A DNA stretch of 52,661 bases from Dimargaris cristalligena (taxonomy: Eukaryota > Kickxellomycota > Dimargaritomycetes > Dimargaritales > Dimargaritaceae). Both the position numbers and the translations under genes were made by a program. The stretch is taken from assembly GCA_027576995.1 (NCBI GenBank), contig JANBQC010000140.1:1-52661 (forward strand), in the 5' to 3' direction. The notes beneath the pieces were generated by a model. It searched no databases and was not told where the DNA came from. It was given only the letters and a program-made list of their open reading frames with translations. Below are positions 1 to 52,661 of the stretch, one piece after another (position 1 is the first letter of the stretch; every line of letters starts with the position of its first letter).

Positions 1-2
1 AA

Positions 3-76
3 GCTTCTGTGGCGCAATTGGCTAGCGCGTCTGACTGTTAATCAGGAGGTTGGTGGTTCAAGCCCACCCAGGAGCG
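3..76 (+). tRNA. tRNA-Asn (anticodon GTT)
   Basis: A complete 74-nt cloverleaf. The 7-bp acceptor stem pairs bases 3-9 with 69-75, with discriminator G at 76. The anticodon stem and loop place GTT at 37-39. The T arm carries the usual GGTTCAAG-type loop, and no intron is present. It starts two bases from the window edge, so upstream control elements are not visible. Confidence 0.95.
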
Positions 77-1031
77 TTTCTTTTGGCTGGAATCCAATAA
101 TTATTTTATTGAAATGATTAGTGATATATTTATGCCTTCACAAATATAGGTGATATTGGCCTGATTTAAACTGAAATTCCCCTCAGTGTTGTATGATTAA
201 TGGTCTTTCGAAAGCAGGCAAGTCATCTGTTCAATTATTCCATTATTGAAACAATGCGATGGCATAGTATGTCTATGCATCTAATTTGGGGTTGGGGTAA
301 AGTAAAAGCATAGGGATGCAACAGGCCATGGATGCAATAGGTAGAGAAAGGGACTCGTTGAATAGATGTGACCGTATTAAAAAAAGTGGCGTAGCTATAG
401 AGAAGATTAGATAAAAGTGCTTCTAATCAACCAGCCACATTAACGGTTAAGGTAACGTAGAGTAAACCATTAGCGTAAAGCTTGATGTAATTGGATAGAC
501 AGTGTTTCTCGATTGCGCTTGATGCCCCAAACGGCTCTTTAGATCCCCCCATCTTGTGGTTCGATCTTTTGTTAGTAATTGACATGTTGGTGAGTATAGT
601 TGGCATTTGTATTATGTGCACCCAAGTTCCATGAAAGAGTAAGGGGTCAATTCATCCCGGTAATTGTACATGTGCTGTATCCTTCTTAGCCAGCCGCATC
701 CCGCGGTCTAGAACTTTACCTTCAGCTACATTAATCAATAAGGTAATGAATGGCATCGCATTACCTCTCACACACAATACTGGTTAGAGATACTACTGGC
801 CCTTGTCCATTTAAACTAATTTATTAAAGTGAATATTCCCGTTACCATTGGCTAGAGCTTGTGTTATTTCTTTTCACGCCCCAACAACCAGAAGTTTGGG
901 AATAATTATCCAACGAAACGAGTGGGCAGACGGGACCACAGGCAAGGGTGTGGAAGTGGAAGAGGAGGGTAGAGTAGGGTAGATAGGTAGGGTGGGTGTG
1001 GTAGTAAACAGGAATTGGCTGAACACTCCAT
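77..1031. other. Intergenic, no gene seen
   Basis: AT-rich spacer between tRNA-Asn and the tropomyosin stop codon. Short open frames here lack coding character or splice context. The last 100 bases or so before 1032 should hold the 3' end of the minus-strand tropomyosin transcript. Confidence 0.5.
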
Positions 1032-2059
1032 TTACATGTCGTCCAGAGCCTTGATGGTGGCTTCGAATTCGGCCTTGGTGGCCAAGTATTTCTGGTTGAG
1101 TTCTTCATATCGGGCATCACTCTCATCGCGCTCGGATTCCATCTTCTGAACGGTACGCTCGAGGTGCTCGGCCTTGACATCCACGGTACGGAGCTGTTCG
1201 CGGGTTTCTTTGAGTTCCAATTCACGGGTTTCAAGGGTCTCTTCCAGAACCTGGACCTTGCGCACCAGTTCATCGTGGGCCGAGCGGGTCAGCTCGTCCT
1301 CGTCGGCAGCTACCTTGGCCTCCCGGAGCTTAAGTTCGGCGGTGTCGAGCTGTTCCTCGAGCAGGGCGACCTTGTTCTGGAAGGACACGATTTCCTGGTC
1401 CCGGTCCATTTGGGATTCGGTCAACACCTTGACGCTGGCCTCGGCAGTGTCGGCGCGGAGGGTGGCGGCCTCGCACTCTTCACGGAGGGATTGGATTTTC
1501 TAGATGGAGTATAGAGCGCAGAGGAGAGAAAATTAAGCAATTAATTAAACGATCGGGTGGGGTGACCCGTGTCAATACCCAAACGATGGCATTAGAGGGC
1601 TAGAGGATGCTGTGACCCATATGCCAAGGTCGGCTATTTAGGCTGTGTAGAATGGGTGGGGAGTGCACACGATGGGTAAGATGTTCAATAACTCCAATGA
1701 AGGGCATGCCAAGTCTGCTTGGCCGCTGGTGAGGCATAACAGCGGCCAGATGGCCAACGGGATAGGGAGAGCTAGGCGGACAAGGGAGAGGTTCAGACCA
1801 ACGAGTACGCAGTGGCTGCATTAGGCCAAAGCCAATGGTCCTCCGCAGACTCATGGACAACTTGACTCTGCTCCATTGTGGACCGATACGGCGCAGTAAC
1901 CACGCTAGACTGGATGATGGAGTGCGTGGCTAGAAGCCCAGGAAATATACCCTTTCCCCCGCCGTTCCTTCCAGCTTTCGCTGATAAGGAAAAGGGCCGG
2001 CCTAAGTAACAAGCTTAACTAGACTAGGGGGTTGCGCTTACCTTGCTGAGCTTTTCCAT
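1032..2059 (-). CDS. TPM1: Tropomyosin (actin-cable coiled coil)
   Basis: Exons on the minus strand are 2059-2042 and 1499-1032, joined in phase 0 across a 542-nt intron (donor GTAAGC, acceptor CTAG). The product is 161 residues, the size of fission yeast Cdc8. It opens MEKLSKKIQSL and ends IKALDDM. The whole protein is a heptad-repeat coiled coil without proline, with conserved runs such as DVKAEHLER and KVQVLEETLETRE. Family knowledge: tropomyosin dimers polymerise along formin-made actin filaments, stabilise cables and the cytokinetic ring, and guide myosin V. The first coding exon is only six codons, so a scan for long open frames would miss the true start. The N-terminal Met-Glu-Lys-Leu agrees with fungal relatives, which supports the choice. 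Confidence 0.93.
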
Positions 2060-3835
2060 AGTGAATAAGGGGAAAGGGATGGAGAGGTGGTTCGAGGAAA
2101 CGGGGTTTGAAACGGACCAAGAGTTGGCGAGGTAGTTGGAAGGAAAGTCTATAGAAGAGTCAAATGAAGCAGGAAATAAAGGAATGGGGGGATAAGGAGC
2201 CAAAGAACGACGGATCCTTTGCAAGGAGCGGACAGCTTGGGCCTTAAGTGCTTCGGGACTCGGGGTTGTGCCGTTGGTAGAAGAAGCACAGCCACTCTCG
2301 CCGACCTACCTTGGTCAGATGAGGCGAGGGAAGAAGGAACTTGCCACCATTCATTCAGCCAAATGGGACACAAATACCCCGCTTTAAAATTTATTACCTC
2401 CCACGCCGTACCTATTAGTGGTGTGGGAGTAGTGCGTTGGGCATAGAAAAATATACAATGAATGAGTTGGCTAGCCACCATTGTTGTTTTACTAAGGGGG
2501 AATGCACTGGCCACTGGCGTGACCTCCTAATGTGGGGAGGGGACCTTGGCTGAGTCATACGACCGCTCACTCGGTCCGAAATACGCACCAACTAAGCGGA
2601 TGCTGCGTGGAGGGAGGGGGGCCGAGAAAATCGGATGTAGCCTCAGACACCCCCCCCCACCGGCTCGCCACTCTACCAGTACCCATTGGCCACCCATTTT
2701 CACCAAGTCTTGAATAAACTCCGTCCTGGTTTAAGGGTAGAGGCCAGTTAGCTGAGCAGTCCCTCTAAAATATTAAGCCATCTCAGCGGTGCCCTCCACG
2801 ACCTTGGCTACTGTCCCTCCATGCTTTTAACAGGGAGCACCAGTACAATTCGTGGTACCATGTTTGTCCTAGCACGACACCAAATCTGGCGCCATAAATA
2901 TTTATCGGGAGGGACACTGTGCCCCCCTCCCACTCGTACCTCCCCCTAATAAACACACTACCCTTATAGAGAGGAAAGCCCTGCTTTGATTAATTTGGCC
3001 AGGTATCTTGCCCATTGTCCCGGTTCCATCGCGGATTTCATTAAATCATTCGCTAGAGCTCCCTAGGATGTTGGCCAATTCGCCCTGTGTAGGTGGCATA
3101 GTATGATGGCTGATGGGTGGGTTTGTACTCGACCGGCCGCGCTACCAATGGTATGTTATTCCAGTGCTTTTGGTTCCCAGCCCTACTGAGGACGGTCGTA
3201 GTCTTCCTTAAAGGTGAGGTATACAAATCAGACATTCCACCTTTTCCAATCATTAATCACCCTCACCTCTTCACCTTACCCGATATTCGCGATCCTCACC
3301 ACTCGCTTACTCAGACAAATTAATCACATAAATAGCTGTATGCAAATGCCTTGCTACAGAGGGCTGTTATTGTCCAGGTGTAGTGGCACCATGGCCTCTC
3401 TCAGCAGCCTGTTACCTGCTCTTTAGTCTAAACCCCAAGGACATGCACATTTGTTTCACGTCACCGGATGGGATTAAATAGGGCCAACGGGCGCTTTGGA
3501 GGTACTTTCAAAAGACCGCTACGGACAATGCCATTGAATTATATAGGGCATCCCAGCCCCATGGCTGGCTTACCACAAGCGTATTCTAGCCCACACCTAC
3601 CAGAACATGCAGTGTATCCATTTAATTATGGTCACAGCATCAATATGCAGAAAGCCTGTCCCTTTATGCAAGCAAAAAAAAAGGTCTGAAAGACGGGGTC
3701 GCTTTACTATATGATTCCGTAGGTAGGGGGACTACGCCCAGGCTCCAACCGATAAATCGATATGACTAATTAGACAATTGGGTACTGTGTCAAAAAGTTT
3801 GAAACCACCCCCCAAAACGGAATCACGTGTGTTCA
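2060..3835. other. Intergenic, tropomyosin promoter side
   Basis: About 1.8 kb between the tropomyosin start and the cap methyltransferase stop, both on the minus strand. It should contain the tropomyosin promoter and 5' UTR and the methyltransferase 3' UTR. I saw no convincing exon, tRNA or mobile element. A 121-codon minus-strand frame at 2149-2514 has no recognisable domain and lies mostly in promoter territory. Confidence 0.4.
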
Positions 3836-5492
3836 CTAGTCGTGGCGGGAACGCTTATCAACGTTCTTTCGGAATACGAAAACCATGTAGAGTCCTATGC
3901 AGTCAATTACGGTCAAAAGAGGGAAACCACGAGTTAGCACAGGGCTTGGTGAAGGGGTCTAATCTATAGCATCACCCCAATCCAATAAAGAACCAAAGAA
4001 TAGCCATGCCTTTAGACATTAACTAAGCTGGGAACAATCCACTGAAACCGGGAGTAGTAACCAGAAAACATTCAATCGCATGACTTACCCGCCGCCTCCC
4101 ATTCTTCGTGGGACATGCTGGTACCATTGTCTGATACGACCCCCATGGCATAGAGCTTATTAACATTTTCCTGGTCACCCATTAGCGACTGGTAGTATTC
4201 GTGGAATGTCTGTTTGAATACTAGCTGGAGTCCGTGGGCCTCAGCCATTCTAAAGTGAGGTGGGCCGAAATCAGAAAAATAAACATGGAAAGGACCAACG
4301 TTAGATTGAATTCAAGGGCTTCTGGGGCGAAATCCCCTCCTCTTTCAAAAAATAAATGTGGTTAATATATCCAGTAGGTCAACACCATCGCAATGTCCTA
4401 TTTGTGATTATTCATTAATCCATTACACAACAAACTTACCGCTGGAAGATATGGAAATTCACCAGATATTCAGGACAGTCATCAACAGCATCCTCCAAGG
4501 TAAACCGGTAACGATGGCCAAACGGCTGAAAATCCGTTTTCTTATCGAATTCAACCCGGTATATCGAATTTCCGAAGGACAAATCAGGGGAAGAGCGCAC
4601 TTTTTTTACCAACCAGTTGGCGTTGGGGATAGTGCCGATAAACCGACCACCGGGCCGTAGGTTTTCGGCTACGTTGCGGATCATTTGAAGGGCCGATTGT
4701 TCCGTTTCAAAGGCGTAGTGCATACAAAATTGCATACTAATCACATCTGCGACGAACCCTTGCGGTAGAACCTTCCGGATGGGATTCTGAAAGAATGGAA
4801 ATGATAAAATAAGGTGAATATTATATACATAGTGGAGTATGGGGAGGCTTCGATTTAGTCCTTGTGCTATACAATATTTCTAATTGCCATCCCTAAACTC
4901 AGGTAGAAACAACTGCAAATCCAATGTTAACTTACTTTATAACAGTCCAGGGCATGAAATTGAGCATTAAACCGCTTGTTACGATGATCCTTCATCCGTT
5001 CCTTAGCCTGTTCAATTGAAACGTCGGCGATATCTTAATACATGATAACATTACAATAGAGTAAAGAAATGTTGAAGTCAGCCCATATGATTAGTATACG
5101 GGGCAATGGGTGGCGAGAGCAAAGGGTCCGGGAAGGGGATTAAAACACGACACTTCAGTCCAGAGCTGTACACTACGCCACCAAAATTAAGGGGAAAGAA
5201 AAGCAGGCCCCCCTACCAAGGAGCATAGGGGTCACTTACCAATACCCACGTACTCGGATACCCGTGCCAGAGACCATTTGCCAATGTCACCCCCTTTACC
5301 ACACCCAATGTCAAGGGCCCGGTCGCCTGGCATGGTATGCTTGGCGATGAGAATGGCCTTGACCCAATTGTTAAATTTACGAAGTCGGATAATCTTGGAC
5401 TCCTGGCGGCGCTCGATGCCTAGCTCAGGCCGCGCATTATAGTGGCTAGCCACATGGAGAGCCGCATTCGATGAGGAGTCGTTACAGGACAT
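3836..5492 (-). CDS. ABD1: mRNA cap guanine-N7 methyltransferase
   Basis: Five minus-strand exons (5492-5240, 5033-4936, 4786-4440, 4249-4089, 3894-3836) join in consistent phases to 305 residues; all four donors are GTAAGT. The enzyme transfers methyl from S-adenosylmethionine to N7 of the GpppN cap in the nucleus. Seen: the substrate-binding start VASHYNARPELG..RR, then RKFNNWVKAILI, SAM motif I LDIGCGKGGD (residues 60-69), then YVGIDIAD across intron 1, SMQFCMHYAFET, the RPGGRFIGTIPN strand, GNSIYRVEF, and EEWEAAGLYMVFVFRK spanning the last intron. The final 18-codon exon was found by family pattern. An upstream in-frame Met at 5561 exists. The protein lacks the long basic N-terminus of the yeast enzyme, so an unseen upstream exon remains possible. 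Confidence 0.93.
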
Positions 5493-6015
5493 TGCGGAGC
5501 AGGAACGAAAACGATGTGAATGGGGTGGTCGGAGAATGAGAGGTGAAACTACATAAGACAACGCAAAGATTCATAGGTAAGCGGTACAATGAATATAAGT
5601 AAAGCAAATGTAAGCCAATGGGAAAACCCCTATATCCACCTATTTGGTTGGTAAAACGGGAGCGAAATGAGCGACTCTACGGACCAAACTGTGAAGAAAT
5701 ACGAACCGAACGGAAGAAGGATAGGAGAAATATTACAGTGATAATAATTCTGTATGTATACCAAATTGGTCTCCTTCAATGTGAGTGGCTCGGTGGTTTA
5801 GGAATATTAGTACTTTATTTATACAGGGTCGCAAGGAGTAGCGCCTATATGGCATTTTAGATCTCCACCCTGGGGGCGTCAAATAAAAGAAAGCATTAGC
5901 CACCACTACTTAGTAGCAGGGCTATGCAGTAAAACTTTTTACAGAGGGGGGTGGTAGGGTTGGTGGTGAGGTAGAGGTGGGTGTCCAGGGGTTGCTTTCA
6001 AAGGGATATTGGAGT
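5493..6015. other. Intergenic with partial tRNA-Pro copy
   Basis: Spacer between the cap methyltransferase start and tRNA-Pro. Apart from the tRNA 5' fragment near 5782 listed separately, I see no gene. An 80-codon plus-strand frame at 5618-5860 runs through that fragment and is not credible. Confidence 0.5.
5782..5801 (+). pseudogene. Truncated copy of tRNA-Pro 5' end
   Basis: The sequence GAGTGGCTCGGTGGTTTAG here is identical to the bases just before and at the start of the intact tRNA-Pro (6013-6031), covering the acceptor 5' strand and the start of the D arm. Similarity fades immediately after, and no anticodon or T arm follows. It cannot fold as a tRNA and looks like a local partial duplication. 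Confidence 0.6.
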
Positions 6016-6087
6016 GGCTCGGTGGTTTAGTGGTATAATACTCCCTTAGGGTGGGAGTGGTCCCGGGTTCGATTCCCGGCCGAGCCC
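6016..6087 (+). tRNA. tRNA-Pro (anticodon AGG)
   Basis: A 72-nt cloverleaf with a perfect 7-bp acceptor stem (GGCTCGG with CCGAGCC, 6080-6086) and a CTCCC/GGGAG anticodon stem. The loop TTAGGGT places AGG at 6048-6050. The T arm is CCCGGGTTCGATTCCCGG. There is no intron. The first A of the anticodon would be read as inosine, as is usual for eukaryotic tRNA-Pro. Confidence 0.96.
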
Positions 6088-6612
6088 ACCACTTTTTGCT
6101 AATTTTACCTCACTGATAATGGTCATATCGAAATGGGTCATACATTTTTATTGCCTGCAGTGACTAGCGTGTCCGCTGTAATTGAGCCGTGCCAATTAAC
6201 AAATACAATATAATGGCACCTCCTGTTATTTTAAATATTTCGTGACTCTCTGAACTAAGGGATATTAGGACCGGAATCTTTTTGGTCAATTTTTGAAAGG
6301 TGAGTTCAAGTTCTACCTATTTTTAGCCTTATTTAATAGTCACATTACCAGAATCACTGGAAGGTATAATTGGGAGAAATAGTGTGACCCATTCACAGAG
6401 TCGCCCAGCCACCTTTCAGACTGCAGCTGTCTCATAAAGTGGATTCCCTGCGTTTCTTCAATGCAAAGGGACCACCTTACTGACCACCTCTATTCGAAGT
6501 CACCTCCAACTTACCCATTGCTTTATTTCCTTTATTTTTTTCAGCCGTCATTTCATGGTTTTACTCCCTTCGTCATCCGCATGTTCCAACCCAAACGCCT
6601 TGTTCGCCCATT
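6088..6612. other. AP-3 sigma promoter region
   Basis: Spacer between tRNA-Pro and the AP-3 sigma start. The tRNA terminator region is AT-rich. The last 130 bases or so become pyrimidine-rich on the plus strand, a pattern seen upstream of several genes in this window. No further gene is seen. Confidence 0.4.
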
Positions 6613-7752
6613 ATGATTAACTCGGTCCTCATCTTCAACACCCAAGGCAAACCCCGCCTCACCAAGTTCTACCAGCAAATTGTAGGTTTCTATAGGAGGA
6701 GGGCTATTCGACCAAGCTCATGAGCGCATTCCACACCTCCCAGTCGCCCCCATGGGCTGGGAAACGCCACCCAAACGAACCAATTGACCTTAAACCCCGA
6801 CCCCAATGACTTCCCGTCCCCCGCTTCAGTCACTAACCCATCCAACACTGTATGTTGATATATATATATATATATATATATTATTGTCTTTTGGCATAAT
6901 AGGACGTTGACCTGCAACAGAAAATTATCAAAGAAATACACTCTTTAGTGGCTCGCCGGCCCGCCATCGCCTGCAATTTCCTTGAGGGAAGTAAACTGCT
7001 CGGGGGAGCTGATACCCGGATTATTTACCGCAATTACGCAACGCTATATTTTGTCTTTGTCGTCGATTCGTCGGAAAGTGAACTGGGCATACTGGATTTG
7101 ATTCAAGTATTTGTCGAAACGCTCGATCGGTGCTTCGAAAATGTGTGCGAGTTAGACCTGGTAAGTTAGTTGACTTTGGTTTTATTTATTTGTATAGATG
7201 ATTTTTCTATTTAAATTGGCCATGTTCAGATGCCATTGAGCGTGTAGCTAGATGCTTTGTCTAGGTACCATGTATTATATTGGAATAGGGGACACTGTGC
7301 TACTGTAGTTTTATGGTACGTTGAACAATCCAAATGTTTCTAGTATTAGGGCAAGGTCTCGGTTTAACCGAATCTAAGTTATACCTACTCTGTATATCCA
7401 TCAACATTGCAGATTTTTCATTTCGAGGAAGTTCATTATATTTTGTCCGAGATTATTTCGGGTGGTATGGTAAGTAGTAGACACAAACATGAAGTTACTG
7501 ATCCGATGACAGGCACTCCTGGCTTTCTTATTTTCTGATAAACTTGGCGGTGTACAACTGCTACTTTTTGACTTCGATTTTTTTTTTCATTAAACAACCG
7601 GTCTCGTTACCAATTGTTCCGATTATTACTACTATTATCAGGTCCTGGAAACGAACATCAACGACATCAGCCATGCGATACGGGAAAATAACCGGCTCAT
7701 GAAGTCAAATACAGCTACACAAGGCAGCCAGGATCGCTACGGCTGGCTGTGA
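6613..7752 (+). CDS. APS3: AP-3 adaptor complex sigma subunit
   Basis: Exons 6613-6681, 6903-7160, 7413-7469 and 7642-7752, all joined in phase 0, give 164 residues, the normal size for a small sigma adaptin. The product is the small core subunit of the AP-3 coat, which sorts cargo from Golgi or endosomes to the vacuole. Seen: the start MINSVLIFNTQGKPRLTKFY, then LVARRPAIACNF, the longin-fold core IIYRNYATLYFVFVVDSSESELG, and LDRCFENVCELDLIFHFEEVHYIL. The tail ETNINDISHAI is typical of the family. The KPRLTKFYQQ plus CNFLEGS pattern favours AP-3 over AP-1 or AP-2 sigma. Intron 1 holds a (TA)n tract. The gene is convergent with EAF6 downstream. Confidence 0.95.
6858..6881. repeat. (TA)n microsatellite in AP-3 sigma intron 1
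   Basis: About 12 uninterrupted TA units, ending 21 bases before the intron 1 acceptor. It is one of several intronic or spacer TA tracts in the window. Confidence 0.9.
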
Positions 7753-8012
7753 CGAGACACATTTCCCTCAATAAAGAACTAGATGTTAAAACCGCGGCTA
7801 TTATTTAAGGAACCGGTTTGGGTATTTAATTTTTAATGGAGTAGTAAAGTAGGTAAAAGAAGAGTAATTTAATCGCGCGACAAGGGCACGGGGAAACGGA
7901 ATTAATGTATGTCAATAACTGGGCCACCCAGTGAATAATATACAGGCCTCGGAGTGTGACTTCCAACTAGGATGATACAGTGTGGAAAAGTAGGACGGTG
8001 GATCACAAAGCA

Positions 8013-9085
8013 TTAAACCTCCAATTCTTCCTCAGTATCGGGGTGTCCAATTGTCCGGGCCTTCTTAGGCTGCCGAAACACAGGCGGGGTTTCCCCTCGG
8101 CTGTAGCCAACCTTGAGCTTCTTCTTCTTGGTGGTTCCTTTCATGGATCCAGGAGTCGGAGTGCCCAAACGGTCAGAATAGGGATCGTCTAGACCAGCGG
8201 AATACTGTTCTTCACGTCCCTTCGCCTCGAGTGCCTGTTGGGATGTTTTAGGAAGGATTACAATAATTCATTAAATACATATGCCGGTATAAAATCCTGC
8301 TAGTATTCAACATCCAACATGTAATGCGGCCATTGCTAAGGGTGGCCGGAGTGTGAGATCCATTACAAATCATACCACACGCCCCGGATCTTATGAGCTG
8401 GAATAGTCTATTGCAAATCTAACATTTACCTTTTGGTAGGTCGACGAGGAATTGGAAAATATACGTTCGCCTTCCGAAAATTTGTGGCGCTTACGCTCGT
8501 TACGGTTAGCCAGATAGCCGTCGAATCCCCGGACAATATTGCCCTGGTGAGTGTCTTCTAAGTAGGTGCCTTCGTACGCGTAAATCGATGCCTCCAGGTT
8601 AGCCTGGTGATGTGGTCCAGTGGAAGGTATATTATTTATATATATATATAAAGTTAGTAAGGCCGGGTGGTTGGTGGTGAAAGGGCTTTTTAATGCGCTC
8701 GATTCGATACAATCGGAAATGGGTATCAAATTATACGTTGGGTGTAAATATAGCTTACCAAGTTCCGGTCGACTTGGCGCTTACGGGCCAGAAGGTCATT
8801 GAGTTCTTTTTCGGCATCCTGGAGTATTTCGGCAGTGACTGGCGGCTAAGCCAATTGAAGGTAGACAATGACATATATTTACGAGGTATAGGTTATTAGA
8901 CGGTACGCATATGACCTAAGCCCTATAGTTGAAGGAAATCATTGGCTGTATCCATTAGGTTTCAGGCCTAGAATAGGTGCATATATATATATATATATAT
9001 ATGCGTGCTGGCTTACCTGGCTGTTTTTCTCATTAGCAGCTGCCTTGCCCTTCTTGCTTGGGCTATCCTTGGACAAGTCGGGCAT
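8013..9085 (-). CDS. EAF6: EAF6/MEAF6 subunit of histone acetyltransferases
   Basis: Minus-strand exons 9085-9017, 8845-8759, 8603-8430 and 8234-8013, all phase 0, give 183 residues. EAF6 is a small scaffold subunit of NuA4 (and of MOZ/HBO1 complexes in animals), acting in nuclear histone acetylation. Seen: a short Lys/Ser-rich start, then the coiled coil [18 protein letters not shown], then the signature [21 protein letters not shown] and [20 protein letters not shown], closely like animal MEAF6. The tail contains a KKKKLK basic patch and an acidic end. The start at 9085 is the first Met of exon 1. The gene is divergent from the ANCHR-like gene over about 750 bp and convergent with AP-3 sigma. 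Confidence 0.94.
8637..8650. repeat. (TA)n tract in EAF6 intron 2
   Basis: Seven TA units inside the intron between EAF6 exons 2 and 3, near its acceptor. Confidence 0.8.
8981..9002. repeat. (AT)n microsatellite in EAF6 intron 1
   Basis: Eleven AT units immediately after the donor side of EAF6 intron 1 on the minus strand. Confidence 0.9.
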
Positions 9086-9835
9086 TTCTGCGCAAGTGGG
9101 AAATCGAATTCAAGCCGTGAATCGGACAAGGCTAGGTAGGACGAAAGGTATACTGATGAGAATCCAACTATAGAGAAGGTAGAAGTGACGCAAAGCGGTT
9201 TATGATATATATCAAAAGAAGGACGGTACTAAGGGCAAATGTAGGACAAACGGAGAGACGAAAGAAAGAATGGTATAGCCTTAGTATAAAACAATTAACT
9301 GAATAGAACTGATAGTAGAAAAATAGTCCAAGGTATAAAATAGAAGGAAGAGAGAGGAGGGCGCAGTTGTGCATTCCAGGTAGCGAACACCACCGCATGC
9401 AGCTATTTTCGTGGAGGAGGAGTCCCCCTCTCCTGCCAGGCCGCGTGTGGCCAGATAGATAGAGATAGAATGAGAGAACCCTGGCAGGTGTTACCAACAG
9501 GGCCAACCAGCAACACGACGGGGGTGAAACCCGTTTCCCTCCATGATAATATTTCCCTTCGAGACTAGGGAGGGAGGGAAGGAGAGGAGGCTCCCTGGCC
9601 CGTCGTTTTGTTTACCAGTTCAAATGAGGTCATTACAGCCAACTCTGGCCTTAGAGTTAAGTGGTCCGCATGCGTTTCTTTGTTCCTCAACAACTAACTC
9701 ATTTCCTATTCCCGACTTCCCCCTACTGGCAATAATATTGTTACTACACACCCTTTCATCTCCACTGAGACCTCTCCGACTCGTTGCTTTCACTATTGCT
9801 ATTCCTTCCGCTACCCACGCCGCCTCGCACGACGA
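9086..9835. promoter_or_regulatory. Shared divergent promoter region
   Basis: About 750 bp separates the minus-strand EAF6 start from the plus-strand ANCHR-like start, so both promoters must lie here. The segment is purine-rich on the left and pyrimidine-rich on the right, which puts pyrimidine on the coding strand of each gene. No open frame in it has coding character. Confidence 0.5.
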
Positions 9836-11862
9836 ATGAACCCAGTCAATACCAACATGACGGACCGCTTGACCGAACAGTCCCTCGACGAGGTAAGTAC
9901 AACTAAACCATGGATTGACCTTGTTCTGCGACCTCTTTAAACCATCAACCATACTACACCGTATACTTCACGTCCTTTCCACTAAGATCTAATCTGACGG
10001 TATAATATTGGGTATTACTCACCATTACCACCACCCCTCACTGAATAGCTCGATGCTCTATTCCAAGAACTAGTCACCCTCGACGACATTCAGCCTAGGG
10101 AAACCGTGCCTCGAACCACGGATCTATCCCAGGCGGAATTGGCCCTCGATATGACCAGCAGCATCGATACCCACCCCATTGAAGCTCCCCTAGATACAGC
10201 AGTGCACCCCGATGAACTGGATGAAGAACGGCTACTTAGTTCCATGCAGAATCTCCTGGCCAACGCCCAGCGGGACCCCTACTTAACCCAGTCCCTCCAC
10301 CACGAATCACCCGGCCCGACCGATGCAGTCGCCTTGTTAGCCGCCCTGGACCGTCAATCCAGCGGACTTCCCTTCCCTGACCCGAATAACCCTCGTGATA
10401 TCAGGGGTGATGGACCATCGGCATCTTCTACCTCTACAGCCCCAGTGTCAGAGGCCCAGCACCACGCCGCCTTGATGGAATACATTGGCAAAATGAAACG
10501 GGAATTACCTGGGATGCACGATTTCTTTGATGAATTGGTCAACGTACCCGCCGAATCCGCCTTTTTTGCCCCTTCATTTTTCCCGCCCCCGGCCACTAAT
10601 GCACCGACCGCTTTAGAGCTTGAGGGCGATGGGGCCGCGAAGAAGGAGGGGGGAAATATTGGCAGGGATATTGCTGATGCTGATGCTGATACCGGGGCTG
10701 GCGGTATTGGTGTTGGTGAATCGGTTAAACGGGCGGTGTATCCTTCGGCAAACTCACCCGGGTCGCTCGCCCACCCCGCGAACGAGATTATCCAAATGAT
10801 TATGGATGATCTTCGTTTGAGCGAGGTCCAAGACCAGGCGGGTGAGGCACAAGATACCCAATTACTGGCGAGACTGGCCGAGCTACGCAACCACCCGCCC
10901 CATCCGACCGGTTCAGCCAGAAAGGCCCCAGCCACGACGATGGTACCCGATAACACTAACCCATCCACGGTTAAGATGACCGATGTCAATCAGCCACGGG
11001 TTATTGACATTAATAACACTGCAAGCCCGGCTGCGCGCAACTACTTGTTTGGTACAAACCAGTCGTTCACCTCAGGTAACGATGATGACTGGCCAGACGA
11101 TAGTAGCAGCGAAGCAAGCGATGAAGACAGTAATGAAAGCGAAATTAGTGATAGTGATGGCAATAGTGATGAAAGTGACGCTGATGACCAGGATACGGAG
11201 AACTTTCAACGACCGAAACCACCTCCCCGGCGTCAATTCCTGAGTCTAAACCGTGATGACATGGCCAACTCCACCACTGACCCGCCCGTGGTTATTTCAC
11301 CAGGGTCTATCATTGAAGTTCAACCCGTCACTCACCATGAACCGGAGCTACTTGGCGCGGCCCCTGACCCAGCCGACCTACGCGATTTGCTCCACATGTC
11401 TCAGCAGATTCATCGGTCACCAACCAATGCCCATGAGGCAACCTTGCCTACACCAGAAAAGACCCGTGGTAATCTACCAGCCGAAGATTTACAATGCTGT
11501 AAGTTATTTCAGAATATATATATATATATATATATATATATCCACAGGCAAATGCTTGGTATTTTGCTATGGCTGGGTTGGTAATATCACCGGACTGGCA
11601 AAATACTCTACAGTTTTACTGGGGTGGGGTAATACAAACCCTAGAAATCACTTAATTGACCTTTGTTTGCTAATCCTAATGTATTTTATGGGGTATCCAA
11701 CATGTACGTTTGAATTCGCCAGGGATTTGTTCCGACCAGGCTACTCTAGCCTGTATCGAGTGTGACGGCGACGCATTTTGCCAGGACTGCTTTACCCAGT
11801 TCCATCATAGTAATGGTGCTGACCGCGACTTGGCCAGCCATAAATTCCAAGCCCTCCTGTAG
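9836..11862 (+). CDS. ZFYVE19: ANCHR-like protein (MIM1 motif and B-box-type zinc finger)
   Basis: Exons 9836-9892, 10049-11498 and 11723-11862 give 548 residues. The last splice (phase 1) removes a 224-nt intron carrying a TA tract and joins LQC to WICSDQATLACIECDGDAFC, restoring a CX2C-CX2C zinc-binding core. Residues 288-299, DTQLLARLAELR, fit the ESCRT-III MIM1 consensus ([DE]xxLxxRLxxL[KR]) that binds VPS4 MIT domains. The region before it, NEIIQMIMDDLRLSE, and the C-terminal zinc finger both resemble animal ANCHR, which holds VPS4 at the midbody until chromatin clears. No FYVE domain is present: cysteines occur only at the C-terminus. A very acidic Ser/Asp run lies around residues 365-395. 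Role in abscission is inferred from family resemblance. Confidence 0.8.
11514..11541. repeat. (TA)n microsatellite in ANCHR-like intron 2
   Basis: About 14 TA units beginning 16 bases after the GTAAGT donor. A read-through frame crosses it, which can fool gene finders into a spurious IYIYIYI tail. Confidence 0.9.
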
Positions 11863-14263
11863 CGATACTATAAATCATGGCTGTGTAGCGCAAGCGGAGG
11901 ATAGCCGGCCACCTGCTATTTACTACAGGTGAATTTTTCTGTAGGGCGCGCTTCACCCGAGTATTACTTTGAATGAATACCTTAGTGTATATAGAGAGTA
12001 CCGGTCTCTCCTGCGCGTCCACGTCACCGCGATTTAACCAATAGTATTGCACCAGTGGTATAATAGCCCACCTACCAATACCTACCACATTTCCCTTCAA
12101 CCAGTCTTATCATCCTTCATCTAAGCATTAAATACATTTGTAGATACTCCCATAATTTGAATATCTATATAGATTGATTTAGATATAACACACAGTACTT
12201 TCCGATGCGTCAGCCATAATATTTCCCGGTTACTATCTTCGGCCAACCATCTATCTATCTATCAGTGGTCGGGAAGTTCCAAATAACATAGTACCCATGG
12301 TCCTTTAATTTTTTAGTCCTGGCCATGAGCGAGTGGCCCATGAAGGGATGATACACGGGAACCGTGCGATATAGGCCATTTGGCTGTCTATACACATATA
12401 TACATGTGGGTGTGAAAGTAGCACCATGTGGTAACGCTAAATTCCAGGGCGATACGAACAAAAAGAAGTCACTCGATGTTTAGTACTGGTTCCGTCCAAT
12501 CGAGATAGGGACTGCTAGGGAGGAGGGACACAGGCGAGTATCAATATTGGTGGTGGTAGTAGTGTTGGTGGTAGCAGCTTCGAACCCTTACCACTCCATT
12601 CCTCAAAATGGGAGTCGAGCCGTTTACAACTAGACCATAATTAGTATGTCTGTACGTAACTGGCATTTACTTCAGCCGGGCATCCAAAATATACCCTCCC
12701 ACACACACACATTAATTGATAAAACGGGATCCTCCCTAATGAGGGGGTGGTAGAGTAAAATAGATGTGCCCCGATAGGGGAAAACCGATACCAATACCAA
12801 TGATTGAATGTAGGCGGTAGTCATAAGTTATCGGTGGATAAAACCAAGCCGAAATGATATAAACTGAAATGAATTACAATGAGCAAGAGACAAGGACCGA
12901 TAAAGCTAATGATAATGCGGACGAGCGAAAGAAAGGGAGAGACCGGCCGACGGAGTGAGTGGCCTGGGGCCTCTTCTCCCCCCTTGGGGTTTCGCGCTTC
13001 CGTTCACTCCATGTCTATAGTAATAGTAATAATGTATTATCTCTCCCCCTTTCCCTTTTTATCAATCTTATCCATCGACTTCTTCATGCCTATTTCTGCG
13101 CCCACATCTTTATCGATCGCATCTTCTATAGTGGACCATGTCTATTTTTGGTCGATATCCATCATCATCTACATCACCACGGTTCATTCTCCGCTACTAA
13201 CTCTACTATTATATTCTACTTTACACTACCCCTGACTCATCGGAGTCGCGCGATTAAATTGCCTGATGGCGATAACGAGGTTGTCTTCACATTGTCCATT
13301 CGCTGACTTGGTTGGCTGTTGGTGCGCTCTGGTCCCGGCCTATTCCGCAAGTCCTGTCTTATCTTGTCTTGACTAGCCGCGCTCATCCCCCAATCCATAT
13401 AAATAGGCCACCGTATCCGCCTACAACCCTTAACCTTTTCTGCTGTATACTACTCTTCGTCATTTCTATACTGCCCCTGCCCCCTCCGTCGCGTATCCTC
13501 TTGCTTCCGTATATTTTGGATATACGCCACCTCTACCTTCGCCATCAACCACGCACTCACACGCCTCCCGACCCTAACTAGCCGCAGAGCCCCCTCCCTC
13601 TTTAACAGCAGCCTCAGGCGTTCACCAGTATCACACGCGCAGCTAGGCATATCCGCCCTTGTTTAGGCAATATCTATTTTAATATTTTATTGTATTCTAT
13701 ATTTTTAGGTGAGAATCGATAGGATGGATGCGGTCGACGGAAACCATGAGGAACGAATCCCCCGGTAAAGCAGCACGCATTTTTAGACCCGACAGGTAAA
13801 CAAGGCAAGACAAAATTGACGGTATGGATATGAGGCAAACGTGGTCCCCAGGAATGACATTCAGGCATAAACAAGGTAGAGGATAGGCGGGGGTGAGTCA
13901 CGAACTTATTGCTAACTCATGGAGTGAAAGGGCGAGAGAGAGGGGATGATGGTAACATCTAAAGAACATCAAATGACGCGAAGTATGGATGGAGAACACG
14001 GCATTCGACCAAGAAATTATAATAGTAAGAATAATGGAGATGATAGTACAGCGTGGAAGATATAAATTGGGGTACTCGACTGAATATGCCCACAATAAAG
14101 GAATGGTAGGTTTACCGGTGCTATAAGCAGGAGATTAAAGGCATAAGAGAAAATAATCCGCTAACCAACAGCGAATGAGGGAAAGACCATTAAATGATAC
14201 AATGCTAAGGGGAGATTGTCATCGCGCACATTAGCAATAGGATAGGTTTTGGGGGTGGTTTTT
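11863..14263. other. Long intergenic region
   Basis: About 2.4 kb between convergent genes (ANCHR-like on plus, kinase on minus). The left part is AT-rich. From about 12970 to 13640 the plus strand is strongly pyrimidine-rich, like the 5' regions of genes here, but no coding exon follows. No tRNA, mobile element or conserved domain was seen. Confidence 0.4.
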
Positions 14264-15949
14264 TTACGCGGAGCGACACCACTCCGATTGGAGCACTTGG
14301 TCAATGTTCCATCGACGGGAAGGGTCGACGCACAGCAGGCAGTCCAGGAGCTCCTGGAGGGCCGGTGACAAATGGTCATAGGGCTTCTTCAGCCGCCGGT
14401 TGAGGATGGCCATCACCAGGCGGGGCTCGTAGTCATCCATGAAAGGCAAAGTTCCAATGACCAAAGCGTAGAGGATAACACCCAGCGACCACATGTCCGA
14501 GCTAGCCGCGCATAACGGGTAGGAGGTCCGGGCCTGCTCGGGGGAGCAGTAGGCCAGGGAACCACCCGCACTGGCCTCGTAGTACTCCTGGAACCGGCCG
14601 ACGCATTCCGCGCACGACTGCTGGTCCACGCAAGAGGAATCACGATGGCACTGGTGACAGGGGGTCAGCAGGGGCCGACTGAGACCAAAGTCAGCCAGCT
14701 TAACATGGTAGTCCTGGTCGAGTAACACGTTATCCAACTTGAGGTCATGGTGGGCCACTCCCGCCCGTTGGTGCAGGTATTGCAAGGCCTGAGCCAACTG
14801 CACAAACAGGGGGCGGGCGTCGGCCTCGGTTAATCCCGGAGTACCGTGCTGGGTGATATGCTGAAGCAGGGTACCGCGGGCACACAGCTCCGAAACAATG
14901 TAGGTGGCGTGGGGGGCATTCACCACCTCCAACTGCCGCAAAATATGCGGGTGGTTTAGGCGACGCCACAGGGCCACTTCCTGCTGTAGGTGGTCCTGGA
15001 CGCAGTCATTGTTACGCTCATCTCCAACGTCCTTGCGCACAATCTTGACCGCGAAGGACTGGGTAGTATGCTGCCGTGGATCGAGGACCACCGCCTCACG
15101 CACAATAGAAAAGCCGCCGTGTCCTAGGAGCTGGCCCAGAACATAGCGGTCCCCAATGACCTGGCCTTCATCGTCGGGTTGCAACTGCGAGACGGTCGGT
15201 GAGCTGGCCAGGGAGGAGAGAAACTCAAAGGCGGGGGACATGATACTGGAGTCGGGTGGGGAGACCAGGGAAGCAATCGGGTTGCCGCGCCGGGACACCG
15301 GGTTGGATCGCCCATAACCACCGGTCGTGGTGGCAGAGCGGCCCAATCGGGAGAAGGCGGAAGACGACCCGCCCATGGTGACGTTCCGGGGGGCGAGCGT
15401 GGCCGTAGCAGGGGGCTGGGGTAGGCTGGCCGCGGCCAGGGCAGGTTCCAGGGCTGAGTGGCTGCGGGAAGAATCGGTTGCCGTCAGATCCCGGGTTTGA
15501 ATGGGAGGTGGGCGATTGGGACCACTACCCCCAGCGGCGGCCATGGCAGACGGCCGTCGGCTGAACAGGGAAGGGGAAATGGCCACAGGGGCCGCCGAGG
15601 CTGGTGGGGATGCCGCAGGGGTAGGAGAGGACGACGGCTTGCGGGTCGACTGCCTCCGAACGAAGCCGGCGAAACCCTTGGAAATGGGGATGGCCTGGGT
15701 GGGGGTGGATTCGTTCGAGGGGGCATCAGTGGCACGCTTCTCCGGGGTCTCTTGGACCGACGGGGCCGGTGCTGTAGGGGACTGGGCCACAGTCATGTCG
15801 GTGACGGTAGAAAAGAACGAGGGAGCGGCAAGATAGTTGTAGGGGAAAATCGGCACAGGGGTGGTATAGGCAGGTAGATACTGGATAAACTGTCGATTGA
15901 GGTCAGGGAGGCCAGCGCCAAAGAAAGAAGAGGAATAGGAGCTATACAT
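14264..15949 (-). CDS. Ser/Thr protein kinase with Cys-rich activation-segment insert
   Basis: A single-exon gene of 561 residues. Residues 1-265 are Ser/Pro/Ala-rich and probably disordered. The kinase domain runs from about 268 to 560: glycine loop GHGGFSIV (276-283), Lys302 in AVKIV, Glu324 in helix C, catalytic HHDLKLDN (400-407; Asp402 and Asn407 present), DFG (420-422), DMWSLG (485-490) and a C-lobe ending in the usual PSRRW. All catalytic residues are present. Two oddities: HRD reads HHD, so this is a non-RD kinase, and between DFG and the SPE motif sits an insert with Cys431, 434, 440, 446 and 449 (CX2CX5CX5CX2C) that could bind metal. The fold suggests a CAMK-like fungal kinase. I cannot assign an orthologue or a pathway. 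Confidence 0.88.
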   Translation of the reverse strand: MYSSYSSSFFGAGLPDLNRQFIQYLPAYTTPVPIFPYNYLAAPSFFSTVTDMTVAQSPTAPAPSVQETPEKRATDAPSNESTPTQAIPISKGFAGFVRRQSTRKPSSSPTPAASPPASAAPVAISPSLFSRRPSAMAAAGGSGPNRPPPIQTRDLTATDSSRSHSALEPALAAASLPQPPATATLAPRNVTMGGSSSAFSRLGRSATTTGGYGRSNPVSRRGNPIASLVSPPDSSIMSPAFEFLSSLASSPTVSQLQPDDEGQVIGDRYVLGQLLGHGGFSIVREAVVLDPRQHTTQSFAVKIVRKDVGDERNNDCVQDHLQQEVALWRRLNHPHILRQLEVVNAPHATYIVSELCARGTLLQHITQHGTPGLTEADARPLFVQLAQALQYLHQRAGVAHHDLKLDNVLLDQDYHVKLADFGLSRPLLTPCHQCHRDSSCVDQQSCAECVGRFQEYYEASAGGSLAYCSPEQARTSYPLCAASSDMWSLGVILYALVIGTLPFMDDYEPRLVMAILNRRLKKPYDHLSPALQELLDCLLCVDPSRRWNIDQVLQSEWCRSA

Positions 15950-18900
15950 AGTCGTGCTAATCCTAGGGGAGTACCAGTCAATATATACTATATATCAGAC
16001 TAAATGGGCGCAGATGAAAGGTTCAAGCCACCAATCGATTGAGAGCAGTGGGGAGAGAGAGGCACGCTCTTAGTATCTGTATGGGTACTATATAGCCATA
16101 CGAGCACGCGGATTGGGTCACAAATGGAGGATGCAATAAGAAAACAATGTGGGGTTAGTTAGCTGCGGAACATCTCTTGAGCGTGATTATATCGTTCAAA
16201 ATAATATTAAGGGGGTCAAGTTCCACAGGCCTGGAGATATCAGTGGACGAGGGAAAATATTTTGACGTCATCAATTGAAAAATTAAGAGAAGGGGTCATA
16301 AAAAAAGACCCTCACTTGGACACTAGAGCCGCTGTATGTAAGTAAACAGAGATGTGGGAAAATCGGGCAGTGTAGAGCACAATAATATGGTGGCGATAAT
16401 CTAAGGGTTGGACAAGCAGTAAAACGACGACAGTCTCATATGACTTGCTCATAAGAGTATTTAAATGAATGAGGGAGAACAGATTTCTGAGCCCACTGGG
16501 ACTTACAATTTACTAATAGAAGGGCAGGTATGAGAGAGAGGACACGATGACAGGGGTTCGCAGTCCAAACAAGGCAGGGCAGGCGCCAGACCAACAGAGT
16601 CGGGGGGTGAGTTTATTAGGGTTGGGTTTAAGTGGAGAATTATCCAACTGGAGATTTCTCGTCTGACAAGGCAGAATTAGGAGAAAGAAGGGACTAAGAA
16701 ACACCTTACCAAAGTGGCGATAAATAGAAAGGTGTATGTAGAAGAGACCTTCCAATAAGAGTAAAGAGGGGACGAAGAAAGGTAAGGCACGTAGCAAGTG
16801 AAACCAATAAGGGATTCCTACTTAGTATAAGAAATACACGGACACGTAAAGGAACACAGCAGTTAAAACCAACAGGGGCCAGTGAGAAGGATATGAGAAA
16901 GCCTGCTTAACCCGACAGAACGGTAGCTTAGTGCGAAACGGGGGTATGAGTGAGACACACGTGTCTGAGAAAAGAGCAAGTGGGAGTGAGAGACCTCGGG
17001 AGCGGGGGTTAAACTTTGGGAGGAATTCAGAGGCAGGGAAAAGGGAGAACAGGGTAGTAAACGAAGTTTAGAGTGGGGAATAATAGTACAGTGCGTGAAA
17101 GTATATATAAATAAAGGCTAGAGGGGATGGGTTAAAGGAAGGAACGGCTAAACGGATATGAAAGATAGGAGAATGAATGTAATAATGGCAAGAGGTCAAG
17201 GATAGAAAGGAGGGGTGTGTGGTATGGCGGGGGAGAGAAGTGATAATGAAGGAGAGAGGAATGGAAGGGGGAGGGGAGGGGGAACAATGGTGGACTGGTC
17301 GGGCGGAGGTGGCAAACGGAGAGCAGAGATGAGCGGACGATGGGGGGTTTATATAGGGGAGAGATGGGGGGAGATAAACGTCATGGCAATTATTGGTATA
17401 TGCACGCGCATACACAGAGAGGGAGATAGAGAGGCCCACAGTGGCACATGTGATGGACTTTTTTGCCCTTCCATTCGTCGTTCACTCACCACCAACCAAA
17501 CTCAGGTCACAGCGATGATAGGGTAGAGTAAGGGTGTATAGCATATAATCAAAAAGAGAGTGAATCGGACGAATGATATTCACGGATGCCACCCCCCATT
17601 AGGCTCTGGGGGCCTGCTTATAAACGCAAACCCATAAGGCGGTCTCCGGGTTTTCCCGCATTGGGGGGCGCCAACCTGTATTTTTATGGTGGGAGGGCAT
17701 TTTTTATTAAATGAGCGCGCAGTATTCGCGGGAGTCTTTTAAAGCGCTCTACATCAATGAGCCCCCGGAAAGGGAGCCGAATGTAAACATAATAGTGGTA
17801 TGTATATCACTAGAACGTACATTGGGCTGCCGGTGGGGAGGAATATGACGGAGGAAGAGCCTTTGCACACTAACCCTAAATCCGACCCCCGCCGCTTTTC
17901 CCCGAAGGCCATCATCCAAAGCAGCGGTCGATAAATGGAATCCATCGCCCCTTCTGGGATAATCACCCTCGCTTCTCCTCTCCATTACATTATTTAGCTT
18001 GTATTCGCGGTATTAGGCTGTAATGTGGTGGTGGTAGGTAGTACCTAGTGTTCTCTACAACCGAACTCGGCCGACGGGTTGGGGGGAATGCAATAAATAA
18101 ATGGGGAGGAGACCTCGCATGTGTACCGTGACTCCTCTCTTCTCTTTTCTTTTCTTCTCTTCCGCTAAGTGAAGCAGTCTGTCTGTTTTCAAGCGATGCG
18201 GTTACATCGAGCTCATAGATAAGATAGCACCAAGTGAGGAGGGGGGTGATGCTTGGTGGCGAGAAATGCCCCGCTGGGGTTGATTAACCACTATTTCCCC
18301 TCTTTGGTTGGCGACGACATCATGTGCCCCCCCCTTATCCCTTGATAGTGCTGAATGGGCGTGGCTCGTTAGCAGAGTCCTATGACCAACCAGCCAACCC
18401 AATTAACGGCCAAGCGGATTGTTGGTATATATAATGTGCCCCTGTCCAACCACCATCTGGGAATAAGAGTGTCCGACAGGGAAAAAGACCAGGGGAATAG
18501 AAGAGGATGGGGGCGACGCACCAAAAAGCAGTCTCTTTCTCTCTTGTTCACTTGCCTCTGTTCAACTGGAAACCGCCACCAATATACAATGCAGCATGAG
18601 GTAAGCCAGCGGTGCATGGAAAGGTCCAATAAAACCGGTGTAGTGGAGGAAGGGGGGGAGGGTAGATGGACCCTACCACGAATATCACTACTATACTGAT
18701 AATGGATGGAGCTTCGCCACCCAGCGCCGCAGGATGGCACACCTACTCTATCACACCCAGCGGTTCCCCCTGGTTCCGACCGCTGGATCCTGAGTCATTT
18801 ACAACGAAGTGTCCCGCCTTTTTAGGCCCCGAGCAAACACGAAGAAAGAGGGAATACGCGAGAACCCACTGGGGCACTGGCTCACCTGTTATACTACCAC

Positions 18901-19453
18901 TCGGAAATCAAGCATCAAGTCAACTGCTATGCATTAATCATAATTAACCAAACCCCCCAATGTCCTCCGTTCTCATTTATCGACATTACGTATACCTAGG
19001 CGCTGGTGTATGTGCCAGGGCATCTCTAGCTGCCATGTTCGCACCACGATATTTCGGTTTATGCATATTGTTGTGACATGGCAATGCACAAAAATAGGAT
19101 ATATAACTTACTAATAAGTTTTTAAAGACAACCTCGGGGAGTACTTTAGTATTATTATTATTATTATTATTACTAGCAGTATAGTCCAGCCAAGGCCAGA
19201 TTCCCAAGGATGGTTTTATTCGCCAAGTCGCGGCGCAATGTCCCAAATAAGCAGCAGGCAATAAAAGGGTAATCTTATATACAAGATTGATTCGCTGGGG
19301 CCTAAATCGGGAAACCAGGGAGTTGAAACATACGCAGCAGTTATTTTGATTTTAATATAATAGAGGTTGATATAGTAGAATAGATTAGGTCGCCACTGTC
19401 AAGGCGATGCATTGTTATTATATTATATTTAATATGTGTTTTCCCAATATCCT
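15950..19453. other. Gene-poor region upstream of the kinase
   Basis: The kinase promoter must lie at the left end. From about 16500 to 17450 the minus strand is markedly pyrimidine-rich, consistent with a long 5' leader or promoter for a leftward transcript. A second pyrimidine tract on the plus strand is at about 18128-18170. Simple repeats occur, for example (ATT)n at 19151-19172. I could not find a convincing exon. Confidence 0.4.
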
Positions 19454-19651
19454 CTAGATGAAAAATAGACTCCCACGGCCACCACCGTTCTGGGTCTTAT
19501 CATAATCGATCAAGCCCATCGCGCGACCCTTCTTCACCGCTGGAACATGGCTTGGGAATTGGCGGTGTAGGCCATTATTGGCGGGTAAATAGTGGTCTTT
19601 CTCAGTGAAGACAGCGGCGATCTGTTCTATCCCCTCCTCCGGTGATCCCCC
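19454..19651 (-). other. Orphan coding-like frame, possible terminal exon
   Basis: A 65-codon open frame without an initiating Met at its start, bounded upstream by TAG at 19652-19654 and ending with a stop. It includes FTEKDHYLPANNGLHRQF and GLIDYDKTQNGGGRG, with a GC-richer composition than its surroundings. This resembles a 3'-terminal exon. I could not connect it to upstream exons on the minus strand and do not recognise the protein. Confidence 0.3.
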
Positions 19652-19718
19652 CTACCACTTCTGCTGTTGGATTTAGTCACCTTTACTGTTGTAGTCCTCC
19701 TGGTTCACCCAGTCATCG

Positions 19719-19735
19719 CACACACACACACACAC
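19719..19735. repeat. (CA)n microsatellite
   Basis: About eight CA units in intergenic sequence. Confidence 0.8.
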
Positions 19736-20125
19736 CACACTAAAAAACAAAAGCTGCTAAATAGACACACTGACCCCAACTCCACTTCCACTAACCATTG
19801 GGAGCAGATGGCCAGTAAGTTAGGAAAGGAAAGTAGAGTAAACCAATAAATCCAAAGGGAGACGGGGGATATCGGGATGTACAGCGGACTCTGTTCTACC
19901 CACTGTGCCAATGCGGAGTAAGCCGGGTGGACCAGGAGTGTAACCGTTGGCAGCTTATCAGCCTTCCATCATCTCAGCAGATTACCGTGTTCCAAAAAAG
20001 GCAAGTAGTACCTCGGCTTATCTCCCGCCATCAAAAATAATCCCCAAATGGGCGGCTTGCAATTGTAAAATCCCCGCCTAATCAGGCGACGATTTCAGAT
20101 TAGTTAGGCTGGCGGAGGTAACATA
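19736..20125. other. Intergenic, no gene seen
   Basis: Spacer between the CA repeat and the first MITE copy. No open frame of coding character and no RNA gene was seen. Confidence 0.4.
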
Positions 20126-20263
20126 TGGGTGAAGTTCAGCTTGGCTGTATAAGGTTTTAACAGATATGTGTATGGGAAAATCGGCGGGATGTTTATTTTC
20201 AACCAGTAGTATTTGCCTCATCAAATGGATTTTTCGTTATACAGCCTTGTTGAACTACTCCCA
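20126..20263. mobile_element. MITE copy 1 (TA target site, mariner-like)
   Basis: A 138-bp non-coding element bounded by TA dinucleotides (20124-20125 and 20264-20265). Its ends are imperfect terminal inverted repeats of about 29 bp: TGGGTGAAGTTCA..GGCTGTATAA at the left, and the reverse complement of a closely related sequence at the right (TTATACAGCC..TGAAC..CCCA). Copy 2 at 21159-21296 has the same length and ends. TA duplications and short TIRs point to non-autonomous Tc1/mariner-type elements. The right flank runs into a (TA)n tract. Confidence 0.75.
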
Positions 20264-20265
20264 TA

Positions 20266-21158
20266 TATATATATATTCATACAGAATTCGACTTGGCCAT
20301 TGCAGCCATTCTATACTTCAATCGGTTGCTATTATACGAATATTTACTTTTATCAAGGGCACTGCAGAATAGGAGGGGTAAACAACCAGTAGTGTATTGT
20401 TTGGCATCAGGGAATATCGGAGGGAGTGGGATATAATATCAAATCACCACAGTTTCGTCCCGGTGACATTTGTGTACGACGCCGCCAAAGAAAGGTGTGT
20501 AGCCATACCAAAAGAACAGGGTTATATTTTTAGCACATGGGCGTCGTTCCCCCCGTCTGTATATCAGAAGGACTGGGGTGAAATTTTTAATCAACAGGGC
20601 ATAGTAGATTCCACCCAACTCTATTCTCTATTCCCGTTCTGTGCTTTGGCTGTGGTCCCCTCCGTCACAAACTGGTTTGCAGACAGGGTTGCTTTGTTGT
20701 AGGAAGGTTGGTATATATAACACTTTACTTTATAAAGCCGGACTCGCTTGGTTGGAGAGTCTCTCCTTATTGTCATGGCTGGGGATGGAAGGATAGCCTA
20801 CGCGTCTCTACATCTTATCGTCCGCATCAAGGGGAATTCAGGGGCGTGGCCGATGGCGATGATAAGCTTCATCCTGGATTGGATGTCAAAATGGAGACGA
20901 CAGTGCATCATGGTTGGTACATCAACTTTATAGCTGGGCCCCCTTTCCCACTATTGTCTAGTATATCTCCTGAAGTGAAAAAGGGTAATCCAAGGAATGC
21001 CTTGTGACTGGGTTGATAATGATCACCGCCTTCAACATTTCTCTCTCTCTCTCTCTCTCTCTCTCTTTAACCCTTTTTACACTGTCCGTGCCAGTCCAAG
21101 TGCAGGTGCAGGATTCAGCTTGATCACATTCTACCTAGAATGTTTAACAGGATCCATA
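20266..21158. other. Spacer between the two MITE copies
   Basis: About 0.9 kb. It has a (TA)n tract at its left end, a 101-codon plus-strand frame at 20397-20702 with no recognised domain, and a (CT)n tract at 21040-21067. I saw no transposase. The two flanking MITEs are in the same orientation, so this is not an obvious composite element. Confidence 0.4.
21040..21067. repeat. (CT)n microsatellite
   Basis: About 14 CT units in the spacer between the MITE copies. Confidence 0.9.
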
Positions 21159-21296
21159 TGGGTGAACTTCAACCCAACTGTATAAGATTCTACACAATAT
21201 ATGTATGGGATAATATGTGGGAGAATAACTTTTGACCAGTAATATTTACCTCATCAAATGGATTATTCGTTATACAGCCTGGATGAACTTCTGCCA
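21159..21296. mobile_element. MITE copy 2 (TA target site, mariner-like)
   Basis: A 138-bp element aligned end to end without gaps to copy 1 at 20126-20263 and flanked by TA (21157-21158, 21297-21298). The terminal inverted repeats are TGGGTGAACTTCA.. at the left and ..TGAACTTCTGCCA at the right. The interior shares TACCTCATCAAATGGATT-like sequence with copy 1, while scattered substitutions show the insertions are not recent. It has no coding capacity. Confidence 0.75.
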
Positions 21297-21298
21297 TA

Positions 21299-21529
21299 TG
21301 CTAGTCCCATTAATCGAATTACTGGGCGTATCTTAAATAACGGCATCTTTCGTTTTCCCGGTGATACCCGCTCAAAGGGCCCATCCTAAATAATGATGCC
21401 TACGGAAATTCAAATCTAAATTCAAATTCACAATAATAGTCAGTCTTAATTACAAATAATAATACTAAAATGACTGGGGTATCCTGGTCCGGTTCATTAG
21501 CGGAATTCGGCTACACGACAGGTGCTGGA
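21299..21529. other. 3' flank of the ASH1-like gene
   Basis: AT-rich sequence between MITE copy 2 and the SET-gene stop. It probably includes the 3' UTR of the minus-strand transcript. No other feature is seen. Confidence 0.4.
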
Positions 21530-24207
21530 TCATGTTCCTTTGGCCGCGATCACCTGGCGGCACTGGGTTGATCCACACAGGCAGCGCGGGGCCTCGTCGG
21601 TGGATGTTAACATACTGTAGTTATAGTCGTAGACGAGTTCATCGGCCGCCGGAATGTCCCGGTCGGCCACCATGACAATGGCGTATTCTCCGTTGATTTT
21701 CCTTTGGGTATCAATAAGGATATGAAGGTGTCCAAGGGAGCGAGAAAGTAAGTAAGCGTGCCGATATTAACCCAAAAGGAGCCAGGTGCATCAAGGAGGA
21801 GGAAACAGAGAGTGGGCGTTATGCATAAGGTATAACGGGGGAAATAGGGGAGAAGGGATGTCGGGTTAGTCTACAATAATAACACGATCCATTGATTGAG
21901 TATCAATACTTTAAGTGTGTCGTATATCTCCCAAGATCGCTTAAGGCTATAGAGTGTGGGTAAACCCTGCGAAAAAGGAGTCAGAGGCCACTGCAAGTTG
22001 CACCGGTGGCTTATTTCCGCCAATGGTTCCAATGGGGAGAAGAGCCATTCCTTACCATTTCTCCATGCGGCAGTTGGGTTCGCAGCTGAAAGGGATTGGA
22101 CCATGTCGCGGGAAGGCATTTTCAGTAATAATAGGAATAATAGGAATAATAATATATATACCAATTATATAAATCCGGTTAATTAGACGGGCCATGGATT
22201 CAGGGGATGATGTCATGGCACGGGCAAATACTCGGCGGTACTACCCATCAACAACTGGTCTCGTGGGGCTACGTCTGACCCTTTCTAAGCAACCTAGATA
22301 GATCACTAAGGAGACAACGTAAAGCTGCATGGATTCCCTGGCATAATCTTTCTTAAAGAATAGTCCCTGCATTAGTAAACTAACCCATTCAATGACCGCC
22401 TGCCAAAATATACATCATTATTCTACCACATCCGGTACCCGGGGCACGGGTTGGGCAGCCAACCAATTTGAAAACCCCGAGTCAACCCCAACCCCATTTA
22501 CTAGCATGTTTTTAAGACTCGACCTTTGGGTCCGTCCATATTTTCCTTGCAGCTCGGCTAACTTGGCAGGGCGACATTCTAATTAGACTATACCTTACTT
22601 ACCTATGGTTCGCAAATCGGAGGATGCTCCCTTTGGTGGTGGCGTCGAGCATCTCACCCTGATGGTAGTCGAGGAAATAATAATGGCAATTGTTCTGATA
22701 TGAACTGGTCATTCGGCGCAGGCATTCCTGGCTGGAGATAATTTCACCGCGGTATTCCATGATAAACGTATCTCGCGGTAGCATTTCCTTGGTTTTAAGC
22801 CCAAATCCACGGGCACCACTCTATTGGCGTATCGATATAAAATTTTATACATCCGAGGTACTAGTAATTAGACCGGTAGTCTTCAATTCCTAGAATGGCA
22901 CCAATCCATCGTACAGCGGTATATATCCCTAACCTAGCGCGAGCACAATAATAGTGAATTTAGGCGAAGCCGCAACTTACCCAAAATACTTCTAATTTGC
23001 TCTGCATTTGTCGCTTTTGAATGATCTGGTTTGTACATTTATCGCCACACGGGCAGTTCTTGGGCGAGCACTCGTAAAACAACATCCTGGGTGATACATG
23101 CATGAGGTGTACGTTAACTTGTCTATGGGGTTAGATGGCACGGTAGAGGCTACACAACCTCAAAATTGCACAATACCAAAATAGCCATGACATAACCATA
23201 CTTGGCAAGTTCAATACGGCGATTTCCCACCAGTGGCATATTGAAGCAGCGGCATTGCATTGCGAAGCATCCAACCCCGTGGTCCACTTACCGATTTATA
23301 CAATTAGGGCCGCACCCCAAGTCCTGCTCGGGATCGCACTGGCAGATGGAGGGATGTGGATCGGTTCGTCTCTTACGGTCAACGAATATGTCTGTGTAGG
23401 TACCGTTAAAACAGGACAAGTGAGAAGGGTTAGGCGAATAAGTAGGTGCTCTCCGGAATCCCTGAACTGAACTATACTGGGCCGAACCAATGGCAGCATG
23501 CTGCGCAGTCAAACTCGGCCAAGCCGGCGTCGGCTAGGTCTCACTGGCATGTAGTATAGCGACTTCAAGAGCATAGTATCAGTGAACTACTTACTCTGAT
23601 TAATTTTGGTGAACGGCGGGGGCTTCTTGTACCGACCGAGTCGTTCTTCGACCCAATCCTGGTAAATAGTGTACGGGAGTTGAAAGTCGGAGGGGGTTTG
23701 GAGTAAAGTTTCCCCCCAGTGAATTGGCAGTGCCAGGTGGCCGAGACCGACCGCCGACGGAGCCAATAATCCAGTCGGTCGGGACGAGTTCAAGGGGCGG
23801 TGGGGATCAGTTTTAAACTGCTGGGAGTACAGTCCCGCCCGGAGAAACGGCTTGCCGCCGTTCGCGGCTAGTTTGGGTCGTTTCCTTCGGTTTCGACCCG
23901 AGAGGACAACAGCGGGTGGGAGTTGTCGGGGCGTAGGACTACTGGCCGGTGGCGGGTTGGGGGTTGGGCGCGAGGGCTGCAGGGGGATCCTTAAGCGACG
24001 GCGCTGGGGTGAAAAGGTGGTGGTGGAATGCGCCGAGGGGGTGGTGGTAGTGATGGCCACGATTTTGGCGTAAGTGGACCGGACGCGTAGGGATGCGCGC
24101 CGCTGGACCACTTCGGGTTGGGTCGACGGCAGGGCATTCTCTTCCGATATGCGGAGGCGTTTGGGACTTAGGCCAGCAGTGGACCTGGAATGGCGACGCG
24201 TCAACAT
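21530..24207 (-). CDS. ASH1: ASH1-type SET-domain histone methyltransferase
   Basis: Six minus-strand exons (24207-23595, 23391-23292, 23086-22981, 22820-22603, 22085-22056, 21701-21530) join in phase to 412 residues. By family, ASH1 methylates histone H3 Lys36 on chromatin. Seen: a basic N-terminus; the ASH1-specific pre-AWS segment RAGLYSQQFKTD and HWGETLLQTPSDFQLPY; AWS cysteines in ICQCDPEQDLGCGPNC and ECSPKNCPCGDKC; SET motifs RGFGLKT, FIMEYRGE, NHSCEPNC (assembled across intron 4) and ELVYDYNY; and post-SET CLCGSTQCR. The ASH1 pre-AWS block separates it from SET2. It ends right after post-SET, with no bromodomain, PHD or BAH as in animal ASH1L. Exon 5 is only 30 nt. A Met at 24252 would add a hydrophobic leader unlikely for a nuclear protein, so 24207 was chosen. 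Confidence 0.92.
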
Positions 24208-24462
24208 GGCTAAAAAATAAATAAAGAGGAATACGACTGAGTAAAGGGACAATGAGACGAATGGGGGCCAAATTTAGTAGAGGCCACAAGTATACTACTC
24301 TCAAACTCGCTGGCTTCCAGCCGCGATTGTATAGAGCACCCTCTCCCAAGAAGGGGCTGGTGGCTGTGTTTGGGTTGGAAAGGAAGGAGGTTTTATCTAG
24401 GGTTGGCTAGTACCATTGAGTAAACAGAATACCCTCCGCGTCTTCCAGTACTGTACTGCTCA

Positions 24463-24490
24463 AGTAGTAGTAGTAGTAGTAGTAGTAGTA
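24463..24490. repeat. (AGT)n microsatellite
   Basis: Nine trinucleotide units in the promoter-side spacer of the ASH1-like gene. Confidence 0.9.
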
Positions 24491-25055
24491 TGGCATTGAC
24501 CTTGTATTTTCCTCTTCTGTTAGCACCTCCCTTTATTTTGTGATAAATTACCTAGTGGCGCAATATATATTGCCCAGGTTCACAGTAGGGGGCGGGGGAT
24601 TAAAGGTAGGTGGGGGGAGACGAGACGCCGTTGCACCTAAAGTGTCGCATCCTGCTACTATGCATCGGTGATGGCCCAGCCTGGTAGGATGCCCGGTTTT
24701 CTTTGACCAACGCAGCTTGAATGACGAAGGGGCGCGTGGGGGATGGCAGTCCGAGTCCGGGAAGTTCCTCTCGCCCGGTAATTGATAATCCTCGACGGAT
24801 CATAATATGTGGAGGGAGGGTGTGCACAGGTGCGTCATTAAGTGCACTAGCGACTTCGATTTGCACCAGTTTGGAGTGTATCTATGTGAGTATACTAACC
24901 GGAGTTGATTCTCGATTAATAATTAGTCATGAGGAGACGAGACCAGGTAAAAAGGGCTGCCCAATATTTTTATATAGATTGGCGGGGTGAACACAACAGC
25001 AGTGTATCTCTCTATATGTATGTGTTGTCGATGCGATTGCTGACCCTTATGCGAC

Positions 25056-25075
25056 TATATATATATATATATATA
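25056..25075. repeat. (TA)n microsatellite
   Basis: About ten TA units in the spacer upstream of the CUE-domain gene. Confidence 0.9.
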
Positions 25076-25534
25076 CCAGTTGTGAGAAGGGAAATCGGCG
25101 AAGACGAACCTAGACTATTTTGGCTTGTAAAACACTTAATGTGGCCCATTTGGTGGGGGGATATTATTAAAGGTGGTGGTCCTCTAGTTCCTAATGAACC
25201 CAATCCCAGCCAGATATACACATAGGAGGGGGCTGACTCTCTCTTCTAGGCGTACGGTGAAGGTATCCTCTCTCCTTTCCCACTCTCCCTCCTCTCTTCT
25301 TTCCTTCTCCCTCCACACCAGCCGGTTTCTTCTGTCCAACGCCCATATTCTTCTCCATCCCTTTTTCTCCCGATTCTATTCACTTTAGTCTTGCTTGTTT
25401 TATAAACCCACTCCCCAGTCAGCTTCCATTGCGCCAAGCTCCTTTCTATACAACTTGCGTTATTATCTACTACTTCCTCGAGGCCCTGTAACTTGAACTA
25501 TTGCGCCGTTAACCAACCCACCACCACCATTTCC

Positions 25535-28020
25535 ATGAGCGAAGTCAGCTTGGTCGTTTCGGCCGTTATCCTTTATTTCGTCTTCAAATGGCTCCTGGGT
25601 AAGTAAATAGCCCACCACCACTGTCTATATGCTCAGCCCAACCCCCACCGCCTGACCAGCCCGCCCAAACCTTATTCCTTCGAACACTAAACGCCCCCCC
25701 CGTTCACTCACCGATGGCCAAAGCCTATCCTATGTATGCAGGCAAAGGCCACCCACCTCGTTTCCCTTCCAACTAACCGCCCTTTACCTTTCCTCCCCAT
25801 GTCTCTCCTACTGATTGGATCACCTGCCCCTTTAGGCTCCGATGGCTCGGACAGCGATTCGGCCGGTGCTGGTGCACCGCCTGGTCGGCACCGGGTGACC
25901 GCTGAAATGGTAAGTCTTTTATTGTCCCTAGGCCGTACTGCGGTTACCAGTTGGCATTATTTCCGGTCCAAATAAGAATGATTGTCGCACACCCGTCCTA
26001 ACTCGCCTATTCTGAAATATCGGCTCTCATTCTTCGCTTGCCCCATTAATTTCCTCACTGTACACTCTATTTTTATGCTAATACTATACTGCTGATGGTG
26101 ATAATAATAATGGTGGACTGTAGGTGGCCAGTGTCCATGCCATGTTCCCCAACATCCCCGAGGCCGCCGTTTATGCTGACCTAGCCCGCACCGGGTCCGT
26201 CGAAATTACCTGCGATAACATCCTTCGTGATGGCCGCCTTCCACTGGTAAGTACACCTGATATGTGATAGGCCCGAATCGACCCCATGGGCTTTTCCGGG
26301 TGCCTCTAGCACCATTGCTTCCCATGTTCCTCCCCATCCCTCCTACGTTCCTGGGGGTTTGGGGCCGTGATAATGGGGTAATAGTCTATGAGAAGATTGT
26401 ATATAGCGAGAGTGCATTGACCCCCAGCTTATTGACAAGGAAATCCATAAGGGTAGTGTCAAAAGGGATTGCCTCTTTATACCAGGGACAGTCTTTTATG
26501 TAACTGGGTAATGTAACCAGCCTTGCCCTTCTCCCTTTAATCCAGTCCATTATCCACTACGAGACTGAAACCATGGCGGTCAAGGTCGGGGCAATACTTA
26601 GCCTTGGATCGTTATTGTCATTGGTATCATTCCAAGCCTCATTAGGGCGGATCCCGAATAAACCCATAGAAGCCCCTCAGTTTGGCCACCTATCTCATGC
26701 CCATTTGGATATTCGATTTTTATGTATGATTAATATTACTTGCTTCCTCTAGCCCCCTGGCATGACCGCCCCGAGCCACGCTGCGGCCCCCACTCAGCCA
26801 TCCCAATCCAACCCGTCTAGTGCTTCCACGTCCAACCGAGCGACCGCCGGTGCCGCGAGCGCGAGTGCTTCGGGGTTCCAAGGGAACCACACCGGCGAAT
26901 CCCTGGTCCAGCGGTTCAAACTCAACGGCAAACTCAACTCCCCTCTGCCCAACGCCCCGCCGGTTTATACGTGGGAATCGGACGCCCAAAAGCGCCAGAA
27001 CCAGCTCCAACGCCGGAAAGAACTCATGATTCTGCAGGCCCGGAAGTAAGTGGTCGATTCATTGGGGTGGGGCTACTGCCTCCAAGTCCGATATTCCCTC
27101 TTGTTGCCCCATCCCTTTATCGATATCTGCCCCATGCTTGGCCTGAATTCCCTTTCTTAGATGGGTATTTGTACAGTCAGCCTGGATTTACTCATCGAAC
27201 TGAAAAAGCAACCTGTGTTATCCGCCTGATTAAAAAACTCGCCTCTAAAGGGAATGCTCTACTAACTTATATAATATTATATACTTTACCATATTATACT
27301 GCCCAACGGCCCTTGTACATGTCCCCTCCACTCTCTATGGCTCCTTATAGAAAAATACTCCAGGCCCAGTCCCAGGCCCAAAACTAGCCACCCGCGAAAT
27401 ATCCTACTGGCTATGCCCCCCCCCGCCTGGAGGTGCCACTGTCGGAATTTTACCTCAATATATTTGTTTACCACCCTCTCCGTCTACCCCCATTTTCTAT
27501 TGTGTACAAACACGGGGGGCGTAGTCTACGCCAAATGGGGTGTTCTCAGCCCTTTGTTACCGAAGGCGGCGCAACCGTATCGTGGCTAAACTGGTTTTAA
27601 GCTTGCTGGATTACCACCGTCGGGAAGTCGGGGTAAAAGACGAGGCGGCGCCACTGTCCGTTACTGGGTGGATACAGGGCCCAAGTCGCGTAACACATTT
27701 CAAGTTAGTACTTGAGCTCTATATTTCCTGGGCGGTTCAATGTTTTATATACTCATACCTGAACTAAAGGGTTCCCATAGTTAAGCGACCCTCTAGAACC
27801 AGTGCCTATTTCTGTCTATTTTCTTCTTTCTTGATTCAATCACTTACTTTTCGCTCCCATTCATTATTCCTCCACATTGTCATACCCTTGTGCTATACAT
27901 TATGTGCATTTTACGGGGATTCTGACATTTACCTACTAGTATCGACAAATCACTTCCATACTATTCTAACCATCTTGGTTCATGTTTCCTGTTATTATTT
28001 TTAGCAAAGCTGCCATCTAA
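25535..28020 (+). CDS. CUE1: CUE-domain ER membrane protein (Cue1-like)
   Basis: Exons 25535-25598, 25836-25909, 26124-26246 and 26753-27045 are well supported (phases 1, 0, 0, 2). A fifth exon at 28005-28020 is a proposal that completes the frame, giving 189 residues. Seen: a single N-terminal membrane segment VSLVVSAVILYFVFKWLL; a CUE domain beginning VASVHAMFPNIPEAAV (residues 47-62) with the MFP motif and a late hydrophobic INLR-like stretch DNILRDGRLP; a disordered Ser/Ala linker; and a charged C-terminal helix RKELMILQAR. In yeast, Cue1 anchors the E2 Ubc7 at the ER and activates it through such a C-terminal Ubc7-binding region during ER-associated degradation. Helix identity as a Ubc7-binding region is inferred. 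The final intron would be 959 nt, much longer than its neighbours, so the 3' end is uncertain. Confidence 0.82.
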
Positions 28021-28613
28021 ATAGAATCCTTTTATTCAGACCGACGTCTTCTACTGTACTAAGCCTACTATTAAATATAGATATTGTATGACCAATGTGA
28101 GGGTATTAAAGTAACTCAAACAGGAAAGAACAGAGCTGGCGAAGGTCCTAAACAAGCCATATCCAGAAGAGACCAGGTAACACGTATTCATGCCTATCCA
28201 GCCTAAACGGGCTGCCCAAGCGACCATCCTAGCTGGTTTATTATTATGGAATGTGCCTCTCTATTGGCGTGAGTAATTTTAGATTTCCTTTCTAACAGGA
28301 AACCACTGGCCAATCCCAAGTTCATGCCACTTACCTTCTCTTATACATTCTTTCTTATTTATTTTCAGTTTGCATTCCGACCCGATCTTTATCAATACAA
28401 GGATAGCGAATTGGTATTCCAGGCACGATTAAACCACAGTTTAGCATAGCCTCTCCACCCCCCTTTTATTCGGGGTTTTTTATATAGATAAAAATAGCAA
28501 ACCCTCATTTACTCGTTCCCAACTCTCGCGCCCACAGCCCAACGCGTTCTCTATTCCCCAGTCCGAAATTAACCTGTTCCTTTTTTCCGTTTTCCTAAGG
28601 GCCGATTCAAGCA
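28021..28613. other. Spacer with a possible small membrane-protein ORF
   Basis: Between the CUE gene and RBM25. At 28190-28268 an ATG frame encodes MPIQPKRAAQATILAGLLLW and continues into VPLYW before a GTGAGT donor. At 28369-28449, after a TTTTCAG acceptor, a coding-like frame FAFRPDLYQYKDSELVFQAR runs to a stop. The two do not join in phase by simple splicing, so I do not call a gene. Confidence 0.25.
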
Positions 28614-31532
28614 ATGCAGCCCCATCGATCCCATCCCAGCGGTAAGCGCTGACTGACCCTATCAACAGGTCCTTCTTCCCCCCCTTCTGTATCGTTGTTT
28701 GGCGACTCACATTTTCGTCTTTTCAACGATGCATGTACCTGATGCATAACCGAACTCCTCGTTATGCCCGGGCCCCGTTCCTGCCTTTTACTTGGTGCTG
28801 CCCCCAATTTTCATACTCTACCGCTCTCCTTCGGACTTGCCCTATTAACCGCTTATTTAATGTTTGACTACGGCTACTTGAAATCATTCTATTTCACATA
28901 CTGATACTATCACCGCCACCACCAATGGGTCAATCCAGGGTCGCGCTCAGGCCAATCGTCGTATAACTCGTCGGGGCGTTCGTATCGTCGCCCGCAGTTG
29001 CACAGCCAAAATACCGGGTCTTATCCCCCCTTTGCCCCAGGTTCAGCGGGGCCCTACGGCCGGCCACCCCCCTATCATCCCGGCCCACCCGGGTATGGAC
29101 CACCACCGTCGGCCCCGTACCCAGGGCATGGCGCCGGTCCACACCACCCAGCGCAGTCCGCCCGCTCGTACCACCACCCCCAGCGCGGGCATCGATCCAT
29201 GGCCCAGGCGCCCCCCTCCACCGCTCTAGTGGTTGAACGGTCCACCACCCTATACATTGGTAGCATTTCGGAAGGCATCTCCGACAACTGGGTGGAACGG
29301 TTGCTCGTCGCCTGTGGGCCCCTCAAGAGTTGGAAACGGACCGCTGATCAAAATGGTAATCCCAAGGGCTTCGGCTTCGCGGAGTACGAGAACGCCGAAA
29401 GTACCCTACGGGCCCTGCGGGTACTGGGCAACGAACCGGATTCCCGGGATAACCCCCCACCGGGTAGTGGTACCACTGCCCCCGCCTCCAGTGCCGGCAT
29501 CCAACTACCCAGTCTCAAACCCGAGGCGGTAAGTAAGCATTTGGTGGTCAAAGCCGATGATAAAACCCGGGCGTTTCTCAATGATGCGGCCAGTCGCCAG
29601 GCCGAAGGGGAGAGTCAAGCGGAGGCTGATACCAAAGCCCGGGCGGAAATCAAGGACATATTGGCGCGTCTGCATGCCTTGGCGGGTCGGGGGGGAGTGG
29701 GGGGGATGGCCCCGTCGCCTCTGCCCCAGGCTACTGAAGAAGCATCGGCCCCACCCACCAATGCGGTGGCTGCTGAGCAGCCGAAGGATTCCTTCCCACC
29801 CGATTCAGTAGAATCATCGACCGTTGACTTTCTGCGTAACCTAAGCGCTGAAATTGGATCGACCGCTTCGGTGGCCCCCGTCGCCGCTTCGGTAGCGACG
29901 CCAGCGACCCCAGTTGATGCGACACCCCAGTCCGCCCGCGAGTCCGCTTCCCGAAAGTCCACACGCTCCCGGTCCCGGTCCTATTCCCACTCTCGGTCGC
30001 AATCCCAGACCCGCTCCCGCTCTCCCAGTCGGGAACGGGGACGGCCCCGAACCATTTCCTCGTCATCAGTTGCGTTATTATCATCCCCTTCCCATAGTCT
30101 GAAAAAGCGGTACGAAGCCGAACAGGCGGATGCGTTCAACGATCGGGAGCGTCGGTTTCTACGCCGGGAACGAAAACGGTTACACCAACTCGAACACGAC
30201 TTGGAAAAATTAGACCATTTGGAACGGAAAAAGGAAACGGATGCCGCCAAATTACAGCAGCGATTGGCTAATTGGGATGAAGAGGAGGAACGCGCCTCCA
30301 GGAAAGAGGATTATTACTATGATAGGTAAGTTTTTTGTATTATTTCCCATATTGGTCAGAGTAATTATTATACTCTTACCGGCTGGGTATAGCGATTTTG
30401 GTAAGTCCCAATAAGACTGTTGTTGGTTGGAACATCGATTCACCAGGACTCACATTATCACTATATTTATTTTACTTTTCATTGCTTGGACACAGAGAGC
30501 GTTGGTGGCACTACCGCAAGGAAAAGCGGGAAAATGAGTTGGCCCAGGATGCCAAGGACCGGGCAGCCGAAGAGAAGGAGCGGCTAGACGCGGTTGCTGT
30601 GGTTGAAGAATCAGCTCCCAAACCAGCTAGCGAAGGGGCCTCAGTTCCTTTAGCTAGTTCGTCCAATGTAGCAGATGCTGTGACCGAGTTGCCGAACCCT
30701 GAAGAGACAGCCGATTCTGTCAGTGAAGTTGCACCTACGGCTCCTTCGTTATCAGCCGATGACCAGCTGTTACTCGAAAGTCTTCCAGAAGACTTGCGAA
30801 CCGCCCAATCCATTCAGATTATCCAGTCGATTCCAGAATCCTTCGATGAGCTTCAGTCGGCCACGGTCACATGGGACAAACTGTCAGAGGTAAGTGCTGC
30901 CTTTTATTTATTGTTAAGGTTCATGATCTCTACTGGCTTCTTCACTGGATTAGGTGCAAACTTCGGAAGGACGGGTGTATATGGTTTCCTTCTAGCCTAG
31001 CAGCTCACCCCCGTGTATATACATGTAGCAATTGGCTAGCTCAAATTGGCACTTACTAATAACGGGTTCTCATACTTTTTTTAAAAAAAAATGCCATCTT
31101 TTGATAGGGCGCTCTAACTGAGCATATCGAGCCATTCATTCGGCAACTTTTCGTTCAATATTTGGGCGAAGGAGACTCCGAAGCAGTGGATGAGCTATTA
31201 CTCTTCATTATAGGCCACCTTAAAGGACATCAACCAGCCGCTGGACTAATCGAAGAGCTTGAAATGGTAAGTAGTAATTGCCCAACGGCCCAAGAGGGAA
31301 AGAGCCAGGTGAAATTAGACTAATGTCGACTAAATTACTATCCATCCTTTCAACTAATGAGCCCACTTCGGTTTATGAGCTCTATTAATTCAAACCCCCC
31401 CTTACTCGCCTACGCTTATCCCACCGTTCCATCACTTGTTATTTTAATTTAATATAGGCCCTTGACGAGGATACGCCCAATTTTGTGCGCAAACTCTGGC
31501 GTCGTGTACTTCTCGAGACCCAACTTACGTAA
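28614..31532 (+). CDS. RBM25: RBM25/Snu71-like U1-associated splicing factor
   Basis: Exons 28614-28641, 28939-30325, 30496-30889, 31108-31266 and 31458-31532 join in consistent phase to 680 residues. RBM25 links U1 snRNP to splice-site choice in the nucleus. Seen: a Pro/Gly/His-rich N-terminus (about 1-110); an RRM with RNP2 LYIGSI (114-119) and RNP1 KGFGFAEY (152-159); a middle region with an RS-rich run TRSRSRSYSHSRSQSQ; a charged RE-type coiled coil (RRFLRRERKRLHQLEHDLEK); and a C-terminal PWI domain (about 590-680) ending VRKLWRRVLLETQL. RRM, RE-rich and PWI in that order are diagnostic of RBM25. The first exon is nine codons, and the start MQPHRSHPS is inferred from splice phase. Possible extra 3' exons are listed separately. 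Confidence 0.93.
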
Positions 31533-32471
31533 AATTCATCACAAAATCCGGCTTACCTGCTGCGCTCCTAGCTATTCATCGCGCTAATCATCGAACGCCA
31601 CTCGGTAAACCAAATGTTGACCTATTTAGGTCACTTCCCCCTTTATCGTATAATATGTGGCAATGGCCACCCCCCCCTCTATCCCATCTTTATAATCCAC
31701 GTACAGAGACTGTACCTGGATGTCTGGGTTTGGTGATACTATCCAATGGATTAGGGATATATGAATGAGTGTTGAATAAATTTAATCGATTCATAATTTT
31801 TTTAGCGTCCCTGGTGCGCCGGCTAATCCCCTGACCCAACTGGTATTGGAGCGCCATAATCCCCCCTCTCTTGTCGACTTCAACGTAAGTTGCCAGGCAT
31901 CTATAATTGTATTGTTTTATAGTTCTAAAATATTAGTTACTATTCCCTAGTTCTCAACAGCCAAAGTCAATAAGATCGCAAGTTTAATCTACTTCCTTCC
32001 ATACCATACTGCAAATGAAAATGTGCGCTCTTATTAGTGTTATGTACCATTAATCTTGCAACGCCCCTGGTACACCAGGTGGCTGTCGTGTTATTAAAGG
32101 GCTTAGGCGCACTTTTGCGGCCTTGTACTACCGAATAAAATTGGTAGCAAAAGATAGTCTAATTGTGTAGGGACATATCACAGAGCTTTTTACCTGATGG
32201 TAAATTAGAAATTGAGTTTGGGTTTGGGGTTGATATCTTGTTGGTTTTAAATAGAGAAAAATAGAGTAGATGTGCGAAACGGGGATAAGAATGAAGTACA
32301 GAACGGGGTATATGAGAGGGGTGTCAGTCAATACAATAAAATAATAATAAAAAAAAACCGACTCGCCAACGATAGTGATAATAAAAATAATAATAGGAAT
32401 GAAAAGGAAGGGGGGAGCGGTCCAAGCGGATAGGCGAGCGGAGGGGGGGGGTGTCGATATAGCAGTAACGG
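31533..32471. other. RBM25 3' region with exon-like segments
   Basis: Spacer between the RBM25 stop and the Rab3GAP2 stop on the opposite strand. It includes two exon-like stretches (31806-31884 and 31951-32037) that could extend RBM25 by alternative splicing. The rest is AT-rich, with A/T homopolymers near 32345 and a G run near 32445. Confidence 0.4.
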
Positions 32472-34979
32472 TTAAGGGGACAAGGAGGCTACTGCACACT
32501 GGCGCGGAATCTTAATGTTCCAAATCTGACCGCTGGGACTCATTAATGACGTCTGAGCGATTTTGGAACTATCCACTCGTTTAGCAACCACGCCGTTGTC
32601 GACGATCATACTGCCCCCGAGGGACTGGGTGGGTGTGGCCAAGAGGGTCCAGTGCGGACCCAGGTGGAACGCGGCCACCCGTTCACCGTGCCGGGCCCGG
32701 TACACCTCGGCTATACCGCGTCGACTACTGTAGACGACGAGAAAGAGGACCTTACGGGGGTTAGGTTGGAGTAATTTCGACGTGCGACGCAGACGAATCG
32801 TGAAATTGGGCGAGGCATTGCCCGTGGGGGTCGTCGGGTTATTATAGTCCATTTGGCTGAGGGATGAGCGGCGCGCATAGGATACCTTGGTGGTTTGCGT
32901 GGGGGAAAGGGGGGACAGGAGCCGTTGGGCGTGGTTGTTGGTCGGGGGCAACGGCAGGGGGGCGGGGGGTGCTAAGCGCGCCGGGGAGGATGACAACGAA
33001 CTCGGGGGTTCGATAATGGTAGTCATGATGCGCGGCGATAAGGGGGCTGCCGGCGGGGGTTGGTCGGCGGAGGAATCCCCTGAACTGCCCGGAGTGGCCT
33101 GGTCGACTACTTCGGTACTTCCGTCGGAGTCCCCTTTCGAAGGAATGGCCCACGGGAGAGGAGGTCGAGGGGACCGGGTGCCCGTGGTTGGGAATTCGGC
33201 ACCGGGGGGTGGTGGTCCGTGGGGGGACGTAAACGGGGTGCCAATCATCGAACTAGGCCGACTCCGACCGACCGTCTGGGACGTCGGGCCGGTGGCCCAA
33301 CTGGCTTCCCGCAGGTCATTCTCATCGACAAGTGTTTCAATCCAGCCACACTGGCATTCACGTAGTCCCTTCCACAGACGAATAATTTCCAAGTTCAGCA
33401 GGTCAATCAACATCACTCGGCCGAAATTATCAGTCATCACACCTAGTTGGTATTCCGGCGGCGCCTGGACGATTTGGCTAATTTGTCGCTGACTATCGGC
33501 GATTTGGGCGACCATATTCAGCGCCGTCGGGGCGGTCCACCCGGCCGTGCCTTCTAGTTCTGCATCACCGGCCCCGTAGTCGTACGTGAGAAATTTACCC
33601 GCGGGGCCCATCATAGCCGGGTCGGGCATCGGCGGAGTATGCTCTTGGGGGACATCAGCAGCCCCACCCCACCAGTAATTGCGCGCTAGAGCGTACACCG
33701 CCGATGACATTTTCGAGGCAATGGTGGACGCCATTGATGTCATCGAATGGGATACTGACGTGGCCTTGTTGGTGCTGTACAGTCCCACCATGGGTGCACT
33801 GCCCACCGCCACGAACCGGGCGGTCGCGGTGAGGAGGGCCGGATTAAACGAGGCTACTTGGCCGGGGGAGGCGCCCTGCTGGTTGAGGAGGGTGCGCACC
33901 GCCGACGGGGGGTCGTGGTGGCGACCCCGCCAAGAGGGTCCGCAACTAATGACGTCCCGCATGACCTGGCGCTGGGGGTTCCCCAGCACGAATTTGCGGT
34001 AGCTAAACGACGACCCGGCGGACAAGGCCACGGGTTGGGTGAGCGCGGTACCCAGTGCCAAATTGGTGTTGGTATTACCAAGTTCGCCGATACAAATGCG
34101 AATGGCAATCCAGAGACTTTTGCCCAGAATCGTCACGACCTGTCCGTCCGCAAAGACCAGCAGTAGCTCGTCGTCGTCTTCTTCGATATGGCCGCCCATG
34201 GGTGGTCGACCATTGTTGGTGGTCGGCGAACCCGCCTGCGCGGTCGAACCGGGCGCCGGCGGCGCGTAAGTGTCCAAATGAATGGAGGACCGCCGGGAGG
34301 ACGGGGAACTGCCGGCCCGATACGATGCAGACCCACTGCGGTGTTTGGTAGTCGACGGGGAACGCCAGGTCTCAAACGGACTAGCCAAAAAGGGGTCGTC
34401 AGGCTTGGCCGGGCGGAATTTAATTTTAATTAAAGGCATCGAATGCAACCGCTGCGATATCAGCAAGTGACCGTCTTGGGAGAATATACGGAACCCCCCG
34501 TTGCTGTAGCCCACGGCTACGACCACGTCCGTCGGGCCCATGCGCCCCGACGGCTGGTAAAAGGGGAGACAGAATATCGCCGTAATATGCTCATCCGCCA
34601 ACTCGGGGCCGAAGCTGACGACTCGGAAGCCGTCCTGCACGAACCTGGAAGGGGGTTGGGTATTCAATAGGGCATACCGACCCTCCGTGGCGATAGCCAG
34701 GTATTCGGAACGGAAGGAGACGGACAACTTGGCCACGCGCAGATCGAAGGCCGGGCCGAACTGGGGTACCGTCTTGCGCGGCAAATCGCCCAGGGGACTG
34801 GTGGGTCGGCTGGCCGGGGCATCTAGGTCATCGGATGAATGCGTCGATTGGGTGGCGGGACTGAAAGGGGACAAAAGAAGAGCGTCGTCCAAACGGGGTA
34901 AATGGAGACGGTCGGCAACGGCGGCTAATGGCACGAGGCCCTCGAGAACGAGATGCACTTGGTCGGACCGTTGGGTCAT
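32472..34979 (-). CDS. RAB3GAP2: Rab3GAP regulatory (non-catalytic) subunit
   Basis: A single-exon gene of 835 residues. By family, this subunit pairs with the catalytic Rab3GAP1 to act on Rab3 or Rab18-type GTPases and in autophagy and ER traffic. Seen: the conserved N-terminal propeller-like region with LSVSFRSEYLAIATEGRYAL and VVVAVGYSNGGFRIFSQDGH; then LLVFADGQVVTILGKSLW; the strongly conserved LGVMTDNFGRVMLIDLLNLE and IIRLWKGLRECQCGWIE; a low-complexity Ser/Pro insert; and VLFLVVYSSRRGIAEVYRAR..VAAFHLGPHW. This is the RAB3GAP2 N-terminal domain in order. The animal protein has about 500 further C-terminal residues that are absent here; the frame ends cleanly, so this may be a short fungal form. 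Confidence 0.9.
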   Translation of the reverse strand: MTQRSDQVHLVLEGLVPLAAVADRLHLPRLDDALLLSPFSPATQSTHSSDDLDAPASRPTSPLGDLPRKTVPQFGPAFDLRVAKLSVSFRSEYLAIATEGRYALLNTQPPSRFVQDGFRVVSFGPELADEHITAIFCLPFYQPSGRMGPTDVVVAVGYSNGGFRIFSQDGHLLISQRLHSMPLIKIKFRPAKPDDPFLASPFETWRSPSTTKHRSGSASYRAGSSPSSRRSSIHLDTYAPPAPGSTAQAGSPTTNNGRPPMGGHIEEDDDELLLVFADGQVVTILGKSLWIAIRICIGELGNTNTNLALGTALTQPVALSAGSSFSYRKFVLGNPQRQVMRDVISCGPSWRGRHHDPPSAVRTLLNQQGASPGQVASFNPALLTATARFVAVGSAPMVGLYSTNKATSVSHSMTSMASTIASKMSSAVYALARNYWWGGAADVPQEHTPPMPDPAMMGPAGKFLTYDYGAGDAELEGTAGWTAPTALNMVAQIADSQRQISQIVQAPPEYQLGVMTDNFGRVMLIDLLNLEIIRLWKGLRECQCGWIETLVDENDLREASWATGPTSQTVGRSRPSSMIGTPFTSPHGPPPPGAEFPTTGTRSPRPPLPWAIPSKGDSDGSTEVVDQATPGSSGDSSADQPPPAAPLSPRIMTTIIEPPSSLSSSPARLAPPAPLPLPPTNNHAQRLLSPLSPTQTTKVSYARRSSLSQMDYNNPTTPTGNASPNFTIRLRRTSKLLQPNPRKVLFLVVYSSRRGIAEVYRARHGERVAAFHLGPHWTLLATPTQSLGGSMIVDNGVVAKRVDSSKIAQTSLMSPSGQIWNIKIPRQCAVASLSP

Positions 34980-35455
34980 GGTAGTGACCGGGGTTGGAAC
35001 AAAAAAATTTGAGCAAACTGAACAAGGAAATAGGGTTTAGCAACGGACTAGTGAAAACGTAGTAATAATGGCGAGTCAGAACAAGTTTTAAGAAAAAAAC
35101 GGCAAAGGTCCAGCTTTGCAGAGAAGTGCCTAACAAAAGTGTCAAGTGGTGAAAGAGGGGTGGGGAGAGCGTCTGCTCGTGAATACGAGGAAGTATTAAA
35201 CTCGTTGCGCGAATACGCTGACATAATCCCTATTCGATAACCAGCAGTAATGGTTTTTATACGGCTACCCTGACCCAGGCCCGCACCCAGCATCACAATG
35301 GGAATTCCCCGATCATATTGTTCACGTCCAAAGTATGGGTAAATCAAGAGTGGTTTATTGTTTCCGGATGGTTATATATCGATATTTAGTGATATGCAGA
35401 ATGTGAGATTATCGAGTTAAGGGGGGGGGTTGAATTCAACGGAAGAAAAGGGGGC
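34980..35455. other. Rab3GAP2 promoter region
   Basis: A 476-bp spacer between two minus-strand genes, expected to hold the Rab3GAP2 promoter and the 3' UTR of the repeat-precursor gene, including a G run at about 35420. No open frame is convincing. Confidence 0.45.
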
Positions 35456-37036
35456 TTAATACCTAGGGCGGTAAGTGCTCATATCATTGAGAGCGTTCGC
35501 ATTGGCCGCAACACCATTGTCTAACAGCTTGTTGAAACGCTTGCTCTTGGACTTATCATTCAGTACATTAATGTTGGCGAAGACGCCGTTATCTAGAAGC
35601 TTGGTGAAGCGCTTCGCCTTGGAGTGACCGTTGGCCGCATTGGCATTGACCAGGACACCGTTATCGAGCAACTTTTCGAACCGCTTGGCCTTGGAGTGGT
35701 CATTCAAGGCGTTGACATCGGCCTTGATGACGTTGTCGAGCAGCTTGGTGAAACGCTTTTCCATACGAAGTCCGCTCGAGATATTATCGACCGATTCCCC
35801 ACGACGGTTAACGTCATTGAGGGCGTTGAGGTCGACCTTGACCACATTATCGAGGAGCTTGGTAAAGTGATGGGTGACACGGGAGTGGTCATTGAGGGCA
35901 TTCATGTCGACCTTCAGTACATTGTCGAGCAACTTGGTGAACCGCTTGGCCTTGCTATGGTCATTCAGAGCGTTCACGTTGGCCAACACACCATTGTCGA
36001 GCAGCTTCTCAAAGCGCTTGTCCATAGCACCATGCTCGTCGAGAGCACGGAACTCGGACGCGATGCCGTTATCCAGCAGCCTGTCGTAACGCTTAGCCTT
36101 CGAGTGTTCGTTCAAAATGTGAATGTTAGCTAGCACACCGTTATCGAGGAGCTTGTCGAACCGCTTCGCCTTGGAATGGTCATTGACGGCATTCGCCTTA
36201 ACCAGGATCCCGTTGTCGAGCAACTTCTCAAAACGCTTGGCCTTGGAATGGTCATTCAGGACATTCAAGTGAACCTTAACTACATTGTCTAACAGTTTGT
36301 TGAAGCGCTTGGCCTTGCTACGGTCATTGAGGACGTTAGCATTGCCCAACACACCATTGTCCAGCAGCTTCTCAAAACGCTTGGCCTTCGAATGGTCGTC
36401 CAGGACATGGACGTTAGCGAGGATGCCATTGTCAAGCAACTTCTCAAAGCGGTTGGCCTTGGAATGATCATTCAGGAGGTTGACGTTGGCGAGGACACCG
36501 TTGTCCAGCAGCTTCTCGAAGCGCTTGGTCTTAGAGTGTTCGTTGAGGGCATTGGCATTCACCTTGACACCGTTATCGAGCAGCTTTTCGAACCGCTTGG
36601 CTTTGGAATGGTCATTCAGGGCATTGGCGTCGACCTTGATGACGTCGTTAAGCAACTTCTCAAACCGCTTGGCCTTGGAATGATCGTTTAGGAGGTTGAC
36701 GTTGGCGAGGACACCGTTATCAATTAGCTTCTCGAAACGTTTGCCCATGGATTGGTCATTGAGAGCGTTGACGCCGGCCTTGATGCCATTGTCGAGCAGC
36801 TTCTCAAAGCGCTTTACCTTGGAGTGATCATTCAGGACATTCACATTCGCGAGAACACCGTTATCCAGCAGCTTCTCGAAACGCTTGGCCTTGGAATGAT
36901 CATTGACGGCATTGGCATTCACCTTGATTCCGTTATCGAGCAACTTGTTGAAGCGAGGCTCGACGGCGGGCACGGTTCCGGCGGAGGCAGTGGCCGACAG
37001 TGCAATCAGAGCGAGAACGGAGATGGTGACCTTCAT
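35456..37036 (-). CDS. Secreted tandem-repeat precursor with Kex2 sites
   Basis: A single-exon gene of 526 residues. Residues 1-19 are a clear signal peptide (MKVTISVLALIALSATASA, small residue at the cut). After a short spacer ending EPR, residues 29-526 divide without remainder into 20 tandem repeats, mostly 24 residues: F-x-K-L-L-D-N-G, a variable hydrophobic/polar middle, then L-N-D-H-S-K-A-K-R. Seventeen of the 19 internal junctions end in Lys-Arg, the Kex2 cleavage signal. Repeats 13, 15, 16 and 20 are longer (25, 25, 38, 26). Cleavage would release about 22-residue amphipathic peptides with no cysteine. This is the design of fungal Kex2-processed repeat proteins (KEPs), which include Ustilago Rep1 and RiPP precursors. 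The peptide sequence is not one I recognise. No modifying enzyme lies nearby. Confidence 0.9.
   Translation of the reverse strand: MKVTISVLALIALSATASAGTVPAVEPRFNKLLDNGIKVNANAVNDHSKAKRFEKLLDNGVLANVNVLNDHSKVKRFEKLLDNGIKAGVNALNDQSMGKRFEKLIDNGVLANVNLLNDHSKAKRFEKLLNDVIKVDANALNDHSKAKRFEKLLDNGVKVNANALNEHSKTKRFEKLLDNGVLANVNLLNDHSKANRFEKLLDNGILANVHVLDDHSKAKRFEKLLDNGVLGNANVLNDRSKAKRFNKLLDNVVKVHLNVLNDHSKAKRFEKLLDNGILVKANAVNDHSKAKRFDKLLDNGVLANIHILNEHSKAKRYDRLLDNGIASEFRALDEHGAMDKRFEKLLDNGVLANVNALNDHSKAKRFTKLLDNVLKVDMNALNDHSRVTHHFTKLLDNVVKVDLNALNDVNRRGESVDNISSGLRMEKRFTKLLDNVIKADVNALNDHSKAKRFEKLLDNGVLVNANAANGHSKAKRFTKLLDNGVFANINVLNDKSKSKRFNKLLDNGVAANANALNDMSTYRPRY
35459..36952. repeat. 72-bp coding minisatellite (20 units)
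   Basis: The DNA underlying the 20 peptide repeats. The period is 72 bp, with units differing at many third positions and in the central codons. Unit 13 and unit 15 each carry one extra codon, and unit 16 carries a 14-codon insert. Divergence between units shows the array is old and selected, not a fresh slippage product. Confidence 0.9.
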
Positions 37037-38892
37037 GATGATGATGATTATTGAAAGAGAAAGGGGGGAGGATTAGGTGGGTTGAAGTAGGTTATTGGAG
37101 AATGATATGAAATTAAACGTAGATTAGCAATATGCGAATGAAATAAATCAATATATATATTTTTTTGCGTAATATAGAGATGGTAATTATGTAAGGATTG
37201 TATTAGAAGGAGCAAGGAGTTCACAGATGTACAAAGTCGACCAGCGGATGAGAAGGCAGAAAAGCCAACGAGATGTAGAAAGAATGGGCAAGAGAATGCG
37301 AATGCGATGGATGTCTGATTAGAGAAGGGCGTCGCCCGGGTTTATATAGGCCCCGAAATGGCGGCCATGTATCTATCCGGAGAGTATCGGAGTATTTTTA
37401 CGAAATGATAGCAGTGGCCCGCTACCGACGGGAGGTGCTGTGTGGTTACCGCAAGGCAAGGGGGCACCCACCCAATCTACCCCCAATTAAGAGGGTATCG
37501 CTAATACTAACCACCTAAGAATCGTTCGCAAGGCAGTTTGTAAGTTATCTTTCTGATTTTTTGGGCCGATTCCCCTGCTATCATTTGGGGGCCTCAGGGG
37601 TTAGTTGGTGTGGATCATTGTGGCCATCTGTCCAATGGATGCCATATACAGGTCTCTGGTTCACTCCAAATAAGTGCTCCGTTGCATCCCCGTGTCCCCC
37701 AGCCAGGGCCACATGGCCGTGTGTCGGTCAGCGTCATGCACCTCCGTGAAGCTAGGTCAGTGCTGATAAGCTGGATCCGATGTCCGACAGTCATGTTCAT
37801 TCAGAGCCCCCACTTCCTGGTTTACTGCTGCTTTGGTGCAAGGTACTCATAGGTGGTGTGCCCCTGCTTTATGGAGACTGTAAATCATTAGCGGCGGTGG
37901 GGTATGTCCCCTTATGACCAAGGCCACTGGACTGAAGCCTTTTATCGACTCAACAATAGAATGGGTGGGGCCCCATCCCCAACTCCCCCGACAAGATGCA
38001 CCTATTCTACTGACGGGGTTGGGGAAGCGGAGGGGGATACGGAATGATTCACTGTCAAGTCTTTCTATCCGGTATTGCTTTTGTTTACTCTCCACCTTTC
38101 CGTGTCTATGGGTGAATAGTTCAGTAGGATTTCTCCTTAGACTGGTCACCAACTCATAGCCTTCTACCCCTTTAGTGGGTTGTTGAATATGAAACGCCTT
38201 CCCCTCTTCCAGTCGACCATCCCAATCAATCCCCCTTATATATCCGCGTATTTTGCGTCGGTTGGTTACCCCAATAGCCAGGCGCTTGAATATTCTTAGT
38301 GACTATATTCCCTAATTAATCGTCTTAGTTGAAGGTGTATGGTATTGGTTTAGGATGGATACGGGGAACCATGTTGTTTATCTCAATTCTTTAGTGCGAT
38401 TAATTATGGCAGTTCAATTGCATTATTCGAATCGTACATGTCCGGAGTGGAACTGCAGGTTATTCAATACCAGTTAATACTGGGCAACACTCTAGTTGCA
38501 CGACCATTAAGTAGACCCTACCTCCTTTAGTGTCCTGACGTGCGCTCTGAAATAGTGGGTCTATGAACTGTCAAATAGAAAGGGGGGTATGGTTTTCACT
38601 ATATGTCCAATAAAATTGTAGGTGCTAAGGTAACTGGGGGGGGATAAAAAGGATAGGCATTTGGCAATGGGCTGGTCGGCGGTACTGACGTAATAGCTGT
38701 TTTAAATCCGAAACTGGTATTCCCCCCTCTTTTGACTATAATTCTTCCCCCCGATTGCAATGATTTCAGTTTGGCGGTAGAGCCCGCTAGGAAGTAAAAA
38801 AGAGTGATGTGAAGGGTAATATGGCAGACTCGTCGCTATGTATATAGGCCACCTCTGTAAAGGGGATATCGAGTAGGTAGACAGGGCGTTTG
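37037..38892. other. Upstream region of the repeat precursor
   Basis: About 1.9 kb between the repeat-precursor start and the SR-gene stop, both on minus. It holds the precursor promoter (TATA element listed separately), a T/AT run at 37149-37168 that would lie in the 5' leader, and otherwise unremarkable sequence. Open frames of 60-100 codons at 37561-38159 overlap on both strands and show no domain. Confidence 0.4.
37341..37350 (-). promoter_or_regulatory. Candidate TATA box of the repeat-precursor gene
   Basis: On the minus strand this reads CCTATATAAA, set in GC-rich flanks, about 305 bp before the precursor ATG. It is the best TATA match in the region and would imply a leader of roughly 270 nt. 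A strong TATA box fits a highly or conditionally expressed secreted protein gene. Confidence 0.45.
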
Positions 38893-40816
38893 CTAAAAGC
38901 GGCCACCATCCATGACTTCATCTTGATCATCATGGACGCTATGGTCATCACGGTCAATTAGGTCAACGGAACGAGGCTTAGGGGAGGGCGAGCGACGGGG
39001 GGAGCGGCTGCGGGACGGGGATCTAGACTGGCGACGGTCATGGGAGAGACTGCGAGAGCGGGGTCGGGGGGAATAGGAGCGGTGGTCTGATTGAGAATGG
39101 CGTCTAGAGTGACGGGGGGATCGACTGGGGCTGCGGCTACGGCTAGAGTCGCGACCCCGACCATGACCACGGCTAGGTCTGCGTGCCTGTGGGCCAAAGT
39201 ATCGGGTATTTCAATATAAGAGGGGTTAGATATGTAAGTGGCATGATGGGGTCAACTCAGTAAAAGCAGCAAGGGGGATATAGTTCCAAAGTAGTGAACC
39301 ATTTGACCAATACCTACCTCTCTCACTCCAATTCGTCGACCCATGAATTCAATACCGTCCAGCTTACGAATCGCACGTCCAGCATCTTCAGGGAACTTGA
39401 ATTGCACAATTCTAGAGTGTGGGACGACCAGCCAATCCGGTATAGTGTATTCAGGATGTAAATAATTAGTACAGGATTACCCATTTTACTTGGTTCCCAA
39501 TGCGTGGATAGTGTGATCAGCAGTTAGTGTCTTTGCGTTTGGAATACATCAATACAGAGTAGTCTTACCCTTCACCGGAATATTCCTTGTGGCAGTCTGC
39601 AAAAGTCACGGGGCCGATGGGCCGCATAAGATCTTTCAAATCCTGTTGTCAAAGCGCAAATAAACATAGGGGAGATCGCCGAGTCCGGGAGAAGTGTTGG
39701 CCAAGGGCGGGTGGGTTAGATCATTTCTGGAGTCGGCCAACAAGGTACTTTTGGTTTGCGAAAAAAAACAACAACAACAACAACTGAATTGACCATGGTC
39801 AGGCGAATGAGAAGGGGCACCGCGAATATTACCCTACTAAGAAACCAGTTGGGACCAAGCGACTTAATGGGGACTGGAGCGTATGTATCAGTGCACCAAC
39901 TGGCGCGGGGTGAGGGAGGTATTCACTGCGACCAACCACGACTCGCTGGACCAGAGGATATGGGAAACGGCCACTACGAACTTGGAGACGCTAACGCCCA
40001 AGTGGCCAGCCGATATCATCCAGATTAGGTCATCAGGTCGCGAGTACCATATACGGGAAGTGTCGCAATTGATAGGTCGCCTGTGTCCGCCCGCGGGTCG
40101 CATGAAGCTATCAGGATCCCAACACAGAGCATTTTCACAGATGGATAAAAATGCTTTGAAGGCAAAGCAGCGAAAGAAAGCTTCTGAAGAGCGACATCTT
40201 TTTTTTAATCTATTCTTTTAATACCAATGTAAATTATTTTTGGGTTCATCCGATAGAGGATGTTATACTTACCTTCCAGGACGCACGGGAGGACAGATTT
40301 TCGATAATCAGGTCACATCCCTCTTTGATGGGACGCATCGAACGCTCACGACGTCCATCGGACTTGGCGTATTCAACCGTGATTCTAAAATGATCAGTAG
40401 GATGGGGATGTGGATAATTAACCGGAACAGGCAACAATGATTCAGAAATGTAAGGATAGTTAAATATCGGCGAAAATGCTTCAATGTGAGTGGGGAGTTC
40501 AAGGGCCGTTTGCAATATTGGTTAAAGCAATGGCTTTCTAGGGGGTTTTGTGACACTGGGGGATCATTACACTTAATGTACTAAAAGTATTTTTAGACGT
40601 GTTGCTAAACCAGGGAGTACTTTACCTGTCCCCCAAGAAGCGAGTGCGGTCCAAGTCGTAAAGGGCGTCTTCGGCGTCCCGGCGCGACTCAAAACTGACA
40701 AAGGCATAGCCTCTGCGCATAGTCAGGTCATAAAAGCGACCATACGGGCGCAGCAGCTTTTCGACGTCACGGGTGCGGGCGTCAAAGCCGAGGTTACCGA
40801 TGTATACGCGGGTCAT
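38893..40816 (-). CDS. SR-family splicing factor (SRSF1/Srp2-like)
   Basis: Minus-strand exons 40816-40626, 40384-40273, 39642-39569, 39411-39318 and 39186-38893 give 254 residues. SR proteins bind exonic enhancers and recruit U1 and U2AF. Seen: RRM1 with RNP2 VYIGNL (4-9) and RNP1 RRGYAFVSF (34-42); a second, pseudo-RRM with the diagnostic SWKDLKD heptapeptide (SWQDLKD in SRSF1), formed across intron 2; and a C-terminal RS domain with RSRSPSRSP and RSRSPRRSPSP. After the RS tract comes an unusual acidic tail (DRDDHSVHDDQDE). Donors are a little more variable than in neighbours (GTAAAG, GTAAGA, GTAGGT), and intron 2 is 630 nt, which could allow regulated splicing (inference). Confidence 0.93.
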
Positions 40817-41446
40817 GTTGAGTGGGGTGGGTGTGATTCTCGGGCTAGTTGTAGGGGGTTGGTATAGTAAAAGGGGTACTAGAGACAAACTGAGAAACAA
40901 AATCGATTGGGCAATGGGGAACAAGACGGCTAAAGCGTAAAAAGGGGAAGGGGGAGTGTTTTAGTGTAGTGCTTGCAATGCAGAGGAAGCTCCATTTGCT
41001 TGCTGGGGCGTTGCAGAATAAAGTCAGCCCTTCCTTGGCGTTCGGGCGTTCCATACTGAAGACTCTCAGTACAACTGGTAAGACTGTAAAAAGCCGATGG
41101 GCCTAATTTTTTCCCATAAAGAACGATTTCCCTTCCCACTGGTTTTTTTTCAAGACTTTCTCTTATTTCCAGGCTGAGCTTCCCTTGCCCTTGGTAAACC
41201 TGGTCCTGGGCCTGGAATTTGGAAGACAGCTAGAAGACAAAGAAATACCTATTGCGTTCTTTCCATTCACAGTCCAACTAGTTTTGATTCTAAAGGTGCT
41301 CAGGGTACAAGTTCCCCATTCGTAAATAACTCAACTAGTCCTTCCACCCGTAGTATATCACTTGCGACGGCTTTCCAATAGCGTATCCAGCCCCTATCTG
41401 CCCCCAGTCATTGTCCTTAGCCCAGTATTAAAGATAGCCGGCAGCC
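40817..41446. promoter_or_regulatory. Divergent promoter region, SR protein and METTL5
   Basis: A 630-bp spacer between the minus-strand SR gene and the plus-strand METTL5 gene that must hold both promoters. The SR side is pyrimidine-rich on the minus strand. Short frames on the minus strand are in-frame extensions or leader sequence, not genes. Confidence 0.5.
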
Positions 41447-42439
41447 ATGAAACTCAAGGCCCTTGAGAGCTATTTGCAAGAGGTCGAAGTATTTGGTAAG
41501 TCCGCTTAATAGCCCCTCCTTATCATTGATCCATATATCTGAACCAATTCGAGAAATAGCAGCGATAGCGGCAGTGTTAATAATAATATCTCTTTAGCGG
41601 GCGTTGAGTATTTCCCGGTATTGAATGTTTTTCCAATGGACTAGCTCATAATTACGCAAATCCACTAATCTAATGATCCAAAAAACAATCCCTTTTTACG
41701 CATGCGCCTAATCTGAAACCACCCCGACTTGTGTATCCTTCCGCCCCATTGAATACCAATGCATCCTCCAGACCAGCCCAAAGTACAATTTGAGCAATAT
41801 CCCACTTCGGCCCACCTCGCCGCTCGCATCATCTACACCGCCGAAAACACCTACGGTGATATCCGCGGTCAGGCCGTCGCCGACCTAGGCTGCGGCTGCG
41901 GGATGCTTAGTATAGCCGCTGGTATGCTTGAGGCCGGGTACTTGTGCGGCCTGGATATCGACCCGGACGCGCTCGCTATTGCCCAGACCAACCTGGACGA
42001 GTTTGAAATTGCCATGGACTTCGTTCTCGTCAACCTAGCCCTCCCCTCGGACCAGTCGGGGGGCCCCCCACCAGCATCACCCTCTGACCCCTCCTCCATT
42101 TCTTCTTCTTCCTCGCCTCTGGTACCCAACACCGCCGCTCTGGCCCGATTCCATAAGGCGTTCGACACCGTTCTTATGAATCCGCCCTTTGGGACGAAAC
42201 CGGGCAACAGGGGCATTGATATGGTCTTTCTGCAGACCGCCATCCATTTGGCCCGTGGGGCGGTTTACTCGCTGCACAAATCATCCACCCGGGATTTCAT
42301 CATGAAAAAAGCTGAATCGTGGGGGGCCAAGGGCCAGGTTCTGGCTCAGCTGCAGTTCGACGTTCCCCAAATGTACAAGTTCCACAAAAAACAGTCTGTC
42401 GATATCGAGGTTGACCTATGGCGTTTCGAAATTCTATGA
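41447..42439 (+). CDS. METTL5: METTL5-type 18S rRNA m6A methyltransferase
   Basis: Two exons (41447-41495 and 41772-42439, phase 1) give 238 residues. METTL5 with TRMT112 makes the single m6A in helix 44 of 18S rRNA. Seen: MKLKALESYLQEVEVF at the start; EQYPTSAHLAARIIYTA; SAM motif VADLGCGCGMLSIAAGML; GLDIDPDAL; the catalytic NPPFGTK; then VYSLHKSSTRDFI and KFHKKQSVDIEVDLWRFEI, all collinear with animal METTL5. Between the SAM core and NPPF there is an extra Ser/Pro-rich loop of about 28 residues. An in-frame Met just upstream of the exon 2 acceptor would give a shorter form lacking the conserved N-terminal helix, so the two-exon model is preferred. Confidence 0.96.
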
Positions 42440-43094
42440 GGATTAGATATACCTCCTTTAGTATCCGCTTCCGTAGAGAGTTTACTGCCCTAATCATGCT
42501 TGTATAAAAAATAGAGTATATATAGAAATATATATATGTATTTCTCCCGCCCTCTCATCGACTGCAGTGCAATCCCATATCCCCTTTTTATCATTTTCAT
42601 CATCTATACCTGAAGTGGGTTGCTTTATCTCATTCGAGTACGGATAGAGCCCCCATAAGACCCCGAGGCCTACTGGTTCGTTTTTAGCCCCACCTTGCCA
42701 ACTTACAGCTCCCTAATAAATATAAATTATGTCGAAATAAGTTCGCATAGATAGTTCTCTCTTATATTGGTTAAAGGTTACATTCTACATCTTAAAAAAA
42801 TGTGACAAAGTAGCCATTATTTACAGCCCAGATTAAGTCAATGTAAAATATCTCCGTGGTATTCGTATTTCCAAGGGTAAATGGGGATCTGTCAAGACTA
42901 TCGCCCGAATCTTGTCGACTCACAAAACTAATATTTAATGGTTTATTAACCTAATAATCTGGCCTAATAATAAGGGTTCAAGTTGATCATACTTTCAATA
43001 AATATACAATGGCGGGGTCTTAACATGGGTTTTTGAAGTAAAATGAACTATTAGGAAATGTTGGCCGGGATACAAATACCTACACTAAATTAAG
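42440..43094. other. Convergent 3' spacer
   Basis: AT-rich sequence between the METTL5 stop (plus) and the RalGAP stop (minus), expected to contain both 3' UTRs and polyadenylation signals; AATAAA-like words occur on both strands. No gene is seen. Confidence 0.5.
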
Positions 43095-46000
43095 TTAAGA
43101 TATCATGCTCGCCAAAAGAAAACTTTGTGACGAAGATTCTGGTTGATTAAAGTCGAACAGCGAATCTACGCTAAGTTCTGGGGGTGACAGGGATGCCAGT
43201 CGGTGCTTTTGGATAATCTTTTTTATCTCCTTTTTACGGGCCGCGAACGGAAGTCCAAAGCTAGGCATTCGAGCCTGGTAGATCTGTTGCTGGGCATGGA
43301 TGGCCGTGGCTCGAACGAGCTGGCCCAGTGACTGGTATCTCGCCAGCATCCCGTCCATAAGGGGGCCGAAGTTGGGAACCTGGTCAGTAATGGCAATCGG
43401 GATTTGAGAAATAGCTGTTAGTAATTGGTGTGCAGTGGCCATGTCACTAAGTAAACACACCATATTAAAAAGGTGACGGCGAGATGAACCACAAAATACC
43501 CTTTCCAAAGCGGCACATAGCCAAACCAATTTACCTTCTTGTCTTTATAGATCCGTATGCCGCACAGTCTTTCGTTGAGGGGGTTAATGACAATCTGGAC
43601 GTTGCCGAAGTCGCCCGATATGGTACCAGGTATAAAGTCCATATTATTTTCATTCCATACAATGTGGATATGGTCGTTTCCAACGTGTCGTTTCTATTAC
43701 ATGATGGGCAATTCAGTATCCGATTTTGGCAAAGTGTCCGGAAAGGTTAGGTTAGACAGGTCGAAGCCGAAGGCAGCGCCCAGTAAAGTACCCCCCCCCC
43801 CACTTCAGTCAGGGCATGAATATATGAAAAGTTGCTTTGCAACCCGGGGAGTAACACTTACCTTGCGAATCAATTGACTGTCGTTGGGGTCACTGGGAAT
43901 ACGAGTGGCGTCGTGGAAGATCATTTCTATCAGGGAGTTGCAGAAGTAAATGGCAGTATCCCCGTCATTACCATTGCGCTGAAGGCGGCCCGTGTATCCA
44001 GTGTGGGTGCGTAGGTTAACCTCCCAGCCTAAGGTCTTGAGGAATGTATTGTAGGCAGGGCTACCACCATGGTTGCCGAGAATAGAGGTTTCGTCAATCT
44101 GCTGTGATCCAACGTAGAGAACCGCGGCTTTGAAACACTCCCGTCTATATGGGAAATCCAATAATCCCGAGGCACATTCAGAAAATAAAGATTAGTAACC
44201 ATATATGTAATTATTTCCAATGCAATGTCTAGAAAAGTGACATCAAGCGATGGTGTGGATTAAGGCTCGGGTGAAAATGATCATCTAAATAAATCTAAAA
44301 CAGGCCAAAGAGGGCCACAGGAAACACACTATAATATACAGCTAATATATGATTATAAGGGGCAAGAGGTTGACTTACGGGTTAATGGTATCCAAGTGAC
44401 GCAGGTCTCGGTACAGCTGCTTCGATTTCTTCATAATCGTCCACCCCTTATTAGGTCCGGTTGTTATTCCACCGCTGCGTGCGGATTGGTCAAATGGGCC
44501 ACCGCCATTATTAGTTTGCGCTGCACCCGTATTAGGTTTCGAAGGCGCGTCCTCTTCGGGTGGTACGATGCGCTTATGTTGGTCCTCGTCAAGGGCAAAG
44601 AAGCTTTCCCTATTCTGCGGGCGCGGACAAACCGGGCGTGATTGGTCCCGGCTATTCTGACTCATGAGCTTGGATTCAAGCCGACTAAATTCCTGCATAT
44701 CCTTCTCTAAAGTGTCTCGCTCGCTGACGGATGGCGCAGGCGTGTTGATATCGGGCATCACGGGCCACGCAAACCCCGAGTTTTTACCCAGACTTATGGG
44801 TCGGGGGGCTGTTCGACGGAAATCCAGTGAGACGGTGGACGGTCGCCTAGTGCAACACTGGGGATTTTGGCCTATGGTCGATGCCCGGCGGAGCGCCTTA
44901 ACGTGACGCTCGGCTAGGTAGATGCGCTGTAGAAACTGGTATTTACCCGTGGAGTTGCGCACCAGTAGAAGCGGGTTGGATTCGTAAAGTTGGGTTCTGG
45001 AAAAGGTAACGACACTTTTGCTGTTAAGAGAGAGGAACGATAGCTCCTGGTCCTCGTCGCTATCGCCAGTCACTAGCGGCTCGGTGATTTCACTAATAAA
45101 ATACAAAAATACAGCCCATAATGAAATTCCAATGAATGGGTAACACACATTGTTCTCAAGTTGGATGTGGATAAGGAGTATGCCTAGCCCGTGGTGTTAT
45201 AGAGGGCGGCTGCTATACAATATATAGTTAGATTCGAAAGGGTAGTAGGCTCGCAATTCTCTATTTACCTATAAATATAGTCAACCCCGCGAATTGGCGG
45301 GAAGTGATCGTAGTGATTAAGAAGATGATCAATGACCCCTTCGACGGTGTCCTACATATCCAGCGGGCAATATGGACGTAGGCGTTTGCACCATGCGGGA
45401 ATCAAGACGAGTGTGGCAGATTGGAGGCGAGATAAAAGGTTAGTGGTCCGAAATATAGCATGTCTCTCTCCATGGTACCCATCGTAAATTCCACTCAAAA
45501 CTGGTTTGTAGACCCCGCATCAAGAACGTTGCATTCAGCGGAGGGGGTAGGGGCGGCCTAGCCGGGGAACTGGGGTTTGGGACTTACCTGAATCGAGTCG
45601 CTCCATTTAGTGACCTGGCTCTGATCCGCGATAGCTTCGGGTGTTGCCCGGGTTGAAGCCGACTGGGCGAATTTTTCGATCGTTTTCAAAGTAGACTTCT
45701 CGTTCTTCGTAATACTTTCATCAAACCTAATTTCGCTCACTAGGTGCTGGATCATGTGGTAGCTCTTGTGGGTCATGCGGACCATCGGCAAGCGCACCGC
45801 GTTCAACTCCTTGTCCACCAGAAAAGCGCGCTCGAGCGTATCGAACACCATGGTTTTGGTGGCCACCTGGTACAAGGTATCCGCGGGAAACCGCATCAGC
45901 GACTCCAACAAAGTCACCATTAGCCCGCATACCGAAACATGCCGGCCGGAGGTGGGTCGAATGACGAACCGATCGAGCTGGAGGTGAATGGCCCATAGCA

Positions 46001-49000
46001 ACAGGACGATATAGTCCCCCCGCATGGCCGGGTTGAGGTGCTGGATGGCCCCCGGGGTATTGATGATGACGAGGAGGGATTGGCGGGCCAATAGAGATAA
46101 CTCGTCATGGTCATCGCCCAAGTTAATAAGCAAGCGTATCAAGACGGCCCGGAGAATATCCTTTTTAACCTCGATATCGCCGGCCTGCATAACCGTAACC
46201 GTCATGAAACTGGACCCGTGGGTTAGTTCGCGGCCCACCGCCAGGATTTCTGAATCGGGAATATCCCCTCCTGGTATAACGGTCAAAACCGGGTGTAAGA
46301 GAATTGCCAGGATTTCTAGACGTAGGGTCATGCCATCCATCAGGTCCATGGGGGTGTCGTGAATACCCCCGAAGGTCAAATTGCCCTCCGGGCTCAGTTT
46401 AAGGGCCGGGCACTTGCGGTCCTGGTGAGCCTGAAGATGGACCAGCATACTAAATAGGATGCGGAAGGCCACCGTTCGTGAGACCAGGTTTAGACCTGAG
46501 TGGCGTTTCAGCATGGCTCGGATGCTGTAAAGGAAGGGGGTCACCAGCAGATCTACGTTGGGAAGTCCAGTGGAAAAAATGGGGTAGAGGTAAGAATAGA
46601 CGACATTGGCCATGGTCGGGTTGCGGGTGGCCAGAATATGAATGATCAAGTAATAGAAATGGGCGACGTAGTCTTCCGGAATCAATACCGGCTGGACCCG
46701 GCACATGAGTCGACACAGGGCGGCCAAAGCCCACGGGTAGGCGTCACAGCTGGCTAGGGTAGATGTCGAATTAAGATGGCCACCCCTTCCGCCTATCCCG
46801 TCCCGGCTGTAGTCCTGAGTGGCCCCTCGATGGATCGACGGTGGATCAGCAGCGGAAGGGATGGGACCTCGACCAAACTCATCGTTAATGCCAGCGGGGC
46901 CAGCGAGATAGTCCGACCCATTAATAAACTCCATGACCGGGGCCTGGGCGGGTGGGTGCTCACAGTTGACCCCCGGCGCAAAGTCCAGTTGGGGGGACTC
47001 CCATTTGAAGCACACTTCCATCAACGACGGCGCCAGGGCCCAGGGCGAATAGAGAAGTAGAATCTGCCTCAGCCGGGTGAAGTTAGACCCTGCCGGGGTT
47101 TCCAACAAATACTGAATGGGAGGATAGCTGTGGACGACCGCGCGGGGTAAGGCCTCCAGACTGATACCCCGGCTATACAGGAGGCCGCTCACTGAGGAGA
47201 AGGTTTCGCAAACCCGGATAATCCCACGCACCATCTGCACCAGGAGGTGGGCATAGCGGATTTCGTTGGGATGGCCGATGGCGGTTAATAGTTGGGACCA
47301 CATGTAAGTGGCTTCACTTTCGTACCAGTTTATGCCCTCGATCAACTTTTCTAGATAAACCAGCGAACTGACCCCCGTTTCCAACCAGGGACAGGGTTTA
47401 TCTAGGGTGCCCAGGACACACTTGCCCTGAACCAACCGGTTCGTGTATTTGGGGTGGGCGAATAGCTGGACGTCTTGGAGGAGATGCTCGCAGTAACTAT
47501 GCTCATTCCAGTCTTCCAGTGGGCCCTCTCCCCCGGCAATGCTACTAGCAGCGGTACTTCCGCCATTACCGCTGCCTCCTTCGCGCTCCTGTCCCGTTAA
47601 GAGAGTAGCGGCCAAGCTCGGGTCCAGGGTTCGAATGCCGTGGTGCTGGTTGGACTGGAACTGGTGGTGGGACAGTTCGCGACTCGCCGAGGCCCAGTAG
47701 GAGTGCACCGATGAACTCGACGACGAAGCCATGGTGTCCCCATCCGTTGGAATCCGTCCCAATCGGCCATCTATATCCTTATTAGTGCCGGGAAAGCTGG
47801 GGTTAAATAATTCTTCGTCGTTCACCAGGGTATTGGAAATCTGTAGCTGGCGCCGGAAGTATTTGGGGACGAGCCGCCGCTTATCCCGGTTGATGGCCGC
47901 CTTGAGATACGCTCCCCCGCGGGAGCGTAGTTTAGAGGGGCCCTTGGGTGCGGATCGCTCTTGCTCGATTTCGTCCACTGGTACGACCGGGGGTTGAGGT
48001 ACCGGTGGAGTCACGGCGGAATCCACCGCCAGGGGGATGGTCGGGTTAGCCGTGAACTCCCGCTTTTTGCGGCGAGGTCGGGGCGGCTGGGTGGTGTAGG
48101 CAAACGAGTGTTTGCGGGCCGGAGTACGATTGGGGACCAATGGGGCTGGGGCAGACGACGTAGGAGACATACCCGTTGGGGCCGGGGTTGAATAGGCCCG
48201 GGGACGATCCATTGAGGACCCGGTAAAAGGTAGAGCGGATCGCGAGGATTGGTGATGGACTGAGGGTTCGTCCTTGGGCAGAGAGGGAGTCGTTTCGGTC
48301 CGCTGGATCCGGCCGGAGCACGAACGGGAACGCCGCGGCGAGATCAAGGGAATCCTGCGATCCCCCAAGTGGGATACGGTCCACGAACGCGCCAGGGACG
48401 TCAGGACCTTATGACTACTTAAATCGAGCGAGGTTGGGGGGTTGGTAATGTCCGAATTACCACCGTTTTCCGACGACCCGGAATTGGTGGATAATTCGTC
48501 GTCAGGCAACTGGGGCATAGTCGGGAAGTGGGTGAAAAATTGCTGAGAGACCACCATCGCGATTCGACTAATGACCATACTCCAGAACCCCACCAGGTTC
48601 TTCCAGTTGGGGTTGCGGGATAAGGCCGTGGTAAACCGCCGCCACATGGCCGGGTTCTGGGAGCGGGATGAAATGACGCAAATGAATAGAGTTTCCACTA
48701 GTTGTCCAACCATGTCCTCCACAATCAGGGAAGGCTCCTGGGACCCAGTGGCACTCGATACCGATAAAGTGGAACTTTGCCGGTGGTGGTGGAGGCGGGG
48801 CATGGCAGCAGTGGGGGAAGGAGTGGGTGAGGGGGGACTGCTCGGTTCCGGACAGCTTATATGGAGCCCCGACGAATCAGTCGGCGCCCCGCCCCCACTT
48901 GATAGAGGCGGTTGAGATGACGAGGTTCCAGGCCCATGTTGATCCAATCCATACATCGTCCCGCCCGTCCGCGGGGGACTACTCATAGAGTGAGAGCCCG

Positions 49001-52000
49001 GTGGCGGGGGTGGTGGTTGCCGGTACACATGATTCATGGGCAATGTCTCATAGGTACCGATAAGTATGGCCATGAGGAGTTGCCAATTATCCTCGGTCAA
49101 AGGAAGAGGCTGTTCCGTGGCTAAGCTGCGCAAGAGATCGAATATCTTCTGACAGGAGGCCACGGTAGCGGGTGGGATCATGTCCCCTAGGGCAAACAGG
49201 CTCCGCAGGGGCTCGGCTAGGATTTGCAGTAGGGAGTTGACGTAACGGGAGCATAGTGGAGCCCACCATTTAGCCGAGTCGCTAGTTTCGTTGGGACACA
49301 TTTGGCCATGTTGATGGCCGGTCTGGGACGGGGGAGCGCCCGGGGTGGAGGCCAAAGTTGGTGTGGGTGGCTCGGAAGGAAGGGGCAGATTGGGGTTAGA
49401 CTGGGTGGCCACCCGAGTTGATGGGAGTTGGTAAAAGGGGGTGGGTTGGCCCATCATGGAGTGCCGCCGCCCCGCGGCCTGGCCAACCTCCCCGTAAATA
49501 GACCCGGCAGGATAATCTTCCTGGGCCAAATGGGCCAGGAATATGGGAATACCGCCAACACTCCCGAACAGCCAGTTGCGAATCACCCCGATGGCACCAC
49601 TGACTAGCTCGCTGTGCTCGGGTTTCCGAATAGGCAGCAGTAGCGATTGCCGCAGTATCTCGCAGAGGAGATCGAGGTTGTCCTCCTGGGCGAACAGCAC
49701 CTGGTTAACCGTAATGTAGGTGTACCAGGGGGTACCGTCGGGGTCATTGAAAGCCCAGGGGCGATGGGCCAACTCGGGGTGCCGCCGTACCTTGTTAACG
49801 AGATCGGCCGGGCGGGCATCCGGATGAACACCAGCCGGACGCGGGATACTACAATCCACCAGGAATTGCACCAGAGGCTTCAGCAAAATAGTGTGATAAT
49901 TGCCGAAACTCTTGGGAGCCGACGTCGTTTCGGAGGCACCCGACCGATGGGCCCAAGTGGGGAAGAGTTGGAAGAGACAGGCCTGTTTGAACATCTGGAA
50001 CATAAATTGGGCAGTTGTGAGCGCTTCGTGGCCCGTAATCCGCCACGGATAGCTCCCGTTCCAACCGTTCTCGTTTAGACTGGGTTCCGACACGGACGAC
50101 GGCGATTCGGCAAGGCTTTCGGGAATGATACCTATATGTTCGCCTGGAATCGCACCAGTGGTAGTTAGCGGAATTTTACGACCGTCCAACTCGACGGAGG
50201 CATTGGCCAGCATTTTGATATTACTTAGCACAAGCTGGGTCATGTCAAGAACGTCCGTCGCCGTGATGGGTTTGTTATACCGCGTGATAGGCCCAGCTGG
50301 TTGCTGCTGGGGGTCGTATTGGTGGTTGTCCGGTACGTGTTGATCCGGTTTAAAGTGCTGGGAGATGGCCCCAAACGTGCCGAATTTGCCACTAGTGGAT
50401 GAACCTTGACGAGAAACGGGTGTGATTTCGGGTAGTTCCCCGGATAGTTGGGTACCAGAGAGGGCCGGAAACGGGGAGGGATCGGATTCGGTCGGGCGGT
50501 CCCGGTGGGCTCTACTGGACCCCATGCCAGGGATTATGGAGTGGTATGGGCTGTCTTGACGGCCTAGGGAAGGAGGGGGGATAGGCTGACTGGTTCGGTT
50601 GCGGAGGCGAGGGTCAATCGAGGCACCCTTGCCTCCCACGGATAGGGCGAGCTCCGACAGGAAGATCCGTTGGATCAGGGCATCGCGGAACAGGAAAAAG
50701 GTTTGCTCGTGGTAGCTTCCCTGGAGGTTCATCCATTCGATTAGGAGGATAAATCCCTCCCGGACAATCTGTGGGTGGTTAAGGGGGTCTAGCAGCGAAG
50801 ACAGCATCCAAGCTGTATTTATAAGATACCCAAAATATAATAATTAGAAGTTGGTGGGCTTAGCAGAGGCTTAGTAGAGGCACTGCCAGCCATTAAATAT
50901 CATTGAATGGTGTCATCCCGAATAGGAAATCAAGTAATAAGTGATATCGACGCTTACTTACCCATTTTCTGACTGTGCCAGCCGGCACGAACCAACCCGG
51001 GAATATTGTAGAGTAGTTTGCGGAGAATGCCGAATATTCGCATGATGGCAATGATTTCCTTGGCGTTGGGGGAATCGGGGACTTCGGTCCGCCGCTGGAT
51101 TTTGTCGAGCTGATCCACAAATGTGTCGAATAGAACGGTGAACACAGTATCCGCATGGGTTTGGAAGAACCAAGTCTTCTCCGTCGATTCCACGCTGTCC
51201 AGGTAGCTGGTTAAGTGGGAGAAGCGCACACTGGATTTCTGGCGCTCGTCGAAGATGGGTTTGGTTTTCCGGTGGCTCTTATCGCTCTGGTCAGGGGCCG
51301 GGCCTAGGGGTGGGCCGGGGTAGACGGCCTGGGGAACCGGGTACGAGTCCCAGGGGGGCCCCAGGTGGGAGTGCGGTGGACCACTATTACCGGGGTGCAG
51401 CAGGGCCGCACTCCCCACCTGGGTGGGGTCGCTGACTTTACGGTAGGTCGGGTCGGGCGGGTAGCCCATGAAATTGGGGGGGCTGGGCCGCCAGGGGTGG
51501 GATAGATTGGATCCGGGTGGCATTTTACTCGGACTGGTTAAAGCGTGGGCCCTTGGGGGCGACTGGGTCGGTGTAAAGGCCCGCCGGGAACCATTGGATC
51601 TGGAGCGACTCGATGGGGATGTAAACGCGCTGGACCAACCGGCAAAGGGGTTGTTATGATGCTGATTTTGATGAGGCGGTGGCTGAGGTTGTGGTTGGCG
51701 GGAGGGGGGAACGGCTGCTGTTTCAAAGGGTGGTGGGACCGCCGGAACCGAGGCCGATGGAGTGTGCTTTCCCGCGAGGGAACGGGCGGCCGGTGGGGTG
51801 GGTTTAGAAATGGCCACCGGGGTAGCCGGACGGGAGAGTTCCTTACGGGCACTTGATACGCTGGCGGTAGTGGTATGGGATAAGGGGGGTAAGGTCTCGG
51901 ACGAAGGAGGAAGTTTGGGTAATAGGGGGGTCGTTGGCTCGGATACGGGCTCAGGAACCGCATTCTCTTCGAGGGAATGCTGCTGCTGCTTCTTCTTGCG

Positions 52001-52039
52001 AGCAAACGACTTTGGTCGAACCCGTGAAAAGAAGTCCAT
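43095..52039 (-). CDS. RALGAPA1: Ral GTPase-activating protein alpha subunit
   Basis: Seven minus-strand exons (52039-50962, 50812-45588, 45351-45269, 45092-44379, 44144-43862, 43693-43535, 43379-43095) join in consistent phase to 2,608 residues. RalGAP alpha with a beta subunit stimulates GTP hydrolysis by Ral/Rheb-like GTPases, related to tuberin. Seen: a disordered N-terminus; a conserved helical start (KTWFFQTHADTVFTVLFDTF, and REGFILLIEWMNLQ across intron 1); long alpha-solenoid and Ser/Pro-rich segments; and a C-terminal Rap/Ran-GAP domain (about 2367-2560) with SILGNHGGSPAYNTFLKTLG, FHDATRIPSDPNDS and RHVGNDHIHIVWNEN. Asn2467 in HVGND is the catalytic asparagine thumb. The last exon gives VPNFGPLMDGM and LVRATAIHAQQQ, as in animals. 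Exon 2 alone is 5.2 kb. Confidence 0.93.
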
Positions 52040-52661
52040 GGTAACCTAGGGGATGCGACTGGCCCGGACGTCGACTGAATAGGTGGGAGGGGGGGAGGGA
52101 ACGTAAGCGTGGGGAAAGGGTACTAAGGACTAGAATATTGCATGCAAAATAGAGGTAAAAGAGGAGAAGCCGCTAAATGAAGGGAGGCCTATTGTGAGTC
52201 ATGCGCTCAGCGCAATGGGGTTCCTAAGGCAAGGGATGAAGGGAAACGGCTCGAGAAATGGACTAAACAAATGGAGGGGCGCGGAAAAGTATTTATTGCA
52301 CAGGGATATTCTCAAACACGGTAGATAGAGGATAGAATAGCCCAAGGCAGTCGATTGGGAGACATGCAAGGCCGCAATACCAAAAAGAAAAGAATCCAAA
52401 ATAGAGCAAGCGGAACTAGAAATGCAAAGGAACCTTGCTAAATGGGCGAGACCGAGAACTGCAAAGCAAATGAGGAAGAGACGAGGCCTTTTGGTGTAGT
52501 AATATAGACGCGACTAAGCAACAAGGTTACTAATATAATCGGACATGGGGTTGTAAAGGTTGGCGGGGATTATGCTGCATATGAGAGAAGTTCATTCAGG
52601 CGGTATAATGAAAAATCCATTGGATGAGGCCAATATTACTGGTTAAAAGCCATTCTCACAT
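52040..52661. other. RalGAP alpha promoter region
   Basis: A 622-bp stretch upstream of the RalGAP start, pyrimidine-rich on the minus strand near the ATG (52085-52140). No other gene is visible before the window ends. Confidence 0.5.

Follow-up and report, generated by a model that had tools for sequence, protein, structure and literature searches.

KEP1 of Dimargaris cristalligena, a very probable Kex2-processed repeat protein and candidate precursor of a family of related peptides

Peptides derived from Kex2-processed repeat proteins (KEPs) are widespread in fungi, few of them have a known function and the early-diverging fungi have hardly been studied. Repellents of the Rep1 type are amphipathic peptides that form surface-active fibrils. 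As defined in one survey, a KEP has at least three repeats of at least eight residues between KR, KK, RK or RR, none longer than 100 residues, together with a repeat-score threshold of 0.6 (Umemura 2020; PMC7329392). In another, cutting at KR or RR gives at least four fragments and no less than 15% of the protein is repeat sequence (Le Marquer 2019; PMC6339444). A KEP should also carry an ER signal peptide and be free of membrane segments in its mature part. The former describes 2560 of its 7878 KEPs as having no known homologue, and the most KEPs per strain (11.56) in the Zoopagomycota (PMC7329392). KEP-type peptides have been detected in mushrooms, where six kep knockouts grown alone are described as having no phenotype (PMC9769878).

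Dimargaris cristalligena, placed by the NCBI taxonomy in the Dimargaritales, Kickxellomycotina, is treated as an obligate mycoparasite (PMC6784888). Its candidate precursor KEP1 offers a clear mycoparasite case, whose repeats and paralogues are numerous enough to show how selection acts on individual repeats and on cutting sites.

Organisation of KEP1 and its paralogues

The genome searched is the D. cristalligena assembly of 27.1 Mb in 779 contigs, and the window is the whole stretch of 52,661 nucleotides analysed on one of them (contig C140). KEP1 lies there as a single open frame in which a hydrophobic N-terminus is followed by a nine-residue pro-stretch and 20 repeat units (Table 1). Every unit begins F/Y-x-K/R-L-L/I-D/N, and 16 are exactly 24 residues long, two have 25, one has 38 and the last has 26. 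Lys-Arg occupies 17 of the 19 internal junctions, unit 7 closing instead with Asn-Arg and unit 15 with His-His; the 526-residue frame thus bears out the first-pass annotation, which had described some 24 residues repeated 20 times with Lys-Arg at these 17 junctions. In the unit consensus given there, F-x-K-L-L-D-N-G, the Gly at position 8 is not fixed (Gly in 15 units, Val in five). Residues 10-11 are LA, LV or LG in nine units and KV or KA in eight. The protein has no cysteine at all, in line with the cysteine-free peptides first proposed, and Tyr is confined to two of the 20 units (positions 317, 522 and 526). From its composition about 3.3 KR pairs would be expected, and it has 17. Its GC3 of 0.708 compares with 0.687 for RAB3GAP2 next to it. 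In Tandem Repeats Finder the array reaches 583 to 756 for periods of 72, 216 and 144, of which 144 and 216 are not clearly reflected in the lag statistics. On the plus strand an antisense frame of 178 codons between stops (35597-36133) runs through the array; it is probably a by-product of the codon make-up of the repeats.

Table 1. Features of KEP1, in window coordinates
Feature	Position	Strand	Remarks
KEP1 precursor, 526 residues	35456..37036	-	whole frame including its stop codon; readable without an intron
Putative signal peptide, residues 1-19 (K2, then a hydrophobic run closing in A-S-A)	36980..37036	-	from hydropathy alone; cleavage point inferred; both paralogues start alike
Short pro-stretch, residues 20-28, ending Pro-Arg	36953..36979	-	Pro-Arg invariant, at the same place in KEP2 and KEP3
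Units 1-7, 24 residues each	36449..36952	-	1-6 end Lys-Arg; 7 ends Asn-Arg (non-dibasic)
Units 8-12, 24 residues each	36089..36448	-	all end Lys-Arg
Unit 13, divergent, 25 residues	36014..36088	-	Tyr start; Lys-Arg end
Unit 14, 24 residues	35942..36013	-	Lys-Arg end
Unit 15, 25 residues	35867..35941	-	His-His end (non-dibasic)
Unit 16, 38 residues	35753..35866	-	internal Arg-Arg (residues 411-412, 35801-35806); Lys-Arg end
Units 17-19, 24 residues each	35537..35752	-	Lys-Arg ends
Unit 20, C-terminal, 26 residues	35459..35536	-	no dibasic end

Searches of the genome with KEP1, KEP2 and KEP3 give at least three loci, namely KEP1 and two genes that lie near each other on a separate contig (C384). 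KEP2 has 293 residues and nine units, the last incomplete (for example FDKLLDNVIAANVEVANDHSQSRR), with Arg-Arg at all eight full junctions. KEP3 (L004:4836-5648, contig C384) has 270 residues and only two motif units. Among its several further dibasic segments is a piece of 68 residues after trimming that looks amphipathic when judged by eye, and a long run of repeats of the T-L-D-x-V-G type resembles an amphipathic helix. It may be the precursor of two unlike kinds of peptide or, alternatively, a precursor in decay. Its protein database entry is hypothetical protein H4R33_004863, found on two contigs. The three genes have a common N-terminal layout, and in each of them the hydropathy profile fits an ER signal peptide. 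For KEP1, mean Kyte-Doolittle hydropathy over residues 3-14 is 2.5, and past residue 28 the highest 19-residue mean is 0.37, a profile that predicts no membrane segment in the mature part. P and R fill invariant columns ahead of the first segment in all three. Kex2 is able to cut after Pro-Arg, and the first cut may fall at this non-dibasic pair.

Is the family known elsewhere? As the first-pass annotation had proposed, relatives were sought among known proteins, by scoring those database candidates within a length range that shared most exact 5-residue words with the query. With KEP1, 0 of 7999 scored candidates reached E 0.001, and a profile of the three paralogues, followed up to E 10, returned KEP3 itself as the only match among 7995 scored, results that under this word prefilter are not proof of absence elsewhere and that pass over genes which gene models may omit. 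The proteomes of Dimargaris, Tieghemiomyces and Dispira are at least partly in the database, since the METTL5-like gene of the window matched proteins of these genera and is 100% identical to one of D. cristalligena; the D. cristalligena METTL5-like protein is present as two gene models, with a gap of 43 residues as their sole difference. Other D. cristalligena proteins are thus in the database, yet neither KEP1 nor KEP2 came back as an annotated protein, and annotation in these fungi may miss repeat precursors. Five KEP1 motif strings are absent from the literature searched, as is the word Dimargaris from the main text of both KEP surveys (PMC6339444; PMC7329392), whose supplementary lists of thousands of KEPs may include KEP1. 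Within the proteins and literature searched the gene is therefore still undescribed, as first claimed, with KEP3 as the one relative found; the peptide family appears new to description, though the kind of gene is known.

Domain searches gave candidates that were set aside. At E 0.001 eight Pfam families were listed for KEP1, three of them over their cut-offs (CC2D1A-B_DM14 at 61.5 bits, CsoSCA_C and IPPT), and all were rejected as summed weak repeat matches, as in none of the eight did a single stretch pass alone. Five similar rows for KEP2 stayed below the cut-offs. A solved-structure search with two-repeat units was likewise rejected (best E 0.24).

Divergence of the repeats and of the cutting sites

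Among all 20 KEP1 units (190 pairs, which are not independent of one another) mean pS is 0.690 and mean pN 0.252, with pN below pS in 189 pairs. The 16 units ending in R (120 pairs) give 0.697 and 0.176, with pN below pS in every pair. By codon position, differences between units number 2378 at the third against 1295 and 1104 at the other two. Conservation is read here from the repeats and paralogues of one genome, because no relative outside the species was found.

The junction pair, formed by the last two codons ahead of each of the 19 following units, has a pN of 0.092 and a pS of 0.563 when units are left unselected by residue and all 19 next-unit starts are taken in. This is the lowest pN of the segments compared: likewise unselected, residues 1-7 give 0.115, residues 8-16 give 0.337 and the six codons leading up to the pair give 0.281. 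In the 16-unit set residues 23-24 give 0.027, an overstated conservation that is partly built in because those units were picked by their final Arg, and a fixed register over all 20 units puts the same residues at 0.310, since four units do not fit it. The 17 KR junctions are written with four codon pairs.

Where the 16 units share an amino acid, their codons differ in 48.4% of cases, close to the 49.7 +/- 0.9% reached after codon shuffling over the array, so that silent sites are near saturation. Silent and amino-acid distances retain a small, weak residual relation in KEP1 (Mantel r 0.193, p 0.038; KEP2 r 0.197, p 0.165). The eight full units of KEP2 (28 pairs) have a pS of 0.624 and a pN of 0.057, with pN below pS in all 28, and without any choice of units by their end pN is 0.000 both at residues 17-22 and at residues 23-24; the Arg-Arg junctions are written with five codon pairs. 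Silent mismatch in KEP2 is 0.420 against a shuffled 0.449 +/- 0.012, and falling somewhat below the shuffle it marks these repeats as a little less saturated. With silent sites near saturation, amino acids kept and the junction least changed, the KEP1 repeats are to be regarded as old rather than as recent copies. The units appear from their codons to have split long ago, to have escaped homogenisation and to be held by selection on both peptide and cutting site. Recent expansion or concerted copying, considered as the main history of the array, is rejected by the silent-site saturation.

Predicted peptides, their processing and rival readings

Cutting at KR and RR after residue 19 is predicted to give 19 fragments, all different, of which 18 carry the motif. 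The count of 18 dibasic sites and 19 fragments arises because unit 16 adds an Arg-Arg, and this unit would also yield one spacer peptide without the motif. Once terminal basic residues are trimmed, 13 fragments are 22 residues long, and the longest has 46. The earlier estimate of about 20 related 22-residue peptides thus stands as a family of 18 distinct predicted motif fragments, and fails in that only 13 of them are 22-mers. Net charge, His not counted, runs from -1 to +1 in the 13 trimmed 22-mers and from -3 to -2 in the nine KEP2 motif fragments. The 18 KEP1 fragments that lie behind a KR/RR cut start FE, FN, FT, FD, YD or GE, and none of them shows the XA/XP signature of Ste13 there.

The genome has one match to the proprotein-convertase P-domain, in a frame that also carries an S8 domain, both over the Pfam cut-offs, and the best solved relative of this frame is a kexin (E 1.2e-157). 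Its translation shows a membrane segment and what we take to be the Asp, His, Asn and Ser motifs of the active site. Carboxypeptidase family S10, presumably the family of Kex1, has four loci, all of them candidates for Kex1. In the window itself, Pfam recognises in the 17 other frames RAB3GAP2, RALGAPB, three Rap_GAP pieces, a PrmA/MTS-type methyltransferase (METTL5-like by protein search), one protein kinase, two RRM proteins and one tropomyosin-like piece, and seven frames gave nothing. The RalGAP-beta-like pieces (RALGAPB_N, Rap_GAP; minus strand, 43095-50843) are probably exons and stand on one side of KEP1; the RAB3GAP2-like gene (32472-34979) stands on the other. In line with the first claim that neighbouring tailoring genes are absent, neither UstYa (DUF3328) nor another recognised tailoring gene is found by Pfam among these 17 frames, a scan that genes broken by introns may escape. 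Whole-genome searches for the UstYa domain and for the STE2 and STE3 families gave no match; the control was equally empty for UstYa, and no control gave a signal for STE2 or STE3.

What form would the peptides take? In AlphaFold a stretch of two repeats comes out as a helix (pLDDT 67, 13 sequences), and the whole of KEP1 as a strand-rich, low-confidence model (mean pLDDT 36.9, three sequences). The two runs disagree and rest on alignments so thin that a poor model is likely in any case; as weak modelling evidence, they predict no stable whole-protein fold. Helical hydrophobic moments in KEP1 exceed those of column permutations at p about 0.02 (residues 1-10, 1-17 and 1-22) and those in KEP2 reach p 0.03 to 0.05, all uncorrected among 32 tests, and in the same table the lowest p at the strand angle is 0.09. 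These values weakly suggest helical amphipathy of the KEP1 peptides.

KEP1 is very probably a KEP. The Kex2-processed reading of the first-pass annotation gains support from junctions conserved across silent codon change, from the Arg-Arg at all eight full KEP2 junctions and from the genomic kexin. In the mechanism that best fits, the hydrophobic N-terminal segment would direct KEP1 into the secretory pathway, the encoded kexin would cleave after Lys-Arg and after the single Arg-Arg, and a Kex1-type carboxypeptidase, whose family is encoded, may trim the basic ends. Some 18 different motif peptides, including 13 22-mers that read F-x-K-L-L/I-D/N-N/D-(G/V)...S-(K/M)-x, would then be secreted uncyclised. 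Codon statistics from this one genome suggest that selection acting on every single peptide maintains the set, and not the overwriting of the others by one repeat. The complete account, KEP processing together with a secreted peptide set in a surface or host role, is judged likely.

A secreted repeat protein that stays uncut and assembles in wall or matrix, with the basic pairs as structural or charge features, is quite unlikely. Such a protein would agree with the two of 19 junctions that lack a dibasic pair and with the repeated strands of the whole-protein model; the confidence of that model is very low, however, and no other compared segment of KEP1 has changed as little as the junction pair, the exchange of KR for RR in KEP2 preserves a Kex2 site, basic pairs still flank the two isolated units of KEP3 and a kexin is encoded in the genome. 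That no annotated protein came back from the KEP1 search might hint at a tandem repeat that is non-coding or has no function and whose open frame arose by chance, yet 526 codons run without inner stops at 67-74% repeat matches, differences are in excess at third positions, pN lies below pS in all pairs but one and two paralogues have the same kind of start and motif, so that this reading is extremely unlikely. The layout also matches that of ustiloxin precursors, and KEP1 might be the precursor of a cyclic ribosomal peptide of the dikaritin type, its cut cores cross-linked by a tailoring enzyme. The known cyclisations are described as requiring Tyr, although it is present in just 65.6% of the repeats that lie beside cyclisation genes (PMC7329392), and its scarcity in KEP1 argues against a dikaritin. 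UstYa is not found in the 17 other window frames, and the genome search, with its blank control, is blank as well; a cyclic product is considered very unlikely.

Do the peptides act as one signal or as a mixture? Multiple copies of one ligand between KR sites, raising its dose as in ascomycete alpha-pheromones, would make KEP1 the precursor of a pheromone or other receptor signal; the length of 22 residues falls in the 9-24 class of alpha-type pheromones (PMC6339444), and the KEP2 peptides are highly uniform. The KEP1 fragments, however, are all different, residues 8-16 vary most among the 20 units and the Ste13 signature is absent from all 18 fragments that lie behind a cut, while the silence of STE2 and STE3 says little beside controls that were silent too. 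A pheromone or receptor signal is thus unlikely, though it keeps an appreciable share of the probability. That the array is diverse and carries no Ste13 signature speaks for a mixture with a surface or host-directed role rather than for one pheromone, and the choice of such a mixture over a specific receptor signal has about an even chance of being right. The most likely role would be that of a secreted mixture of mildly amphipathic peptides acting on the host fungus of the mycoparasite or at the surface of its hyphae, where a family of similar sequences may be tolerated or useful. More speculatively, and rather improbably, the lineage-specific family of three genes may supply a diverse secreted cocktail, with two intermixed classes of core and a diversity upheld by selection without homogenisation, that acts on the fungal host or marks self from host at the contact site. 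We know of no mycoparasite that uses KEPs against its host or for such marking.

Comparison with known systems

Dikaritin (ustiloxin) precursors have the same layout as KEP1, which differs from them in its two Tyr-containing units of 20 and in the lack of a recognised UstYa gene. With the alpha-pheromone precursors of ascomycetes KEP1 shares the multi-copy layout and the predicted secretion and KR cutting; it is unlike them in having no Ste13 signature and diverse rather than near-identical copies, and Ste2 was not found in a genome search whose control was also silent. KEP1 as predicted also resembles the Rep1 repellent precursor of Ustilago maydis, which is cut by Kex2 into similar but non-identical, uncyclised peptides (PMC7329392; PMC9769878). 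The surface role of Rep1 is the model for the surface reading of KEP1, a likeness of layout and not of compared sequences. If the KEP1 peptides are surface peptides, they would extend the Rep1 idea to a distant phylum; if they are real and host-directed, they would provide a defined set for testing how one fungus manipulates another.

Against the surveyed KEPs, KEP1 stands apart in a motif that matched nothing outside the D. cristalligena genome in the searches made, and in units that have diverged to saturation at silent sites. On the length and count terms of Umemura 2020 it has 18 dibasic sites and 13 trimmed 22-mers, with no trimmed fragment longer than 46 residues; on those of Le Marquer 2019 it has 19 fragments, and its repeats span residues 29-526 of 526. 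Like the KEPs of both surveys, KEP1 combines a hydrophobic N-terminus with related units set between KR or RR and no other accepted domain, and by these sequence features, with a putative signal peptide and predicted cutting, it falls within the KEP class as examined here.
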